Source of the DNA: Saccharospirillum sp.
GTDB lineage: Bacteria; Pseudomonadota; Gammaproteobacteria; Pseudomonadales; Natronospirillaceae
Length of the DNA: 64,000 nucleotides
Direction: 5' to 3'
Assembly: GCA_018402545.1 (NCBI GenBank)
Contig: JAGYIL010000003.1
Span: 186,001-250,000 of the forward strand
Shown here: one piece after another, positions 1 to 64,000 of the stretch
Layout: each line of letters begins with the position of its first letter
How positions within the stretch are numbered: the stretch's first letter is position 1
Position numbers and translations under genes: made by a program
The notes under the pieces: model-generated
Told to the model about the DNA's origin: nothing
Seen by the model: the letters and a program-made list of their open reading frames with translations, nothing else
Databases searched by the model: none

Positions 1-566
1 GGGTCAGGGAGGTACTCAACACGCGTCTGCTGGCTGCAATCTTACCGGAGTGCGAATGCGAGCCAGAGAGACCGGGTCACCGACCTCAATGTTCCAGTTT
101 TTTATTGTGGTTAGTCGGGGAAAACCGACACGGCCGTTTACCTCTATGGGAACGATCCGGCACCGTGTTATCCCGCATCGGAGTGAGCTTGCGAGCCGTT
201 TATAGTTTTAATGGCCTGCGACGACTCCAGAACGCCGGGCCTTAGAATACCCCGCAGTCTGCTTTATCTCAATTCAGTTTAGCCTGCCTTGTCCGGTTTC
301 GCCTGCTCCTTTAGTGGTATCCCGATAAAGTTGCCCAGCTCCGACTCGTTGAAGGTCACCAGCGGCCTTTGGACTTGCACCGACTTCAATAGCCAGCCAG
401 TATGACGTTACCAGGCCGGGCTTAACGGCAACTGAATACTCAGCGAGCGGGTACACCGATCCCGGTATCTGGAAAGCAGTAACAACAATAAAAACAGGAT
501 GGACAGCCGATACAACGCCAGGCGTTGTACAGCGAGCAGGGTCCATCAGGCAATTGAGGGATACAC
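1..566. other. Leader region upstream of pntAB, no gene seen
   Basis: I see no convincing coding region here. Short open frames lack a ribosome binding site and read as non-protein-like sequence. The stretch must hold the pntA promoter, which I could not place with confidence. The one clear structure is the palindrome at 511-529, listed separately. Confidence 0.5.
511..529. promoter_or_regulatory. Perfect palindrome upstream of pntA
   Basis: TACAACGCC and GGCGTTGTA flank a single A, so nine base pairs are perfectly symmetrical. The site ends 37 bp before the pntA start. An operator for a dimeric regulator is the simplest reading, but a 5' leader hairpin is also possible. No regulator is encoded next to it. 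Confidence 0.4.
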
Positions 567-2159
567 ATGTCGCTAACCCTAGCTGTTCCCGTTGACCGGG
601 CTCCGGGTGAAACCCGGGTTCCAGTCACGCCCGATACCACCCGTAAACTGATCGATCTGGGGTTTACTGTCCTCATAGAACCTGGTGCCGGAACCAGGGC
701 ACAATTTGCAGATACCCTCTATGAACAGGCAGGCGCAGAACTCGAAGCCGATGTAACCCGGCTGTATCAACGCGCCGATGTACTGTTGAAGATCAACGGC
801 CCCCAGGCGCAAGCAGAAGGCCTGTCTGGCAGTGAACTTGAAGCCCTGGGCAGTACCCCTGAGAAGGCGAAAACCTGGATATCCTTCCTGGCGCCCGGTC
901 AAAACGCGCCCCTGCTTGAACAATTCAACAACCAGCACGCTACAGCACTGTCACTCGATGCCATTCCCCGGATTTCCCGTGCCCAAAAAATGGATGTACT
1001 CAGTTCAATGGCCAACATCGCCGGGTACCGGGCCGTAATTGAAGCCGCCAATCAGTTCGGTCGCTTCTTTACCGGCCAGATTACGGCGGCGGGCAAGATC
1101 CCCCCGGCCAAGGTGCTGGTCATCGGTGCCGGGGTTGCCGGGCTGGCCGCCATTGGTGCGGCCAAGAGCCTTGGCGCCATCGTGCGCGCCTTCGACACCC
1201 GCAAAGAGGTTAAGGAACAGGTAGAGTCCATGGGCGGTGAGTTTCTCACCATTGAACTTGAAGAAGACGGCGCCGGTACGGGCGGCTACGCCAAGGAAAT
1301 GTCGCAGGCGTTTATCGATGCGGAAATGGCTCTGTTTATGGAACAGGCAAAAGAGGTGGACATTATCATCACCACCGCCCTGATTCCGGGCAAGCCAGCA
1401 CCCAAGCTGATCACCGAGGCCATGGTTGAGGCCATGCAGCCCGGCAGCGTGGTGGTTGACCTGGCGGCACCCAACGGTGGCAATTGCGAATGCACGGTGA
1501 AAGACGAGATCGTGAAGGCGCACGATGTTACCGTCATCGGTTTTACTAACCTGGCCGCCCGGGCCGCCACCCAGGCCAGCCAGCTGCTGGCGAACAATCT
1601 GTGGCGCTTGCTGGAACACCTCTGTCCAAATAAAGATGGCCAACTGGTCATTGATCTGACCGACGAGATCACCCGCGGTTGCACCGTGGTGCATGGCGGC
1701 GATATCACCTGGCCACCGCCACCGCCCAAACTCTCTGCGGCGCCCAAACCGGCCGCCTCTTCAGTCCCCAAAACAGCTGAAGAGCCGGCAACCGCTCCGC
1801 GTAAAGCCCGACCGATCGCACTCTATTGGCTGATCGCCGGCGCCCTGATACTGGGGCTGGGCGCGGTCGCACCGGCTGATTTTGTCAGCCATTTCACGGT
1901 CTTTGTGCTGGCGATTTTCATCGGCTGGCAGGTCATCTGGAACGTGAGCCATTCACTGCATACACCGCTAATGAGTGTCACCAATGCGATCTCCGGCATC
2001 ATCATTCTGGGCGCCCTGCTGCAAATCAGCGGCAGTGGCTCCTGGCTGGTCAGCGTACTGGCGACCATCAGCGTACTGGTCGCCAGCATTAACATAGCGG
2101 GCGGTTTCTATGTCACCCGACGAATGCTGAACATGTTCCGCAAAGGAGACCCGTCATGA
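567..2159 (+). CDS. pntA: NAD(P) transhydrogenase subunit alpha
   Basis: Alpha subunit of the proton-translocating transhydrogenase, which couples hydride transfer between NADH and NADP+ to the proton gradient in the inner membrane. At 530 aa it is the single-chain form, like E. coli PntA (510 aa), not the split PntAA/PntAB type. The NAD-binding domain shows [20 protein letters not shown], a GxGxxG Rossmann motif near residue 175. A Pro/Ala-rich linker (about 385-415, starting WPPPPP) leads to four hydrophobic C-terminal segments. The ATG follows GAGGG. Its stop overlaps the pntB start as ATGA, so the two subunits are translationally coupled. Identification is firm from length, motif and partner. 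Confidence 0.97.
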
Positions 2160-3541
2160 CTGGCTTATTGTCGATGGCCTATCTGCTGGCCGGGGTGTTT
2201 TTCATTCTGTCACTGGGCGGGCTGAGCTCCCAGGAAACGGCCCGGCGCGGCAACAATTACGGCATCGCCGGTATGGTGATCGCCATTGTCGCGACGGTGG
2301 CATCTGCGTCCGTCGGGGCTTACCTCGTACTGGCGATTGCCGTCGCCATTGGAGCTGCCATAGGTCTGTGGCTGGCATCACGGGTGGAAATGACCGCCAT
2401 GCCGCAACTGGTGGCCCTACTGCACAGCTTTGTCGGCCTGGCGGCGGTACTGATCGGCTGGGCGGCCTATCTGGACCCCAGATCTCAGTTAACGGGCGCT
2501 GAAAAAGTCATTCACAATACCGAGATCTACCTTGGCATCTTTATCGGCGCCATCACCCTTACCGGCTCCTGGGCAGCCTACGGCAAGCTGCAGGGCATCC
2601 TGTCGAGCAAACCACTGGCATTGCCGGGACGTCACGTGATGAATGCCGCTGCGATCGTCGTATCCCTGTTAATGCTGATCCTATTTGCACCCGATGGTCA
2701 TGGCTCGGGCGATGCCACCATGCTGCTGCTGATGACGCTGATCGCGCTGCTGCTCGGCGCCCACCTGGTTGCTGCCATCGGCGGGGCTGATATGCCGGTG
2801 GTCATCTCGATGCTGAACAGCTATTCCGGCTGGGCCGCGGCGGCTACTGGCTTCATGCTGGGTAACGATCTGCTGATCATCACCGGTGCACTGGTCGGTT
2901 CTTCCGGTGCGATTCTCAGTTACATCATGTGCCGGGCGATGAACCGGTCGTTCATCAGTGTCATTCTGGGTGGCTTTGGTACCGATTCCGGTTCCAGCGC
3001 GGACGATGAAGACTATGGCGAAGCACGCAGCGCCTCGGCCGATGAGGTAGCGAGCTGGCTGCGGGACGCCGATTCCGTGGTAATCGCCCCCGGCTTCGGC
3101 ATGGCCGTCGCTCACGCCCAGCAGGCCGTCGCTGAGCTCACCTCCACGTTGCGCAAACAAGGCAAAACAGTGCGCTTTGCGATTCATCCGGTGGCAGGTC
3201 GGTTGCCGGGGCACATGAACGTGCTGCTGGCCGAGGCCAACGTCCCTTATGACATCGTGCTGGAAATGGATGAGATCAACGATGATCTGCCGAAAACCGA
3301 CGTAGTACTGGTCATTGGCGCTAACGACATTTGCAACCCGGATGCTCAGGAAAAACCAGGCTCGCCCATCGCCGGCATGCCGGTACTGGAGGTCTGGCAC
3401 GCGCACCAGGTAGTGATACTGAAGCGCTCAATGGCAACAGGTTATGCGGGAGTCAGCAACCCGCTGTTCTATCGCGACAACAGCAGCATGCTGTTCGGCG
3501 ATGCCAAGGAAAGCGTGCAGGCTCTGGTCAGCAAGCTTTGA
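2156..3541 (+). CDS. pntB: NAD(P) transhydrogenase subunit beta
   Basis: Membrane and NADP-binding subunit of the transhydrogenase. The 461 aa match the usual length (E. coli PntB 462). Residues 1-260 are strongly hydrophobic with about nine transmembrane helices. The C-terminal third is the soluble NADP(H)-binding domain, with [14 protein letters not shown], the [13 protein letters not shown] segment and the terminal [11 protein letters not shown] loop, all typical of the family. The start codon overlaps the pntA stop. With PntA it would supply NADPH for biosynthesis and redox defence. No further gene follows on this strand, and a strong hairpin lies just after the stop. Confidence 0.97.
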
Positions 3542-3544
3542 TCC

Positions 3545-3571
3545 AACCCGGGGCCTTGTCGGCCCCGGGTT
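3545..3571. terminator. Hairpin between convergent pntB and the next gene
   Basis: AACCCGGGGCC and GGCCCCGGGTT form a perfect 11-bp stem with a 5-nt loop, starting 3 bp after the pntB stop and touching the stop codon of the convergent gene. No U-tract follows on either strand, so it may block 3' decay or stop both transcripts only weakly. Confidence 0.55.
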
Positions 3572-4035
3572 CAGGCCGCACCCTGTTTGCGAGCCAGTAA
3601 TTTGGTCAGCACCCGGGATACCTGAGTGCGCCCTTCTGCATTGATCATCAGCGCCTTGGGCGTCAGCCCTTCAAGATCGGGGTTTGGTGTTGCCAGCCAG
3701 GCCTGAGCACCATCAACACTGCCCAGTGCATTACAGGCATGCAACACCAGCTTGCTGATGTCATCCACCATGCTTTGTGCGGGCGGTTCTTCCGACAAAT
3801 CCATCCCGATCAACTGCGCATCCGGTATGGCCTGCTGGACCTGCGATTTGGCGTATTCCAGCACCTGAGTCACGCTGGCGCCTTCCCGGCTGAAGTGAAT
3901 CGAGAACTCACCGCTTGGGTTCGACCCCAGGCCCTCGATGGTAAAATCCGACCCTGGCATCTGCCCGGCAACGGCTGCCGCATCAACCGCAGCCGAGTCC
4001 GGCAACTGAAATGTCAGTGAAAAATGGTGCAGCAT
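3571..4035 (-). CDS. Uncharacterised protein with MbcA/ParS/Xre-type (DUF2384) C-terminus
   Basis: 154 aa. The last 50 residues (SVDGAQAWLATPNPDLEG, then LTPKALMINAEGR) resemble the toxin-binding domain of MbcA/ParS/Xre antitoxins (DUF2384), whose signature is an AxxWLxxPNPxL-GxTPxxLL pattern. The first 90 residues are not an Xre helix-turn-helix. They read as alternating strands and helices (HFSLTFQLP; FSIHFSREGASVTQVLEYA) that could be a small alpha/beta sandwich. No RES or other toxin gene is adjacent: pntB converges on it, and a divergent KAS III gene lies upstream beyond a repeat element. It may be a domesticated antitoxin-like regulator. The domain call is by eye and function is unknown. 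Confidence 0.6.
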   Translation of the reverse strand: MLHHFSLTFQLPDSAAVDAAAVAGQMPGSDFTIEGLGSNPSGEFSIHFSREGASVTQVLEYAKSQVQQAIPDAQLIGMDLSEEPPAQSMVDDISKLVLHACNALGSVDGAQAWLATPNPDLEGLTPKALMINAEGRTQVSRVLTKLLARKQGAA

Positions 4036-4257
4036 GTCAGCCTTCTTATAATCGTGAGCACCCCTAAAGCATACCCAAACTGACCGGGCTTTGAAAAACT
4101 TTCACGGATGGCCTTGTTTAGCCCGCCATCAACCCGCCAACACTGACCAAACCCAGGTGGGCTGCTACACTTCTGGCCACTGCGCAAAGCTCAAAGTTGT
4201 GAGGTTGCACCAACCTGGCTCCGGTTACCTAGTATCCATTGCCGGGAATCCGTGCCT

Positions 4258-4358
4258 GCTACCACTTAGGCCTATCCGGTGTCGGCGTAAACCCATCCAT
4301 GGGGCCTAGGCTTCGGCACCCATGCCTCAGACTACCCCGGATAGGCCTAACTGGCAGC
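4258..4358. repeat. Intergenic inverted-repeat element 1 (reverse core)
   Basis: First of eight related elements in this window. The arms are 4258-4279 and 4337-4358; their inner 14 bp pair perfectly (TTAGGCCTATCCGG with CCGGATAGGCCTAA). The core holds CCCATCCATGGGG and GGCTTCGGCACCCATGCC and matches the cores of the elements at 46.0 and 18.4 kb in reverse orientation. It lies between two divergent genes, just upstream of the promoter of the KAS III gene. Its arms are shorter than those of the other copies. No coding capacity. Confidence 0.8.
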
Positions 4359-4371
4359 TGACACTCGAATG

Positions 4372-4402
4372 TTGCCAATGACTTATCTTGAGCTCCTATA
4401 AT
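4372..4402 (+). promoter_or_regulatory. Candidate sigma-70 promoter for the KAS III gene
   Basis: TTGCCA (4372-4377) and a perfect TATAAT (4397-4402) are separated by 19 bp, longer than optimal. The predicted start would give a leader of about 24 nt carrying AAGGA at 4420-4424 before the ATG at 4433. The call rests mainly on the perfect -10 box. Confidence 0.5.
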
Positions 4403-4432
4403 CAAATTGTTTGCTCGAAAAAGGATCACTTT

Positions 4433-5563
4433 ATGTCTGCCAATGACTCCGTCGTAATCAGTGGCGCTGGTCTCTGGACGCCTGAAAACGTGCTTACTAA
4501 CACAGAGTTGGTGCAGGTACTGAACGAATATGCCGATAAGTTCAATGACGAGCATGCCAGCGAAATAGAAGCGGGCACCCTTGAGCCAGTCGCCAAGTCC
4601 GACCCCGATTTCATCACCAAAGCCAGCGGCATCCGCCAGCGTTACGTCTATGTCAAAGATGGCATTATGGACGTCGATCGCATGCGCCCGCGAATTCAGG
4701 AGCGCCCCGATGACGAACTGAGTCACCAGGGGGAGATGGCCGTTGCTGCCGCCAGAAAGGCACTTGCCGCCGCCAATAAAAGCGCCGCTGATATTGATGC
4801 CGTGATCGTCAGTTGCGCCTACACCCAGCGCTCCTATCCGGCCATTGCAATTGAAGTACAGGCCGAGCTCGGCATCGAGGGCTTCGGTTTCGATATGCTC
4901 GTTGCCTGCTCAGCGGCCACCTTTGCCCTGCACCGCGCCTACGAGATGGTTAAAGCAGGAACGGCCAGAGCGGTACTGGTCATCAACCCGGAACTCACCT
5001 CACCCCAGGTGAACTACCGTGACCGCGACAGCCACTTCATTTTCGGCGATGTTGCCACCGCCATGGTGGTAGAACGGGGTGACACGGCCGATGCCGATCA
5101 TGTGTACGACATACTGGGCATCAAGGCCAAGACCGTCTATTCGAACAACATTCGATCCAACTTCGGTTATGTCTCCCGCGCTTTCGAATCCGACCCCTTC
5201 GGCCCCGACAAACTCTTCCATCAGGAAGGCCGCAAGGTCTTCAAGGAAGTCTGCCCGATGGCCGCTGATCACCTGGCAGCGCAAATTGAAGCCGTGGGTG
5301 CCGACATCGGCCAGGTTCGGCGCTGGTGGTTGCACCAGGCCAATATCAACATGAACCAGTTAATCACCAAGCGTCTGCTGGGCCATGTCGGCACACAGGA
5401 CGAAGCACCGATCGTACTCGACGAGTATGCAAACACGGCATCAGCCGGTTCGATAATTGCCTTCAACCTGCATCATCAGGATCTTAAATCCGGCGATCTG
5501 GGGGTGATTTGCTCGTTTGGGGCGGGATATTCGATTGGTAGCCTTGCCTTGCGCAAGCGTTAA
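4433..5563 (+). CDS. Beta-ketoacyl-ACP synthase III-like enzyme (FabH superfamily)
   Basis: 376 aa, longer than E. coli FabH (317 aa). It has an N-terminal insertion of about 60 residues before KASGIRQRYV, typical of the FabH-like group that includes Pseudomonas PA3286, which condenses medium-chain acyl-CoA with malonyl-ACP. The KAS III triad is visible: Cys159 in VACSAATFA, His301 in WLHQANINMN and Asn334 in EYANTASAGS. I chose the ATG preceded by AAGGA; the upstream TTG at 4388 has no such site. It stands alone, with no fab genes nearby, which fits a shunt of fatty-acid intermediates rather than the housekeeping FabH. The substrate is not readable from sequence. Confidence 0.85.
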   Translation: MSANDSVVISGAGLWTPENVLTNTELVQVLNEYADKFNDEHASEIEAGTLEPVAKSDPDFITKASGIRQRYVYVKDGIMDVDRMRPRIQERPDDELSHQGEMAVAAARKALAAANKSAADIDAVIVSCAYTQRSYPAIAIEVQAELGIEGFGFDMLVACSAATFALHRAYEMVKAGTARAVLVINPELTSPQVNYRDRDSHFIFGDVATAMVVERGDTADADHVYDILGIKAKTVYSNNIRSNFGYVSRAFESDPFGPDKLFHQEGRKVFKEVCPMAADHLAAQIEAVGADIGQVRRWWLHQANINMNQLITKRLLGHVGTQDEAPIVLDEYANTASAGSIIAFNLHHQDLKSGDLGVICSFGAGYSIGSLALRKR

Positions 5564-5661
5564 TTTCAGTAGGTAATGCGTCCACGACAAGTTTCTGGTG
5601 GATTCAAGCACTTGCTAACACATGCTAGGTATTACGAAAGAATTGTTTGGCAGGAAACCAA

Positions 5662-5774
5662 GTGCTGGCTGCCGGGTAGGCTTATCCGGGGAAGTCCGCA
5701 ACATGGATGTTGCGGTCTAGGCCCCATGGACGGGTCCACGCCGACCCCGGATAAGCCTACCCGGCGGCCGGCAC
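5662..5774. repeat. Intergenic inverted-repeat element 2
   Basis: The 30-bp arms 5662-5691 and 5745-5774 pair almost perfectly; the innermost 18 bp are exact. The core begins with CCGCAACATGGATGTTGCGG, itself a perfect 9-bp hairpin with a GG loop, then continues CTAGGCCCCATGGACGGG. It sits between convergent genes (KAS III and the thioredoxin-TPR gene) and may help end both transcripts. The core matches the elements at 37.5 and 58.1 kb in the same orientation. Confidence 0.85.
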
Positions 5775-5789
5775 GAATACTCGCCACAG

Positions 5790-6668
5790 TCAGTAGAGCA
5801 ACGTAAACAGCTGGCGCTGGTATTTGACGGCCGTTGGGTCGCCTTTGCCCAGGCTGTTGACGATGTCGAGGAAGGTTTTGCGGGCTTCGCCGTCCTTGAA
5901 GGTTTTATCTTTGCGCAGAATGCCCAGCAGGGTATCCAGCGCGTCGGCGTGGCGGTTGATCTGGCTGTATTGGACCGCCAGCTCATAGGCCAGCTCCAGA
6001 TTATCCGGGTCTGCGTCCCGTTTGCTTTGCAACTCCTGAATCTCCGGTGACTCGGCAGCCTGGTGCAACAGCGTCAGTCGGGATTTCAGCGCCGCGTATT
6101 CCGGCTCGGTTTGCTCCGTCATGGTCATTTTATCGAGAATCGCTTCGGCGTCTTCAGCACGGTGCAAAGCGACGTAGACATCGGCCAGGGCGAACGCAAT
6201 GGCGGTTTCTCCATCACTTAGAGTGTAAGCCTCGCGCAGCAGTGGCAGGGCCTCATCGAGCTTGCCTTGCGCGTGCAACGCCTGCGCCTGATCCAGCAGG
6301 CTATCCCAGGGCTTGGGCAGGTACTTCTCAAGGCGCTCCCGAATGGCAGATTCCGGCTCCGCCCCCATAAAGGCATCGACCGGCTGGCCATTCACAATCA
6401 GCGCCACCGTTGGCAGGCTGCGAACCCCGAACTGGGCCACAATGTTGGGCTGTTCATCCGCATTGACCTTGGCTAACAGAAACTGCCCCTGGTATTCGGC
6501 CGCCAGCTTTTCAAGAATCGGCATCAGTGCCTTGCAGGGCGCACACCACTCTGCCCAGAAATCCATGACCACCAGCCGACGCTGGGATTCCTCCACCATG
6601 ACATGCTGGAAGTTCTGTTCGGTTACGACCACCACGTTGCCGGCATCTTGCCCGTATACTTCGTTCAT
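5790..6668 (-). CDS. cnoX: Thioredoxin-TPR protein of the CnoX (YbbN) type
   Basis: 292 aa, near E. coli CnoX (284 aa). Residues 1-115 are a thioredoxin fold with FWAEWCAPCK, placing redox cysteines at 42 and 45, and the cis-Pro segment SLPTVAL. Residues 120-285 are helical TPR-like repeats (LDQAQALHAQGKLDEALPLL). CnoX is a holdase chaperone that also protects cysteines and passes substrates to GroEL and DnaK. E. coli CnoX lacks the first active-site Cys; this copy keeps both, as alphaproteobacterial homologues do, so it may be an active reductase. There is no signal peptide, so it is cytoplasmic. GAGGG precedes the ATG. Confidence 0.85.
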   Translation of the reverse strand: MNEVYGQDAGNVVVVTEQNFQHVMVEESQRRLVVMDFWAEWCAPCKALMPILEKLAAEYQGQFLLAKVNADEQPNIVAQFGVRSLPTVALIVNGQPVDAFMGAEPESAIRERLEKYLPKPWDSLLDQAQALHAQGKLDEALPLLREAYTLSDGETAIAFALADVYVALHRAEDAEAILDKMTMTEQTEPEYAALKSRLTLLHQAAESPEIQELQSKRDADPDNLELAYELAVQYSQINRHADALDTLLGILRKDKTFKDGEARKTFLDIVNSLGKGDPTAVKYQRQLFTLLY

Positions 6669-6925
6669 AACACCCTCGTGTTCAAAACTGGCTTTATCAC
6701 CCCATTATTGGGACATCACCGCATTTCGCAATACCGGGGTTTCCACGAGAGCACCCGGGATGCCATGACAGCGGCGCGGCCGACCGTTACAATCCCTGTC
6801 TTCACAGACTCCCGCTGCCGGCGCTGACCGGTTTACCGTGGAATTTGAGCCTCATTCGAGTCCGGGCCGGTATCGACATGCTATTCCATAGCCGGTTCAC
6901 TATGCATCGTCATCAGGAGCGCAGT

Positions 6926-9865
6926 ATGAAACGTGGTGTTCTCATCGCCATCACAACCGGGGTTATCGTAGCCCTGGCCAGCGCAGGTCTGGTTGTAACC
7001 AGTGCCTCAAACGACGGGGCGGAGAATCCGTCGAACATCGTTGTCAGTGAACGGGAAGACCGGATATTCCATCAATACGAGCTCGAAAACGGACTCAAGG
7101 TTGTACTGGTATCCGATGAAGACGCCGAGGTTGCCGCTGCTGCCCTGAACGTCAGCGTTGGCTCCTGGAGCAACCCGGCCGACTTGCCTGGCCTGGCGCA
7201 CTTTCTGGAACACATGCTGTTTCTGGGTACCGAGAAGTACCCGAATGCCGACGAGTACCATCAGTTTATTGAACAAAACGGCGGCAACCACAATGCGTAT
7301 ACTGCCGATGAAAACACCCTCTACTACTTTGATATCGATGCCGATCACCTTGAGCCGGCACTGGACCGGCTCGCGCAGTTTTTCATCGCCCCCCTGTTCG
7401 ACGCCAGCTACATAGAGCGGGAAATCAACGCCGTACAATCCGAGTTTACCGCTAGCCTGCAAGACGATAACCGGCGCCGTGAAGACGCCGTGCGCGAACT
7501 GGTTAACCCCGAGCATCCGGCGGCCAATCTGGCCATCGGCAATGCCCAAACGCTCGATAACGACCAATTGCGCGACCGGATGCAGGCATTCTATCGTGAG
7601 CACTATGTGGCAAACCGCCTGTCACTGGCCGTGGTGGGCCCTCAGGATATAGATACACTGAAAGACTGGGTCGATGCTCGTTTCAATCAGATACGCTCGA
7701 TCTCCTCAGAACCGCTGCAACTGGAGGTTCCCCAGTTCCGCACCAGCCAGCTGCCCATGCTGATCGAGGTAGAGCCGCGTCGTGAAAGCAGACTGCTTCA
7801 GTTCCGGTTCCCGGTCCCTGCAACCGTGGCAGAGCTCGACACCAAGCCCTACACCTATCTGGCAAGTCTGCTTGACCACCAGGGGCCTGGCACCCTGTTC
7901 GAAGCGCTTAAGGAACGTGGCTGGGCAGACGGAATTTCGGCTCGCGCACCCGGCACCAGCCGCAATCCGGATATCTTCACCATCGCCTTGCAACTGACTC
8001 CTGAAGGCATGGCCAACTGGCAAAGCGTCGCGACGCTGATGTTCAGCTACCTGCAAACCATCGAGCAGGAAGGCCTGAACGAGTGGCGCTATGAAGAACT
8101 GCAGACCATCAACCAGATCAACTTTGAATTCGCGGAACAGGTATCCCCCACAGCCACAGCCCAGCATCTGGCAACCCGGCTGATGCACTTCCCGCCCGAC
8201 CAGTTACTGGTGGGCCCTTACCAGCTGGCGCAATTCGACGCAGAGTCAATCCAGCGTTGGCTGTCTTATTTGCAACCGGATAACGCCCTGGTCGTATTGA
8301 TGGCGCCGGACGTGGAAACAGACACCGTCAGCGAATGGTACGAAACCCCCTACAAGGCCACCCCGCTGTCGGGCTCGGTGGTCGCCGAATGGCGTGCGCC
8401 CGAGCAGGACAACAACCTGACATTGCCAGAAGAGAATCTGTTTATACCGGAAGACCTGACCGTTCTGCCCTTTGCCGGACGCCAGAGCGACCTGATCAAC
8501 AACACGCCCCTGATCATTGAACAGGGGCCAGGCTTGTCCGTTTGGTTTGAACAGGATGAAACCTTCAGAACGTCTAAACTTGATATTACGGTCATGATGG
8601 AATCACCCGAAGCCAATGCCAGCGCCCGCAACGCCATTGCAACGCAGCTACTCATCGACCTGGTCGACGACGGCATGACCGATTTTCGTTATGACGCCGG
8701 TCGGGCAGGCTCCGGTTATGGCCTGTCATCGTCGAAGCGTGGTCTGCAAATGCGGCTCTATGGTTACAGCGATCGGCTACACGTATTACTCGACACTCTG
8801 CTGGTGGAACTGACTGACCCGGGCGTGAGCCAGTCCCGGTTTGAACAGCTAAAATCCGATCTCCAGCGGCGGCTGCGCAATACGCGTGAAGACCCGGTCC
8901 TGAACCAGATGGTGCGGCAGCTGAACACGGCACTGATCCGTGATTCCAGAACACCGGAAGCCCTGCTGGAAGCGCTTGAAGACCTGACGCTCGACGACGT
9001 GCTCGCACACCGCGATGCGCTGCTGAACAATCAGACCATGACAATGCTGATTCACGGCAACCAGACCGAAGAGGGTGCCCTGCAACTGGCTAATCGCATC
9101 AGCGCCATGATCCCGCCCAGTGCCGATATCGACCCGGTAAGGGCCGAAGTTGCCGCCCTGCCCAGCCGGCGCTATCGCCATGAAATGGCCATCGATCACA
9201 ACGACAGTGCCCTGCTCGGCTACTATCAGGGTCAGGACAGCAGCCTGCGCGAGCGTGCTCTTTTTGCCTTGCTGGGCCGCACCATGAGCGCGCCCTATTT
9301 TGCGGAAATGCGCACCGAGGAACAGCTGGGTTACATCGTTTTCAGCCAGAACTTCATGGCGGAAGATCTGCCCGGCCTGATTGTCTACATTCAATCACCC
9401 GACACGGACCCAGCCTTGTTGCAGCTGTTTTCAGACCGGTTCATGAACCGCTATCTGCAACAACTGCGCAGTCTCGACAGCGATGAGTTTAACCGTTACA
9501 AGGCAGGCCTGATCAACGATCTGACCACCCCGGAACAGAACCTCTATGAACTTAGCCAGACTTACTGGCAGGCCATCATGGACGGGAATCCGAACTTCAA
9601 TACGCGCCGGCGTCTCGCGTCGGCTGTTGAGGCAATCAGTCTCGATGGCTTTACCCGTTTCTTTGAAAATCAGATGCTCAGAGACGACGCAAAACGCCTG
9701 GTTCTGCATCAGGTCGGCCGGGGTATGGAAGAAGAGTACACAGAAAACGGCACCAACCTGGTGGGCTTTTACACGGCAGACAATGTGCAAACCATTCAGG
9801 AAGCCAGCCGCTGGATTACACCAACCTTTAACAATCTGCCCGAGCGTTTGGATCCTATCCAATAG
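6926..9865 (+). CDS. ptrA: Pitrilysin-type M16 zinc metallopeptidase
   Basis: 979 aa, near E. coli protease III (962 aa). It starts at an ATG six bases after AGGAG, with a signal peptide (MKRGVLIAITTGVIVALASA), so it should be periplasmic. The inverted zinc motif HFLEH lies at residues 92-96, with the downstream glutamate region EREINAVQSEF. The N-terminal active half is followed by inactive M16 repeats, including RTEEQLGYIVFSQ, a conserved pitrilysin/insulysin segment. It would degrade peptides and small proteins. The gene is isolated: divergent from cnoX and convergent with the kinase-like gene. Confidence 0.93.
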   Translation: MKRGVLIAITTGVIVALASAGLVVTSASNDGAENPSNIVVSEREDRIFHQYELENGLKVVLVSDEDAEVAAAALNVSVGSWSNPADLPGLAHFLEHMLFLGTEKYPNADEYHQFIEQNGGNHNAYTADENTLYYFDIDADHLEPALDRLAQFFIAPLFDASYIEREINAVQSEFTASLQDDNRRREDAVRELVNPEHPAANLAIGNAQTLDNDQLRDRMQAFYREHYVANRLSLAVVGPQDIDTLKDWVDARFNQIRSISSEPLQLEVPQFRTSQLPMLIEVEPRRESRLLQFRFPVPATVAELDTKPYTYLASLLDHQGPGTLFEALKERGWADGISARAPGTSRNPDIFTIALQLTPEGMANWQSVATLMFSYLQTIEQEGLNEWRYEELQTINQINFEFAEQVSPTATAQHLATRLMHFPPDQLLVGPYQLAQFDAESIQRWLSYLQPDNALVVLMAPDVETDTVSEWYETPYKATPLSGSVVAEWRAPEQDNNLTLPEENLFIPEDLTVLPFAGRQSDLINNTPLIIEQGPGLSVWFEQDETFRTSKLDITVMMESPEANASARNAIATQLLIDLVDDGMTDFRYDAGRAGSGYGLSSSKRGLQMRLYGYSDRLHVLLDTLLVELTDPGVSQSRFEQLKSDLQRRLRNTREDPVLNQMVRQLNTALIRDSRTPEALLEALEDLTLDDVLAHRDALLNNQTMTMLIHGNQTEEGALQLANRISAMIPPSADIDPVRAEVAALPSRRYRHEMAIDHNDSALLGYYQGQDSSLRERALFALLGRTMSAPYFAEMRTEEQLGYIVFSQNFMAEDLPGLIVYIQSPDTDPALLQLFSDRFMNRYLQQLRSLDSDEFNRYKAGLINDLTTPEQNLYELSQTYWQAIMDGNPNFNTRRRLASAVEAISLDGFTRFFENQMLRDDAKRLVLHQVGRGMEEEYTENGTNLVGFYTADNVQTIQEASRWITPTFNNLPERLDPIQ

Positions 9866-9875
9866 CGCAGCTGTG

Positions 9876-9909
9876 GCTGGGTGCCAGGCAGGTCTGCCCG
9901 GCATCCAGC
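9876..9909. terminator. Hairpin after the M16 protease gene
   Basis: GCTGGGTGCCAGGCAG and CTGCCCGGCATCCAGC form a 16-bp stem (two G-U type mismatches) with a 2-nt loop, beginning 10 bp after the stop codon. Only a weak T-rich run (GCTTGCTGTTG) follows, so termination efficiency is uncertain. Confidence 0.55.
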
Positions 9910-10004
9910 GCTTGCTGTTGTGACTGAAAACACAGGTAATCGGTTTCTGGGTTACTCACCGTACTAAAAGACTCAGAAGGCAGTTTTTTGGACCTTGCCT
10001 TCAT

Positions 10005-11006
10005 TCAACCCGGTAGATCCGTCTCTTGCCAGTTATTCTGTCTGCGCGGCAACACCACCAGCACTTCAGTTCCTTTTTCACCATCCAGCACATCGAGATT
10101 ACCACCCAGCATTTGTGCCAGCCGGCGCGCCACAACCAGCGACAAGCCAGGCCCTACGTCGCGCCCTTCATCAATGACGCTGGTGTAATGGGTGAGCACA
10201 TTGCTGAGCTGTTCCGCTTCAAGATGGCGGCCTTCAGCGTTGATCCGAATGCGCAGTGCCTCGCCGAGCTCTGCATCGATGTATCCGATCAGATGAACCT
10301 GAACCAGGCCCCCTTCGTTCATTCGCATCAGCGAATACACGACCCGGGTTAACAGTGAGTGCAGCCAGTTTACGTCAGACACCAGCGGTAACTGATCTTC
10401 CTGATGTTCAAATTTGACCCGGGTCTTGTAGTTTTTACCGTACCGTTGCCATTCTTCGCAAAACCCTTCCAGCACGGTGAGCAGATTAATGTTTTCGGCG
10501 CGTGGCAATTCGGATTTCAACTCCAGACGAGCCAGGACCTTCAAATCATCAGCATAGCGCTGCATCAGCTCAGATTTTTCGCGAATACGCTCCAGCGCAT
10601 CGGGCTGACTGGAGGTACACAACGACTGAACTTCGGCCATGGCGGTATTCAGTGCATTGGCCATATTCTTTAACGCCAGATCTTTCTCCTGCGCAGATGA
10701 CAGAACCAGACGCCTCAGTTCGGCGCTTTGCTTGCCCTCATATTCGAACCGCTCAATCCGCAGATGGCTTTCCTGCAGCGTCCGCTTGACCCGGCTAACC
10801 TCCCGAAAGGCGTCGTCAGCGTGATGCTGACTACGATTCAGTGCCAGCAGCGACACGCCCGCTGCCGCCAAGAGCAACCCCACAGGCACCGCCAACACCG
10901 GCAACTCCAGTACCGGCATCGCGAAATACACCAGAGCCGCCAAACTGCCCAGCCACAACACTCCGCTGATGACCCAGAGGGTCGCCACCTGTGACGTTTT
11001 ATTCAC
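10005..11006 (-). CDS. Membrane histidine-kinase-like protein, probably degenerate
   Basis: 333 aa from a GTG preceded by GGGAGAA; in-frame ATGs 18-24 bases upstream lack a site. Two transmembrane helices (about 5-55) lead to a coiled coil (65-110), a helical hairpin where the HisKA domain should be, and a C-terminal HATPase-like domain with GRDVGPGLSLVVARRLAQML as a G-box. Two things are missing: the helical segment KNMANALNTAMAEV has no phosphoacceptor His, and the N-box region (SLLTRVVYSLMRMN) lacks the usual Asn-x3-Asn. No response regulator is adjacent. It may be a pseudokinase or an ATP sensor. It is transcribed away from deoC. Confidence 0.65.
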   Translation of the reverse strand: MNKTSQVATLWVISGVLWLGSLAALVYFAMPVLELPVLAVPVGLLLAAAGVSLLALNRSQHHADDAFREVSRVKRTLQESHLRIERFEYEGKQSAELRRLVLSSAQEKDLALKNMANALNTAMAEVQSLCTSSQPDALERIREKSELMQRYADDLKVLARLELKSELPRAENINLLTVLEGFCEEWQRYGKNYKTRVKFEHQEDQLPLVSDVNWLHSLLTRVVYSLMRMNEGGLVQVHLIGYIDAELGEALRIRINAEGRHLEAEQLSNVLTHYTSVIDEGRDVGPGLSLVVARRLAQMLGGNLDVLDGEKGTEVLVVLPRRQNNWQETDLPG

Positions 11007-11204
11007 TGCGTTCTCCCAAACCATAACCATTCAAAATGCCATCCTCGTCTAACCTGTACGGGGACAACCATCAGTTGCACGCAGTTTGCCATTAAATTCC
11101 GGGTTTGGCAGGTTTCTTAATGGCTCACGGTTCGAAGGACTGGCCAAAAGCCTTGCCAATTGCCCGTATTCATTGCCTGATTATCAACCACCTTAACGTT
11201 GTTT

Positions 11205-11233
11205 TTGACGGTTATTGGGCATAAACTTATTAA
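11205..11233 (+). promoter_or_regulatory. Candidate sigma-70 promoter for deoCAB
   Basis: TTGACG (11205-11210) and TATTAA (11228-11233) are 17 bp apart, close to consensus. The expected start near 11240 leaves a leader of about 17 nt. CATTT and AAATG arms flank GGACAATA across the leader and start codon and could serve as an operator. No strong ribosome binding site precedes the deoC ATG. Confidence 0.5.
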
Positions 11234-11256
11234 AAACTGACCATTTGGACAATAAA

Positions 11257-12033
11257 ATGAATCCGCTACAGCGAGACGCCCAAACTGCGCTCGGGTTGAT
11301 GGACCTGACCAGCCTGAACGACGACGATACCGACATCCGCATCGAAGCCCTGTGCAAGCAAGCCAATACCCCCGCGGGTTCGCCTGCGGCGGTGTGTGTC
11401 TACCCGGCTTTTATTGCCACCGCGCGCAAGGCCCTGGCCGCTGAAGGGCTGAATAGCGTCCTGGTTGCCACCGTCACCAACTTTCCGGATGGCAGCGACG
11501 ACATTGAACGCGCCGTCGCAGAAACCCGCGCCGCCGTGGCAGCGGGAGCACACGAAGTCGATGTGGTACTGCCTTACCGCGCTCTAATGGCTGGCAACAG
11601 CGAGGTTGGTCACGACCTGGTCGCGGCCTGCAAGGCAGCTTGCGGCGCCAGTTCCCTGCTTAAAGTCATTATCGAGAGTGGCGAGCTGAAAGAACCGCAC
11701 CTCATTCGCCAGGCCAGTGACATCGCTATTGCGGCCGGCGCTGACTTTATTAAAACCAGCACCGGAAAAGTGGCCGTGAATGCAACTCTGGAAGCTGCCG
11801 AGATCATGCTTGAAGCGATCCGGGACAGCGGCCGCCAGGTCGGGTTCAAGGCCGCCGGCGGAATCAAAACCACTGAGGATGCACAGGCCTACCTGGCCCT
11901 GGCCGCACGCATCATGGGGCCGGGCTGGGTCAGCCCTGCCACCTTTCGCTTCGGAGCCAGCAGCCTGCTGAACAATCTGCTGGAAACACTCGGCCAGGCG
12001 GGTTCGGGTTCAGCCGAACCGGGTGGGTACTGA
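11257..12033 (+). CDS. deoC: Deoxyribose-phosphate aldolase
   Basis: Cleaves 2-deoxyribose 5-phosphate to glyceraldehyde 3-phosphate and acetaldehyde, the last step of deoxynucleoside breakdown. The 258 aa match E. coli DeoC (259). The Schiff-base lysine is in [10 protein letters not shown] and the second catalytic lysine is in [11 protein letters not shown] chose the ATG giving MNPLQRDAQ, which aligns with the family start; the TTG 14 codons upstream overlaps the candidate promoter. First gene of a deoC-deoA-deoB operon. Confidence 0.97.
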
Positions 12034-12034
12034 T

Positions 12035-13363
12035 ATGTATTTACCTCAGGAACTGATTCGCCGTAAACGCGATGGTGGCGCCCTCAATGACGATGAGATT
12101 CGCTGGTTCGTGCGCGGCATCAAGGATTCGAGCATCAGCGAAGGGCAAGTCAGTGCCTTTGCGATGGCAGTCTACTTTAATGGGCTGACGCTCGATGAAC
12201 GCGTCGCCCTGACCCTCGCCATGCGCGATTCGGGCGATGTAATGCACTGGCCAGACCTGAACGGCCCGGTGCTCGACAAACACAGCACCGGCGGTGTCGG
12301 GGATCTGGTCAGCCTGATGCTCGGCCCCATGGTCGCCGCCTGCGGTGGTTATGTGCCGATGATTTCGGGCCGGGGCCTCGGTCACACCGGCGGCACGCTC
12401 GACAAATTCGAATCCATACCCGGCTACAACACCTACCCCGACAACGCCCTCTTTGATCGCGCTGTTCGCGAAGCCGGTGTCGCCATTATCGGCCAAACCG
12501 GCAATTTGGCCCCGGCCGACAAGCGCTTCTATGGCATTCGGGACGTCACCGGCACGGTGGAAAGCATCGACCTGATCACCGCCTCCATCCTCTCCAAAAA
12601 ACTCGCCGAAGGGCTGGATGCGCTGGTGATGGACGTTAAAGTCGGCAGTGGCGCCTTTATGCCCACCCCGGAAAAGAGCCGTGCCCTGGCTGAAAGCATT
12701 GTGCGCGTAGCCAATGGCGCTGGCGTTAAAACGACGGCCTTGCTGACCGATATGAACCAGGTTCTGGCGCTGTCGGCCGGTAATGCGGTGGAAATGGCAG
12801 AGGCGGTGGCCTACCTTCGCGGTGACCATCGCGATCCGGTGGTTCACGAGGTCACTATGGCCCTGTGTGCAGAAATGCTGGTATCCGGCCAACTGGCTGA
12901 CAATACCGATGCCGCTCGCCGTCAGCTGCAATCAGTTCTGGATTCCGGTGCGGCGCTTGAAGCGTTTCAACGGATGGTAACGCTGCTGGGCGGCCCGTCC
13001 GACTTTACCGACCGACCCGATGACTTTTTACCCAAAGCCCCCATTATTCAACCAGTCATCGCCCCAAGGGATGGCATCGTACAACCCTTGCAGGTGCGCG
13101 ATATCGGCCTGGCTGTGGTCGCAATGGGTGGCGGCCGAACCCGCGCCGATCAGCAGATCGACGCCGCCGTCGGCCTGACCGACATTGTCCGGCCAGGCGT
13201 GGCGGTCCGCGCCGGTGATGTCCTGGCCATGGCTCACGTTCGCAACGAAGAGCAACTGGCCGACACCCGACAACGGTTAACTCAGGCCATACCCATAGCC
13301 GAACAAGCCGTAACGGCTCAACCGGTGGTACACGACCGTATAGGCCCGGAAGATTTGGATTAA
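12035..13363 (+). CDS. deoA: Thymidine phosphorylase
   Basis: Splits thymidine (and deoxyuridine) with phosphate to give the free base and 2-deoxyribose 1-phosphate. The 442 aa agree with E. coli DeoA (440). The glycine-rich phosphate motif [14 protein letters not shown] and the segment [17 protein letters not shown] mark the pyrimidine nucleoside phosphorylase family. The ATG lies one base after the deoC stop, indicating tight coupling. The hairpin GGTTCGG-GTTCAG-CCGAACC at 12001-12020, in the deoC end, overlaps the place where a ribosome binding site would be, so deoA translation may depend on ribosomes arriving from deoC. Confidence 0.97.
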
Positions 13364-13406
13364 CAGGGCCGGTTTCACGCAGAAACTGACCCGACATACC
13401 ATCACA

Positions 13407-13427
13407 GGGCTTTGTCGCACAAAGCCC
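13407..13427 (+). promoter_or_regulatory. Intercistronic hairpin before deoB
   Basis: GGGCTTTGT and ACAAAGCCC form a perfect 9-bp stem with a CGC loop, between the deoA stop and the deoB ribosome binding site (GGGAGGA). It could set the deoB-to-deoA expression ratio by mRNA processing or partial attenuation. There is no U-tract. Confidence 0.45.
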
Positions 13428-13438
13428 GGGAGGAAGAC

Positions 13439-14680
13439 ATGGGACGCGCAATCGTACTGGTACTGGATTCATTCGGCATTGGCGCCAGCGCCGACGCCGA
13501 CCGCTTCGGCGACACCGGCGCCAACACCCTGGGCCACATCGCCCAGTGGTGCGCCGAGGGCAAGGCTGACAAGGGCCGTTCCGGCAAGCTGACCCTGCCA
13601 AACCTGACTCGGCTGGGGCTCGTCAACGCCGCCACCGAGAGTAGCCAGGGCGCCGTGCCTGAAGGCATGACGCTGGCCACAGAAACCGTCGGCAGCTACG
13701 GCTACGCCCGGGAACTGTCGAGCGGTAAAGACACACCCAGCGGTCACTGGGAAATTGCCGGCGTGCCGGTACTCTATGACTGGGGTTATTTCAGCGAGCT
13801 GGAAAATTCTTTCCCGCAATCATTGCTGGATGCCCTGATTGAACGCTGCGACTTACCCGGCGTGCTGGGCAATTGCCATGCATCGGGCACGGAGATTCTG
13901 AAAAAACTGGGTGAAGAACACTGCAAGACTGGCAAGCCCATCGTTTACACCTCAGCCGACAGTGTGTTTCAGATTGCCTGCCATGAAGAAACATTTGGTC
14001 TTGAACGTTTATACGAGGTGTGTGAAGTCGCCCGCGAACTGGTCGATGAATACAACATCGGCCGAGTGATCGCACGCCCCTTCATCGGGGACAGCGCCGA
14101 GACCTTCCAGCGCACCGGTAACCGCCATGACCTGGCGGTCGAGCCACCGGCACCAACGGTGTTGAAAAAACTGGCGGAAGAAGGGGGCGAAGTGATTTCC
14201 ATCGGTAAGATCGCAGACATCTACGCCAATGTCGGCATCACTCAGAAGTTTAAGTCCACGGGTCTACCGGCCCTGGTCGATGAAACGCTGACGCAAATGA
14301 GCAAGGCCGGCGATCGCAGTCTGATTTTCACCAACCTGGTGGATTTCGATTCATCCTACGGCCACCGCCGGGATGTTGCCGGCTACGCCGCCGCCCTGGA
14401 ATACTTCGATTCGCGCCTGCCCGAGATTCTCGAGCAGATGCAGGACGATGACATCCTGATCATGACAGCCGATCACGGCTGCGACCCAACCTGGCCGGGC
14501 ACCGACCACACTCGCGAGCACATCCCGGTGCTGGTGTACGGAAAAACCCTGAAACCAGTCAATCTGGGCGAGCGGGAAACCTTTGCCGACATTGGCCAGA
14601 CGTTGGCGGAGTTTTTCAAGGTAGGACGGATGGACTATGGCACCAGTTTTCTGAAATCGTTGACTGGAGAAGCTGCCTGA
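13439..14680 (+). CDS. deoB: Phosphopentomutase
   Basis: Interconverts (deoxy)ribose 1-phosphate and 5-phosphate, linking DeoA to DeoC. The 413 aa compare with 407 in E. coli. It belongs to the alkaline-phosphatase superfamily of metalloenzymes: [17 protein letters not shown] carries the first metal-binding Asp, [11 protein letters not shown] the nucleophile-Thr region, and [19 protein letters not shown] the C-terminal metal ligands. The start follows GGGAGGA at good spacing. Last gene of the operon; a repeat element lies between it and the convergent rlmB. Confidence 0.97.
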
Positions 14681-14739
14681 CGGCGGCCGACTTTATTACT
14701 CAGGCTCCGGAGTTTGGCTAACTTCGGAGGCTTTGGCCC

Positions 14740-14852
14740 GCACCGGGAGCCGGGTATACCCCTGTGGGGTCGGCGTAGATCCGTCCATGGAGCCTAGACC
14801 GCAGCATCCCTGCTGCGGACCACCCCACAGGGGTACACCCGGCACCCGCTGC
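14740..14852. repeat. Intergenic inverted-repeat element 3 (reverse core)
   Basis: The arms 14740-14769 and 14823-14852 pair at 27 of 30 positions. The core, in reverse orientation relative to elements 2, 6 and 8, holds GTCGGCGTAGATCCGTCCAT and the hairpin CCGCAGCATCCCTGCTGCGG. A further weak outer match (GGAGTTTGGC with its counterpart near 14870) suggests the full unit is longer. It separates convergent deoB and rlmB. Confidence 0.85.
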
Positions 14853-14883
14853 TGGTCTCCTGAGCGAACTCCTGAACTTACTT

Positions 14884-15645
14884 TCAGCCCAATCTCTGTC
14901 GAACAGCTTCAAACAGACAAACGCCAGCGGCGACACTGACGTTCAGGCTACTCACCTGGCCAGCCATAGGAAGCTTGAACAGCCCATCGCAAGTATCGCG
15001 TGTCAAACGTCGCAGGCCTGCGCCTTCAGCCCCCATCACTATGGCCACTGATCCGGTCAGATCTGTCTGATAAATCGACGCTTCAGCTTCTCCCGCCGTG
15101 CCATAAATCCAGACTCCCTGCTGTTTCAAAGCTTCCAGCGTGCGGGCAAGGTTGGTCACCACGACGAACGGCACGGTATCCGCTGCACCGCTGGCAATCT
15201 TGACTGCGGTTGGCGTCAGGCTGGCCGACTTATCTTTCGGGACGATGATGGCATCGGCTCCGGCGGCATCGCAGCTGCGCAGGCAGGCGCCGATGTTGTG
15301 CGGGTCGGTCACGCCGTCGAGCACCAGCAATAAAGCCGGGCGATCCAGACCCGCTACCAGTGATTCCAGATCGCCCTCATCCAGCACCGGCGCAGCCAGT
15401 GTTTGCACCAGTACGCCCTGATGGCGAGCATCCTGCATCTCATTACGGTTTAGCAGGCGGTCGAATTCCTCTCTGGCCAGCCAGCGAAAGCGAGCGCCCT
15501 GGCCCTTGGCCAGATCCAGCAGGCGTTGAATACGCTGGTCTTGCCGGCCTTTCAGAAACACGATTTCCCGCACCCTGTCCGGGTGTTGCTCAAGGGCACT
15601 CTGGCAGGCATGAATGCCGTAGACCCAGGACGTTGCGTCACTCAT
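14884..15645 (-). CDS. rlmB: 23S rRNA (guanosine-2'-O)-methyltransferase
   Basis: SpoU/TrmH-family enzyme that methylates G2251 of 23S rRNA with S-adenosylmethionine. The 253 aa suit the family (E. coli 243). The N-terminal L30e-like substrate-binding domain (WVYGIHACQSALE) is followed by the knotted SPOUT domain with LDGVTDPHNIGACLRSCDAA (motif 1), VMGAEGAGLRRL (motif 2) and LPMAGQVSSLNVSVAAGV (motif 3). It lies directly downstream of rnr, as in many gammaproteobacteria, separated by a hairpin. Confidence 0.96.
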   Translation of the reverse strand: MSDATSWVYGIHACQSALEQHPDRVREIVFLKGRQDQRIQRLLDLAKGQGARFRWLAREEFDRLLNRNEMQDARHQGVLVQTLAAPVLDEGDLESLVAGLDRPALLLVLDGVTDPHNIGACLRSCDAAGADAIIVPKDKSASLTPTAVKIASGAADTVPFVVVTNLARTLEALKQQGVWIYGTAGEAEASIYQTDLTGSVAIVMGAEGAGLRRLTRDTCDGLFKLPMAGQVSSLNVSVAAGVCLFEAVRQRLG

Positions 15646-15698
15646 GGTTATTCTTCCCGAAACGTAAGGAGACTTCTATTCAATAATAGCCAGAAACA

Positions 15699-15727
15699 GG
15701 AAAGCCCGGCGAATCGCCAGGCTTTCC
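15699..15727 (-). terminator. Hairpin between rnr and rlmB
   Basis: Read on the minus strand, GGAAAGCCTGGCG and CGCCGGGCTTTCC form a 13-bp stem with one G-U pair and a 3-nt loop, followed by TGTTTCT. It looks like a moderate Rho-independent terminator or attenuator just after rnr, which would lower rlmB transcription from the rnr promoter. Confidence 0.6.
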
Positions 15728-15743
15728 AGACCAAACAGCCGTA

Positions 15744-18149
15744 TTACTCTTTGCTTTTACGACGACGCGGACGCGACTTGCGTTTGCCGCCCGACTTGGC
15801 CGACTTCTTACCTTTTTTGGCGTCGTCACCGGCACCGGTTTTCTGATCCGGCCGCGCTTTGGCTTTCGAGCCTTTGGCAGCGCCAGGACGGGACGGTTTC
15901 TGGACCCAGTCGCCTGACAATTCAAAGTCGATCTTGCGGTCATCCAGATCAACGCGCATGACTTTAACCTGCAGCCGATCGCCCAGACCGTAACTGACCC
16001 GGGTGCGTTCGCCGACCAGGCAATGCGCCACTTCGTTGAACTGATAATAGTCGCTGGCCAGTGAGCTGATGTGCACCAGACCATCGACATAGACTTCATC
16101 GAGCTGAACAAACAAGCCAAAGTTGGTGACGGACGATACCGTTCCCATGAACTCGTCGCCCACGTGGTCTTTCATGTATTCGCACTTGAGCCAGGCCACC
16201 ACATCCCAGGTTGCCTCGTCGGCACGGCGCTCGGTCAGTGAACAGTGTTCACCCAACTCGACCATGGCCTGCAAGTCATAGGGATAGATGTCCTTCGGGT
16301 TCAACTTCGACGCGCCCCGAACCCGACGTACCAGCGAGGTGCGCTTGCCGGAACGAATCACACTGCGGATCGCGCGGTGAGTCAACAAATCCGGATAACG
16401 GCGAATCGGTGACGTAAAATGGGTATAGGCATCGAACGCCAGGCCGAAGTGGCCCAGGTTGTCCGGCTGATACACCGCCTGATTCATCGACCGCAACAGC
16501 ATGGTCTGAATGAGCTGGAAATCTTCCCGGCCTTTCAGCTGGTTCAACAGGGTCTGGTAATCTTTGGCATGGGGTTTCTCCCCGCCTTTCAGATCCAACC
16601 CCAATTGACCCAGATACTTGCGCAGGTTTTCCAGCCGCTCCGGCGAGGGTGTGTCGTGCACCCGGTACAGCGCGGGAATCTCGAGTTCCTGCATGAAATT
16701 CGCCGCACAAACGTTGGCGATCAGCATGCACTCTTCGATCAGCCGGTGTGCATCGTTACGCTCACTCGGCACAATACGCTCGATCTTGCGATCGGCATCG
16801 AACACAATTTTGGTTTCAATCGTTTCGAAATCGATCGCACCGCGCTTGCGGCGCTGGAAGCGGAAAATCTTGTAGAGCTCGCGCAGTGTGGTGAGGTTTT
16901 TCAACACCGCCTCACCGTATTCCTGCTGCATGGTTTCACGCGCCTCGGCGGCGGTCTCCGGTTCCAGCAATGGCGCCACCTTGTTGTAGGTCAGGCGAGC
17001 ATGGGAATTGATGAGACCTTCCATGAAGCGGTAGCTGTCGATGTTGCCGGTGGCCGACACGGTGATTTCACAGACCAGCGTCAGGCGATCAACATTGGGG
17101 TTCAGTGAGCACAAGCCGTTCGACAGAATCTCAGGCAGCATCGGAATCACCCGCTCGGGGAAGTACACCGAAGTGGAGCGCTTGCGGGCTTCGTTATCCA
17201 GGGGCGAGTTGACGGCAACGTAGTTGGAGACGTCGGCAATGGCAACGAACAAGCGCCAGCCACCACCGCGAACCGATTCGGCGAGTACAGCGTCGTCGAA
17301 ATCCCGGGCGGTCTCGTCATCGATGGTGACGAATGCCTTGTCGCGCAGATCGATGCGATTGGCCTTGTGCGCTTCGTCAACCTGGTCGCTCATGCCCTCG
17401 ATGTGTTCGAGCACCTCGCGCGGCCATTCGTGTGGAATGTCATGGGTACGCAGGGCAATATCGATTTCCATGCCTGGGGCCATGTGCTCACCCAGTACCT
17501 GCGAAACACGCCCGACTGGCTGACGCCGGAACTGCGGCTGTTCGAGCACGTCGACCACGACAATGTCGCCGGGCTGGGCATTACCTTCATTACCGGCGGG
17601 AATCAGCACATCAATACTGACGCGGCGGTTCTCCGGCTCGACCCGGCCAATACCGCCGTCGTTGAAATACCGGCCCACGATTTCCCGGGTATTGTGCTCA
17701 AGCACTTCGGTGATAATGGCCTCAACACGACCACGGTGGTCGGTACCGCCCTTGCGAACGAGCACCACATCGCCATCGAAGCAGCAGCGCATCTGGCGGT
17801 GATTCAGTACGTAGTCTTTGCCGCCCTGATCGTGGATCAGGAAGCCAAAACCATCGGGGTGACCCTGGACGCGCCCTTTTACCAGATCCATCTTGTCGAT
17901 CAGGCCAAAGGCACCTTTGCGCGAGCACAGCAACTGGCCATCGCGGACCATGGCAATCAGACGGCGACGCAGTGCTTCAATATCGCGTTCGTCGTCGGCC
18001 AGTCCCAGCTCTTCGCACAGTTCGGGGTGTGTTGCGGGGCCCTGGCGATTTTCCAGGTGCTCCAGAATAAATTCCCGACTGGGAATGGGGTTTTCGTATT
18101 TCTCAGCTTCCCGTTCAAGATTCGGGTCAGCGGGTTTCCGTCGGCTGAT
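15744..18149 (-). CDS. rnr: Ribonuclease R, start probably ATC
   Basis: Processive 3'-5' exoribonuclease that degrades structured RNA. Order: N-terminal helix-turn-helix, cold-shock domains (GHPDGFGFLIHDQ), RNB catalytic domain with DDETARDFDDAV metal-binding aspartates, S1 domain (MGTVSSVTNFGLFVQLDEV) and a basic tail (SGGKRKSRPRRRKSKE). The first in-frame ATG (17951) would remove about 66 conserved residues. Homology to RNase R is clear upstream (EREAEKYENPIPSREFILEH), yet that stretch has no ATG, GTG or TTG. ATC at 18149-18147 gives ISRRKPADPNLEREAEKYEN and has AAGGA nine bases upstream, so I place the start there (801 aa; E. coli 813). The alternatives are a sequencing error or a frameshift from the ATG at 18211. 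Confidence 0.9.
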   Translation of the reverse strand: MSRRKPADPNLEREAEKYENPIPSREFILEHLENRQGPATHPELCEELGLADDERDIEALRRRLIAMVRDGQLLCSRKGAFGLIDKMDLVKGRVQGHPDGFGFLIHDQGGKDYVLNHRQMRCCFDGDVVLVRKGGTDHRGRVEAIITEVLEHNTREIVGRYFNDGGIGRVEPENRRVSIDVLIPAGNEGNAQPGDIVVVDVLEQPQFRRQPVGRVSQVLGEHMAPGMEIDIALRTHDIPHEWPREVLEHIEGMSDQVDEAHKANRIDLRDKAFVTIDDETARDFDDAVLAESVRGGGWRLFVAIADVSNYVAVNSPLDNEARKRSTSVYFPERVIPMLPEILSNGLCSLNPNVDRLTLVCEITVSATGNIDSYRFMEGLINSHARLTYNKVAPLLEPETAAEARETMQQEYGEAVLKNLTTLRELYKIFRFQRRKRGAIDFETIETKIVFDADRKIERIVPSERNDAHRLIEECMLIANVCAANFMQELEIPALYRVHDTPSPERLENLRKYLGQLGLDLKGGEKPHAKDYQTLLNQLKGREDFQLIQTMLLRSMNQAVYQPDNLGHFGLAFDAYTHFTSPIRRYPDLLTHRAIRSVIRSGKRTSLVRRVRGASKLNPKDIYPYDLQAMVELGEHCSLTERRADEATWDVVAWLKCEYMKDHVGDEFMGTVSSVTNFGLFVQLDEVYVDGLVHISSLASDYYQFNEVAHCLVGERTRVSYGLGDRLQVKVMRVDLDDRKIDFELSGDWVQKPSRPGAAKGSKAKARPDQKTGAGDDAKKGKKSAKSGGKRKSRPRRRKSKE

Positions 18150-18211
18150 AGGTCGTAATCCTTGTTGATTGAAATTTGATCATTTGATGATTGTGTCAAC
18201 CTCGGATTCAT

Positions 18212-18374
18212 AGAGCCTTTTGAAGGGCCGTTGGCTAGGGTTGACTAATGCGCACACAGTATAACGCATTGTTGGGTATCTGAATAAGGTTGTCTGCAGA
18301 CGGCTGTAACGGCATGGCTACGGGCAAAAAAGAGAGGTTGGGTTTGGCTCTGTAGCTGTCGTCCGCTGCGGCTA
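18212..18374. other. Intergenic region between rnr and repeat element 4
   Basis: No gene seen. A TTGACA on the minus strand (18194-18199) lies close to the proposed rnr start, but its -10 partner is poor. The rest has no recognisable signal. Confidence 0.3.
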
Positions 18375-18573
18375 GCGACGGGTGGCACGGTTGCTCATGT
18401 GGGGGTATCTGAGGCATGGACTAAAACGCCAGGAGCGTTTTAGCAAGAGCGCAGCGAGCCCGAAGGGTGAATCCCATGGATGGGATTCATATCCCGAAGT
18501 TAAGCCTACAGGGCGGTCCGACGTCTCGGTGTATTCACGGCGCCCCCACAGGAGCAACCGTGACACCCGTCGC
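18375..18573. repeat. Intergenic inverted-repeat element 4 with an enlarged core
   Basis: The arms 18375-18404 and 18544-18573 pair at 28 of 30 positions. The core (about 139 bp) is more than twice the usual 51-54 bp. It begins TATCTGAGGCATGGA and ends GTATTCACGGCG like element 7. Extra sequence between them contains two perfect 9-bp hairpins: CTAAAACGC with GCGTTTTAG, and GAATCCCAT with ATGGGATTC. The extra piece looks like a second small repeat inserted into the first. It lies between purA and rnr, both on the minus strand. Confidence 0.85.
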
Positions 18574-18615
18574 GGGCTCAAGGCGATAATGCCAACTTGA
18601 ACTCCGAGACGAGAA

Positions 18616-19947
<1,332 letters not shown>

Positions 19948-19960
19948 TCAGTTGGCTGAC

Positions 19961-21142
19961 TCAGACTAACGGCTTTATCTGCCAGTCGCCCTGTTCCAGC
20001 ACGAGTTCCCGGTCACAGCCAAGTTCTTCCGGGGCTGTCTGATCGGTAAATACCTGAATCACCCGCTCTCCGGAGGCCCGCAACTGGCTGATCCGTTCGA
20101 TCAGACCCGGGTCGGAGACGGCCGGCGCCCGAATTCCCGCGGCTTCCTGCCAGCGACCACGCGTCTGGCTGGCCAGAATCTTTAGATCGCTGGAGAAGCC
20201 CGTCGCCGGACGCGCCCGGCCAAATACCTTGCCGGTCGAATCGTAACGACCGCCCTTGGCAACGGCCTGGCCAAAACCGGGAACAAAGGCCGAAAACACC
20301 AGGCCGGTGTGGTAATTGAAGTCCCGCAGTTCGGCCAGATCCAGATGAATTTGCTGCTCCGGAAAACGGGCTTTCAAGGCCTCGGCGATGCGGGTCAGTG
20401 TATCCAATGCCGTGAGCACGCCTTCGGGCGCTCCGGCAAAGCGTTCCGGCCAGCCTGCCAGTTTGTCCATTGCACCGGCACATTGCGGTAACAGGGCAAA
20501 CCAGCGTTTGAAATCCTCATTCAGCGGTGCGGTCTCGAGCCAGTTATTCAGTTCTGGCAGCGATCGGTGACGCAACAACCGGAACAGCTGGGTCGCGTTG
20601 TCGCCTTCCAGACCGGACGCCTCGATCAGCGCCTGGTAAATGCCGATGTGACCCAGGTCAAGGGTTACATTGACCAGACCAGCCCGGGCCAGCGATGTGA
20701 GCATCAGCGAGACAATCTCGATGTCACTGTCGATGCCGGAATAACCATAGAGTTCGGCGCCAATCTGAATGGGGCTGCGCGATGACAACAGGTGAGTAGC
20801 CTTGGTGTGCAGCACATTGCTCGAATAGCAATAACGGGCCACGCCAGCACGCGGCAGGCTGTGGGCATCCATGCGGGCCACCTGTTGGGTATTGTCGGCA
20901 CTCAGACCCATCAGCCGGCCACTGGTCTGGTCGGTGATCTTGTAGGTCAGCAAGTCCAGATCATGGCCGACCCCGGTGAGCAACGACTCAAGGTATTCGG
21001 CGCTCGGCGGAATAACCAGGTCATAGCCCCAGGTACGGTACTCGTCGAGTAGAAGTCGGCGCAAGGCCTCAATTCGTGCGGCTTCCGGCGGCAGGACTTC
21101 CTCAATACCGTCGGGCAACAGCCAGCGTTCTGCTATGGTCAT
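19961..21142 (-). CDS. hisZ: ATP phosphoribosyltransferase regulatory subunit
   Basis: Histidyl-tRNA-synthetase-like protein that forms a complex with short-form HisG and confers histidine feedback control. 393 aa from the ATG giving MTIAERWLLPDGIEEVLPPE. It has class II synthetase-like motifs (EYRTWGYDLVIPPSAEYLES; YNYHTG-type segment NYHTGLVFSAFVPG) but lacks the C-terminal anticodon-binding domain of HisS. The position between hflC and purA matches Pseudomonas and related groups. The annotation implies a short HisG elsewhere on the chromosome. The ribosome binding site is weak, and a GGAAC-GT-GTTCC palindrome sits just upstream of the start. Confidence 0.93.
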   Translation of the reverse strand: MTIAERWLLPDGIEEVLPPEAARIEALRRLLLDEYRTWGYDLVIPPSAEYLESLLTGVGHDLDLLTYKITDQTSGRLMGLSADNTQQVARMDAHSLPRAGVARYCYSSNVLHTKATHLLSSRSPIQIGAELYGYSGIDSDIEIVSLMLTSLARAGLVNVTLDLGHIGIYQALIEASGLEGDNATQLFRLLRHRSLPELNNWLETAPLNEDFKRWFALLPQCAGAMDKLAGWPERFAGAPEGVLTALDTLTRIAEALKARFPEQQIHLDLAELRDFNYHTGLVFSAFVPGFGQAVAKGGRYDSTGKVFGRARPATGFSSDLKILASQTRGRWQEAAGIRAPAVSDPGLIERISQLRASGERVIQVFTDQTAPEELGCDRELVLEQGDWQIKPLV

Positions 21143-21248
21143 GCCGGAACACGTTCCCATTCATTCAATCAGGGTTTTACCGGGCGTTGCCGTCACGTTT
21201 GAGACCCAACTTTCGTCGGGCCGGGTGACCATTTGCCAACGCCAGGCA

Positions 21249-21275
21249 CAAAAAAACCGGGCACATGGCCCGGTT
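21249..21275 (-). terminator. Rho-independent terminator after hflC
   Basis: On the minus strand AACCGGGC, a 5-nt loop and GCCCGGTT are followed at once by a run of T. This is the clearest intrinsic terminator in the window. It would end the hflX-hflK-hflC transcript and implies that hisZ-purA has its own promoter between here and 21142. Confidence 0.9.
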
Positions 21276-21359
21276 AACGGATTCTACACTTGCCGGGCTC
21301 CGCCCCCAACCCTTTTTTCAACTAATTCAAAGGCCAAGGGCAAAGCGTGCCAGTCCGTG

Positions 21360-22304
21360 TCATTGAGAGCTCGACAGCTCACCGTCTCTGGACTGCAGGT
21401 AACGGAAAAAGTCGTTATCCGGCTCCAGTAACAGAATGTCGCCACCGCTGCCAAAGCTGTCTTCATAGGCACGCAAACTGCGATAGAAACCATAGAATTC
21501 GGAATCGGCGGAGTAGGCGTTCGAGTAGATCCGAGACGCCTCAGCATCGCCTTCACCACGAATCTGTTCGGCTTCACGGAAAGCGTTGGCCCGAATCACC
21601 GTCTGCTGCCGGTCTGCCGAAGCGCGAATTTCTTCGGCTTCTCGCTCGCCGTTTGAACGAAAGCGGCGGGCTTCCTGCTCACGGTCGGAACGCATCCGGC
21701 TGAATACATCGGCCGAGACCTCTTGCGGCAAATCAATGGCCTTGACTCGAATGTCAATGACCCGAATGCCCAAACCGCTTCGAGCAAAGCTGTCCACGTC
21801 TGCCGTCACTTCGCGCAACAACCGATCCCGCTCACCTTCGTCTTCAATTTGAGTACCGGTAGACAGAGGTTCGTCTTCACCTCGGCCTGACACCACTTCC
21901 CGCAACGTCCGTCGGCCGAAAGCATCACGCAACGCCGAGTTGATGCGATTGGCCAGAATCGTGTTCGCGCGAAAGAAGTCGCCGCCGCTGGTGGCTGTAT
22001 AGAACTGCCGCACGTCATCGATTTGCCACTGAACGTAGGCATCCACCTCCAGCCCTTTCTGCTCGCTGGTTATGAATCGCTCGGACTCACTGTCCAGGGT
22101 GATCAGTCGACGCTCAAATTTGCGCACGTCCTCGATAAACGGCAGCTTGAACTGCAGTCCCGGCGCCACATCGGCCGCCACGACTTCGCCAAAACGCAAC
22201 TTGATAGCGCGCTGTTTCTCAGTGACCACATAAACGCTTTGCAAGCCGACAAAGACCACCAGAGCAAGGACGGCGAGTAGAACAATATTACGGTTACTCA
22301 TCAT
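21360..22304 (-). CDS. hflC: HflC, FtsH-modulating membrane protein
   Basis: SPFH/prohibitin-family inner-membrane protein that with HflK forms a large periplasmic cage around the FtsH protease. 314 aa. One N-terminal transmembrane anchor (NIVLLAVLALVVFVGLQSVY) precedes the SPFH domain (TEKQRAIKLRFGEVV) and a long charged coiled coil (about 200-280, SNGEREAEEIRASADRQQ). GAGGAG precedes two adjacent ATG codons; I use the first. It follows hflK by 8 bases. Confidence 0.96.
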   Translation of the reverse strand: MMSNRNIVLLAVLALVVFVGLQSVYVVTEKQRAIKLRFGEVVAADVAPGLQFKLPFIEDVRKFERRLITLDSESERFITSEQKGLEVDAYVQWQIDDVRQFYTATSGGDFFRANTILANRINSALRDAFGRRTLREVVSGRGEDEPLSTGTQIEDEGERDRLLREVTADVDSFARSGLGIRVIDIRVKAIDLPQEVSADVFSRMRSDREQEARRFRSNGEREAEEIRASADRQQTVIRANAFREAEQIRGEGDAEASRIYSNAYSADSEFYGFYRSLRAYEDSFGSGGDILLLEPDNDFFRYLQSRDGELSSSQ

Positions 22305-22312
22305 TTTGCTCC

Positions 22313-23521
22313 TCAGTTTCCACGCCGGCGATCGATTTCGCGCAAGATCTGGTCAGTCAGACTGCGAACATCGCTGCTCGATAAGTTGTTGAGATTGGAT
22401 CCGGACGGATTCGCAAGCGCGCCCTGGCCCAGGGTGCTACTGCTGCTACCACCGGCTGCATTGTTCCGCAACTGATCCAGCGGCAAGTACATCATGTTGT
22501 TTCCGCCTTCAACATCGACCAGCACCTTGCTGGTGTTTGCATAGATCCGCGAAATTGACTCCAGATACAAACGCTCACGGGTCACACCCGGGGCCTCACT
22601 GTAGGCCGCCAGAATATTGGTAAAGCGGTCCGCTTCACCCGTCGCGTTGGCGACTACCTGTTCCCGGTAAGCCTGGGCTTCTTCCAGCTGCCGACGCGCC
22701 TGGCCCTGGGCCACTGGCAAAATCTGGTTGGAGTAGGACAAGGCTTCGTTGATCAGTCGCTGCTGATCTTCACGGGCCGTGATCACGTCATCGAACGCCG
22801 CCTGAACCTGCGAAGGGGGTGACGTGTCGTTGATGTTCAACTGCGCCAGCTCAATACCCACGTCGTAGAGGTTGAGGTAGTTTTGCAGGCGTTCACGCAC
22901 CGACACCTGAATCTGGTCACGACCGACGGTCAGTGCCTGCTCCAGAGTTGCCGAACCGATAACGTGCCGCAATGCTGATTCAGCCGCATTCGCCAGGCTG
23001 GTTTCAGGCTGTTGAACGTTCAGAGCAAACTTCTGAGCATCGGCTGCCCGATATTCAACCGTCATGGTAACCGATACGATATTCTCATCGCCGGTCAGCA
23101 TGCTTTCCTGCAGACGGTAACTGCGCACTTCGGTTACGTTCACTTTCTGATCAATCTGATCGATGAACGGTACTTTGAAATGCAGGCCAGGCAATTGAAT
23201 GCTGCTGAACTCGCCTAACCGGAGAATAACAGCCCGCTCAGACTCATCCACCGTATAGATGGAGTCGTAGGCGGCATAGCCCAAAAAGGCCACCATCAAA
23301 ATACCCAATACAGCGCCTGTACTGGCACCTGTGCCGCCGGAGCCGCCAGAACCGCCGCCACCTTTCTTCTTGCCACCGCCGAGCCACTTGTTCAGTTTCT
23401 CGTTGACCTGCTTGAAAATTTCATCGAGATCCGGGGGACCATCATTGCCTTTTCGGCGCCGGTTCCCCCAGGGATCCTGATCGTTATTGTTATTGCCATT
23501 TGGTGGTTCATTCCACGCCAT
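22313..23521 (-). CDS. hflK: HflK, FtsH-modulating membrane protein
   Basis: Partner of HflC in the FtsH-associated complex. 402 aa from the ATG giving MAWNEPPNGNNNNDQD, preceded by GGAG; an ATG six codons upstream lacks a site. The Asn- and Gly-rich N-terminus (GGGKKKGGGGSGGSGG) is typical, followed by one transmembrane helix (about 75-95), the SPFH domain (VDESERAVILRLGEFSS) and a coiled coil (QARRQLEEAQAYREQVV). A Ser/Asn-rich tail ends in a basic segment. Confidence 0.96.
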   Translation of the reverse strand: MAWNEPPNGNNNNDQDPWGNRRRKGNDGPPDLDEIFKQVNEKLNKWLGGGKKKGGGGSGGSGGTGASTGAVLGILMVAFLGYAAYDSIYTVDESERAVILRLGEFSSIQLPGLHFKVPFIDQIDQKVNVTEVRSYRLQESMLTGDENIVSVTMTVEYRAADAQKFALNVQQPETSLANAAESALRHVIGSATLEQALTVGRDQIQVSVRERLQNYLNLYDVGIELAQLNINDTSPPSQVQAAFDDVITAREDQQRLINEALSYSNQILPVAQGQARRQLEEAQAYREQVVANATGEADRFTNILAAYSEAPGVTRERLYLESISRIYANTSKVLVDVEGGNNMMYLPLDQLRNNAAGGSSSSTLGQGALANPSGSNLNNLSSSDVRSLTDQILREIDRRRGN

Positions 23522-23585
23522 GGTCGTCTCCGTTTTCAAATGATAAAGGATTGGGTTGATGGCACCGGCTCAGCACCGATGGCCG

Positions 23586-24899
23586 TCACAACTCAAAAAA
23601 TTCCCGGGGTTCGCTGACTCCGAACCGCTCCGCATCAAGCCCGTTTTTCTTCAGTAGCTGCCGCAAGTCTTTTTTCTGGATGCGTATATCCAGTATCGAC
23701 AACCCCTCGGCATCGTAATCCTCAGACAGTACCGCATTGTACTGATAGAGTGCAGCCCTTAAAGCCGATTCGTCCGGTTTCAGGCTGATTTTACGTGCAA
23801 TGATCTCGTCACCTAAGCATTCTGCGATCGCCTGTTGAATCAACGCCAGGCCCTGTCCGGTCTGCGCCGATACCCAGACCCGCACCGGACGCCCCTGGTC
23901 GTTGCGCTCTATGGCCGGTTCAAAGTCGTCGAGCAGGTCAATCTTATTGAATATTTCCAGCCGGGGCAGGTCCAGCGAGCCAATTTCTTCAAGCACCAGC
24001 TCAACCTGCTCCATATTCTCTATACGGTCTTCATCGGCACAATCGACCACATGCAACAGCAAATCAGCGTCTGCCGTTTCCTGCAGGGTCGCCTTGAACG
24101 CCTGCACCAGCTTGTGCGGTAGATGTCGGATAAAACCCACCGTATCGGCCAGAACAACATCGCCCATATCGGGGATGCTTAACCGGCGCAGTGTGGGGTC
24201 GAGCGTTGCGAACAGCTGATCAGCGGCGTAAACCTCAGCCTGAGTCAGGGCGTTAAACAACGTTGACTTGCCCGCGTTGGTGTACCCCACCAGTGAGATG
24301 GTCGGGGTGTCTGACCGGGTTCGCGCACGTCGGCCCTGGTCGCGTTGTTTCTCGACCTTTTCAAGTCGGCGGTGAATGGTGCTGATGCGAACTTGCAGCA
24401 GACGACGGTCGGTTTCGAGCTGGGTCTCACCCGGCCCCCTGAGCCCGATACCGCCCTTCTGACGCTCGAGGTGAGTCCAGCCTCGTACCAGGCGGGTGCT
24501 CTGGTACTGGAGCTGAGCCAGTTCAACCTGCAGTTTGCCTTCATGGGTACGCGCCCGTTGGGCGAAAATATCGAGGATGAGGCCGGTACGGTCGAGCACC
24601 CGGCATTCCACCGCGCGCTCAACGTTGCGCTCCTGCGAGGGCGACAGACTGTGATTAAACAGAACCACGTCGGCATCGCTGGCCTTAACCGCGGCTTTTA
24701 TTTCTTCCAGCTTGCCCGACCCGACAAAGTATTTCGGGTGCGGTGCCGACCGGGAACCGCCCAGACTGGCCACAGCAGTGGCACCGGCAGAGGTCACCAG
24801 CTCTTCAAATTCCTGGGGGTCTTCCCGGTTGGCAGATTCGGGAAAATCGACGTGGACCAATACGGCCCGGTCCCCGCCTTCGACACGTTCAAAAAACAA
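23586..24899 (-). CDS. hflX: Ribosome-associated GTPase HflX
   Basis: Rescues stalled or heat-damaged ribosomes by splitting them. 437 aa (E. coli 426). The N-terminal HflX domain (VGSGKLEEIKAAVKASDADV) is followed by a helical linker with RGPGETQLETDRR and the G domain: P-loop VGYTNAGKSTLFNAL, switch II DTVGFIRHLPHKLVQAF and NKxD as FNKIDLL. The start is a TTG with GGAGAG five bases upstream. It lies between hfq and hflK in the standard order. HflX does not regulate HflKC despite the name. Confidence 0.95.
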   Translation of the reverse strand: MFFERVEGGDRAVLVHVDFPESANREDPQEFEELVTSAGATAVASLGGSRSAPHPKYFVGSGKLEEIKAAVKASDADVVLFNHSLSPSQERNVERAVECRVLDRTGLILDIFAQRARTHEGKLQVELAQLQYQSTRLVRGWTHLERQKGGIGLRGPGETQLETDRRLLQVRISTIHRRLEKVEKQRDQGRRARTRSDTPTISLVGYTNAGKSTLFNALTQAEVYAADQLFATLDPTLRRLSIPDMGDVVLADTVGFIRHLPHKLVQAFKATLQETADADLLLHVVDCADEDRIENMEQVELVLEEIGSLDLPRLEIFNKIDLLDDFEPAIERNDQGRPVRVWVSAQTGQGLALIQQAIAECLGDEIIARKISLKPDESALRAALYQYNAVLSEDYDAEGLSILDIRIQKKDLRQLLKKNGLDAERFGVSEPREFFEL

Positions 24900-24952
24900 T
24901 CAGACTCTCCGATACCCGGCCATAGACCGGGCTGACCTGCAGAACAGCGTCA

Positions 24953-25195
24953 TCACTCGATGGTGACTTCTTCGCTTTCATGAGGAATTTTAACATTACG
25001 TGCTGGCACCACGGTGGAGATGGCGTGCTTGTAAACCATCTGGCTCACGGTGTTTTTCAGCAGGATGACAAACTGGTCGAAGCTCTCAATCTGCCCTTGC
25101 AGCTTGATGCCATTCACCAGAAAGATGGAAACTGGAATACGTTCTTTCCGCAGCGCATTGAGGAAAGGGTCTTGTAACGAATGCCCCTTTGACAT
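24953..25195 (-). CDS. hfq: RNA chaperone Hfq
   Basis: Hexameric Sm-like protein that pairs small RNAs with mRNAs. 80 aa, short compared with E. coli (102) because the acidic, disordered tail is minimal ([11 protein letters not shown]). The Sm1 and Sm2 motifs are intact ([27 protein letters not shown]), as is the N-terminal [19 protein letters not shown] with the proximal-face residues. AAAAGGAG gives a strong ribosome binding site. It heads hfq-hflX-hflK-hflC. Confidence 0.98.
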
Positions 25196-25217
25196 GTCGA
25201 ACTCCTTTTAACGAAGG

Positions 25218-25246
25218 ATTATAGTAATCGTTTATGGGCATTCCGA
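25218..25246 (-). promoter_or_regulatory. Candidate sigma-70 promoter for hfq
   Basis: On the minus strand a perfect TATAAT (25218-25223) lies 17 bp downstream of TCGGAA (25241-25246), a weak -35. The start would fall near 25211, leaving a leader of about 15 nt with the AAAAGGAG site. Confidence 0.55.
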
Positions 25247-25335
25247 CAGTGCCGAACGTCATTGGACCTTCGGGCACCCGGCCTGCCGTTGATGGATTGC
25301 ACCAGCGTCACCATCGATACGGCAACCTGACAGGG

Positions 25336-25371
25336 TAGTCCGCCGACCCGATTAAAAAAACGGGCAGACTA
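25336..25371 (-). terminator. Imperfect hairpin downstream of miaA
   Basis: TAGTC and GACTA with an inner CCCG/CGGG pairing enclose a loop holding seven A residues (T on the minus strand). It lies in the 329-bp gap between miaA and hfq. The U-run is in the loop, so it is an unconvincing intrinsic terminator. Apart from this and the hfq promoter I see nothing in the gap. Confidence 0.3.
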
Positions 25372-25524
25372 CTCTCTTACTACGCAGGTCAGCGTATCCT
25401 GGGTCGACAAAAAGTCTGGGTTGTCGCGAATTGGCCGGCCAGGGCCCGCCAGATCACTTCACAATCCGCAAGATAATGTGGAATTGTAGGCGAATTTCAA
25501 GCTGATGTGGATGCAATTCGTGTA

Positions 25525-26520
25525 CTAAAGTCCCGATTTACGCAAGATTTGCCACGCCTGGTCAATAATGCGTCGATCCCCATCGGGCCCCGCAGGGTCG
25601 AGCACGGCCAGTTCCGGCCACTTGCGCAACCAGGTCAATTGTCGTTTGGCCAGTTGCCGGGTGGCGGCAACGCCGGTTTCGATCATGGTCGCGTGATCGA
25701 TCTGGCCTTCAAGGTAGTGCCACATCTGGCGATAACCCACGGCCCGAATGCTGGGCAGATCCGGGTGCAAATCCCCTCTCGCCATCAGCGTTCGCACTTC
25801 TTGCTCAAACCCCAGATCGAGCATCAGCCGAAACCGCCGGGCTATCCGTTCATGCAGCACGGCCCGGTCTGCGGGAATCACCGCCAGTTGAATCAGCTGC
25901 CAGAGGAAGGCCCCGGTCGCGTCGTGCGCCAGGCGGCCCTTGCCGTCGTTCACCGATTCAGCCCAGTAGGCTGAGATCGGCCGGCCACTGACCCGATACA
26001 CTTCCAGAGCCCGCGTCACACGCTGTGGATTGTGCCGGTCTATGCGTGCGAACGCAGCCGGATCGACGGCTTCCAGCTCTCGCAGCAACGATACCAAACC
26101 CTCGGTTTCCAACTGCGATTGCAGGGCCTGTCGTACCGTCTCATCGGCTGGCGGCATGTCAGCCATCGGCTCGACCAGGGCTTTGAAGTAGAGCATGGTA
26201 CCGCCGGTCAGCAGCGGAATCCGGCCGCGTTGCTGAATGTCGTTCATGGCGGCCAGGGCATCGGTTCGAAACCGGGCCGCGCTGTAACTGTCGGCCGGGT
26301 CGCAGATATTGATCAGGTGATGGGGCGCCCGCTGCAGCGTGGCCGCATCGGGCTTGGCGGTGCCGATGTCCATGCCGCGAAACACCTGAGCTGAGTCGAC
26401 GCTGATGATTTCGCATTGTCCGGCGTCCACCAGTGACAGCGCAAGATCGGTCTTGCCCGCCGCCGTTGGCCCCATCAGGAAGATCGCCGTTGGCTTGTCG
26501 GCCAATGCCGGCGGGCTCAC
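25525..26520 (-). CDS. miaA: tRNA dimethylallyltransferase
   Basis: Adds the dimethylallyl group to A37 of tRNAs that read UNN codons. 331 aa (E. coli 316). P-loop GPTAAGKTDLAL near residue 17, then ISVDSAQVFRGMDIGTAKPD and the DPADSYSAARF segment conserved in MiaA. The start is a GTG directly after the mutL stop codon, so translation is coupled to mutL. C-terminal TRQLAKRQLTWLRKWP is the tRNA-binding motif. No gene follows within 329 bp. Confidence 0.96.
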   Translation of the reverse strand: MSPPALADKPTAIFLMGPTAAGKTDLALSLVDAGQCEIISVDSAQVFRGMDIGTAKPDAATLQRAPHHLINICDPADSYSAARFRTDALAAMNDIQQRGRIPLLTGGTMLYFKALVEPMADMPPADETVRQALQSQLETEGLVSLLRELEAVDPAAFARIDRHNPQRVTRALEVYRVSGRPISAYWAESVNDGKGRLAHDATGAFLWQLIQLAVIPADRAVLHERIARRFRLMLDLGFEQEVRTLMARGDLHPDLPSIRAVGYRQMWHYLEGQIDHATMIETGVAATRQLAKRQLTWLRKWPELAVLDPAGPDGDRRIIDQAWQILRKSGL

Positions 26521-28413
26521 CTAGCGCCCCCTCATGAACAGTTTGTCCAGCTCGTCGAGCGACAATTGGGTCCAGGTCGGGCGGCCGTGATTGCACTGGC
26601 CACTGCGCTCGGTACGCTCCATATCGCGCAGCAAGGCATTCATTTCCGGGATGGTCAGCTTGCGATTGGCGCGTACCGAACCATGGCACGCCATGCTGGA
26701 GAGAATTTCATCGCGCCGGGCCACGATGGCATCGGAGGTTTCGTGCTCGATAAAATCGGCCAGAACCGACCGCACCAATGGCTCAATATCCGCCTGCTGC
26801 AGGTACACCGGTGTCTGCCGCACTATGAGCGCATCCGGCCCCAGGCGTTCAATCACCAGCCCGAAATTCACCAGCAGATGCGCAAATTCTTCGGCGGCAT
26901 CGGCCTCGCGTTCACTGACCGAGAGCTTCTGCGGCACCAGCACCGGCTGCGCCTGCAGACCTTGCTGGTCGTACTGGCGCTTCATGCGTTCGTAGGTAAT
27001 GCGTTCATGAGCGGCATGCATGTCCACCACGATCAGCCCATGTTGGCTTTGCGACAGGATGAAGATCCCGTGCAACTGGGCAACCGCGAACCCGAGCGGC
27101 GGCATATCGCCGTCAGCCTCGGGCAAGGGCTGGGCTGGCCGGTCCCAAGCCTGGGTTTCGGGGCGTTCAGCTGCTGCCCCCTCAGCTGACGGGTATAGCG
27201 CCTGGTAGAATCCAATCTGATCGGCCACAGAAGCCGATTGCCCACTTCCCGGGTAGGTTCGCCCGTAATCACCGCCGGATGCTGGTGTGGGTGGTGACAT
27301 GTCCATACGCTGCTGGCCGCCAAACTCGCCCGCCAAGGCGCCGGTGGCCTGAGGCCGCAACGACTGGGGCGATGCTGACTGCGCCCGGGACGGATCGGAT
27401 TCGGCATCGGGCCGAACCTGCGCCAGCGCCCGGTGCAGTTGCCGAAACAGGAAATCATGCACCAGCCGCTGATCGCGAAAGCGGACTTCGTGTTTGGTGG
27501 GGTGCACGTTGACGTCCACCCCGCTCGGGTCGAGCTGCAAATACAACACGAAACAGGGCTGGCGACCGTGGTAGAGCACATCCCGGTAAGCCTGCTTTAC
27601 CGCGTGCGAAATCACCTTGTCGCGCACTACGCGACCGTTCACGAAAAAGTACTGCATATCCGCCATCGACCGGGAAAAGGTCGGCAGGCCAACCCAGCCG
27701 GTCAGGTGCAAACCTGCGGCTTCGGCATCGATCACCAGGGCATTGTTCATAAAGTCGGGGCTGAGCAGCTGAGCCACCCGGCGTTCCTGCTCGGCCTGGG
27801 TTGTTGCCGGGCGCAACGAGTGAATGGTCCGGTTGTTGTGGCGCAGGCTGAACCCCACATCAAAACGAGCCAGCGCCTGGCGCTTCACCACCTCTTCGAG
27901 GTGGTTGTACTCGGTTTTTTCCGTACGCATGAACTTGCGCCGGGCCGGGGTATTGAAAAACAGATCGCGGACTTCGACGGTCGTACCATCGGTATGGGCC
28001 GCTGGCAGAATTTCGGTGTTCATGTCCTGACCGTGGGTATTCACCTGCCAGGCTTCGGCCTGCTCGGCTGGCTTCGACGTCAGCATCAGGCGCGATACCG
28101 AGGCAATACTCGCCAGCGCCTCGCCGCGAAAGCCCAGTGAGGCGACGGCTTCCAGTTCATCCAGATTGTGAATCTTGGAGGTAGCATGTCGATTCAGCGC
28201 CATGGCCAGGTCGTCCCGGACAATACCCGAGCCGTTATCGCGGATGCGCATTAGCTTCACGCCACCCTGCTCGACCTCGACATCCACGCGAGTGGCGCCA
28301 GCATCCAGGCTGTTCTCGACCAGTTCTTTCACCACCGAAGCGGGCCGCTCAACCACCTCACCCGCCGCTATCTGGTTCGCCAGCCGGGGAGAGAGCGTTA
28401 GTATTCGACGCAT
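26521..28413 (-). CDS. mutL: DNA mismatch repair protein MutL
   Basis: Links MutS mismatch recognition to strand incision. 630 aa (E. coli 615). The GHKL ATPase motifs are present: [20 protein letters not shown] (motif I), RIRDNGSGI (motif II) and [20 protein letters not shown] (motif III with [10 protein letters not shown]). A Pro/Ala/Gln-rich linker (about 330-420) separates the C-terminal dimerisation domain. The C-terminal domain lacks an obvious DQHAxxER endonuclease motif; [15 protein letters not shown] occupies that site. An endonuclease-less type, as in Dam-methylating gammaproteobacteria, is therefore likely but not certain. Confidence 0.96.
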
Positions 28414-28459
28414 GCCAGACCCTTTAATTTATAGTTGCAACCCAGGCAAGCCAGGGGGC

Positions 28460-29815
28460 TCAGCCTTGCGGAATCATAATAACCTGGCCTATTCGAATAG
28501 ACGTGCCATTCAACTGGTTCACTTCCCGCAGCCGACTAACCGAGGTGTTATTGCGCGACGCAATGCCCGACAGAGTATCGCCACTGACCACCACATAGCG
28601 ACGCAAGGTGCCCGCTTCACGCTTTTGCCAGGCCACCCAGGTACCCGGGGGCGGGTTACTCTCGAACCACTGGGTCACCCCCTGGCGAATGGCCGTTGCC
28701 AGTTGCCGGCGATAATTTGCCGAGCCCAGGTTAGCCTCTTCGGTCGGGTTGGAAATAAAGCCGGTTTCAACCAGTACAGAAGGCACATCCGGTGATTTCA
28801 GCACCGCAAAGCCCGCCTGTTCAACGCTGGCCTTATGCATGCGGGCTACCTGCTTCATGCGGCCGAGAATATTGCTACCCACATCAAGACTCGACCTCAG
28901 TGTGGCTGTCATCGACAAATCAACCAACACCGAACGCAATATCTCGTCTTTGTCTTCCAGGCTGATGCCGTTCACACCGCCAATCACATCGGCCGCATTT
29001 TCCTGGTTGGCCAGATACCCGGCCATGGCCGAGGTGGCACCACTCGATGACAACGCAAAAACCGAAGCCCCCGAGGCCTGCGGGTTGGTGAAGGCATCCG
29101 CGTGAATGGAAATAAAGAGGTCGGCGCGTTTTTCGCGCGCCAGTTCGCGCCGGCGTTGCAGTGATAAATAGTAATCACCGGTGCGCATCAGAACCGGCTC
29201 GTAGCCACGCAGCTCGTCGAGCTGGTTGTAGAGTTCCCGGGCAATGGCCAGCACCACGTCTTTTTCCCGCGTGCCTCTCGGGCCAATGGCACCCGGGTCT
29301 TCACCGCCATGCCCGGCATCGATCGCCACGACGATGTTGCGCTGCTGGTTCGACAGATCGTCGGCACTGCGGCTGACCTGGCGTTCACTCGGCTCCATGG
29401 ACAGACCCGGTGGTCGTTCCAGATCGAGCACCAGTCGATGCCCGTACTGTTCGTTCGGGCGTAAAACAAAGCTGCGCGGGCTCAGTTGGGTAGATAGATC
29501 GAGCACCACGCGCAACTCTCCGCCCTCTCGCTGGGCACTGCGAATACGGGACACGCCGCTGTTATCCAGCGACAGACTTTCCAGGTTGGTGCTTAAAGAC
29601 ACATCACTGATATCAACGACCACCCGGCTCGGATTGGACAACACGAATACCCGGTGTTCGACCGGGCCGCTGAGGTCAAAGACCAGGCGAGTATTATCCG
29701 GCGCGGGCCAGATACGAGCGTCTTCAATTTCAGCGGCCAGGACACCGCCGGCAGCACTGACCAGCCCCACAAGCATCAACAAAGGCGCCGTCAGGCTTAC
29801 AAACCATCGTTTCAT
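28460..29815 (-). CDS. amiB: N-acetylmuramoyl-L-alanine amidase with AMIN and LysM domains
   Basis: Periplasmic zinc amidase that splits septal peptidoglycan for daughter-cell separation. 451 aa from MKRWFVSLTAPLLMLVGLVS, a Sec signal peptide; ATGs 4 and 8 codons upstream are also possible. The AMIN domain (about 35-140, DARIWPAPDNTRLVFDLSG) targets the septum. The Amidase_3 domain shows VVAIDAGHGGEDPGAIG (zinc His and Glu) and RADLFISIHADAF, with Glu in VLVETGFISN. A C-terminal LysM (VSGDTLSGIASRNNTSVSRL) binds glycan. The layout is that of AmiB in Pseudomonas. It lies between tsaE and mutL. Confidence 0.95.
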   Translation of the reverse strand: MKRWFVSLTAPLLMLVGLVSAAGGVLAAEIEDARIWPAPDNTRLVFDLSGPVEHRVFVLSNPSRVVVDISDVSLSTNLESLSLDNSGVSRIRSAQREGGELRVVLDLSTQLSPRSFVLRPNEQYGHRLVLDLERPPGLSMEPSERQVSRSADDLSNQQRNIVVAIDAGHGGEDPGAIGPRGTREKDVVLAIARELYNQLDELRGYEPVLMRTGDYYLSLQRRRELAREKRADLFISIHADAFTNPQASGASVFALSSSGATSAMAGYLANQENAADVIGGVNGISLEDKDEILRSVLVDLSMTATLRSSLDVGSNILGRMKQVARMHKASVEQAGFAVLKSPDVPSVLVETGFISNPTEEANLGSANYRRQLATAIRQGVTQWFESNPPPGTWVAWQKREAGTLRRYVVVSGDTLSGIASRNNTSVSRLREVNQLNGTSIRIGQVIMIPQG

Positions 29816-29858
29816 TAACCGTCCCATTAACAAGTACATCGTGCTCGCCGCCAACCCA

Positions 29859-30353
29859 TTACAAAGCCTGTCCGGCCAGTTGCTGACTGAGTTGATCGAC
29901 GATGCGCTGGCCTGCTGCAGTAGCCCCATCAAATCCAATCAAGCGCCCGTCGCTGCCGTCAGCGGCCCCGGCATCGCTGAAATGTACCACGACATCGGCG
30001 TCTGGCAACACGCCAGCCCCGCGCTCCGGCCATTCTACCAGCCACAGGGTGTCGGGCAGCAGATAGTCCCGCAGGCCCATAAATTCCAGTTCTTCGGCGT
30101 CTGCCAGGCGGTAGAGATCGAAGTGAACCACGGTAATGCCGTCGCAGTCATAGGGCTCAAGCAGCGTATAGGTCGGACTCTTGACCCTGCCCTGCCAGCC
30201 ACAGGCCTGAATCACAGCGCGACTGAGGGTGGTCTTACCCATGCCCAGCGTACCATCGAGATAAACGATACCCCCTTTTTCAGACCGCACTGCGTTCGCA
30301 AGGCTGCGACCAACGGCATCCATGGCAACTTCACTGACAGTGATCGATAACAC
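29859..30353 (-). CDS. tsaE: TsaE, ATPase for tRNA t6A synthesis
   Basis: Works with TsaB, TsaC and TsaD to place N6-threonylcarbamoyl on A37 of ANN-decoding tRNAs. 164 aa from a GTG (E. coli 153); the GGGGAG upstream is about 12 nt away, so the start is tentative. P-loop YLDGTLGMGKTTLSRAV, then SPTYTLLEPYDCD and HFDLYRLADAEELEFMGLRD, the family's hallmark. VEWPERG near residue 120 carries the conserved Glu. Met replaces the more usual Ala in the P-loop. Confidence 0.93.
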   Translation of the reverse strand: MLSITVSEVAMDAVGRSLANAVRSEKGGIVYLDGTLGMGKTTLSRAVIQACGWQGRVKSPTYTLLEPYDCDGITVVHFDLYRLADAEELEFMGLRDYLLPDTLWLVEWPERGAGVLPDADVVVHFSDAGAADGSDGRLIGFDGATAAGQRIVDQLSQQLAGQAL

Positions 30354-30382
30354 GATGTTCTGTTTCTCCCCGGCTGGCCAAA

Positions 30383-30407
30383 TTACACCTAAACACACAA
30401 AGTGTAA
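30383..30407. promoter_or_regulatory. Inverted repeat between tsaE and queG
   Basis: TTACAC and GTGTAA are separated by 13 bp in the short divergent region, so the site could act on both genes. The arms are only 6 bp, so it could be chance. Confidence 0.25.
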
Positions 30408-30500
30408 CATCAAGCTGCCACCCGTGCGGAGCCCATGGGTTGTCTAACGCCCGGGATGGCCGCACACTTTACACCCTGCTTCCAAACCGGCCCTTGCTGC

Positions 30501-31586
30501 ATGCCCTCTGACACCCAAGCCATTCCCAGTCTCGATCTGGTTCATCTGACACAACGGATCAAATCTGAAGCAGCCGCTCTGGGTTTTCAGGCGGCTCACA
30601 TTGGCACCGGCAATACCGAAGCCCACCGGGCGAGTTATCTGGCCTGGCTGGAGGCGGGCTATCACGGCACCATGGACTGGATGACCCGCAATCTGGACAA
30701 GCGTTTCGACGCAGCGGAGCTACACCCCGGTTCACTGCGCTCCATTTCCGTGCGCATGGATTACCGTCCCGAAGGCGACATGCAGGCCGTACTGGATGAC
30801 CCAAACCAGGCCTACATCTCGCGCTACACACTCGGCCGCGACTATCACAAACTGATGCGCAAGCGCCTGACCCAGCTGGGCAAGACCATTGAAAGCTGGG
30901 TCGGGGAACACGGTTTCAGAGCCTTTGTTGACAGCGCACCGGTTCTGGAGCGCCAGTTGGCACAACAAAGTGGTATGGGCTGGTTGGGTAAAAACACCCT
31001 GCTACTGAACCAGCAGGCCGGCAGTTATTTCTTTCTGGGCGAGCTGTTTACCAACCTGCCGCTACCGCTGGACGCACCCTTTGAAAGCCAGCACTGCGGC
31101 AGCTGCAACCGCTGCCTGACCGACTGCCCGACCGATGCCTTTGTGGAGCCTGGCGTGCTGGATGCCCGTAAATGCATCAGTTACCTCACCATTGAACACA
31201 GCGGCCCGATCCCGGTTGAACTGCGCAGCAAGATGGGCAACCGCATTTATGGCTGTGACGATTGCCAGATCGTCTGCCCGTTCAACAGTTTCAGCGAGCC
31301 CACCCGGGAGGCCGATTTCCAGCCCCGCCATTCGCTGGACAACATCAGCCTGCTAACTCTGTTCACCTGGGACGAAGCCACCTTTCTGGGCAACACCGAG
31401 GGCTCCGCCATTCGCCGCATCGGTTTTGAGCAGTGGCAGCGCAACCTCGCTGTTGCCCTGGGCAACGCACCGACCAGCGAGGCCATCGTATCCGCCCTGC
31501 AACGTCGCTACCCGGATGCCAGCCCCCTGGTTAAAGAGCATATTCGCTGGGCATTGGAGCAGCATGGGCGTGTCGGAACGGTCTAG
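30501..31586 (+). CDS. queG: Epoxyqueuosine reductase
   Basis: Cobalamin- and iron-sulfur-dependent enzyme that makes the last step of queuosine formation in tRNA. 361 aa (E. coli 379) from the ATG giving MPSDTQAIPSLD; no strong ribosome binding site is seen. Two 4Fe-4S clusters are indicated by CGSCNRCLTDCPTDA and CDDCQIVCPFN. The segment YHGTMDWMTRNLDKRFDA and DYHKLMRKRL are typical of QueG. It is divergent from tsaE. Confidence 0.95.
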   Translation: MPSDTQAIPSLDLVHLTQRIKSEAAALGFQAAHIGTGNTEAHRASYLAWLEAGYHGTMDWMTRNLDKRFDAAELHPGSLRSISVRMDYRPEGDMQAVLDDPNQAYISRYTLGRDYHKLMRKRLTQLGKTIESWVGEHGFRAFVDSAPVLERQLAQQSGMGWLGKNTLLLNQQAGSYFFLGELFTNLPLPLDAPFESQHCGSCNRCLTDCPTDAFVEPGVLDARKCISYLTIEHSGPIPVELRSKMGNRIYGCDDCQIVCPFNSFSEPTREADFQPRHSLDNISLLTLFTWDEATFLGNTEGSAIRRIGFEQWQRNLAVALGNAPTSEAIVSALQRRYPDASPLVKEHIRWALEQHGRVGTV

Positions 31587-31601
31587 AGGGTTTACCTGAC
31601 G

Positions 31602-32216
31602 CTAGTTAGCCTCAGGCGATTCTCCTAACCGGTGTTCAATGAGATCATTCCGGTGCGGCGCCAGGGCGCAGAAATCGCGTCGAAGGTCTTCGAGCTGGCT
31701 CTCGGGCACCGTCACCTCCATCGTCACTCCGGTGGTGTATTCGATTCCCCCGGGCAGCAGTTGGTAGCGTTCCAGTAACCGGCGAAGTTCACTTTCCAGT
31801 GCAAATGGGCAGGCAAAAACCCAGGGATGCAGGGTTTCTACCGGCACCCATTCGGCTTGTTCCAGCGCTTGGGAAATCGCAGCACCATAGGCCCTAACCA
31901 GGCCACCGGCTCCCAATTTGACGCCCCCGAAATAGCGCACCACCACCGCAAGCACATTGACCAGATGCTTGTGACTGATCACATTGAAGATGGGTTTGCC
32001 GGCCGTGCCGGAAGGTTCGCCGTCGTCACTCATGCCGCTGTCGCCCTCGACATAAAACGCGAAGCAGATATGCCGGGCATCGGAATACTGGCTGCGCAAC
32101 TCAGCCAGCCGGGCCTGCACGGCAGCCCGGTCGGTCACCGGCTCCACCCAGGCCAGAAACCGGCTTTTCCTGACTTCAAGTTCCGCAAAAACAGGGGCTC
32201 TTAACGTGCAACTCAA
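31602..32216 (-). CDS. YigZ/IMPACT family protein
   Basis: 204 aa, matching E. coli YigZ. The N-terminal UPF0029 domain carries the signature GTAGKPIFNVISHKHLVNVL and VVRYFGGVKLGAGGLVRAYG; a C-terminal ferredoxin-like domain follows. Archaeal and eukaryotic relatives (Impact/Yih1) bind Gcn1, but the bacterial role is unclear. The best start is a TTG whose bases overlap the stop of the preceding SGNH-like gene (TTGA); a TTG four codons upstream is an alternative. The two genes are therefore translationally coupled. Confidence 0.88.
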   Translation of the reverse strand: MSCTLRAPVFAELEVRKSRFLAWVEPVTDRAAVQARLAELRSQYSDARHICFAFYVEGDSGMSDDGEPSGTAGKPIFNVISHKHLVNVLAVVVRYFGGVKLGAGGLVRAYGAAISQALEQAEWVPVETLHPWVFACPFALESELRRLLERYQLLPGGIEYTTGVTMEVTVPESQLEDLRRDFCALAPHRNDLIEHRLGESPEAN

Positions 32217-32815
32217 CCAAACCACCAACTGCGGTCATTGCTGACCAGATCGAAGATTTTGCGGTGACCAAAGGGCCCCGGGTGCAGGCGGTCGCCCTGA
32301 TTCAACTCGCGCCGGTATTGGACATCATCCTGAAGCGAGGTGAACAGATCAATGTAGGGAACCCGGGCCCGGGTGCAGAGTTCACGAAAACCACCATTGA
32401 TGCGTTTTATCCGGGCATTTTGCGCCGGGTCGTAAACCGCGGGCGGCCCCACCAGAAGCGGCTTGTAATGCCCATGCACTTCTTTCAGCAGAGTGCTCAG
32501 ATTCTGCCAGGAGGTCTTGGCCGGCAGCGGGTCTTCACCGCGCACCCCAACCGCGTCCATCAGCCCAAAGGCCAGAATCAGCCGGTTATCGGCACCAAGC
32601 GGCATTCGTGGCTCCAGCTCACCCAGCCGCCCAAGCACGGCCTCGCTATTCTGACCAACGATACCCAGATTGTAGTAATTCAACGGCCCATGCCCCGCAC
32701 GAACGCTGTCGATCAACGGGCCTGCCCAACCCCGGTGTCCGGGGTCGCCTTCGCCGCTGGCTATGCCATCGCCTAGCACACAAATATTAAGGTCTGTTAG
32801 CAATACGGAGTTCAT
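32213..32815 (-). CDS. SGNH/GDSL-hydrolase-like protein lacking the GDS serine
   Basis: 200 aa from MNSVLLTDLNICVLGDG. The fold markers of a GDSL esterase are present: block I (CVLGDGIASGEGDPGHRGW), NLGIVGQNSEAVLGRL (block II Gly), LAFGLMDA where GxND is usual, and the block V pair Asp175/His178 in GDRLHPG. The nucleophile Ser of GDS is Gly17 (codon GGC instead of AGC) and the block III Asn is also altered. A nearby Ser20 might substitute, or the protein is not catalytic. There is no signal peptide. Confidence 0.7.
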   Translation of the reverse strand: MNSVLLTDLNICVLGDGIASGEGDPGHRGWAGPLIDSVRAGHGPLNYYNLGIVGQNSEAVLGRLGELEPRMPLGADNRLILAFGLMDAVGVRGEDPLPAKTSWQNLSTLLKEVHGHYKPLLVGPPAVYDPAQNARIKRINGGFRELCTRARVPYIDLFTSLQDDVQYRRELNQGDRLHPGPFGHRKIFDLVSNDRSWWFG

Positions 32816-32992
32816 ACCATCTCTACTGCGGTGAACGTTCAACCAGTATATCGGCAAACGACACGGTCTTCTCCAGTCACCTGCGTCACATTAGCCGGTT
32901 CTGGAAGTGCCAATTCCAGCTTTCACCTTTTCGCCGCTGATCTCGCTGGTTATAGTGTTGGCTGTTTCCGGCTACCCAGACTCGAGTGCGCC

Positions 32993-34057
32993 ATGAAAAT
33001 AAAAACGTTATCCCTGCTTACCCTCACCGCTGCTATTGGCTCGGTTCAGGCTGAAAACCTGAAACCCGCCAACTGGGTGCTGCTGCCTGCCATTGGCTCA
33101 AGCCCCGAAACCGGCTTTCAATACGGCGCCTACGTGATGCGCCAGTTCGAACAAATCAGCCTAAATCAGCCGCAGGACCGGCTCGAATTATTACTGCAGG
33201 GTACCGCCAAAGGCCAATTTCAGGCCTACATCTGGCCCGACTTTTATGTGGCCGGTGGCGACTGGAACCTCTATGGCACCCTGGGCGGAAAATACTGGCC
33301 AACGCCCTATTACGAGCAGGGTAACGATACCGGTTTCGATGATGATGAGGAGATCTACGACCTCACCACCATTGAAACCGAATTTGGCGCGGCCTACCGG
33401 GTAACACCAACACTGCGTATTGGCGGCATTGTGTTTGCCGACGATGAACGCATAGAAGACGATACCAGCGACCCGCTGCTGAGCAGCGACCAGCGCGGTT
33501 ACGAAGGTGGCTTCTACAGTGGCCTCGGGCTAACGGCGCGCTGGGATACCCGCAACGACAGAGACTGGCCGACGGCAGGCTCTCAGGCCAGTTTCACCGG
33601 CCGCCAGTATTTTGAATTCCTGGGCAGCGACGGCAATTTCGGCACCATAGAAACCGATGTCGGCCATTACATTGCCCTGGGCGACGACGTCATCGCGCTG
33701 GGTGCCAATTACGATTTTGGCTGCGAAACCACGCCCTTCAGCCGCCTGCCCCGCCCGGCGGGTGCCCGCACCCTGCGCGGTGCCGATGGCAACCTCTGGG
33801 TCGATCACCACCTGCTTGGCCTGCAATCGGAATACCGGATGACACTTACCCAGCGCTGGGCGGTGACCGGCTTCCTCGATACCGCCCAGGTCGCCGGTGA
33901 ATTAAGCGAGTTCGGTGCAGACCGTTTCCACACCAGCGTCGGTGGCGGCATTCGCTATTCCACCATTGCCGATTCCCGCTTTAACATTCGCGCGGATTTT
34001 GGCCTGGTCGACATGGAAAGCTTTGGGTTTGCGATCAGTGTGGGTGAAGCGTTTTAA
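32993..34057 (+). CDS. Outer-membrane beta-barrel protein, BamA/TamA-like
   Basis: 354 aa. Signal peptide MKIKTLSLLTLTAAIGSVQA, then alternating amphipathic strands throughout and a C-terminal Phe (AISVGEAF), the usual mark of an outer-membrane barrel. FSRLPRPAGARTLRGADGN resembles the conserved loop of the BamA/TamA surface-antigen family (an RG-x-F-like motif). There are no POTRA domains, so it is a barrel-only member, perhaps a channel or assembly accessory. The ATG was chosen for the signal peptide; an upstream in-frame start adds non-signal sequence. Its stop overlaps the next start (TAATG), coupling it to a potassium channel gene. Confidence 0.7.
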   Translation: MKIKTLSLLTLTAAIGSVQAENLKPANWVLLPAIGSSPETGFQYGAYVMRQFEQISLNQPQDRLELLLQGTAKGQFQAYIWPDFYVAGGDWNLYGTLGGKYWPTPYYEQGNDTGFDDDEEIYDLTTIETEFGAAYRVTPTLRIGGIVFADDERIEDDTSDPLLSSDQRGYEGGFYSGLGLTARWDTRNDRDWPTAGSQASFTGRQYFEFLGSDGNFGTIETDVGHYIALGDDVIALGANYDFGCETTPFSRLPRPAGARTLRGADGNLWVDHHLLGLQSEYRMTLTQRWAVTGFLDTAQVAGELSEFGADRFHTSVGGGIRYSTIADSRFNIRADFGLVDMESFGFAISVGEAF

Positions 34058-34962
34058 TGCCCACCCCACGTACCGACCGGTTCCACATTCCACGTGCAAC
34101 GGAACCCCGGGACCGGTTACCCGAAGAAGCGCCGCCGGAGCCACTGGCAAGCTGGCGACTGGCGCTGAATGACGTCATTTTCGGCGCCGAATCGAAAGCG
34201 GGCAAGCTGTTCGATGTGGTGCTGATCGTTGCGATACTGATCAGTGTCGTGGCCGTCATGCTGGAGACCGTAGAGTCTGTGGTTACCCATTACCGGCCAC
34301 AGCTTATAGGCATCGAATGGTTCTTTACGCTGTTGTTTACGCTTGAATACGGGCTGCGCCTGGTCAGCGTGCGGCATCCGTTGAAATATGCCACCAGCTT
34401 TTACGGTATCGTCGATTTACTCTCGATCATCCCGACTTACCTGAGTTTGCTGATTCCGGGCATCAATACTCTGCTGGTCATTCGTATCCTGCGCATTCTC
34501 CGGGTGTTCCGGGTGCTGAAACTGATGCGCTACGTCAGCGAAGCCGAGATGCTGGTGCAGGCATTGCGCGCCGGCCGACGCAAGATTCTGGTATTCCTCT
34601 ACAGCGTGGTCACCATGGTGGTGGTGTTCGGCGCCATCATGTACTTGATTGAAGGGCCGGAAGCCGGTTTCACGTCGATTCCCAAGAGTATTTACTGGGC
34701 CATCGTGACGCTGACCACCGTCGGCTATGGCGATATCACCCCCATTACCCCCTTCGGCCAAATGCTGTCTACGGCCGTGATGATTACCGGTTACGCCATT
34801 ATCGCCGTGCCGACGGGTATCTACACCGCAGAACTGGCCACACAATTACGAACCCAGCGCGACAACCGCAGTTGCCCGGGCTGCGGCAAAACCGGCCACG
34901 AAGCCGATGCCGAGTTTTGCCGGTTCTGCGGGGAGGAGATGGTGGACAAAGATGGGAGTTAG
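34057..34962 (+). CDS. Voltage-gated potassium channel with C-terminal zinc ribbon
   Basis: 301 aa. It has a six-helix ion channel: S1 (LFDVVLIVAILISVVAVMLE), S2-S3, an S4 with regularly spaced arginines (RILRILRVFRVLKLMR), the pore helix with selectivity filter TVGYGD (221-226), and S6 (MITGYAIIAVPTGIYTAELA). The tail has CPGCG and CRFCGEEM, a four-Cys zinc ribbon that could sense metal or redox state. The start overlaps the stop of the outer-membrane barrel gene. The family is inner-membrane; voltage gating is inferred from S4. Downstream is repeat element 5. Confidence 0.92.
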   Translation: MPTPRTDRFHIPRATEPRDRLPEEAPPEPLASWRLALNDVIFGAESKAGKLFDVVLIVAILISVVAVMLETVESVVTHYRPQLIGIEWFFTLLFTLEYGLRLVSVRHPLKYATSFYGIVDLLSIIPTYLSLLIPGINTLLVIRILRILRVFRVLKLMRYVSEAEMLVQALRAGRRKILVFLYSVVTMVVVFGAIMYLIEGPEAGFTSIPKSIYWAIVTLTTVGYGDITPITPFGQMLSTAVMITGYAIIAVPTGIYTAELATQLRTQRDNRSCPGCGKTGHEADAEFCRFCGEEMVDKDGS

Positions 34963-35013
34963 TTAGGTGGTTGCTTTTACTGACGGTTGAATTGGGTTGG
35001 GTGGCTGTGGGCC

Positions 35014-35127
35014 GCGACAGGTGCCGGTTGCCCTATGGGTGGGACGCTGCAAGTACGTCTGTGTACGCTCGGCGGTCCGCATCCATGCGGACCGACGCCC
35101 ACTCATAGGGCTACCGACACCTGTCGC
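35014..35127. repeat. Intergenic inverted-repeat element 5 with a divergent core
   Basis: The arms 35014-35043 and 35098-35127 pair at 27 of 30 positions and follow the same consensus (GCGACAGGTGCCGGTTG). The core differs from the other copies: GCTGCAAGTACGTCTGTGTA, then a perfect hairpin GGTCCGCATCCATGCGGACC. The outer flanks also pair loosely (GACGGTTGAATT with CTCAACGGTTAAT). It lies between the convergent channel gene and pobA. Confidence 0.85.
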
Positions 35128-35161
35128 TGGTCACTCTCAGCTCAACGGTTAATAGGCCAAG

Positions 35162-36536
<1,375 letters not shown>

Positions 36537-37409
36537 ATGGCCGAACCGAAGCCCATTCCCGTCTTCAAACTCTATGGCGAACAAACCGCCTGGCTGACGC
36601 CAGACCTGTTGCATTGCGAGGCCATTGCAGACCGCAGCCGCCTGCATGACTGGGTGATCAAACCGCACCGGCACCGGGGCCTTTACCAGTTACTTTATCT
36701 GAATGCGGGCGATGCGGTGCTGCAACAGGATGCCCAGCAATACCAACTGGAAGCAGGCAGCCTGGTGATCGTGCCCGAGATGTCGATTCATGGCTTTGCT
36801 TTCGGGCCGCAGGCTGCAGGCTATGTACTGACGCTGGCGCACCCCCTGGTGCACAAGCTGGCGCAGTCATTACCCGAGTTGCATGCGTTTTTCAGCGAGT
36901 TCGTGCGCCATCGCATTTCGGTTTCGCAGCGGCGCAGCGACATTGAGCGCTTGTTCGAAATCATCAATCAGGAATACCAGCGCGATGGCCTGGGCCGGCA
37001 GGTGTTGCTGGAATCCCTGCTCAGCAGCCTGTTCGTCTGGCTGCTGCGCCAGGCCCGACCCCAAGACACACACGACACCCCGGCAACCCAGGATCATTTC
37101 GGTCGTTTCACCGACCTGATTGAAGCGCACTTCCGGGAACCACGGGGCGTGGCGGACTACGCAAACGACATAGGCATTACGGCCAACCATTTAAACGCGA
37201 TCTGCCGCCAGGCGGTCAACAAGCCCGCCCTGGCGCTGATTCACGAACGCCAGATTCTGGAAGCCAAACGGAGGCTGGTCTACAGCGCCCTAACCATCAA
37301 CCAGATCGCCGACGAACTCGGCTTTTCTGACCCGGCTTATTTTTCCAGATTCTTTAAACGACTCACTGGCGTAACGCCAAAAGGGTTTCGGACTCAGGCG
37401 GGGACTTGA
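36537..37409 (+). CDS. pobR: AraC-family regulator, probable PobR
   Basis: 290 aa. N-terminal cupin-like sensor domain (WVIKPHRHRGLYQLLYLNAG) followed by two helix-turn-helix motifs (GVADYANDIGITANHLNAIC; INQIADELGFSDPAYFSRFF) and the AraC signature end GVTPKGFR. Divergent location next to pobA and resemblance to AraC-type PobR proteins of Pseudomonas suggest 4-hydroxybenzoate-dependent activation of pobA. GGAAG precedes the ATG. The ligand is inferred from context only. Confidence 0.85.
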   Translation: MAEPKPIPVFKLYGEQTAWLTPDLLHCEAIADRSRLHDWVIKPHRHRGLYQLLYLNAGDAVLQQDAQQYQLEAGSLVIVPEMSIHGFAFGPQAAGYVLTLAHPLVHKLAQSLPELHAFFSEFVRHRISVSQRRSDIERLFEIINQEYQRDGLGRQVLLESLLSSLFVWLLRQARPQDTHDTPATQDHFGRFTDLIEAHFREPRGVADYANDIGITANHLNAICRQAVNKPALALIHERQILEAKRRLVYSALTINQIADELGFSDPAYFSRFFKRLTGVTPKGFRTQAGT

Positions 37410-37601
37410 TTAACTCAAGTTTCGGAGTTCGCTCAGCAGACGAGCATCGGGTGCCGGGTATGCCTCTGTGAGGTAGTCCGCAACATGGATGTTGCGGCCT
37501 AGGCTACATGGATGTATTTACGCCGACCCCACAGAGGCATACCCGGTATCCGATGCGGGCCATCGGCTATGAGGTGAACCGAACTCCGAAACTCGAGTTA
37601 A
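37410..37601. repeat. Intergenic inverted-repeat element 6, extended form
   Basis: The inner arms 37444-37473 and 37527-37556 pair at 27 of 30 positions around a core with CCGCAACATGGATGTTGCGG and ACATGGATGT. Here the outer flanks also pair: 37410-37431 with 37580-37601 at 21 of 22 positions, running from the base after the regulator stop into the stop codon of the convergent TlpA-like gene. The whole convergent gap is thus one inverted repeat. It shows best how large the complete unit can be. Confidence 0.85.
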
Positions 37602-38413
37602 TTATCCGGCAGAATCTTAGTCAAACCCTGGGCCAGGGTCGCGCGGGACAGCTCACCGGCGTGGGTGTCTTGCAGGGTGCCGTCGGCATCGTAAAACAGT
37701 GTGGTTGGCAGGCCCCGGCTTTGAATGATTGCCGGTAATTCAGCTCGCAGGTCGTAATAGCTGTGGCGCAGGTTCAGGCCCTGCTCGCTCAGGAATTCCA
37801 GCCCCCGGGCCGGGCTCTCAGCCTGGTTGACGAAGATGAAGGTGATGTCCGGGTATTCTTCTTGCGCGGCTTCCAGCACCGGCATCTCCCGTACACAGGG
37901 GCCGCACCAGGTGGCCCAGAGGTTAACCACTCTCGGGCCGCCGGCACCCACGACTGCCAGGTTATGCGGCTCGCCTTGCAAGTCCACCAGTTCAAGCTCC
38001 GGCACATCCACATTGGGGTAACCCACCATCTGCACCCCGCTCCAGATGCCGAGCCAGGCGACCACACCGGCACTGACGGCGATGGCCAGTGGCTTGCGCA
38101 CATCGGCATGGCGCCAATACCAGAACAGGGCCATCAGAATCGTACCGGCCAGACCAAACCAGGGGTCAAAGCCGCCGTCACGAATGTCGACCATGCCCAG
38201 CCAGTCGTCGCGGTAGAATTCAAAATAACGGATGATAAAGCCCAGGCGCGCTGCAACGACCGTCACCAGGAAGATATCGCCCAGCTTCGAGATTACCGAG
38301 CTGCGGGTCCGCCGACCCACCAGGCTGCCGACCAGAATCGCGATGCCAAACGCCAGCATCAGCATGATGTAGCCAATGGGCAAACTGAAAGGGCCGATAA
38401 TTACAGAGGTCAT
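37598..38413 (-). CDS. Lgt-like membrane domain fused to a TlpA-type thioredoxin
   Basis: 271 aa. The first 125 residues hold about four transmembrane helices (SLPIGYIMLMLAFGIAILVG; VVAARLGFIIRYFEFYRDDW) that resemble part of prolipoprotein diacylglyceryl transferase but are too short for a working Lgt. Residues 135-271 form a TlpA/ResA-like thioredoxin with NLWATWCGPCVREMPVLEAA, cysteines at 170 and 173, and the cis-Pro GLPTTLFYD. The thioredoxin should face the periplasm and may reduce or oxidise envelope thiols. Its only ribosome-binding-like sequence lies inside a strong hairpin. The fusion type occurs in some gammaproteobacteria; substrate unknown. Confidence 0.78.
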   Translation of the reverse strand: MTSVIIGPFSLPIGYIMLMLAFGIAILVGSLVGRRTRSSVISKLGDIFLVTVVAARLGFIIRYFEFYRDDWLGMVDIRDGGFDPWFGLAGTILMALFWYWRHADVRKPLAIAVSAGVVAWLGIWSGVQMVGYPNVDVPELELVDLQGEPHNLAVVGAGGPRVVNLWATWCGPCVREMPVLEAAQEEYPDITFIFVNQAESPARGLEFLSEQGLNLRHSYYDLRAELPAIIQSRGLPTTLFYDADGTLQDTHAGELSRATLAQGLTKILPDN

Positions 38414-38421
38414 GATGGCGT

Positions 38422-38456
38422 GAGTGTCCTGTTAGTAAGAGAGTGACAGGACACTC
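38422..38456 (-). promoter_or_regulatory. Perfect 11-bp hairpin before the TlpA-like gene
   Basis: GAGTGTCCTGT and ACAGGACACTC pair perfectly across 13 nt, ending 8 bp before the ATG on the minus strand. The only Shine-Dalgarno-like AGGA lies in the stem. It could also be a terminator for the upstream YebC-family gene, though no U-run follows. Confidence 0.5.
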
Positions 38457-38475
38457 CCGAAAATTGAGGGGTCTG

Positions 38476-39192
38476 TCAATATTCTGCGTTGTGAAACACG
38501 TGCTGCACATCGTCCAGAAAGTTCAGCATATCCAGCATTTTTTCGAATTGCTCGACGTCGGCGCCTTCAATCGCGGTGGTCATTTGCGGCACGAACTGGA
38601 CTTCATCGACCTCGAATTCGATCCCGTCGAACGCATTCTTAAGCGCATCGCGGGTTTTGGCGTATTCGGTGTGGGGGGCAAATACCGTGATCACGCCGTC
38701 TTCGGCTTCGATATCAGACACATCGACATCGGCCTCGGCCAGGGCTTCCAGTACGGCATCCTCGTCCGGTCCGGAGAAGCTGAAAATCGCATCGTGGTCG
38801 AACAAATGGCTGACGGCGCCCGAGGCACCGAGTTTGGCTTTTACTTTGTTGAAACAGGTGCGTACATCGCCATAGGTACGGTTCGGGTTATCGGTCAGAC
38901 AGTCGACGATGATCATGGTGTTACCCGGCCCAAAGCCCTCATACCGGGCCACCGCGAAGTCTTCACCGCCGCCGCCGGCGGCTTTGGTAATGGCCTTGTC
39001 GATCACGTGCGCTGGCACCTGATCTTTCTTGGCCCGCTCCAGCAGGGAAGCGAGCGCCAGATTACCGGTGGGCTCGATGCCACCGGATTTGGCACACATG
39101 TAAATTTCACGGCTGTAACGGCTGTAGACTTTGGCTTTCATGTCCGACGTCTTGGCCATGGATTCTTTACGGTTCTGGTAGGCTCTGCCCAT
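38476..39192 (-). CDS. YebC/TACO1 family protein, YeeN type
   Basis: 238 aa with the three-domain YebC fold: N-terminal [20 protein letters not shown], middle [20 protein letters not shown] and [20 protein letters not shown], all hallmarks. The length and the shorter N-terminal helix region resemble E. coli YeeN rather than YebC. Family members were first described as transcription regulators (PmpR); recent work gives YebC-type proteins a role in relieving ribosome stalling on proline tracts. No partner gene is adjacent. Confidence 0.9.
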
Positions 39193-39277
39193 GGGATAAT
39201 ACCGGGTTGGTTAATCGATGGACGGCGATTCTAGTCGTATTTGAGGGTTTTCACTAGCCAGAGTGGCGAAGGTAGTG

Positions 39278-39763
39278 TCAGGTCGGGGCATCCGCTGTCT
39301 CGCCCAGCGTTTTAACCATACCAACCATCACAACCTCGTAACCCAGTCGCTGATTGAGCTCAACCATGGTTTGATTGGCGGTGAATACATTGGTTCTGAG
39401 TTCGGTGATGCCCTGAGCCAGGCACCAGTCTTCGCCCCGCTTTTTAAGCCCGGAAGCTACACCCTGCTTGCGGTATTCGGGGTGAACCCAAAGCCCGACT
39501 ACCTGAGCGTGCGGCCTGTCTTCCCCGGGTTTGGCCTGAACCCAGTGAAAGGCAACGATGTCGTCGGCCACGTTACACACCAAGTCAACAAAGTTGATGC
39601 TGCCATCGCTGCCGTTCAATCGGCTTTCGACCTTTTGCAGCATCTGCTTCGAGTACTGATGACCGGCGTCCCATTCCAATGGCGCAGCACAATGCAGGCG
39701 TGCCACCTCTGCGACATCTGCCTGAGCGTCAGGGTCTAGCTGACGATAAATGAGACCTTGCAT
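39278..39763 (-). CDS. GNAT-family acetyltransferase
   Basis: 161 aa. The acetyl-CoA-binding motif A is VVGLWVHPEYRKQGVASGLK (R/Q-x-x-G-x-A/G pattern), followed by ELRTNVFTANQTMVELNQRL and GYEVV (motif B). The substrate cannot be read from sequence. The gene stands alone between the YebC-family gene and the chitinases. Confidence 0.85.
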   Translation of the reverse strand: MQGLIYRQLDPDAQADVAEVARLHCAAPLEWDAGHQYSKQMLQKVESRLNGSDGSINFVDLVCNVADDIVAFHWVQAKPGEDRPHAQVVGLWVHPEYRKQGVASGLKKRGEDWCLAQGITELRTNVFTANQTMVELNQRLGYEVVMVGMVKTLGETADAPT

Positions 39764-39867
39764 AAGCCGTATTTTTCCCTGCTTTCAATAGAATTTCCCT
39801 CACCACCAGAGCAATGAGCGCGTCAATAATGGACGTCAGTATCGACGAAATTCATGGGATCAGGAAG

Positions 39868-39908
39868 GGCCAGACAGGGATCGCTATCCCTGCAATCCCT
39901 GTCTGGCC
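39868..39908. terminator. Perfect 14-bp hairpin after the chitinase genes
   Basis: GGCCAGACAGGGAT and ATCCCTGTCTGGCC pair perfectly across 13 nt, 24 bp beyond the chitinase stop on the minus strand. There is no U-tract. It probably ends or stabilises the chitinase mRNA. Confidence 0.6.
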
Positions 39909-39931
39909 GGCGGCGGAAAATGCCTGGGCCG

Positions 39932-42514
39932 CTAATCCGAAGCCGGTGTAACGACTGGCAATTCCGGATGCTCTTGCGCCAGGCCGTACTCGTTACTACC
40001 GAGATGCAGGCGGTACCCGGCGGGCCCGGCGACCGGCAGGTAGTAGTTCAGTGTAATGTCGACAGCTTCACCAGGGGCCAGCGCCTGCCAGGCTGGCAAG
40101 CTGAAACCGACACGGTGAAAGGTTGCGTCCAACCCGCCGATGTTATTGCCCGCTGCGTTACTGCCATCTTCAAGTACCGTCAGACCGGCGCCACTCTGGT
40201 CGGAGATGGTGCTTGAGGTCGAGGTCGGCATGTTGAAGCTGACGCCTGTGCCGCCCGGTATTTCGACATCGGTGTGGTTGGTCAGCGTCAGTGTCGGGTT
40301 GATCGGGTAGTTGTTATCGCCTACTTTAAAGCCACTGATCTCAACGGTGACGTCGATGGCCTCGCTCGGGGGTGCCAGGTTACCGGCCTGTTCGGTATCG
40401 TAATCATCGGCACCGGCGAAAGCGTTGTAGGCGATGTCCGTCAGGGTCGTACCCATGTAGTACTCGCCGTTATCGCCCCGCTCCGGATGCCAGCCGTAGT
40501 CACCCGCCAGCTCCCAGAACATGATGCCGCCAATGCCCTGATCGATAACGTACTGCACCTTGGCGTTCATGGATTGATCGTCTTCGGTACTGAGAAAGAC
40601 CCGAGTGTCTGGATTCCATAACCAGGGGGCTTCGGCCAGGCTATCGTAGTGGCGCTCATAGTTGCCGCTCAGGTTCATCTGCGGATCAAACCCGTAATCA
40701 CTGAGGTAACGGCCAACGATGCCTGCTTCCAGGTTTTTGGCGTGCCACATGGGGTTGGAGCCGGCCCCCAGTTCGTTGCCCTGTTCGTCTTTGTCGTGCC
40801 AGAGGTTATCGATGCCGGTCGCGCCATAACCGCAGGGGCTATTGACGCCCGTGCCGGTAGGGCAGCCGGTCTGGTCAGGCAGTTCGGCCGTGCCCCACAA
40901 GCCATGGGTGCCACCCTGAACGTTCTGAAAGCCCCGGGTGTAATAGGGAACGCCAATGTTGATGCGCCCGGCACTCATGGCACCCCGAAAATACGCCATC
41001 GCCCAGTCGGTATTGAGGTAGCCAATACCGCCATACTGTGCGGTGCCATAAACGTTGGCGGCGGCGAGTTCTGCGTCTTCACCGGTGTCGTACAGCGCTG
41101 CATTGTGGCCAACGTATTCGTTCCAGGCACCGTGCAGGTCGTAGGTCATGATGTTGACGTAGTCGAGGAAGGGGGTGACGTCGAAGTCTTCCATACCGCG
41201 CAGCAGGTAGCCTGAGCTGGGGGCGGCAATGGTCAGCAGGTAATGCTGGCCGTCTTCAGCGCTGGCCTGGTCCAGTTTTTCACGCAGGGTTTTCATCAGC
41301 ACCTGATAGGAGCGCCACAAGTCACCACGCAGACTATCGGCGTAATCAAAATCCAGCGGGTTGCCGGCACCATTCATGGAGGTTGGGTATTCGTAGTCGA
41401 TATCGACACCGTCGAAACCATAGCTACGGATAAAATCGACCGCTGAGTTGGCGAAGGTCTCAATGCCTTCGTAGTTGACACTGCCGTCGGCGTTGGTGGT
41501 CATGGTGTAGAAACCGCCGTTGTCGACGCGCTGACCGGTGCTGTCGAAATACCCACCGGTTTCGGCCCAGCCGCCAACCGAAATCAGCGTTTTAACGTGC
41601 GGGTACTGCGCCTTGTATTGATTCAGCAAGTTGAAGTGACCCTGGTAGCCCAGGCTCGGGTCCATCTCCGCGCCAGCCACGTCGGGCCAGGTCAGGCCGG
41701 TGGCCGGGTTGTTCGGGTCGCTGGTGTCGCCAACCGACAGTTCATTCTGGTCGTTGATGTGTGCGAAGGCATAATTGATGTGGGTAAGCTTCTGCCAGGG
41801 AATGTCACTGGCAAGATAGGCTGGCTGGCCGTTCTTGCCCGTGCGCCAGGAGGTGAAGTAACCGATTATCCGACGCTGGTGAGTGTCGCCCAACGCTTCG
41901 CGGCCGCTGTCATCATAAACCGTGCAATAAGGCACTTCGACGCCCGCTGTCTGGTACAGCCCTTCGGGCCGGCAACCACGGGCTATCGGGTCTTCACCGA
42001 TGCTGAGCCTGACCGCTGTGCTGTCGGTAGTGGCGCCAGCATCGTCGGTAGCACGGGCAAAAACACTAACGTTGCCCGCTTCGGCTACCCAGTCGAACCG
42101 ATAAGGGGCACTGTTATCAATACCGACAGGTGTGCCGTCGACAAAGAACTCCACGCCGGTGACAACACCATCACTGTCGCTCGCCTCTGCGGTAAAATTA
42201 ATGGTATCGCCAGGCTGAATATCGTCACTGGCTGCAGGGCTCGTCAGGCTGACGCTGGGTGGCTGATTCTGATCGGTGGTTTCACAGCTGCCCAGCACCG
42301 TCCATTCCTGGTACTGATCGCTGTGGTCGGCCGGGTTCTGGTTTTGCGTCCACCAGTTGGCTTGATAGGCGATGTCATCATAGTGCACCTGGTCTCCGCC
42401 ACTGAAGGCCGTGGCGGCATCCCAGTCGGGCAGGCCGCTGCAATCGTAAGCCGCTGCCGAGCCAGCCAGCACCAGGCCGCCCAGCAACGCGCTCAGGGTA
42501 GTATGAGTTTTCAT
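39932..42514 (-). CDS. Secreted multidomain GH18 chitinase
   Basis: 860 aa. Signal peptide (MKTHTTLSALLGGLVLAGSA), then a CBM5/12 chitin-binding domain (YDCSGLPDWDAATAFSGGDQ), an Ig-like domain (PPSVSLTSPAASDD, about 85-180) and a GH18 barrel starting RIIGYFTSWRTGKNGQP. The catalytic DxxDxDxE is FDGVDIDYEYP with Glu375, and the MTYDLHGAW strand is present. The last 130 residues (VDVTVEISGFKVGDNNYPIN to HLGSNEYGLAQEH) look like the chitinase C-terminal domain found in marine chitinases. Start chosen at the ATG after GGATCACTC. It lies 83 bp downstream of a second chitinase gene and is probably cotranscribed with it. Confidence 0.95.
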   Translation of the reverse strand: MKTHTTLSALLGGLVLAGSAAAYDCSGLPDWDAATAFSGGDQVHYDDIAYQANWWTQNQNPADHSDQYQEWTVLGSCETTDQNQPPSVSLTSPAASDDIQPGDTINFTAEASDSDGVVTGVEFFVDGTPVGIDNSAPYRFDWVAEAGNVSVFARATDDAGATTDSTAVRLSIGEDPIARGCRPEGLYQTAGVEVPYCTVYDDSGREALGDTHQRRIIGYFTSWRTGKNGQPAYLASDIPWQKLTHINYAFAHINDQNELSVGDTSDPNNPATGLTWPDVAGAEMDPSLGYQGHFNLLNQYKAQYPHVKTLISVGGWAETGGYFDSTGQRVDNGGFYTMTTNADGSVNYEGIETFANSAVDFIRSYGFDGVDIDYEYPTSMNGAGNPLDFDYADSLRGDLWRSYQVLMKTLREKLDQASAEDGQHYLLTIAAPSSGYLLRGMEDFDVTPFLDYVNIMTYDLHGAWNEYVGHNAALYDTGEDAELAAANVYGTAQYGGIGYLNTDWAMAYFRGAMSAGRINIGVPYYTRGFQNVQGGTHGLWGTAELPDQTGCPTGTGVNSPCGYGATGIDNLWHDKDEQGNELGAGSNPMWHAKNLEAGIVGRYLSDYGFDPQMNLSGNYERHYDSLAEAPWLWNPDTRVFLSTEDDQSMNAKVQYVIDQGIGGIMFWELAGDYGWHPERGDNGEYYMGTTLTDIAYNAFAGADDYDTEQAGNLAPPSEAIDVTVEISGFKVGDNNYPINPTLTLTNHTDVEIPGGTGVSFNMPTSTSSTISDQSGAGLTVLEDGSNAAGNNIGGLDATFHRVGFSLPAWQALAPGEAVDITLNYYLPVAGPAGYRLHLGSNEYGLAQEHPELPVVTPASD

Positions 42515-42597
42515 GAGTGATCCATTTGCCGTTGTTTGGTGAAAAGAGGTGGAAGCCCTCACCATGGCGGCAAGGGCTTCAGGAAGAGTGAAAGACG

Positions 42598-44289
42598 TTA
42601 CTGGCCCGGATGCCCCAGCCCTGAATTCATGGAATTCAGCAGGTGGCCGTTGTCCGCATCGATTTCCCAGGCAAAGAGACCACCCAGGTTGTTCTGCAGG
42701 ACATAGTTACCCTTGGCCTCAACGGAGCGCTGGGTATCGAAGGTCAGCAGTTTTCCGTCGGCATAGTTCCAGGCGTAACTGCCCTGGGCAATGTCATCCC
42801 AGAAAACCTGGTAGCCGTTAATTCCGGAACCAGACGGGCCGCCCATCACCTCGGCTTCAATTTCCTTGTAATCCTGAATGCCCGCTTCCCAGCTGCCTTC
42901 AATGGCACTGCCACCGGTGCCTGTGAAGGGGTAATCGGGCTGGCCACCGCTGACGCCTTTCCAGCCGCGACCGTACATGGCAACGCCCAGGCTCAGCTTC
43001 TGCGGCGGCACATTTTCACTGAGCATGTACTGCACAGCTTCGTGGGCGCTGAAGCCTTGCATGGCGGCATCGGGTGCCGGGTACAGGCCGGTCTGGTGGC
43101 CCAGCACGTTATTCCAGGCACCGTAGTAGTCGTAGGTCATCAGGTTGATGTGATCCATCACCTGGGCGGCATCTGCCCAGCCGTCGCCGACGGCCTGTAA
43201 TTTCTCGACACCACCGCTCATGGCCGCAGTCAGTTGATACTGACGGCCCGTTTCGACTTCCAGCTCATCCAGTGCGACGCGCAATTCCTGCATCAGGGTC
43301 ACGAAACCCTGGCCGTCTGCGGGGCTGCCAAGGGCGGGGTTGGCGCCACCGCCACCGGGAAATTCCCAGTCGATGTCGATGCCATCGAAGAAGTCATACT
43401 GGCGAATGAAGCCGATCATCGACTCAATAAAGATGGCGCGCGCGGCCGGGTCTGTGCCGATATCATAGAGCGGATCCGACAGCGTCCAGCCGCCAACGGA
43501 GGGCAGGATGGTGATATCGGGGTGTGCCTGTTTCAGACGGTACAGCTGAGCAAAGGTACCGCGAACCGGCTGGTCCCAACGGTCATTCGGATAGGACTTT
43601 TCCAGCGCGGCAAACTTGTCGTGCACCACCACTTCGTAATCCTGCTTGCCACTGCACTGGCTCTGCAGCGCGCTGTAACCACTCGGGTTGGCGTCGGCCA
43701 ACGACTGGTTCGGCCCGCAAATCGGGATAAAGCCGTAATAGAGATGCGTGATGTTTTCAGCCGGAATATCCGCTGGCTGAAAATCACGACCGTAAATGCC
43801 CCATTCGACAAAATAGGCGCCCACCTGCTTGCCACTTGCCTGGGTGTCATAGGGTTGGTTGTTTTGCTTCAGCGGGTGCGGCCAGCCAGTCATGTCGAGG
43901 TCGGCCGGGTCCCAGCTGCCAGGGTCATCATCGTCATCGCCGCTGCCGGCAACGGTAACCGTGGTCGCGCCACTGGTGGTGCACCCACTGTCATTGCACA
44001 ACTCCACCATCAGCTCGTGACTGCCAGCGGCCAGGTCTACGGTACAGCTGGCGTTCTGCGGGTTCGGGTCATTGCGGGTAAGACTGCTCTGGCAAATTGG
44101 ATTGCCGTTATCAGACAGTGTCCAGGAAGAACCGTTTTCACCCCACCAGACATTCCAGGCAATGTTGGTGTTACTGCCATCGTCGAGGCTGGCTGGCAAC
44201 CAGCTAAGGTTGGGTTGTGCAGGCGCAGCCATCAGACCGGTGCTCAATAGGGCCGTGCTCAAGCCCAGTAAGACTCGTTGATGCTTCAT
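42598..44289 (-). CDS. chiA: ChiA-type GH18 chitinase
   Basis: 563 aa, exactly the length of Serratia ChiA. Signal peptide (MKHQRVLLGLSTALLSTGLM), then an N-terminal FnIII-like ChiA domain (PNLSWLPASLDDGSNTNIAW), an Asp-rich linker and the GH18 barrel with FDGIDIDWEFPGGGG; catalytic Glu309. The insertion domain between strands (SGINGYQVFWDDIA) is typical of processive ChiA enzymes. AAGGAAGG precedes the ATG. With the downstream CBM-bearing enzyme it should give complementary attack on crystalline chitin. Confidence 0.95.
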   Translation of the reverse strand: MKHQRVLLGLSTALLSTGLMAAPAQPNLSWLPASLDDGSNTNIAWNVWWGENGSSWTLSDNGNPICQSSLTRNDPNPQNASCTVDLAAGSHELMVELCNDSGCTTSGATTVTVAGSGDDDDDPGSWDPADLDMTGWPHPLKQNNQPYDTQASGKQVGAYFVEWGIYGRDFQPADIPAENITHLYYGFIPICGPNQSLADANPSGYSALQSQCSGKQDYEVVVHDKFAALEKSYPNDRWDQPVRGTFAQLYRLKQAHPDITILPSVGGWTLSDPLYDIGTDPAARAIFIESMIGFIRQYDFFDGIDIDWEFPGGGGANPALGSPADGQGFVTLMQELRVALDELEVETGRQYQLTAAMSGGVEKLQAVGDGWADAAQVMDHINLMTYDYYGAWNNVLGHQTGLYPAPDAAMQGFSAHEAVQYMLSENVPPQKLSLGVAMYGRGWKGVSGGQPDYPFTGTGGSAIEGSWEAGIQDYKEIEAEVMGGPSGSGINGYQVFWDDIAQGSYAWNYADGKLLTFDTQRSVEAKGNYVLQNNLGGLFAWEIDADNGHLLNSMNSGLGHPGQ

Positions 44290-44725
44290 AATATGAACCT
44301 TCCTTTTGTTATTTTTCGGTTGGCCAAGTGATCTCAGCTCACTTAATACTTATACAACCAATCTAATACCTTTAGAGATTGGATGGTCAAAATATAGCCA
44401 CCAACCGGGGTGGTTCGAAAAATAAACCATCGAATTTTGCTGACCAATTCACACTTTTGGCCAATAAACAGCGGTATTTACACCTTCGATCACCAGACAA
44501 TACCGTTTCGCTCTAGAAATAATACCAATTTAGGCCCTTAAAACGGTGAATTTCATTGGGTCAGAGAAATCCCAGGCTCGTTCTTAAGGTTTTCCGCCTA
44601 GGGAGTCGCAGGCCAGACGGCCGGTAAAAAGAACAATCTGCAGGATGATTTTTCAGAGCTTTGAGGAACGCAGGAAGAGAGGCGGGGTACTGGCTACGAC
44701 AGTGGAATAACAGGAATACCAGGGT
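44290..44725. other. 436-bp A+T-rich intergenic region upstream of the chitinases
   Basis: No gene seen. It is clearly A+T-richer than its neighbours. It holds the candidate chitinase promoter and operator (44358-44390) and the palindrome TTGGCCAA (44320-44327), with a related TTGGCCAA further on near 44458. The part next to the P-loop kinase gene (44560-44725) shows nothing I can name. Confidence 0.5.
44358..44390 (-). promoter_or_regulatory. Candidate chitinase promoter with an overlapping operator
   Basis: On the minus strand TTGACC (44385-44390) and TATTAG (44363-44368) are 16 bp apart. A perfect inverted repeat, CCAATCT and AGATTGG (44358-44364, 44376-44382), covers the -10 box and the spacer, the place where a repressor would act. 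The predicted leader is about 67 nt. Confidence 0.5.
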
Positions 44726-45244
44726 TTACCCCTCGCAATAAAACTCATAGAACCGCTTCAATTCACGAGGGCTACGCAGGTGATGTATTGAAACTCCGCT
44801 CTCCTGCCGGGCCAGTAACGAGCGTAAATAAGGGCGGGTCGTGCGGTGAATATGCCAAATAATCCTGAGCATGGGGATCAGTTTTGCCAGCGGCTGACAA
44901 CCCTCTGCCCAACCGGCTGGTGTCACAAACGCCGATTTCACACCGCGTTTGATGGCCCACCAAAAATGCACGGCGATTGGAAAATCGAGGTAAACAATGG
45001 CATCGGAGCGCGCAAACCGGTCGGCTATGGTTGAGTCATAGCCAACCCCCTCGATGATCCAGGATTCCCCGGCCACCAGGTCATCATGCGCTTGCTGAAA
45101 CGCCTCTTCAGAAACCGCCTGCCAATCGGGCTGCCAGATCACCTGGTCCAGATGATGGACGGGCAGGCCAGTGCGCCTGCCAAGCGCCAGAGCCAGGGTC
45201 GACTTCCCGGCACCGCCATTTCCGATGATGGTGACTTTATTCAT
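44726..45244 (-). CDS. P-loop kinase-like protein (FlaR/adenylate-kinase-like)
   Basis: 172 aa from the ATG giving MNKVTIIGNGGAGKSTLALA with a Walker A motif. HHLDQVIWQPDWQAVSEEAF and SWIIEGVGYDSTIADRFARS are typical of the small nucleotide-kinase-like group often called topology modulation or FlaR-like proteins. The LID region is short. The substrate is unknown. It lies downstream of orn on the same strand, separated by 93 bp. Confidence 0.8.
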   Translation of the reverse strand: MNKVTIIGNGGAGKSTLALALGRRTGLPVHHLDQVIWQPDWQAVSEEAFQQAHDDLVAGESWIIEGVGYDSTIADRFARSDAIVYLDFPIAVHFWWAIKRGVKSAFVTPAGWAEGCQPLAKLIPMLRIIWHIHRTTRPYLRSLLARQESGVSIHHLRSPRELKRFYEFYCEG

Positions 45245-45337
45245 AACGCCTTGTATCCATTCCCTGCCCGTAACTGACCCTGAAGGGCAGACATGGGGCC
45301 CGGACCACATATAAACAACAGGCGTTGTTTGGACCGG

Positions 45338-45883
45338 TCAGTCCAACCGAATGAAATGCTCACGGTAGTGCTTCAATTCACCGATGGACTCCAGAATATC
45401 ATCCAGTGCACGGTGGCTACCCTTCTTCTGAAAGCCATCCAACACCTCGGGGCGCCAGCGGCGGGCCAGTTCTTTCAGAGTGGAGACATCGATATTACGG
45501 TAGTGGCAGAACGCATCGAGATGCGGCATGTAACGCACCAGAAACCGCCGGTCCTGCCAGATTGAGTTGCCGCACAGCGGCGACGCACCCGGCTCCACCC
45601 ACTCTTTCAAGAACGCCAGCGTTTCCGCCTCGGCATCGGCATCCGACAATTTGCTGTCTTTCACCCGCTGCGTCAGACCGGATTCGCCGTGGTGCGTGGT
45701 GCACCACTCGTCCATAGCATCGAGCGCTTCATCGCTCTGGTGAACCACCAGGTTCGGGCCTTCGGCGATGACATTCAGGTCTTTATCGGTCACCACGGTA
45801 GCGATCTCGATAATGCGGTCGGTATCCGGGTTCAGACCGGTCATTTCCAGGTCAACCCAGATCAGGTTCGATTTTTTATCCAT
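45338..45883 (-). CDS. orn: Oligoribonuclease
   Basis: 3'-5' exonuclease of the DEDDh group that clears dinucleotides, including pGpG from cyclic di-GMP breakdown. 181 aa (E. coli 181). [20 protein letters not shown] carries the first Asp-x-Glu pair, [19 protein letters not shown] the second Asp, and [20 protein letters not shown] the final His and Asp. It is divergent from rsgA, as in E. coli and most gammaproteobacteria. Two cyclic di-GMP genes lie within 7 kb, so its pGpG-clearing role is relevant here. Confidence 0.98.
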
Positions 45884-45978
45884 CTCAAATAGCCTTTTGT
45901 GCCCCCCGGGAGGGGTTTAGGGAGTAGAATGTGGCTAAAGTGTAACTTAACTGAAAGCTCTGCGTTTGCTAAGAGCTA

Positions 45979-46091
45979 GCGCCGGGTGCCAGGGGTGCTC
46001 CTGCAGGGGTATCTGAGGCATGGATGCCGAAGCTAAGCCTACATGGATGTATTCACGGCGCCCCTGCAGGAGTATCCCTGGCACCCGGTGC
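45979..46091. repeat. Intergenic inverted-repeat element 7
   Basis: The arms 45979-46009 and 46061-46091 pair at 28 of 31 positions. The core reads TATCTGAGGCATGGATGCCG, then ACATGGATGTATTCACGGCG, and so holds two CATGGATG hairpins. It lies between divergent orn and rsgA, so it cannot be a terminator for either gene. Its right flank (GGGTTCAAGCCGATAAAGAC) resembles that of element 4. Confidence 0.85.
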
Positions 46092-46159
46092 GGGTTCAAG
46101 CCGATAAAGACTATTTGAACTCCACATCTTGATTAACCACAGAGAAGCACCGTCGATTT

Positions 46160-47179
46160 ATGAGTAAACGCAAGCTGACCCGTCAGCAACAGCACCGAAT
46201 ACAAAAAGTTCAGGACGAACGACTGGCTCGTGCCCAGAAAAAGGCCGACAAAATCGAATCCCAACTGGAAGGCGGTGAACTGGGCGAAGCGCGGCGCGGG
46301 CTCATAATCGCGCACTACGGTATAACCACTGAGGTGGAGGCCGAAGATGGCACCACAGTACGCTGCCATAAGCGTAGCAACCTGCCCCCTCTGGTGACCG
46401 GCGACCAGGTCATCTGGCAGCCAGACCCGCAGGAGGGCGGCGTGATCGTCGCCACCGAAGAACGACGCACCCTGCTCAGCCGGCCCGATTCACGCGGCCA
46501 GCTGCGGCCGGTAGCGTCCAACATCGACCGGATCATCATCGTCGCCGCCCCCACGCCGCGTACTCCGGCCAACCTGATCGACCGCTACCTGGTCGCCGCC
46601 GCCCACGATGAGATTCACCCCATTATCCTGCTGAACAAATCCGACCAGATCGATCAGGCGCCAGACATGGTGCGGGAAATGGAAGAATACCGGGAACTCG
46701 GCTACGAGACCCACGCCGTCTCAGCCCAGACCGAAGAAGGCATGCAGGCCATTCGCGCCCTGGTGGCTGAAGGCAACTCAGTCTTCGTAGGTCAGTCCGG
46801 TGTGGGCAAATCGTCCATCATCGCCGCCCTGCTGCCCGATGAAGTAATTCGCGTGGGTGCCATTTCCGAAGCCACCGGCAAGGGCAAGCACACCACCACA
46901 ACGGCGGCGCTGTACCACATTCCCGGCGCAGGCAACCTGATCGACAGCCCCGGCATTCGAGAATTCGGACTCTGGCACGTTGAAACCGACAGCCTGTTCC
47001 AGGGCTTTCCGGAGCTCGACGATGCGGCCGGGCGATGCAAATTCCGTGACTGCGCGCACGAAACCGAACCAGGTTGCGCAGTACGGGCCGCGGTGGAATC
47101 CGGTAAACTGCTACCCAGACGCTACCACAGCTTTCTGTCGATACGGGACTCACTGAACGAAGTATCGATGCGAAAATAA
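46160..47179 (+). CDS. rsgA: Small-ribosomal-subunit GTPase RsgA
   Basis: Circularly permuted GTPase that checks late 30S maturation. 339 aa (E. coli 350). An N-terminal basic extension (KRKLTRQQQHRIQKVQDERL) leads to an OB fold, then the permuted G motifs: NKSD as LLNKSDQID, GxxGVGKSS as VFVGQSGVGKSSIIAAL, DxxG as IDSPGIREFGL. The zinc-binding end is CKFRDCAHETEPGCAV. The ATG gives the family N-terminus, although the ribosome binding site is weak. Confidence 0.97.
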   Translation: MSKRKLTRQQQHRIQKVQDERLARAQKKADKIESQLEGGELGEARRGLIIAHYGITTEVEAEDGTTVRCHKRSNLPPLVTGDQVIWQPDPQEGGVIVATEERRTLLSRPDSRGQLRPVASNIDRIIIVAAPTPRTPANLIDRYLVAAAHDEIHPIILLNKSDQIDQAPDMVREMEEYRELGYETHAVSAQTEEGMQAIRALVAEGNSVFVGQSGVGKSSIIAALLPDEVIRVGAISEATGKGKHTTTTAALYHIPGAGNLIDSPGIREFGLWHVETDSLFQGFPELDDAAGRCKFRDCAHETEPGCAVRAAVESGKLLPRRYHSFLSIRDSLNEVSMRK

Positions 47180-47207
47180 CCATCGTTTGCCAAGCGGGGA
47201 GCCAACC

Positions 47208-47708
47208 ATGACCGAGCGCAGTGATACCGGCGTAATTCGCCTCAGCAGCCTGGACGACTTCATAGAACACAGTGTCGAGCTGATCAACCAGACCGGACGA
47301 GAACTGACCGTACTGAGCACCGACCTCGACCGCGACTGGCTGGGCAGCGACGCCATCACCGATGCGCTGCGTCAATTTGCCATCCGCAACCGGCGCAGCA
47401 AGGTTCGTATTCTGGTAACTGAAACCAGCCCGATCGTGCAAGGCCGTCATGCCTGGCTCGACCTGATCAAACGGCTATCGCGCATTGAGATTCGGGTCAT
47501 AAAACCCGAGATTCTCGACACCGAACCGATGAAAGGCACCTTTTTGCTCAGCGACAGAAGTGGCCTGGTGTACCGGAATTCCGAGACCGGCTATGAGGGC
47601 TTTACCCACTACGACGACCGGGCCACGGTCCGCCAGCAGCTCGAGGTGTTCGAGCAGTACTGGCGTTACAGCCAGGAGTCTCCCGAATTCCGACACCTGG
47701 CTTTGTAA
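47208..47708 (+). CDS. Uncharacterised protein, phospholipase-D-like fold likely
   Basis: 166 aa from the ATG after GGGGAG, 28 bp behind rsgA and probably cotranscribed with it. The pattern of helices and strands (LSSLDDFIEHSVELINQTGR, LTVLSTDLDRDWL, KVRILVTETSP, FLLSDRSGLVYRNSETGYEG) resembles half of a PLD-type domain, but no HxKxxxxD catalytic motif is present. Family members of this kind often sit near rsgA or orn in gammaproteobacteria. Function is unknown. Confidence 0.6.
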   Translation: MTERSDTGVIRLSSLDDFIEHSVELINQTGRELTVLSTDLDRDWLGSDAITDALRQFAIRNRRSKVRILVTETSPIVQGRHAWLDLIKRLSRIEIRVIKPEILDTEPMKGTFLLSDRSGLVYRNSETGYEGFTHYDDRATVRQQLEVFEQYWRYSQESPEFRHLAL

Positions 47709-47841
47709 AACAGGTTCGGCGGTCATATCTGTGAAGCAACATCGCCCTGGCGCATTCCAGGCCCTACGGTGGCTGTCGCCCTCAAATCCGCTAAACTGCC
47801 GGTATGCCCTCTAATGAAGTGCTGAGCGAATGGAGCAGACC

Positions 47842-49560
47842 ATGAACATCGCCCGTATACCGGGTTCATTCGACTTGATGCCCTCTGGCTACCTGGTCAC
47901 CGACAATGAACGCTCCATACTGTATGCCAACCGCTACGCCTTAACTCATTTGGGCTATGACGACCTGAGCGGTACTCCGCTGTTCGACATCTTCACACTG
48001 GCATCCTGCATTCTGTTTGAAAGCTATATTGCACCGTTGCTTCTCAAAGAAGGGGCGTGCGATGAAATTCAGCTGACGCTAAAAGCCATTGATGGCAGCA
48101 AGCGTTCTGTGGTCACCAATATTCGCCGGGATGAAGCAGACAACAACCGGGTGCACTGGACCTTCATCAACGCCTCACAGCGCGACAAACTATTCCAGGA
48201 GTTGATCGATGCCCGCAACCTGCTCGAAGAAAAAACCCGGTTTCTTGAAGCGCGAACCGTCACTGATGATGTGACCGGTCTGCCCAACCGCTTATCGGTG
48301 ACCCAGTACTTAACCGAACGCATGAGCAACCCCGCACTGGTGCAAAGCCAGTTTGTAGTACTGTTTATTGACCTCGACGGCTTTAAGTCGATCAACGACA
48401 CCTACGGCCATGAGATAGGCGACCAGTTTCTCAAAGCCGTTGGCCAGAGGCTCGCCCGAAGTTTACGCGCAACGGACCTGGTGGCTCGTTATGGCGGTGA
48501 TGAGTACGTAGTTTTGCTTCAGCAAACCGACAATGAAGCGAAAACCAACACCCTGATGATTCAGCGCATCGTCAACCAGTTAAACACGCCCTTTCAGATC
48601 AACGGCCAATCCCTGTCGGTTTCGGCCAGCGCCGGCGCCACCCGCTACCCGCAACGGGATAGTGTTGAGCCCGAGCAACTGATTCGACAGGCTGACCAGG
48701 CCATGTACGAAGCCAAACTGGCGGGAAAGAACCAGATTCGCTGGTTCGACCCCGATTGGGAAAACTCCCAGAGAACTCAACACGAACTGACCGCCCAGAT
48801 TCGACAGGGCATAGAACTCAACCAGTTTTTGCTGCATTACCAGCCGAAAATAAACCTTAAGTCAGGCACCGTCATCGGGCTGGAAGCGCTGATTCGCTGG
48901 CAACACCCCAATCGGGGCTTGCTGATGCCAGGCGACTTTCTAATGCACATTGAGAACCAGCAAATCGAACTGGAACTGGGCGACTGGGTTATCGACACGG
49001 CACTAAAGCAAGCCACCCAATGGCACCAGTGTGGGTTACCGCTGCCAGTCAGCGTGAACGTTTCCGGTTTTCAATTAATGGACCCGCAATTTCTGGAACG
49101 GCTCACGGCACTCCTGTATCGCTACCCTGACCTGCCCCGGCAGCATTTTGAACTTGAACTGCTCGAAACCTGCGCAATTGATGACAGCATGAACATCGCC
49201 AACGTCATCGCCTCATGCCGACGCATGGGTTTACTGGTGTCTCTGGACGACTTTGGCACCGGCTATTCGACGCTGTCTCACCTCAAAGACCTGTCCGTCG
49301 ATATACTCAAGATCGACAGGAGCTTCGTGCAGGATATGTTAACCAACCCGAGTAACATTGCCATCATCAAAGGCATTATTGGCTTTGCCAAAGCCTTCGA
49401 TTGCAAAGCCATCGCCGAGGGGATTGAAAGCGCCGATCAGCAAGCGGCCTTACTTCAACTGGGCTGCCAGACCGGCCAGGGGTACCACATCGCCAGGCCC
49501 ATGCCCGGAGAATCGATCGAACCCTGGCTGACGGGCAGGCCTACCCCGACGAAACCCTAA
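47842..49560 (+). CDS. PAS-GGDEF-EAL cyclic di-GMP enzyme
   Basis: 572 aa from the ATG preceded by GGAG; an ATG four codons upstream is also possible. The N-terminal PAS domain (about 8-115: PGSFDLMPSGYLVTDNERSI; ESYIAPLLLKEGACDEIQLT) resembles the PAS of RsbP. A coiled linker (ELIDARNLLEEKTRFLEART) leads to the GGDEF domain with GGDEY at 218-222 and an intact RxxD inhibitory site (RATD), then an EAL domain with EAL at 348-350, DDFGTGYST and KAIAEGIESADQQ. Both cyclase and phosphodiesterase residues look complete. No transmembrane segment. The RsbQ-like gene follows after 32 bp. Confidence 0.93.
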   Translation: MNIARIPGSFDLMPSGYLVTDNERSILYANRYALTHLGYDDLSGTPLFDIFTLASCILFESYIAPLLLKEGACDEIQLTLKAIDGSKRSVVTNIRRDEADNNRVHWTFINASQRDKLFQELIDARNLLEEKTRFLEARTVTDDVTGLPNRLSVTQYLTERMSNPALVQSQFVVLFIDLDGFKSINDTYGHEIGDQFLKAVGQRLARSLRATDLVARYGGDEYVVLLQQTDNEAKTNTLMIQRIVNQLNTPFQINGQSLSVSASAGATRYPQRDSVEPEQLIRQADQAMYEAKLAGKNQIRWFDPDWENSQRTQHELTAQIRQGIELNQFLLHYQPKINLKSGTVIGLEALIRWQHPNRGLLMPGDFLMHIENQQIELELGDWVIDTALKQATQWHQCGLPLPVSVNVSGFQLMDPQFLERLTALLYRYPDLPRQHFELELLETCAIDDSMNIANVIASCRRMGLLVSLDDFGTGYSTLSHLKDLSVDILKIDRSFVQDMLTNPSNIAIIKGIIGFAKAFDCKAIAEGIESADQQAALLQLGCQTGQGYHIARPMPGESIEPWLTGRPTPTKP

Positions 49561-49592
49561 AAAACTCGCTCTGGCCGGATCAGGAAGTACAA

Positions 49593-50402
49593 ATGGACGA
49601 TGTTTTCATCAGACAACGCAACAACGTTAAAGTCTTCGGAAATGGTGAACGGGTATTGATGTTTGCACACGGTTTCGGGTGCGACCAGACCATGTGGCGC
49701 TTTGTGACCGACACGATGCAGCGCGATTACCGCATCGTCACTTTCGACTATGTCGGCTCTGGTGAATCAGACTTGTCGGCGTTCAATTCAACCCGCTACG
49801 CCACGCTGGAAGGCTACGCCGACGATATTACCGATATTCTGGAAGCCCTGAACCTTACCGGTGTCACCCTGATCGGGCATTCGGTCAGCTCCGTCATTGG
49901 CATGCTGGCGGCCATCAAGGCGCCAGAGCGTGTCAGCCAGCTCGTCATGGTATGCCCGTCGCCCTATTACCTGAATGACCCGCCAGACTACGAAGGTGGC
50001 TTTGAACGGGATGATCTGGAAGAACTCATCGACTTGATGGACAAAAACTACATAGGCTGGGCCAACTACCTGGCGCCCCTGGTGATGGGTGGCCGCGCCG
50101 GTCCCCAGTTCGTTCACGAGCTCTCCGGCAGTTTTTGCTCCACCGACCCGCTGGTGGCCAAAACCTTTGCCAAAGCCACCTTTTTTTCAGACTATCGGAG
50201 TGTATTGCCGAATTGCACAATCCCGACTCTGGTACTGCAAAGCCGGATCGATTCTCTGGCGTCGGTAAAGGTAGGCCAATACGTCACCGACCACCTGCCC
50301 AACGGCCAACTCAAAATACTGGATACCGAAGGCCATTGCATTCATATGACAGACCACAACCAGGTCGAAACGGAAATACGGGCCTTTGCCTCGGCCCGTT
50401 AA
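49593..50402 (+). CDS. RsbQ/KAI2-like alpha/beta hydrolase
   Basis: 269 aa, the length of Bacillus RsbQ (269). The triad is Ser97 (GHSVSS), Asp220 (LQSRIDSLA) and His248 (EGHCIHM), each one residue from RsbQ Ser96/Asp219/His247. AHGFGCDQTMWRFVTDTMQRD and TFDYVGSGESDLSAFNSTRY are strongly RsbQ/D14/KAI2-like. In Bacillus RsbQ hydrolyses an unknown small molecule needed by the PAS-phosphatase RsbP in energy-stress signalling. Here the partner is a PAS-GGDEF-EAL protein 32 bp upstream, so the product may control cyclic di-GMP. No signal peptide. Confidence 0.9.
   Translation: MDDVFIRQRNNVKVFGNGERVLMFAHGFGCDQTMWRFVTDTMQRDYRIVTFDYVGSGESDLSAFNSTRYATLEGYADDITDILEALNLTGVTLIGHSVSSVIGMLAAIKAPERVSQLVMVCPSPYYLNDPPDYEGGFERDDLEELIDLMDKNYIGWANYLAPLVMGGRAGPQFVHELSGSFCSTDPLVAKTFAKATFFSDYRSVLPNCTIPTLVLQSRIDSLASVKVGQYVTDHLPNGQLKILDTEGHCIHMTDHNQVETEIRAFASAR
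50378..50399. terminator. Hairpin at the end of the RsbQ-like gene
   Basis: ACGGGCC and GGCCCGT pair across 8 nt inside the last codons, just before the stop. It lies between convergent genes and might stop transcription weakly in both directions. No U-run. Confidence 0.35.
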
Positions 50403-50417
50403 ATCCTGCAAACCGCT

Positions 50418-52100
50418 TTAGTTAGCCGCCTCACGGCTCACCCGGTTTGAATAGCGCACCGGGTTTTCCAGCTGCCAGACAGACTCCTGTTCTGGCAATG
50501 GCATCACAAAGCGTTTCAACTGCGGTGTCGCCCGGCACATATCCGGCTGGGTTCGCACCACTTCCACTTCATCGCCCTTCACTCTAAGCAGCAAGTGGTT
50601 CTCTTGCGTGCAACCATTCGACATCACCGAGAACTCGAGGCCCTCTTCGGTAATGGCCGGGTTAAACACCACCTCCGGGGGCTCGGACGCAAAGGGGTTG
50701 GAAGAGCAGGCCGCCAGGCCCAGTGTTGAAAGCAGAACCAGGGCCAAAGGGCCTTTTCGGGTTCTACGAAACACTACCAGAGGCGCTGCAAGCAACAGCC
50801 ACCAGGAAGAGAAGGCGCCGCCTCCGCCTGAGAAGCGAGTTGAAGTAGAAGTGGGTTTCACGACCACGGCATCAAACTTAAGCTCATAGGTTTTATCATT
50901 GATATCAAAAAACACGTCACCTTTATAAGTACCAGCAGCATTGAAAACAGCATTAAAGCTGACACTGCAGCTTTGGCCATTCTCAAGGGCAGACCCACAT
51001 AGATTCGAGGCTACAGAAAATCCAGCGGGCAAATCGTTGTAGTTAAAAGGGGACAAATCTATTCGTGAACCAGAGTTATTGGTTATCGACCAGCCAACCG
51101 TCCTGTTCATCGAATTTTCGGACCGGCCAAAACTAACATTCCAGTCAAAATCTATTGATTCGAGCCAATAGGCTTTTACATTGTCAATCCAGTACATCAA
51201 ACCATAAACATCGGCATATACACCGTATGTTTCCGCACAAGACAGCCCAAAACTCACTATCCCGTACTGAATAAAATCGGAGCCATTATTCTGAAACAAT
51301 GGTCCACCGCTATCTCCCTGGCACGAATCTTTTCTAGCCCCCACATTATCTACGCCATTTACATAGCCAGCACACACCATTATCTCGTCATCATAGTTGG
51401 AATATTTGCTAGAACAGGCTGAGGCAGTGACGGCGGGGATATCTAGTTTTAATAGATCTCTTGAGGCTTTGAAAGTATTTGTGCTGTAAGTTGTATCACC
51501 TAATCCTATTACAGTTACATCATCTCCAGAAAATGAGAGATTCGGATAGTTATTAATTTGCGGCAACGTCACCGCTTCTACGACACCAGGGCCTGGTATT
51601 TCAGCCAGTCGAATAAGCGCGATATCATTGGCAAAGGTGCCCGGATCGTATTTCTTGTGAAATAAAATTTCACGACCCTGGTCAGAAACATTTATGTCGT
51701 ATAATTCATCATTAAATTCTGGGAAAAGGGCTGTATATACTTCATCAGAAATAGGGGCAGTTTCCGACACGGAACATTGACTTGTATCACATGTTTCATA
51801 CCCCATCTTGTTTCCAGGGTCGCCAAGCCAAATTTTATATTCAAAATCTCCAAGGCAGTGAGCAGCTGTCAATACCAGCCCGTCTCCTATGTAACTGGCC
51901 CCACAAGCGGGCTCCCAAAGAAACTCATTATCTCCGTCACCCCATTCGTATTTGACCATCAATATCGCAAAGAAATCCCCCTCTGCCCCTGTAGCAGGTG
52001 TTCCACCAATAATCCTAGGCTGAATTTCCTCCGCCCAGGCCATGCTCCCAGCCCCAATCAATACCAGCCAGACTAAGACCGCTTTCACACCGCTACGCAC
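50418..52100 (-). CDS. Trypsin-like protease with GlyGly-CTERM fused to a lipoprotein
   Basis: 560 aa from a GTG after AGGG; later Sec signal VKAVLVWLVLIGAGSMAWA. The S1 protease domain (RIIGGTPATG) has His81 (LTAAHC), Asp159 (NDIALI), Ser264 (DSCQGDSGGP) and Asp258 for trypsin-like specificity. A beta-sandwich follows (about 330-420). SGGGGAFSSWWLLLAAPLVV then FRRTRK is a GlyGly-CTERM tail, the substrate of rhombosortase. Such proteins normally end there, but this frame continues into LALVLLSTLGLAACSS, a lipobox with Cys465, and a further 95 residues. The protease part is markedly A+T-rich (17 G/C in the 60 bases 51661-51720); the lipoprotein part matches the host. A fusion of an acquired gene with a resident one is likely. 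Confidence 0.85.
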   Translation of the reverse strand: MRSGVKAVLVWLVLIGAGSMAWAEEIQPRIIGGTPATGAEGDFFAILMVKYEWGDGDNEFLWEPACGASYIGDGLVLTAAHCLGDFEYKIWLGDPGNKMGYETCDTSQCSVSETAPISDEVYTALFPEFNDELYDINVSDQGREILFHKKYDPGTFANDIALIRLAEIPGPGVVEAVTLPQINNYPNLSFSGDDVTVIGLGDTTYSTNTFKASRDLLKLDIPAVTASACSSKYSNYDDEIMVCAGYVNGVDNVGARKDSCQGDSGGPLFQNNGSDFIQYGIVSFGLSCAETYGVYADVYGLMYWIDNVKAYWLESIDFDWNVSFGRSENSMNRTVGWSITNNSGSRIDLSPFNYNDLPAGFSVASNLCGSALENGQSCSVSFNAVFNAAGTYKGDVFFDINDKTYELKFDAVVVKPTSTSTRFSGGGGAFSSWWLLLAAPLVVFRRTRKGPLALVLLSTLGLAACSSNPFASEPPEVVFNPAITEEGLEFSVMSNGCTQENHLLLRVKGDEVEVVRTQPDMCRATPQLKRFVMPLPEQESVWQLENPVRYSNRVSREAAN

Positions 52101-52349
52101 ATCCCTACTCCCACAAGACAGTCCGCTTAGAATAATCCAATCCAGACTATCCAGCCATGCCAATACTCCTAAAAAGCGAACCGGTCGGCAGGAAACAGAC
52201 GCCTTGCATTCACCGCTGCCCCCCGGACAGATCTTTCCACCCACTTGGGTTAGCCAGTCTGCTTCCGGCGGGCTATCATTCTACCAATGGTACGTTTGTT
52301 GTTCGTGCCACTAAGGTTCACTTTACCAGCAAAGGGACGGCACATCGTC

Positions 52350-53285
52350 ATGAAGCCCGATAATGCCTCTACGTCACTCGCCGCTCTGATCCCCACCCTC
52401 AAGCAGTTGTTTGAAGGCAGTGGCACCATGGTGTACCTCTACGATGAGGCAGATACCCTGGTTTACGCCAACGCCAACTTCTATGAACGGACCGCCCTGC
52501 CCGCTGGCTCGCTCCCGCACTGGCGCGACCTGATGCGGGAAAATCACCGTTCGAACAAGGGCTTGCTGATCGAAACGGACGACATCGAAGACTGGCTGGC
52601 CAACGCCGAGCAACGGCGCAGAAGCGTTCCCTACCGCCAGTTTGAGATCGATACCGTCGATGGCCACTGGATTCTGATGTCGGAAACGGTGATCCCGAAT
52701 GTGGGTATTCTGGGTGTGGGCGTCGACATCACCCGGGCCAAGCACACCACCACCCTCCTCCAACACGAGTATCAGCAGGCCCTGGTAGAAGCCGAAACCG
52801 ATGCGCTGACCCGAATGGGTAACCGGCGGGCGCTCGACCGACTGCGGCGTTTGCTCACACTGAATGGTCAAAACCGGGTAATTTCTGCACTGATGATCGA
52901 TATCGACTGGTTCAAGCCCTACAACGATAGCCTGGGCCATTTGCAGGGCGATGAGTGCCTGCGCACCATTGCCGACGTTATTCGATCCGGTTTTCGTTCT
53001 GAAGAGGCCTATCCGCTGCGTATTGGTGGTGAGGAGTTCCTGATTCTGATGGTCGATGCCGACCTGCAGTCCGCCAGCCAGGTCGCCCGGCGCATTCTGC
53101 GCGACATTCGTGGCCGGGCCATCCCCCACCCGGCCACCGAGGTCGGCCATGTCACCCTGAGCATTGGGGTGGCATCGGGCACGGTGACCGATGATGACAG
53201 CATCTCAACCCTGCTGGATGAAGCCGATAAGGCCCTGTATCAGTCGAAACACGCCGGCAGAGACCAGGTGACCCTGGCCTCATGA
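52350..53285 (+). CDS. PAS-GGDEF diguanylate cyclase
   Basis: 311 aa. The N-terminal PAS-like domain (about 10-130: MVYLYDEADTLVYANANFYE; GHWILMSETVIPNVGILGVG) precedes a short coiled linker and a GGDEF domain with TRMGNRRALDRLRRLL, MIDIDWFKPYNDSLGHLQGD and GGEEF (226-230). The inhibitory site is degenerate, RSEE in place of RxxD, so product inhibition may be weak. No transmembrane segment. The ATG is chosen as the start of PAS homology; the ribosome binding site is poor. It converges on the racemase gene with only 4 bp between stops. Confidence 0.9.
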   Translation: MKPDNASTSLAALIPTLKQLFEGSGTMVYLYDEADTLVYANANFYERTALPAGSLPHWRDLMRENHRSNKGLLIETDDIEDWLANAEQRRRSVPYRQFEIDTVDGHWILMSETVIPNVGILGVGVDITRAKHTTTLLQHEYQQALVEAETDALTRMGNRRALDRLRRLLTLNGQNRVISALMIDIDWFKPYNDSLGHLQGDECLRTIADVIRSGFRSEEAYPLRIGGEEFLILMVDADLQSASQVARRILRDIRGRAIPHPATEVGHVTLSIGVASGTVTDDDSISTLLDEADKALYQSKHAGRDQVTLAS

Positions 53286-53289
53286 GGCA

Positions 53290-53979
53290 TTAGCGGAGCG
53301 CGTACGCCACCGCCCGTGCGGCATGAATCTGCGTGGTATCGTACAGCGGCACCGGTGTGTGGGCTTGCTGGATCAGCAGGCCGATCTCGGTACAGCCGAG
53401 TATCACACCCCGGGCACCCTGCGCGGCCAGATCATCCACCACCGCCAGATACTCGGCCCGGGAACGCTCGCTGATGACGCCCTGGCACAGTTCTTCGTAG
53501 ATGATCCGGTGAATGCGGTCGCGCTGCGGTGCATTGGGTGTCAGCACCGCTATGCCTTTGGCTTCCAGCCGCTCCCGGTAAAACGCCTGCTCCATGGTAA
53601 AGCGGGTACCGAGCAGGCCTATGCGGTCGATGCCTGCATCCAGCAGCACCTGAGCGGTGGCATCGGCGATGTGCAGCAGGGGAATGCTAATGGCGGCTTC
53701 GATTTGTGGGGCGACCTTGTGCATGGTGTTGGTGCCTATCAGCAGCACCTCGGCGCCAGCTGATTCAACGGCCTGGGCAGCAGCCGACAGTATGCGCCCG
53801 GTTTCATCCCAGTTGCCCTGGTGTTGAAGGGCCTCGATCTCGGCAAAATCAACACTGTACAGCACCACTTTGGCCGAATGCAGGCCACCCAGGGCGGTTT
53901 TGACGTTTTCGTTCAACAGCCGGTAATAAGTCTGGGTCGATTCCCAGCTCATGCCGCCCAACAGTCCAATGGTTTTCAT
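53290..53979 (-). CDS. Aspartate/glutamate racemase family protein (RacX/YgeA type)
   Basis: 229 aa. The catalytic pair is asymmetric: Thr83 in IGTNTMHK where most relatives have Cys, and Cys196 in LGCTEIGLL. This Thr/Cys arrangement is that reported for E. coli YgeA (Thr83/Cys197), a broad-range or Asp/Glu racemase. The N-terminus IGLLGGMSWESTQTYYRLLN is typical. It lies at the end of a run of minus-strand genes with an SMR transporter and RidA, suggesting amino-acid handling. Confidence 0.88.
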   Translation of the reverse strand: MKTIGLLGGMSWESTQTYYRLLNENVKTALGGLHSAKVVLYSVDFAEIEALQHQGNWDETGRILSAAAQAVESAGAEVLLIGTNTMHKVAPQIEAAISIPLLHIADATAQVLLDAGIDRIGLLGTRFTMEQAFYRERLEAKGIAVLTPNAPQRDRIHRIIYEELCQGVISERSRAEYLAVVDDLAAQGARGVILGCTEIGLLIQQAHTPVPLYDTTQIHAARAVAYALR

Positions 53980-54023
53980 CCTCAGGCTCCCTTTCCTGCG
54001 TTAGTAGCGAGTTTTACAGTTGG

Positions 54024-54353
54024 CTAATGACCGGCCTTGGAAAAGACGTTAATGGTCACCACCCCGGCAATGATCAGCCCCATGCCCAGAAGGGCGGGGA
54101 AATCCAGTTTCTGACCATACAACAGCCACGACGACACCGAGATCAACACGATGCCAAGTCCCGCCCAGATCGCGTAGGCAATGCCGACCGGTATGGTTCT
54201 GAGCGTCAGTGACAGAAAGTAAAACGCCAGCAGATAACCGGCAACAACGATCAGCGAGGGCCAAAGCCTCGAAAACCCCTCGCTGGATTTTAACGCAGAG
54301 GTGGCGACCACTTCCGCGACAATGGCGATACTCAGGAACACCCAGTTTTGCAT
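54024..54353 (-). CDS. Small multidrug resistance transporter (EmrE family)
   Basis: 109 aa, four transmembrane helices (EmrE 110 aa). The essential membrane glutamate is Glu14 in [18 protein letters not shown], in the same position as in Emr[18 protein letters not shown] is the family's second signature, and the fourth helix is [16 protein letters not shown]. The family exports cations such as quaternary ammonium compounds by proton antiport; related members export guanidinium or polyamines. It lies between the racemase and ridA. Confidence 0.93.
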
Positions 54354-54448
54354 AGATACCTCCGGTCAGTGAGCGGGCGATGGTAACCACTCACCCCGGA
54401 AAGAGACAGCCTTGAAGACTCTGGTTTCCTATGTAATAGGCCTGTGGC

Positions 54449-54802
54449 TCAGGCCGGAATAGCGGCAATCACCATCACTTCCACTTTCCACTCTGGCTTG
54501 GCCAGGTTACCGGTGACACAGGCACGCGCCGGGGTGCGGCCGGGCACAACCCAGGCATCCCAGGCTTCGTTCATTTCACTGAACTCGGCCATATCGGTGA
54601 CCCAGATTGTGGCTGACAGGATGTGGGATTTGTCGGTACCGGCCTGGGCCAGCAACTGATCGATGCCTTGCAGAATCTGTTCGGTCTGGCCGCGCATGCC
54701 GGCGCTGGCATCCGGAGCGACCTGGCCTGCCAGGTAGACGGTATTGCCGTGGATAACGGCCTGGCTCATACGGTGGTTGCTGTCGATGTAACGATCGCTC
54801 AT
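54449..54802 (-). CDS. RidA-family enamine/imine deaminase
   Basis: 117 aa from MSDRYIDSNHRMSQAVIHGN. The RidA fold is clear (VYLAGQVAPDASAGMRGQTE; GRTPARACVTGNLAKPEWKV with the conserved Arg). It hydrolyses reactive enamines released by PLP enzymes, or acts on related products. Its place in a run with a racemase, an aminotransferase and deacylases fits cleaning up such intermediates. The first in-frame start, 29 codons upstream, has no homology. Confidence 0.9.
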   Translation of the reverse strand: MSDRYIDSNHRMSQAVIHGNTVYLAGQVAPDASAGMRGQTEQILQGIDQLLAQAGTDKSHILSATIWVTDMAEFSEMNEAWDAWVVPGRTPARACVTGNLAKPEWKVEVMVIAAIPA

Positions 54803-54845
54803 AAAATGCACTCTGTTGGTTGGGAAATTAGAGGTTGTTAAGAAT

Positions 54846-55883
54846 TCAGCCCCGCCGAAAGCCTTGCAGGAAAGCTGCGAGATTATCACCGAGGCTGTCG
54901 GTTGGGTAGCCGCCTTCCTGAACTATGACTTTGGGTCCTTTGACCTGGGCCAGGCGCTGGCCAATGCGATAGAAATCTTCGGTTTCCAGCGTCATGCCCG
55001 CCAGGGGGTCATCTTTGTGGGCATCGAGCCCCAGCGCGATGACGATGGCCTGGGGTTTGAACGCCGACAACGCAGACAGCAAGCGCGACAGTGCCTGCAA
55101 AAACGCAATGCCATTGGCACCCAGGGGCAGCGGCACATTGCAGTTAAAGCCCTTGCCGTCACCTTCCCCCACTTCCGTCGCCGCGCCCCAGAAAAACGGG
55201 TAGAAATCGGCCGGGTCGACATGAACCGAGCCGGTCCACACATCGTTTCGCTCCCAGAATATGTCCTGGGTGCCATTACCATGGTGAAGGTCGACATCAA
55301 TAATCGCCACGCGATCGTATTTCTCCCGCAAAACGGTTGCCGCCAGCGCGGTGTTATTCAGAAAGCAGAACCCCCCTGCCCGCTCTGGCCCGGCATGGTG
55401 ACCCGGTGGCCGGCACAGGGCGTAGCTGACGTCCTCTCCCTGCACCACGGCGTCGGCTGCCGCCTGTGCAGTGGCGGCGCTGGCGATGATGCCGGTATAA
55501 CTGCCCTCGTCCATCGGGCAGGCCATATCGTGCATGTGCCAGCCTGCCTGACCGATGATGTGCCGCGGGTAGACACTGGCATGGCCACAAGGGTGTACGT
55601 TGGGGGCAACCACGGCTGAAGCAGCGGGCAGTGTCCGCCAGCGTTCCACCACGGTTTCCAGAAAATCGAGATAACGGCCACTGTGAATACGCTTAAGCCG
55701 GTCGATCAACACGGTGTCGCGAGCCTGTGCGGGTAACAGCACCAGGCTCGCGCCTGCCGTTTCGATGGCTGCTTTCAATCGATCGGCGCGCAGCGGTTGC
55801 TCCGGTGACGGCGCAGGTTGACCGCGCAGAAAAAAATGTTTGGGCGCGTGTTCGCTTTGCGCTTCATGGTAATAGCATTTCAC
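54846..55883 (-). CDS. Acetylpolyamine amidohydrolase (histone-deacetylase family)
   Basis: 345 aa (the Mycoplana enzyme has 341). The class II deacetylase motifs are present: LCRPPGHHAGPERAGGFCFL (paired catalytic His), IIDVDLHHGNGTQDIFW (zinc Asp and His) and a C-terminal EGGYP. The insertion around VHVDPADFYPFFWG is typical of polyamine deacetylases. It removes acetyl groups from acetylated diamines and polyamines and may also act on N-acetylated amino acids. It stands immediately downstream of the ABC transporter genes (10 bp). Confidence 0.88.
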   Translation of the reverse strand: MKCYYHEAQSEHAPKHFFLRGQPAPSPEQPLRADRLKAAIETAGASLVLLPAQARDTVLIDRLKRIHSGRYLDFLETVVERWRTLPAASAVVAPNVHPCGHASVYPRHIIGQAGWHMHDMACPMDEGSYTGIIASAATAQAAADAVVQGEDVSYALCRPPGHHAGPERAGGFCFLNNTALAATVLREKYDRVAIIDVDLHHGNGTQDIFWERNDVWTGSVHVDPADFYPFFWGAATEVGEGDGKGFNCNVPLPLGANGIAFLQALSRLLSALSAFKPQAIVIALGLDAHKDDPLAGMTLETEDFYRIGQRLAQVKGPKVIVQEGGYPTDSLGDNLAAFLQGFRRG

Positions 55884-55893
55884 AATGCACCGC

Positions 55894-56679
55894 CTAATGG
55901 TTGTTGCCGAGGTGTTTTTGCAGGAAGTTTCGCGTGCGTTCCTGGTCCGGGTTACTGAACAGTTTATCCGGCGTGCACTCCTCTACAACCACACCGCCAT
56001 CCATAAACAGGGCCCAGTCGGAAACATCACGCGCGAAACTCATTTCGTGGGTAACAATCAGCATGGTCATGTGCTCCTCGGCCAGGCTGCGCATTACCCG
56101 GTTTACCTCCTCGACCAGTTCCGGGTCGAGTGCCGAGGTGGCTTCGTCGAACAGCATGACCTTGGGTTTCATTGCCAGTGCCCGGGCAATGGCAACACGC
56201 TGCTTTTGCCCGCCGGATAACCAATTCGGAAATACATCGGCTTTTTCCGCAAGCCCCACCCGCTCCAGCTGCTCCATACCGAGTTCACGGGCGGTTTTCT
56301 TATCCATCCCTTTGAGCTTGCGCGGCGCCAGGGTCACGTTATCGATGGTCGACAAATGCGGGAACAGGTTAAAGTGCTGAAACACCATGCCCATGTTCTG
56401 GCGTATGTTATTGATGTGTCGCTCAAAGGCCAGGCCTTTCATATCCGGCCGGTTAACCTGAACGCCATCGAGCAGGATGGCGCCTTCATCAATCACCTCG
56501 AGGTGATTGACCGACCGCAAAAGGGTGCTCTTGCCGGAACCGGAAGGCCCGATGATGGAAATGATTTTGCCGCGGTTGACCGTCAGGTTAATGCCTTTCA
56601 ATACTTCCAGGTCACCAAAGCGCTTGTGCACATTGCGCACTTCAACCATGGGTGTATCTGTCGATTGTTCAGTGCTCAT
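55894..56679 (-). CDS. Polar amino-acid ABC transporter ATPase
   Basis: 261 aa of the GlnQ/HisP class. Walker A is [20 protein letters not shown], the signature [20 protein letters not shown], Walker [15 protein letters not shown] and the switch His in TMLIVTHEM. The segment [18 protein letters not shown] is the usual Q-loop of this class. It works with the two permeases and the binding protein encoded upstream. The substrate cannot be read from the ATPase. Confidence 0.96.
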
Positions 56680-56714
56680 AAAAAAGCTCCAGTTTCTTTT
56701 TTTATCGGGACATT

Positions 56715-57368
56715 TCAGCGACGGTAAGCGGTCCGCCGTTCCAGCCAGGCCTGCCCCAGTTCCATCAGAATATTGATCACGTAGTACATCAGCGCGATGA
56801 CCATAAAGAACTCGAACGGCCGGAACGACACGCTGATCGCATACTGGGAGGCATACACCAGCTCAGCCACCCCAATGGCAGAAAGCACCGAGGTGTCCTT
56901 TACCATCAGAATCATGTTGTTGCCCAGTTGGGGAATGGAGCGAATAAACGCCTGGGGCACAATGATGTACAAAATGGTGTTCCAGTGCCCGAAGCCCAGC
57001 GACCGCGAAGCTTCATATTGACCGTCGGACACCGATTTGATGGTGGCAATGAAAATATCGGCGTTATACGCCATGTAGTGGAAGCCAAGGCCTAGAATAC
57101 CAACCACTATGGCCGGAATCAGAATCCACTCGCCCAGACCAAAATACAGGAAGTAGAGCTGCAACAGCAGCGGCGTGGTCATGAACAGCCAGATAAAAAA
57201 CCGCAACGGCCAGCTCACAACCTTTTTCGTATAAATCGAGATCACGGCAACCACCAGCCCACCAATAATGGACATCAGCGCGACGGCAATGGCCACCAGT
57301 GACCCTACACCAACGCCTTTCAACAGGGTCGGGAAGTAGGTAATTACGGGCGCAAAATCAAATACCAT
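56715..57368 (-). CDS. Polar amino-acid ABC transporter permease
   Basis: 217 aa with about five transmembrane helices and the coupling motif [20 protein letters not shown] (EAA loop). HisM/GlnP class. It is encoded 12 bp downstream of a second permease, so the transporter is a heterodimer in the membrane, as in HisQM. The start [12 protein letters not shown] is preceded by AGGAG. Confidence 0.95.
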
Positions 57369-57380
57369 CTGACTGATCTC

Positions 57381-58043
57381 CTATTGAGTGGTGTATCGGG
57401 TGGCACGACGATAGGCCAGCTCGATAATGCCCATAACGGCATAGATGATAATGATGTACATCAGTGCACTGAGGGTGAAGATTTCCAGCGGTTTGTAAGT
57501 GGAACCGATCAGACGCTGTGCCTGGTAGGTCAGCTCAACCACGGAAATAATCGACACCAGCGAGGAATTCTTGATCAGCACAATGGCAAGCACCCCAACG
57601 GAGCGAATCATCAGGCTCGCCGCCTGCGGCAGCACAATCGACACCATGGTTTGCACCTTGCCGAAACCCAGAGACCGGGCCGCTTCACTCTGGCCTTTGT
57701 CGACCGACTCGATAGAGCCGCGAATTGCTTCGCTCATGTAGGCGCCAATATTGAACGCGCCAACAACGACACCGCAGGTTATTGGGTCCAGCCGCAAGCC
57801 AAGGCTCGGCCCGCCGTAGAACACCAGCAACAACTGAACGAAATAGGGTGTCCCTCGAATCACACTGATATAACCGCGGGCAAACCAGCGGATGGGTGCA
57901 AAGCGGAAGGTCTGTAAAAACACCAGCCCGCACGCCACAAAGAACCCGAAGAAAATGGCGCGGGAAGAGATATCGATCGTAACCCAGGCCGCCCTGATCA
58001 ACAGGGGCGTCACCTCGACCATCAAGTCAAAGTCCATGGTCAT
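57381..58043 (-). CDS. Polar amino-acid ABC transporter permease
   Basis: 220 aa, HisQ/GlnP class. N-terminal helix (AIFFGFFVACGLVFLQTF), RGTPYFVQLLLVFYGGPSLG and the EAA loop QSEAARSLGFGKVQTMVSIV. Partner of the next permease. It is separated from the binding-protein gene by 270 bp that hold repeat element 8, so the two parts of the transporter may be expressed at different levels. Confidence 0.95.
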   Translation of the reverse strand: MTMDFDLMVEVTPLLIRAAWVTIDISSRAIFFGFFVACGLVFLQTFRFAPIRWFARGYISVIRGTPYFVQLLLVFYGGPSLGLRLDPITCGVVVGAFNIGAYMSEAIRGSIESVDKGQSEAARSLGFGKVQTMVSIVLPQAASLMIRSVGVLAIVLIKNSSLVSIISVVELTYQAQRLIGSTYKPLEIFTLSALMYIIIIYAVMGIIELAYRRATRYTTQ

Positions 58044-58091
58044 ACCTTTTTTGCTGTTTTCGGAGACTCAACGCTCAAACGGCGATGACCA

Positions 58092-58219
58092 GCGACGGGT
58101 GTCACGGGTATCTCTGAGGGGTAGTCCACAGCAGGGATGCTGCGGCCTAGGCCCGAGACGTCGGACCGCCATGGACGGATCTACGCCGACCCATCAGAGA
58201 TACCCGTGACATCCGGCGC
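58092..58219. repeat. Intergenic inverted-repeat element 8
   Basis: The arms 58092-58121 and 58190-58219 pair at 27 of 30 positions. The core has TAGTCCACAGCAGGGATGCT, a small hairpin, and a GCCATGGACGG motif; a 14-16 bp piece (CCGAGACGTCGGACC) makes it longer than usual, and the same motif is present as GGTCCGACGTCTCGG in element 4. It lies between the binding-protein gene and the first permease, where bacterial transporters often carry stem-loops that make the binding protein more abundant. Confidence 0.85.
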
Positions 58220-58313
58220 GGACCATTGCCTCATGGTAGACGCCATCGTCTAAAGCGTTGACCCAAGGACGAACTCATTGCAACGCGTGCAGAAAGCTCG
58301 CCCTTTTCAGCCC

Positions 58314-59117
58314 TTACTCAATATTGGCACCTTCGCCAATCCACTTGTCGACGATGTCCTGGTAAGTCCCGTCTTCCTTAATCTCGGCCAGGGCAACGTT
58401 CAGGGCTTCCATCAGCTCAGGTTTGTTTTTCTGAATGGAGATGGCTGCAGGCCAGCGTGGCAGTTCACCGACATCGACCATTTTGATTGCCGGTGCATTT
58501 TCCTGCATCGCGACCAATACGGGCACGTCATCGGCGATCATTACATCAATGCGGCCAGTGGTCAGGGCGTTCATCATGTCGGGCAGGCCCTGGAAGGTCT
58601 GGTTGCGCCATTCACCTGCGCCATTTTCGACTGCCCACTGGTTACCGGTTTCACCCAGAGTGGAACCGACGCGCTTGCCGGAAAAGTCATCAATGCTGCT
58701 GATGTCATCGGTGCTTTCCTGCACCCATACCGACAAGCCGGCACTGTAGTAGGAGTCGGTAAAATCAACCGCTTTCTGGCGCTCTTCAGTCACGCTCATG
58801 CTGCAAATACAGGCATCAAAGCGACCACCGGCCAGTGCGGCGATGATGCCGTTCCAGGGTGACGACTGAACTTCCACCTCAACGCCCATTTTTTCGGCCA
58901 GCGCTTTGGCGATGTCTACATCAAAGCCCACCAGTTCACCCTGAGTGTTCACGTAGCTGAACGGGGGGTAGGCACCGGAGTTGGCAACCTGAAAAACGTC
59001 GTCGCGAATTTCAGGCAGATCACGCGCCTGGGTTGGCATGGCCACCATCGCGGTTGCACCTATGATCACGGCTGCGGCCGCCAGAGTTTGTGGGAATGTT
59101 TTAGTAAGTGTCTTCAT
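58314..59117 (-). CDS. Periplasmic amino-acid-binding protein
   Basis: 267 aa with a signal peptide (about 1-32, ending MPTQA). Family 3 solute-binding fold: GAYPPFSYVNTQGELVGFDV, VDIAKALAEKMGVEVEVQ, CICSMSVTEERQKAVDFTDS and GSTLGETGNQWAVENG. The SMSVTEER segment (Arg of the ligand carboxylate site) supports an alpha-amino acid or related ligand such as a basic amino acid; the exact ligand is unknown. AGGAA precedes the ATG, and a strong palindrome lies 31-52 bp upstream. Confidence 0.93.
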   Translation of the reverse strand: MKTLTKTFPQTLAAAAVIIGATAMVAMPTQARDLPEIRDDVFQVANSGAYPPFSYVNTQGELVGFDVDIAKALAEKMGVEVEVQSSPWNGIIAALAGGRFDACICSMSVTEERQKAVDFTDSYYSAGLSVWVQESTDDISSIDDFSGKRVGSTLGETGNQWAVENGAGEWRNQTFQGLPDMMNALTTGRIDVMIADDVPVLVAMQENAPAIKMVDVGELPRWPAAISIQKNKPELMEALNVALAEIKEDGTYQDIVDKWIGEGANIE

Positions 59118-59147
59118 GTTTTTATTCCTGTTCAGACTTTATTAAAA

Positions 59148-59169
59148 CAATGCATGCTTCTATGCATTG
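59148..59169. promoter_or_regulatory. Perfect inverted repeat upstream of the binding-protein gene
   Basis: CAATGCAT and ATGCATTG flank GCTTCT, with eight perfect base pairs, 31 bp before the start codon. Position and symmetry suggest an operator for the transporter. The rest of this gap (59170-59335) holds a 6-bp CATGGC-AAC-GCCATG hairpin just after the thiolase stop, possibly a weak terminator. Confidence 0.5.
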
Positions 59170-59335
59170 CCCCTCTTCACACTGGTCAATGACCGTACCT
59201 GTTGAGCCAGGATCGATCGTTGTAACCCATCCAGATTAATTATTGTGTTGGTGCTTACGGTTAATGCTGTGGTCACCTCCTGTCAAAACGTTATTAATGG
59301 TTTTGTAACGTGAACCCATGGCAACGCCATGCCGT

Positions 59336-60517
59336 TCAGACTCGTTCAATCAATAAGGCGATGCCCTGGCCACCACCAATACAGGCAGCGGCTACGCCAT
59401 AGCGGCCTCTGGTAAGCTGCAGCGAGCGCGCCAGGGTACCGGCCAGTCGCACGCCAGTGGCACCCAGTGGGTGGCCAAGGGCCAGTGCGCCACCGTGTAT
59501 GTTCAGTTTTTCGTCATCGATGCCCAGGGTTTGGCAGGCATACAGTGGTACAACGCTGAAGGCTTCGTTGATTTCCCAAAGATCAATATCATCGACGGTC
59601 AGGTGGTTTTGTTTCAGCAGCCGCTCGACCGCGGGTACAACACCCTGCCCCATCATTTCCGGCCTCGTGCCCCGATCCACGCACGCGAGTATCCGGGCCA
59701 GCGGTGTTAAACCGGTATCATTGAGCGTCGCTTCCGACATCAGCATGGCCAGCGACGCGCCACTGGTCAGCGGTGAACTGTTGCCTGCCGTGATGTTTCC
59801 ATTATCGCTAAAGGCTGGCGACAACTGCGCCAGGGCTTCTGGCCGGGTATCGGGCCGAATGCAGGCATCCTGCGCGAAGGGTTCCGATGATGCGACGTTG
59901 ATGGGCCGTATTTCGTCGCTGAAAAAACCGGCTTGCTGGGCGGCGTGTGCTCGCCGATGCGAGCGGCAGGCAAAGGCGTCCATCTGTTCTCTGGTAATGC
60001 CCGAAGCGGTCGCCAACTGCTCGGCGGTCAGGCCCATGTTCAGTGCGACCGCCATGTCATAGGTTTTGCCGTTATCACCCGGCATGGCGGGCACACCCAA
60101 CACCCCTTCCTTGAACAAGGCAGGGCCCATGGGAACGCGCGTCATGTGTTCAAAACCGCCGGCCAGTGCAATCTCAGTAGCACCACATCCAATGGACATC
60201 ATGCCAAAGCGCAGTGCCGTCAGGCTGGAACCGCATTGCTGGTCGATCATGCGGGTGGCCGCCTGGTCACCCAATCGGCTTTGCATCAGCGGGTAACGCC
60301 CGCCAAAACTCCACTGTTCTTTTACCGCCAGTGCACAGCCCAGACTCAGGTCATCGATACGTTCGGGCGCAATGCCGGTTTCCGCCAGACTGTGATTAAT
60401 CAACTCGGCCATCAGCCGGTCTGCCGGCCAATTCTCAAAGGCATCGACACCAGTTTTTTTGGGGTGCGCCCGACTGAAGGCGGTGCGCTGGTAATGCGTC
60501 AAATAAACCGGTTTCAT
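59336..60517 (-). CDS. Acetyl-CoA acyltransferase (thiolase)
   Basis: 393 aa. Catalytic Cys in DQQCGSSLTALRFG, His in GGALALGHPLGATGVRLAGT and the second Cys in AACIGGGQGIALL, as in thiolases of the FadA/AtoB superfamily. The ATG overlaps the stop of the preceding M20 gene (ATGA). The operon suggests thiolytic cleavage of a 3-oxoacyl-CoA made by the CoA transferase into acetyl-CoA and a shorter acyl-CoA. A role in ordinary fatty-acid oxidation is less likely because no FadB-like gene is present. Confidence 0.93.
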   Translation of the reverse strand: MKPVYLTHYQRTAFSRAHPKKTGVDAFENWPADRLMAELINHSLAETGIAPERIDDLSLGCALAVKEQWSFGGRYPLMQSRLGDQAATRMIDQQCGSSLTALRFGMMSIGCGATEIALAGGFEHMTRVPMGPALFKEGVLGVPAMPGDNGKTYDMAVALNMGLTAEQLATASGITREQMDAFACRSHRRAHAAQQAGFFSDEIRPINVASSEPFAQDACIRPDTRPEALAQLSPAFSDNGNITAGNSSPLTSGASLAMLMSEATLNDTGLTPLARILACVDRGTRPEMMGQGVVPAVERLLKQNHLTVDDIDLWEINEAFSVVPLYACQTLGIDDEKLNIHGGALALGHPLGATGVRLAGTLARSLQLTRGRYGVAAACIGGGQGIALLIERV

Positions 60518-61788
60518 AGCGGCTCCAGTTGGCACCAGCGGCTGATAAACAGCACATAGGCTCGCAATACGTGACGGATGGACTCGATGTTGACGCACTC
60601 ATCGACACCGTGAATATTTTTTGCGACCGGGCCGTAGCAGGTGCCGCCGGTTCGGTTGTAGAAATGAAAGGCGCGCAAGTCGGTGGTGGCGGTAGACCAG
60701 TAGGGTTCGGGGTCGGCGCCGGTCAGGCTGTGATGGCATTGCGACAACAGCTCAATACCCGGGTTACCGGTATCGACCAGGTGCCCCTCGGAGCGAAAAC
60801 CATGAAATCTCAACACCGGCCGTTCTTCGGCGAACGCCGGGTCTTTGAGACAGGCCTGGTCGATGCAGTGGCTGACGCGTTGCATGATGTCGTTGGCGGT
60901 CATGCCCGGCGGGAAACCAATGCGGCCTTCCATTTCTGCAAACGCCGGCACGCTGGATGGCCAGTTGCCGCCAGCAATGGCGCCAATGTTGAGGTTGAAG
61001 GGATGATCGATGTCCCGGTACGGGCCCGTTCGATGCTGTTCGTTAAGGGCTGCTTCCAGGTCCTGAAGCCAGGGAATCAGCCGCTGGAGTTTTTCAATGG
61101 CGTTAATGCCCGACCTCGCGGCCTGCACGTGAACCGGCTTGCCGCGCACACCGAGTTTAAACCAGAGCACACCAACCTGGCCGGAATAGAGGGTTGGACC
61201 GAAGGGTTCGGGAATTAGCACAAAATCACCACCAAAGCCCTGGTGTAAACAGGCCAGCGCACCATTGCCCGAACACTCTTCTTCAACCACGGTTTGCACG
61301 GTGAGCGGCGAGGTCACTTGGTAGCCCGCTTGTTTAATGGCATGCACGGCGTAAATCATCGCCGCCACGCCGGCTTGCATGTCGCCGGCGCCACGTCCAT
61401 ACAGCCAGCCATCGTGTCGCCAGGGTTCATTGGGCGGCAATGTCCACATATCAAAGGGGTCGGCAGGAACGACATCCAGATGGCCATTAAACACCAGGGT
61501 TTTACCGGCTGCCTTGGGGTTCAGGCAGGAAACCAGGTTGTATTTGCTGTCGTGATCCCAGGGCACGGGCGCATAAAGCGGATGCTCTGCCAGCTCAGCC
61601 TTGTGCATACCAACACGGGTAACAGGCAGGCCAAGATCGGTCATCCGGTTCTCGACGCTGTTCAACACCGCCTGCTCCTGGCCCAGCACGGCGTAGGTTT
61701 TGACCATGTCTTCAATAAAGGCCAATACGTCCGGAAAGACGGCATCGGCACTGTTCAGCAGGTCGCTTTCGCGCTCTGTCAGGCTCAT
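60514..61788 (-). CDS. M20-family amidohydrolase (ArgE/DapE-like deacylase)
   Basis: 424 aa. Zinc-site motifs: LVFNGHLDVVPADPFDMW (His and Asp), YGRGAGDMQAGVAAMIYAVH (bridging Asp) and VEEECSGNGALACL (catalytic and metal Glu). The C-terminal SGNH-free lid domain is typical (RSGINAIEKLQRLIPWLQDL). ArgE and DapE remove acetyl or succinyl groups from amino acids. Overlaps at both ends (ATGA with the CoA-transferase gene and with the thiolase) place it inside a coupled catabolic operon, so its substrate is probably an N-acyl intermediate of that route and not acetylornithine. Confidence 0.88.
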   Translation of the reverse strand: MSLTERESDLLNSADAVFPDVLAFIEDMVKTYAVLGQEQAVLNSVENRMTDLGLPVTRVGMHKAELAEHPLYAPVPWDHDSKYNLVSCLNPKAAGKTLVFNGHLDVVPADPFDMWTLPPNEPWRHDGWLYGRGAGDMQAGVAAMIYAVHAIKQAGYQVTSPLTVQTVVEEECSGNGALACLHQGFGGDFVLIPEPFGPTLYSGQVGVLWFKLGVRGKPVHVQAARSGINAIEKLQRLIPWLQDLEAALNEQHRTGPYRDIDHPFNLNIGAIAGGNWPSSVPAFAEMEGRIGFPPGMTANDIMQRVSHCIDQACLKDPAFAEERPVLRFHGFRSEGHLVDTGNPGIELLSQCHHSLTGADPEPYWSTATTDLRAFHFYNRTGGTCYGPVAKNIHGVDECVNIESIRHVLRAYVLFISRWCQLEPL

Positions 61789-62432
61789 GCCGTGCCTCCT
61801 TCAGTGGCAAAGGTCAGCTCGGCTTCGGTTAGTGCCTGTAAATCGGCATCGCTGATTTCAACTAGTTTTTCGCGCACCACCAGCCCCTGGTCGGTCACGT
61901 CCATCACGGCCAGGTCTGATATGATTCGACTGACGCAGGCCTTGGCGGTCAGTGGTAAACGGCAGGTTTTCAGAATTTTCGGGTTGCCGTGCTTGTCGGT
62001 ATGGGTGGTGAGCACGACAATGCGTTGGGTCTTCTGTGCCAGCTCCATGGCGCCGCCAATACCGGGTGAAAACTTGCCCGGAATTTTCCAGTTGGCGAGG
62101 TTGCCGTGCGCATCGACTTCGAAGGCACCAATCATGGTCAGATCCAGCCGGGCACGGCGGATCATCGCAAAAGAAACAGCGCTGTCGAACAGGCTGGCGC
62201 CTTCGCGCAGGGAAACGTATGCACCGGCCGCATCAATAAGAAAGGGATCCATCTGCTCCGGAGCCGCCTGTTTCCAGGCACCGAGAATGCCGTTCTCAGA
62301 ATGAATTTGAACATCAAAGTCATCCGGCAGGTAATGCATGACCTGCGTCGGCAAACCAATGCCGAGATTAACGATACTGCCAGGTGTGATTTCCATCACT
62401 GCCCGGCTTAAAATGCGTTCAACGACGGACAT
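61785..62432 (-). CDS. 3-oxoacid CoA-transferase subunit B
   Basis: 215 aa from MSVVERILSRAVMEITPGSI. The catalytic glutamate is in IHSENGILGAW (the SENG motif), with GIGLPTQVMHYLP near the N-terminus. It pairs with the A subunit, whose gene end it overlaps by 14 bp. In this operon it should transfer CoA from a donor such as succinyl-CoA or acetyl-CoA to a 3-oxo acid. Upstream in-frame starts lie deep in the A gene and are unlikely. Confidence 0.93.
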   Translation of the reverse strand: MSVVERILSRAVMEITPGSIVNLGIGLPTQVMHYLPDDFDVQIHSENGILGAWKQAAPEQMDPFLIDAAGAYVSLREGASLFDSAVSFAMIRRARLDLTMIGAFEVDAHGNLANWKIPGKFSPGIGGAMELAQKTQRIVVLTTHTDKHGNPKILKTCRLPLTAKACVSRIISDLAVMDVTDQGLVVREKLVEISDADLQALTEAELTFATEGGTA

Positions 62433-63114
62433 GATGTTCCAGAATCCCATAGTCTGAGGTGAGTGACGCCAGCGGTACCACGCTGTCGACAAAAGCGCCC
62501 GGTGTATGCACCTGTTCCGGTATGAAACAGCCCGGCGCACCCAGATCCGGCGTCTCGACGATGACGTGGTTTGCGGCCATGGCCATCAGCGGGCTGAAGT
62601 TAATGGCCGAGCCCTGGTATACCAGGTTGCCCAGCCAGTCGGCGTGCGCGGCATGAAGCAAAGCAAAATCGGCCGACAGCGCCATTTCCACTTTGTAGGT
62701 TTTGCCCTGCCAGTCGAGCAGGTCTTCAGGCCGGGTAATCTCGGAGTCGATGCCGATGTCGGTCAAAAAACCAAAGCTTCCGGCACCGGCGGTACGGATT
62801 TTTTCGGCCAGCATGCCCTGGGGATGAAACTGCACCTCAACGTCACCCCGGTTCATACGGTCGATCACGCCTTTGTTCAAACCAATGTGCGTGGTGATCA
62901 GTTTTTTTACCTGGCCATTTTCGATCAACCGGCTCACGCCATGCCCGGCCTCATTGGCATCGTTCTTGATTAACGTGAGGTCTGTTTGCCCTTGCCGCAC
63001 CAGTTCGCTGATCAGGCTGAAGGGCGTACCCGGGTTGCCAAACCCACCCACCATAATCACAGCCCCCGAAGGGATAGCCGCAATGGCGTTTTCCAGAGTG
63101 CGGTTCTTTTTCAT
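62419..63114 (-). CDS. 3-oxoacid CoA-transferase subunit A
   Basis: 231 aa. VMVGGFGNPGTPFSLISELV is the GxGGF CoA-transferase motif I signature; VEMALSADFALLHAAHADWL follows the usual pattern. The start is two bases beyond the aminotransferase stop. AtoD/ScoA-like, but the context indicates an amino-acid-derived 3-oxo acid, not acetoacetate. Confidence 0.94.
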   Translation of the reverse strand: MKKNRTLENAIAAIPSGAVIMVGGFGNPGTPFSLISELVRQGQTDLTLIKNDANEAGHGVSRLIENGQVKKLITTHIGLNKGVIDRMNRGDVEVQFHPQGMLAEKIRTAGAGSFGFLTDIGIDSEITRPEDLLDWQGKTYKVEMALSADFALLHAAHADWLGNLVYQGSAINFSPLMAMAANHVIVETPDLGAPGCFIPEQVHTPGAFVDSVVPLASLTSDYGILEHHVRR

Positions 63115-63116
63115 AA

Positions 63117-64000
63117 TCAGGCCGCCTGCTCGCGGACCAGCTGTTCAAAGTCAGCCAGGCTCTGGTCGAACAACGCTATGATGTCGTCGATGTCCGATGC
63201 GGTTACCGTTAACGGCGGGGTTATTAATACATGGTCTCCTTCAAGGCCATTGAGGCAGCGTCGCGGATAAACCAGCAAGCCGCGTGCTTTTGCCACCGCC
63301 GTGAGTTTGTCAAAGGCATTGAACGCAGCCGGGAAAGGGTGTTGGGTAGCTTTATCCTGCACCAGTTCAACACCCTGCAATAAGCCAATGCCGCGCACAT
63401 TGCCAATGCAGGGGTATTTGCTGGCCAGTTGTTCGAGTTGCTGTCGCAAGTAAACACCCTGTTCAGCGGCATTGCTGACCAGGTTTTCGGACTTCATCAC
63501 CTCAATCACCGCCTGGCCGGTGGCACAGGCCAGCGGGTTTCCGGCATAGGTATGGCCGTGCATAAAGCCACCACTTTGGCCGACCGAGTCGACCAGCTCC
63601 TGACGGGCCATCATTGCGGCGATGGGGTAATAGCCAGACCCGAGCCCTTTGGCCAATGCCAGAATATCCGGCGTCACGCCGTAATGCTGGTAGGCGAACC
63701 AGGCACCGGTGCGGCCCATACCACTGAGCACTTCATCCATGATCAACAGACAACCATACCGGTCGCACAGAGTGCGCAACCCTTCCATATACGACCGGGT
63801 CAGCATGCGACCGCCTGTGCTCGCGCCGCCCACCGGCTCTACAGCAATGGCAGCAATGGTGTCCGGCCCGGCGGCGAGCATGGCGCTTTCCGTTTGTGCA
63901 AGCACCGCTGCAATGTGTTCTTCCACACTGGCTTCCCGGTAACGATAGAGGTCTGGCGAGGGCACCTTGACCGAGCCAATGGTGATAGAACGATATGGCG
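63117..64000 (-). CDS. Class III aminotransferase, 5' end outside the window
   Basis: The C-terminal 294 codons are visible and the reading frame is open to the window edge. PLP-binding features: LLIMDEVLSGMGRTGAWFAY with the Asp that contacts the pyridine nitrogen, DILALAKGLGSGYYPIAAMM with the Schiff-base lysine, and HGHTYAGNPLACATGQAVIE. Class III enzymes act on omega- or beta-amino groups, with pyruvate or 2-oxoglutarate as acceptor. First gene of the operon as seen here, 2 bp from the CoA-transferase A gene. The amino-acid substrate is not readable from this part. Confidence 0.92.
   Translation of the reverse strand, partial: PYRSITIGSVKVPSPDLYRYREASVEEHIAAVLAQTESAMLAAGPDTIAAIAVEPVGGASTGGRMLTRSYMEGLRTLCDRYGCLLIMDEVLSGMGRTGAWFAYQHYGVTPDILALAKGLGSGYYPIAAMMARQELVDSVGQSGGFMHGHTYAGNPLACATGQAVIEVMKSENLVSNAAEQGVYLRQQLEQLASKYPCIGNVRGIGLLQGVELVQDKATQHPFPAAFNAFDKLTAVAKARGLLVYPRRCLNGLEGDHVLITPPLTVTASDIDDIIALFDQSLADFEQLVREQAA

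Follow-up and report, generated by a model that had tools for sequence, protein, structure and literature searches.

The window analyzed here, a stretch of 64,000 nucleotides from Saccharospirillum sp. (contig JAGYIL010000003.1), contains two genes on the same strand, one for a PAS-GGDEF-EAL protein and, 3' of it after a gap of 32 bp, one for an RsbQ-like alpha/beta hydrolase. Both had been called in that order by a sequence-only reading of this DNA, and both were recovered here by ORF, Pfam, and PDB phmmer analysis; their features are listed in Table 1 together with those of relatives discussed below. The open reading frame of the first gene stands as previously described, except that the start given for it, 47842, is the second in-frame ATG; the first is 47830, and translation may begin at either. 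A consensus scan of positions 47600–50600 found no terminator-like site on the + strand and no more promoter-like sites than in shuffled sequence, and no Rfam element matched at gathering score within 45000–54000.

Table 1. Coordinates of features in the window and in related loci. Residue numbers refer to the respective proteins.
Feature	Source	Coordinates	Strand	Basis
PAS-GGDEF-EAL protein, 576 aa	Window	47830-49560	+	ORF; Pfam GGDEF, EAL, PAS_8; alternative start 47842
RsbP-class PAS domain, about residues 13-118	Window	47866-48183	+	AlphaFold2 PAS model, pLDDT 94.3; alignment with 72 RsbQ-adjacent PAS domains; class residues
Helical linker from PAS to GGDEF, about residues 119-143	Window	48184-48258	+	Constant length; helix in low-confidence model
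GGDEF domain, residues 144-302	Window	48259-48735	+	Pfam 7e-52; motif GGDEY, RxxD five residues before
EAL domain, residues 323-557	Window	48796-49500	+	Pfam 1e-69; motifs intact
RsbQ-like alpha/beta hydrolase, 269 aa	Window	49593-50402	+	PDB phmmer 3qvm/1wom; Pfam Abhydrolase_1; 13-row alignment
Ser97 codon, triad nucleophile	Window	49881-49883	+	Invariant in 13 homologues; aligned with 1wom
Asp220 codon, triad	Window	50250-50252	+	Invariant in 13 homologues
His248 codon, triad	Window	50334-50336	+	Invariant in 13 homologues
RsbQ-PAS single chain	L126	3986-5182	+	Vreelandella family
RsbQ-PAS single chain	L127	3638-4807	-	Vreelandella family
RsbQ-PAS single chain	L128	3986-5161	+	Vreelandella family
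RsbQ-PAS-GGDEF single chain, 582 aa	L194	3392-5137	-	Genome G1080
PAS-class protein with class III nucleotide cyclase domain PF00211, upstream of RsbQ	L065	3868-4926	+	Planktothrix

The best PDB matches of the hydrolase are Olei00960 (3qvm, phmmer 5e-108) and then Bacillus subtilis RsbQ (1wom, 2e-86). Its predicted catalytic triad is the same in all 13 homologues aligned, which bears out the earlier description of an RsbQ-like enzyme with Ser97, Asp220, and His248. The plant KAI2/D14 receptors have the fold, the triad, and recognizable sequence similarity in common with it but fall behind RsbQ, at 1e-58 and weaker, and membership of the hydrolase in that group was rejected on this comparison. 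The D14/KAI2-type ligand pathway that had been proposed for the pair accordingly reduces to a relationship of fold. In plants, KAI2 and D14 act with the partners MAX2/D3 and SMXL; the partners found here are instead PAS proteins.

The PAS domain is the most N-terminal domain of its protein according to both Pfam and AlphaFold2. The PAS_8 match is weak although above its cut-off (6e-6, 26.5 bits vs. 21.8), while the 130 residues from 47842, modeled from a 73-row alignment of the window domain and 72 others, form a PAS fold with a mean pLDDT of 94.3. Foldseek neighbors of this model in the PDB include heme, flavin (NifL), and LOV PAS domains. Profile A3 was built from 72 of 74 listed neighbors (L046 and L070 omitted), and the list behind it had already excluded L001–L013 and four further loci. 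Another profile, A2, includes six of the eight PAS-class domains that it detected in the order (all but those of genomes G161 and G029). Searched against the PDB, it gave nine weak PAS matches, among them DosP (2e-6), PAS kinase, FixL, and WalK, and none that carries the name RsbP.

With RsbP positions assigned by way of L086, the window domain has common letters at class positions L13, L48 (F), C56 (F), Y59, and E72, and P62 is kept. Four of the nine class positions (10, 53, 55, and 86) are unusual compared to the published module described below (S for C10, C for Q53, L for F55, S for P86). As in that module, there is no DIT motif at the end of the domain, where the window sequence reads NASQRDK. 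Position 55 is F in 60 of the 72 other domains, L in the window, and M or I in five relatives that share its gene order. The surface contacted by RsbQ may therefore have shifted in the window protein and in these inverted relatives.

The linker between PAS and GGDEF does not change in length among 12 proteins. A helix at residues 115–140 in the full-length AlphaFold2 model is a weak hint, as that model was made from 6 rows and has a mean pLDDT of 72.3, with the PAS part largely below 50. We compared the output domains of 12 GGDEF-EAL proteins (the window, L132, L133, L015, L022, L023, L025, L029, and L119–L122). The EAL motifs, judged at positions that we take to be catalytic, are intact in all 12; GGDEF is intact in 11, the exception being L029 (GADEF), and RxxD is present in eight. 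Because EAL is the better preserved, hydrolysis of c-di-GMP rather than its synthesis is probably the output that has been conserved, with a GGDEF domain that is probably active or regulatory. Among NCBIfam families, the best full-length matches, all below cut-offs, are phosphodiesterases. The GGDEF-EAL part resembles PdeR/Gmr (PRK10060) and DibA (374 and 367 bits), yet the window protein falls far below the curated cut-offs of 782 and 980 and differs from both in having an RsbP-type PAS domain and an RsbQ partner. The opposite output, c-di-GMP synthesis with the EAL domain secondary, would fit the intact GGDEY and RxxD of the window protein and the 36 of 87 pairs that have GGDEF without EAL (from 13 whole-genome loci and the best 80 of at least 591 named relatives); set against the intact EAL motifs, the lapses in GGDEF and RxxD, and the phosphodiesterase matches, we consider it unlikely, if still deserving of some weight.

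To see how often RsbQ and the RsbP-class PAS domain go together, we surveyed genomes at several taxonomic levels. Of 194 genomes from the order, 10 have RsbQ at E<=1e-40 and eight have the PAS class (E<=1e-15); all eight are among the 10 (Fisher test, about 1e-12). At E<=1e-50, three of 369 genomes in a sample of the class matched RsbQ, including the window's own, as did 20 of 398 in a sample of the phylum; in all 19 regions taken from 17 phylum-sample genomes, the PAS class is adjacent or fused to RsbQ. A plasmid collection had an RsbQ relative at E<=1e-40 in 71 of 72,556 records.

For neighborhoods, 93 RsbQ loci were assembled from 13 whole-genome loci and the best 80 of at least 591 confirmed relatives among 596 stretches in a scan of named genomes, so that the set is biased to close relatives. 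An RsbP-class PAS gene adjoins RsbQ at 87 of these 93 loci. The sequence-only reading had staked the pairing on a conserved neighborhood in relatives, and such a neighborhood is present with this bias toward the best 80 of at least 591; yet the pair is sporadic close to home, with RsbQ in one of four genomes of the genus (the window's own) and in none of four from the rest of the family. Sorted by output, the 87 pairs from this set of best matches comprise 36 GGDEF, 34 histidine kinase, 9 GGDEF-EAL, 3 phosphatase, and 5 unrecognized. These labels, like those for the Vreelandella family, the fusions, and the phylum-sample regions, come from profiles seeded on our own sequences; Pfam was run on 24 proteins, some of which are not neighbors. 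Chance adjacency of the two genes is ruled out by the 87 of 93 loci (13 whole-genome plus the best 80 of at least 591) and by the order-wide co-occurrence.

Distances between RsbQ proteins and between their PAS domains are correlated (Spearman coefficient 0.77 for 73 loci; the highest value under permutation was 0.13), and organism history contributes to this co-divergence. Conservation is far stronger in the hydrolase (mean distance 0.46) than in the PAS domain (0.71).

Six of the 93 loci (again including the best 80 of at least 591) have no PAS neighbor: L002, L010, L011, L013, L092, and L033, the last of which is cut off by the end of its contig. Searches at E<=1e-8 detected no PAS-class protein in genomes G044, G065, and G252 or in the one that holds L092; the genomes of L002 and L010 are among those with this negative result. 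The RsbQ closest to that of the window (74% identical) is L002, of genome G044, yet it is an orphan. Either orphans have lost their partner or RsbQ has another use. A search of the flanks of L123, L153, L157, L164, and L169 likewise found no partner there. As a separate observation, L010 and L092 have a similar membrane-protein gene directly upstream of RsbQ. Four of the orphans (L002, L010, L011, and L092) are what could be said for a reading in which the genes are merely co-transcribed and RsbQ is a metabolic hydrolase with no link to signaling. We regard this as very improbable given the co-occurrence, the distance correlation, the fusions described below, and the fact that RsbQ adjoins PAS genes with unrelated outputs.

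The PAS gene lies upstream of RsbQ in eight of the 87 pairs (including the best 80 of at least 591), and seven of the eight are GGDEF-EAL: the window, L003, L015 (Marinobacter MAG), L022, L023, L025, and L029 (Halomonas/Vreelandella). The eighth, L065 from Planktothrix, has no GGDEF-EAL. RsbQ at E<=1e-70 is present in 34 of the 275 genomes from the GTDB family to which Vreelandella populi belongs. Thirty loci from this family include 20 with GGDEF-EAL upstream, 2 with PAS-GGDEF downstream, 3 fusions, and 5 without a PAS-class partner within 1.5 kb; for the 20 inverted loci, the 1.5 kb flanks showed GGDEF-EAL and not PAS, and full genes were available for seven (L119–L122, L023, L025, and L029). 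Downstream GGDEF-EAL partners also occur (L004, L089, and L209).

In a tree of the 93 RsbQ rows, the window RsbQ clades with L002 and L003 (support 100/100). A second tree left out 24 of these rows and added 17, and its bootstrap had not settled. Unconstrained, it needs three changes for the inverted GGDEF-EAL pairs. Constraining 11 inverted rows plus L002 to a single origin is not rejected (p-AU 0.106), nor is the constraint when L004 is added (0.131), and one origin is thus neither shown nor rejected.

L137, from the same genus, and L138, from the same family, have homologues of the genes that flank the pair (rsgA, DUF7931, and trypsin-like) but lack the pair. The shared flanking genes are separated there by 184 bp and 8 bp, respectively, vs. 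2,709 bp holding the pair in the window. Most simply, the window's line gained the two genes; the lines of L137 and L138 may instead have lost them.

The flanks themselves have features worth recording. The DUF7931 protein (2e-37; 47187–47708, +) is encoded directly 3' of the rsgA-like gene, an adjacency kept in both L137 and L138. On the other side of the pair, one ORF of 608 aa (50418–52244, -) joins a trypsin-like protease to a C-terminal part that is lipoprotein-like; in L138 the two match separate, slightly overlapping ORFs. A second PAS-type/GGDEF protein is encoded at 52287–53285 (+), 1.9 kb from the RsbQ gene, with PAS_7 below its cut-off and GGDEF at 4e-38 (Pfam).

In some relatives, the two partners are a single protein. 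Three genomes of the Vreelandella family encode RsbQ-PAS chains of 390–399 aa with no output domain, in each case 60–69 nt 3' of a gene for a NorR-type sigma-54 activator (NF003451 at 593, 629, and 600 bits for L126, L127, and L128; cut-off 476). Between L126 and L127, dN/dS is 0.12 for the RsbQ part and 0.09 for the PAS part, indicating that the two parts are both maintained. In the second tree, the three chains group together (100/99), and their position next to Bacillota RsbQ has moderate support (84/83). Genome G1080 encodes an RsbQ-PAS-GGDEF chain in addition to an ordinary separate pair (L193). A match to this chain occurs in seven of 13 genomes of the genus and is uninterrupted in one; Pfam at 0.001 did not report PAS in it.

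RsbQ with an RsbP-type PAS domain has been described as a bipartite sensing module, based on 45 pairs, namely B. subtilis RsbQ/RsbP and 44 others (Nadezhdin, Brody, and Price, 2011; PMC3183031). Its outputs are a phosphatase, a histidine kinase, or a diguanylate cyclase, and three of the cyclases carry EAL. The window pair likewise combines the RsbQ triad, an adjacent N-terminal PAS domain of RsbP type, and a c-di-GMP output; its GGDEF-EAL arrangement is that of the three published pairs, and unlike B. subtilis RsbP its output is not a phosphatase. In all 45 pairs RsbQ is immediately upstream, as this was the search rule, whereas the window has the PAS gene upstream and falls outside it. The rule defined what the survey looked for and places no demand on how the module works. 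A coiled-coil linker was noted in 36 of the 45 and is missing from the EAL-bearing proteins (PMC3183031). The link between RsbQ and a c-di-GMP enzyme that the sequence-only reading had put forward is upheld at the level of genome anatomy and conserved far beyond this genome, but as a connection it was already published in 2011 (PMC3183031). The 2011 survey has since been cited for kinases and cyclases (eLife, 2025; PMC12143880). A Halomonas cyclase in a 2025 mBio paper was considered and set aside, since it belongs to a different system in which DgcY goes with a LysR regulator.

The window pair is genuine and conserved, and pairs of its kind have been published. Its inverted gene order extends that kind modestly; of more interest, as a by-product, are the relatives in which the partners are fused or linked to NorR. 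Three forms are new relative to the literature searched: the RsbQ-PAS chain beside a NorR-type activator, the RsbQ-PAS-GGDEF chain, and the class III cyclase output. The available text of the 2011 paper lists neither fusions nor a NorR link nor a class III cyclase output (PMC3183031), and we found no later study of the c-di-GMP branch or of RsbQ-PAS fusion in the open-license literature searched.

Our best explanation, which we hold with moderate confidence, is that the two genes encode a cytoplasmic bipartite sensor in which RsbQ contacts the PAS domain and switches c-di-GMP turnover, more probably breakdown. RsbQ would bind, and probably hydrolyze, a small molecule and would touch the PAS-GGDEF-EAL protein, itself a dimer, at its PAS domain. 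Contact near the F-alpha helix of PAS and the linker, dependent on the ligand, would alter the dimer, and the altered dimer would switch turnover toward breakdown more probably than synthesis. Adjacency, co-occurrence, co-divergence, intact motifs, and fused relatives are the observations on which this builds. Direct contact with PAS and a need for the triad would carry over from published work on B. subtilis; ligand gating by RsbQ, the direction of the c-di-GMP change, and the physiology we infer.

In B. subtilis, the PAS domain is necessary and sufficient for interaction with RsbQ in the two-hybrid system, F55A breaks this interaction, and pull-down data also support it, while purified RsbQ and RsbP yielded no complex unless cell extract was present (PMC3183031). 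An AlphaFold2 model of 2RsbP/2RsbQ places RsbQ at the interface of PAS domains and linkers (PMC12143880). Together with the fused chains, these data favor direct contact. The same study has the partner RsbT act on the N-terminal domain and linker of RsbU to alter the effector dimer, and proposes the same for RsbQ/RsbP (PMC12143880); in the window, the partner is a hydrolase and the effector GGDEF-EAL. Several points speak against our explanation. Four of the nine class positions of the window PAS domain are unusual, among them F55, whose change broke RsbQ binding in RsbP and which is L in the window; at least four genomes have RsbQ but no PAS-class protein; the co-divergence partly mirrors organism history; and product delivery could also work within a fused chain.

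Control by a small molecule made by RsbQ, as envisaged in the sequence-only reading, is one of the two models offered in 2011, the other being the hydrolase as the sensor (PMC3183031); it is unproven, and published and fusion data point to contact. In this first model, RsbQ acts as an enzyme, and what it makes serves the PAS pocket as ligand or cofactor, delivered by contact or by diffusion. The triad is required for B. subtilis signaling (PMC3183031) and invariant in the 13 homologues, and our PAS model has the fold of ligand- or cofactor-binding PAS domains. A diffusing product, however, needs neither a fused chain nor near-constant adjacency, a ligand was not found with RsbP-PAS (PMC3183031), and the hydrolase is far more strongly conserved than the PAS domain. 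We consider product delivery fairly unlikely. A freely diffusing product was dropped as the default reading in view of the fused chains and near-constant adjacency, and the fusions favor direct contact over it.

The sensed cue was called mysterious in 2011 (PMC3183031), and the available text of the 2025 paper names none for RsbQ (PMC12143880). Tentatively, and with less confidence than in the two-gene sensor, we suggest that RsbQ may itself be a receptor, as KAI2/D14 are in plants. Ligand-loaded RsbQ and PAS would then make up one receptor unit, split or fused and on either side of the output gene, with at least six outputs: phosphatase, histidine kinase, diguanylate cyclase, cyclase-phosphodiesterase, class III nucleotide cyclase, and NorR-type sigma-54 activator, the last driven in trans by a free-standing RsbQ-PAS chain. 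The c-di-GMP output offers an easy readout for RsbQ sensing. In the natural RsbQ-PAS and RsbQ-PAS-GGDEF chains the stoichiometry is set by the protein itself; they could get around the binding problem met in 2011, and as single chains they open the interface and the ligand to structural work and cyclase assay.
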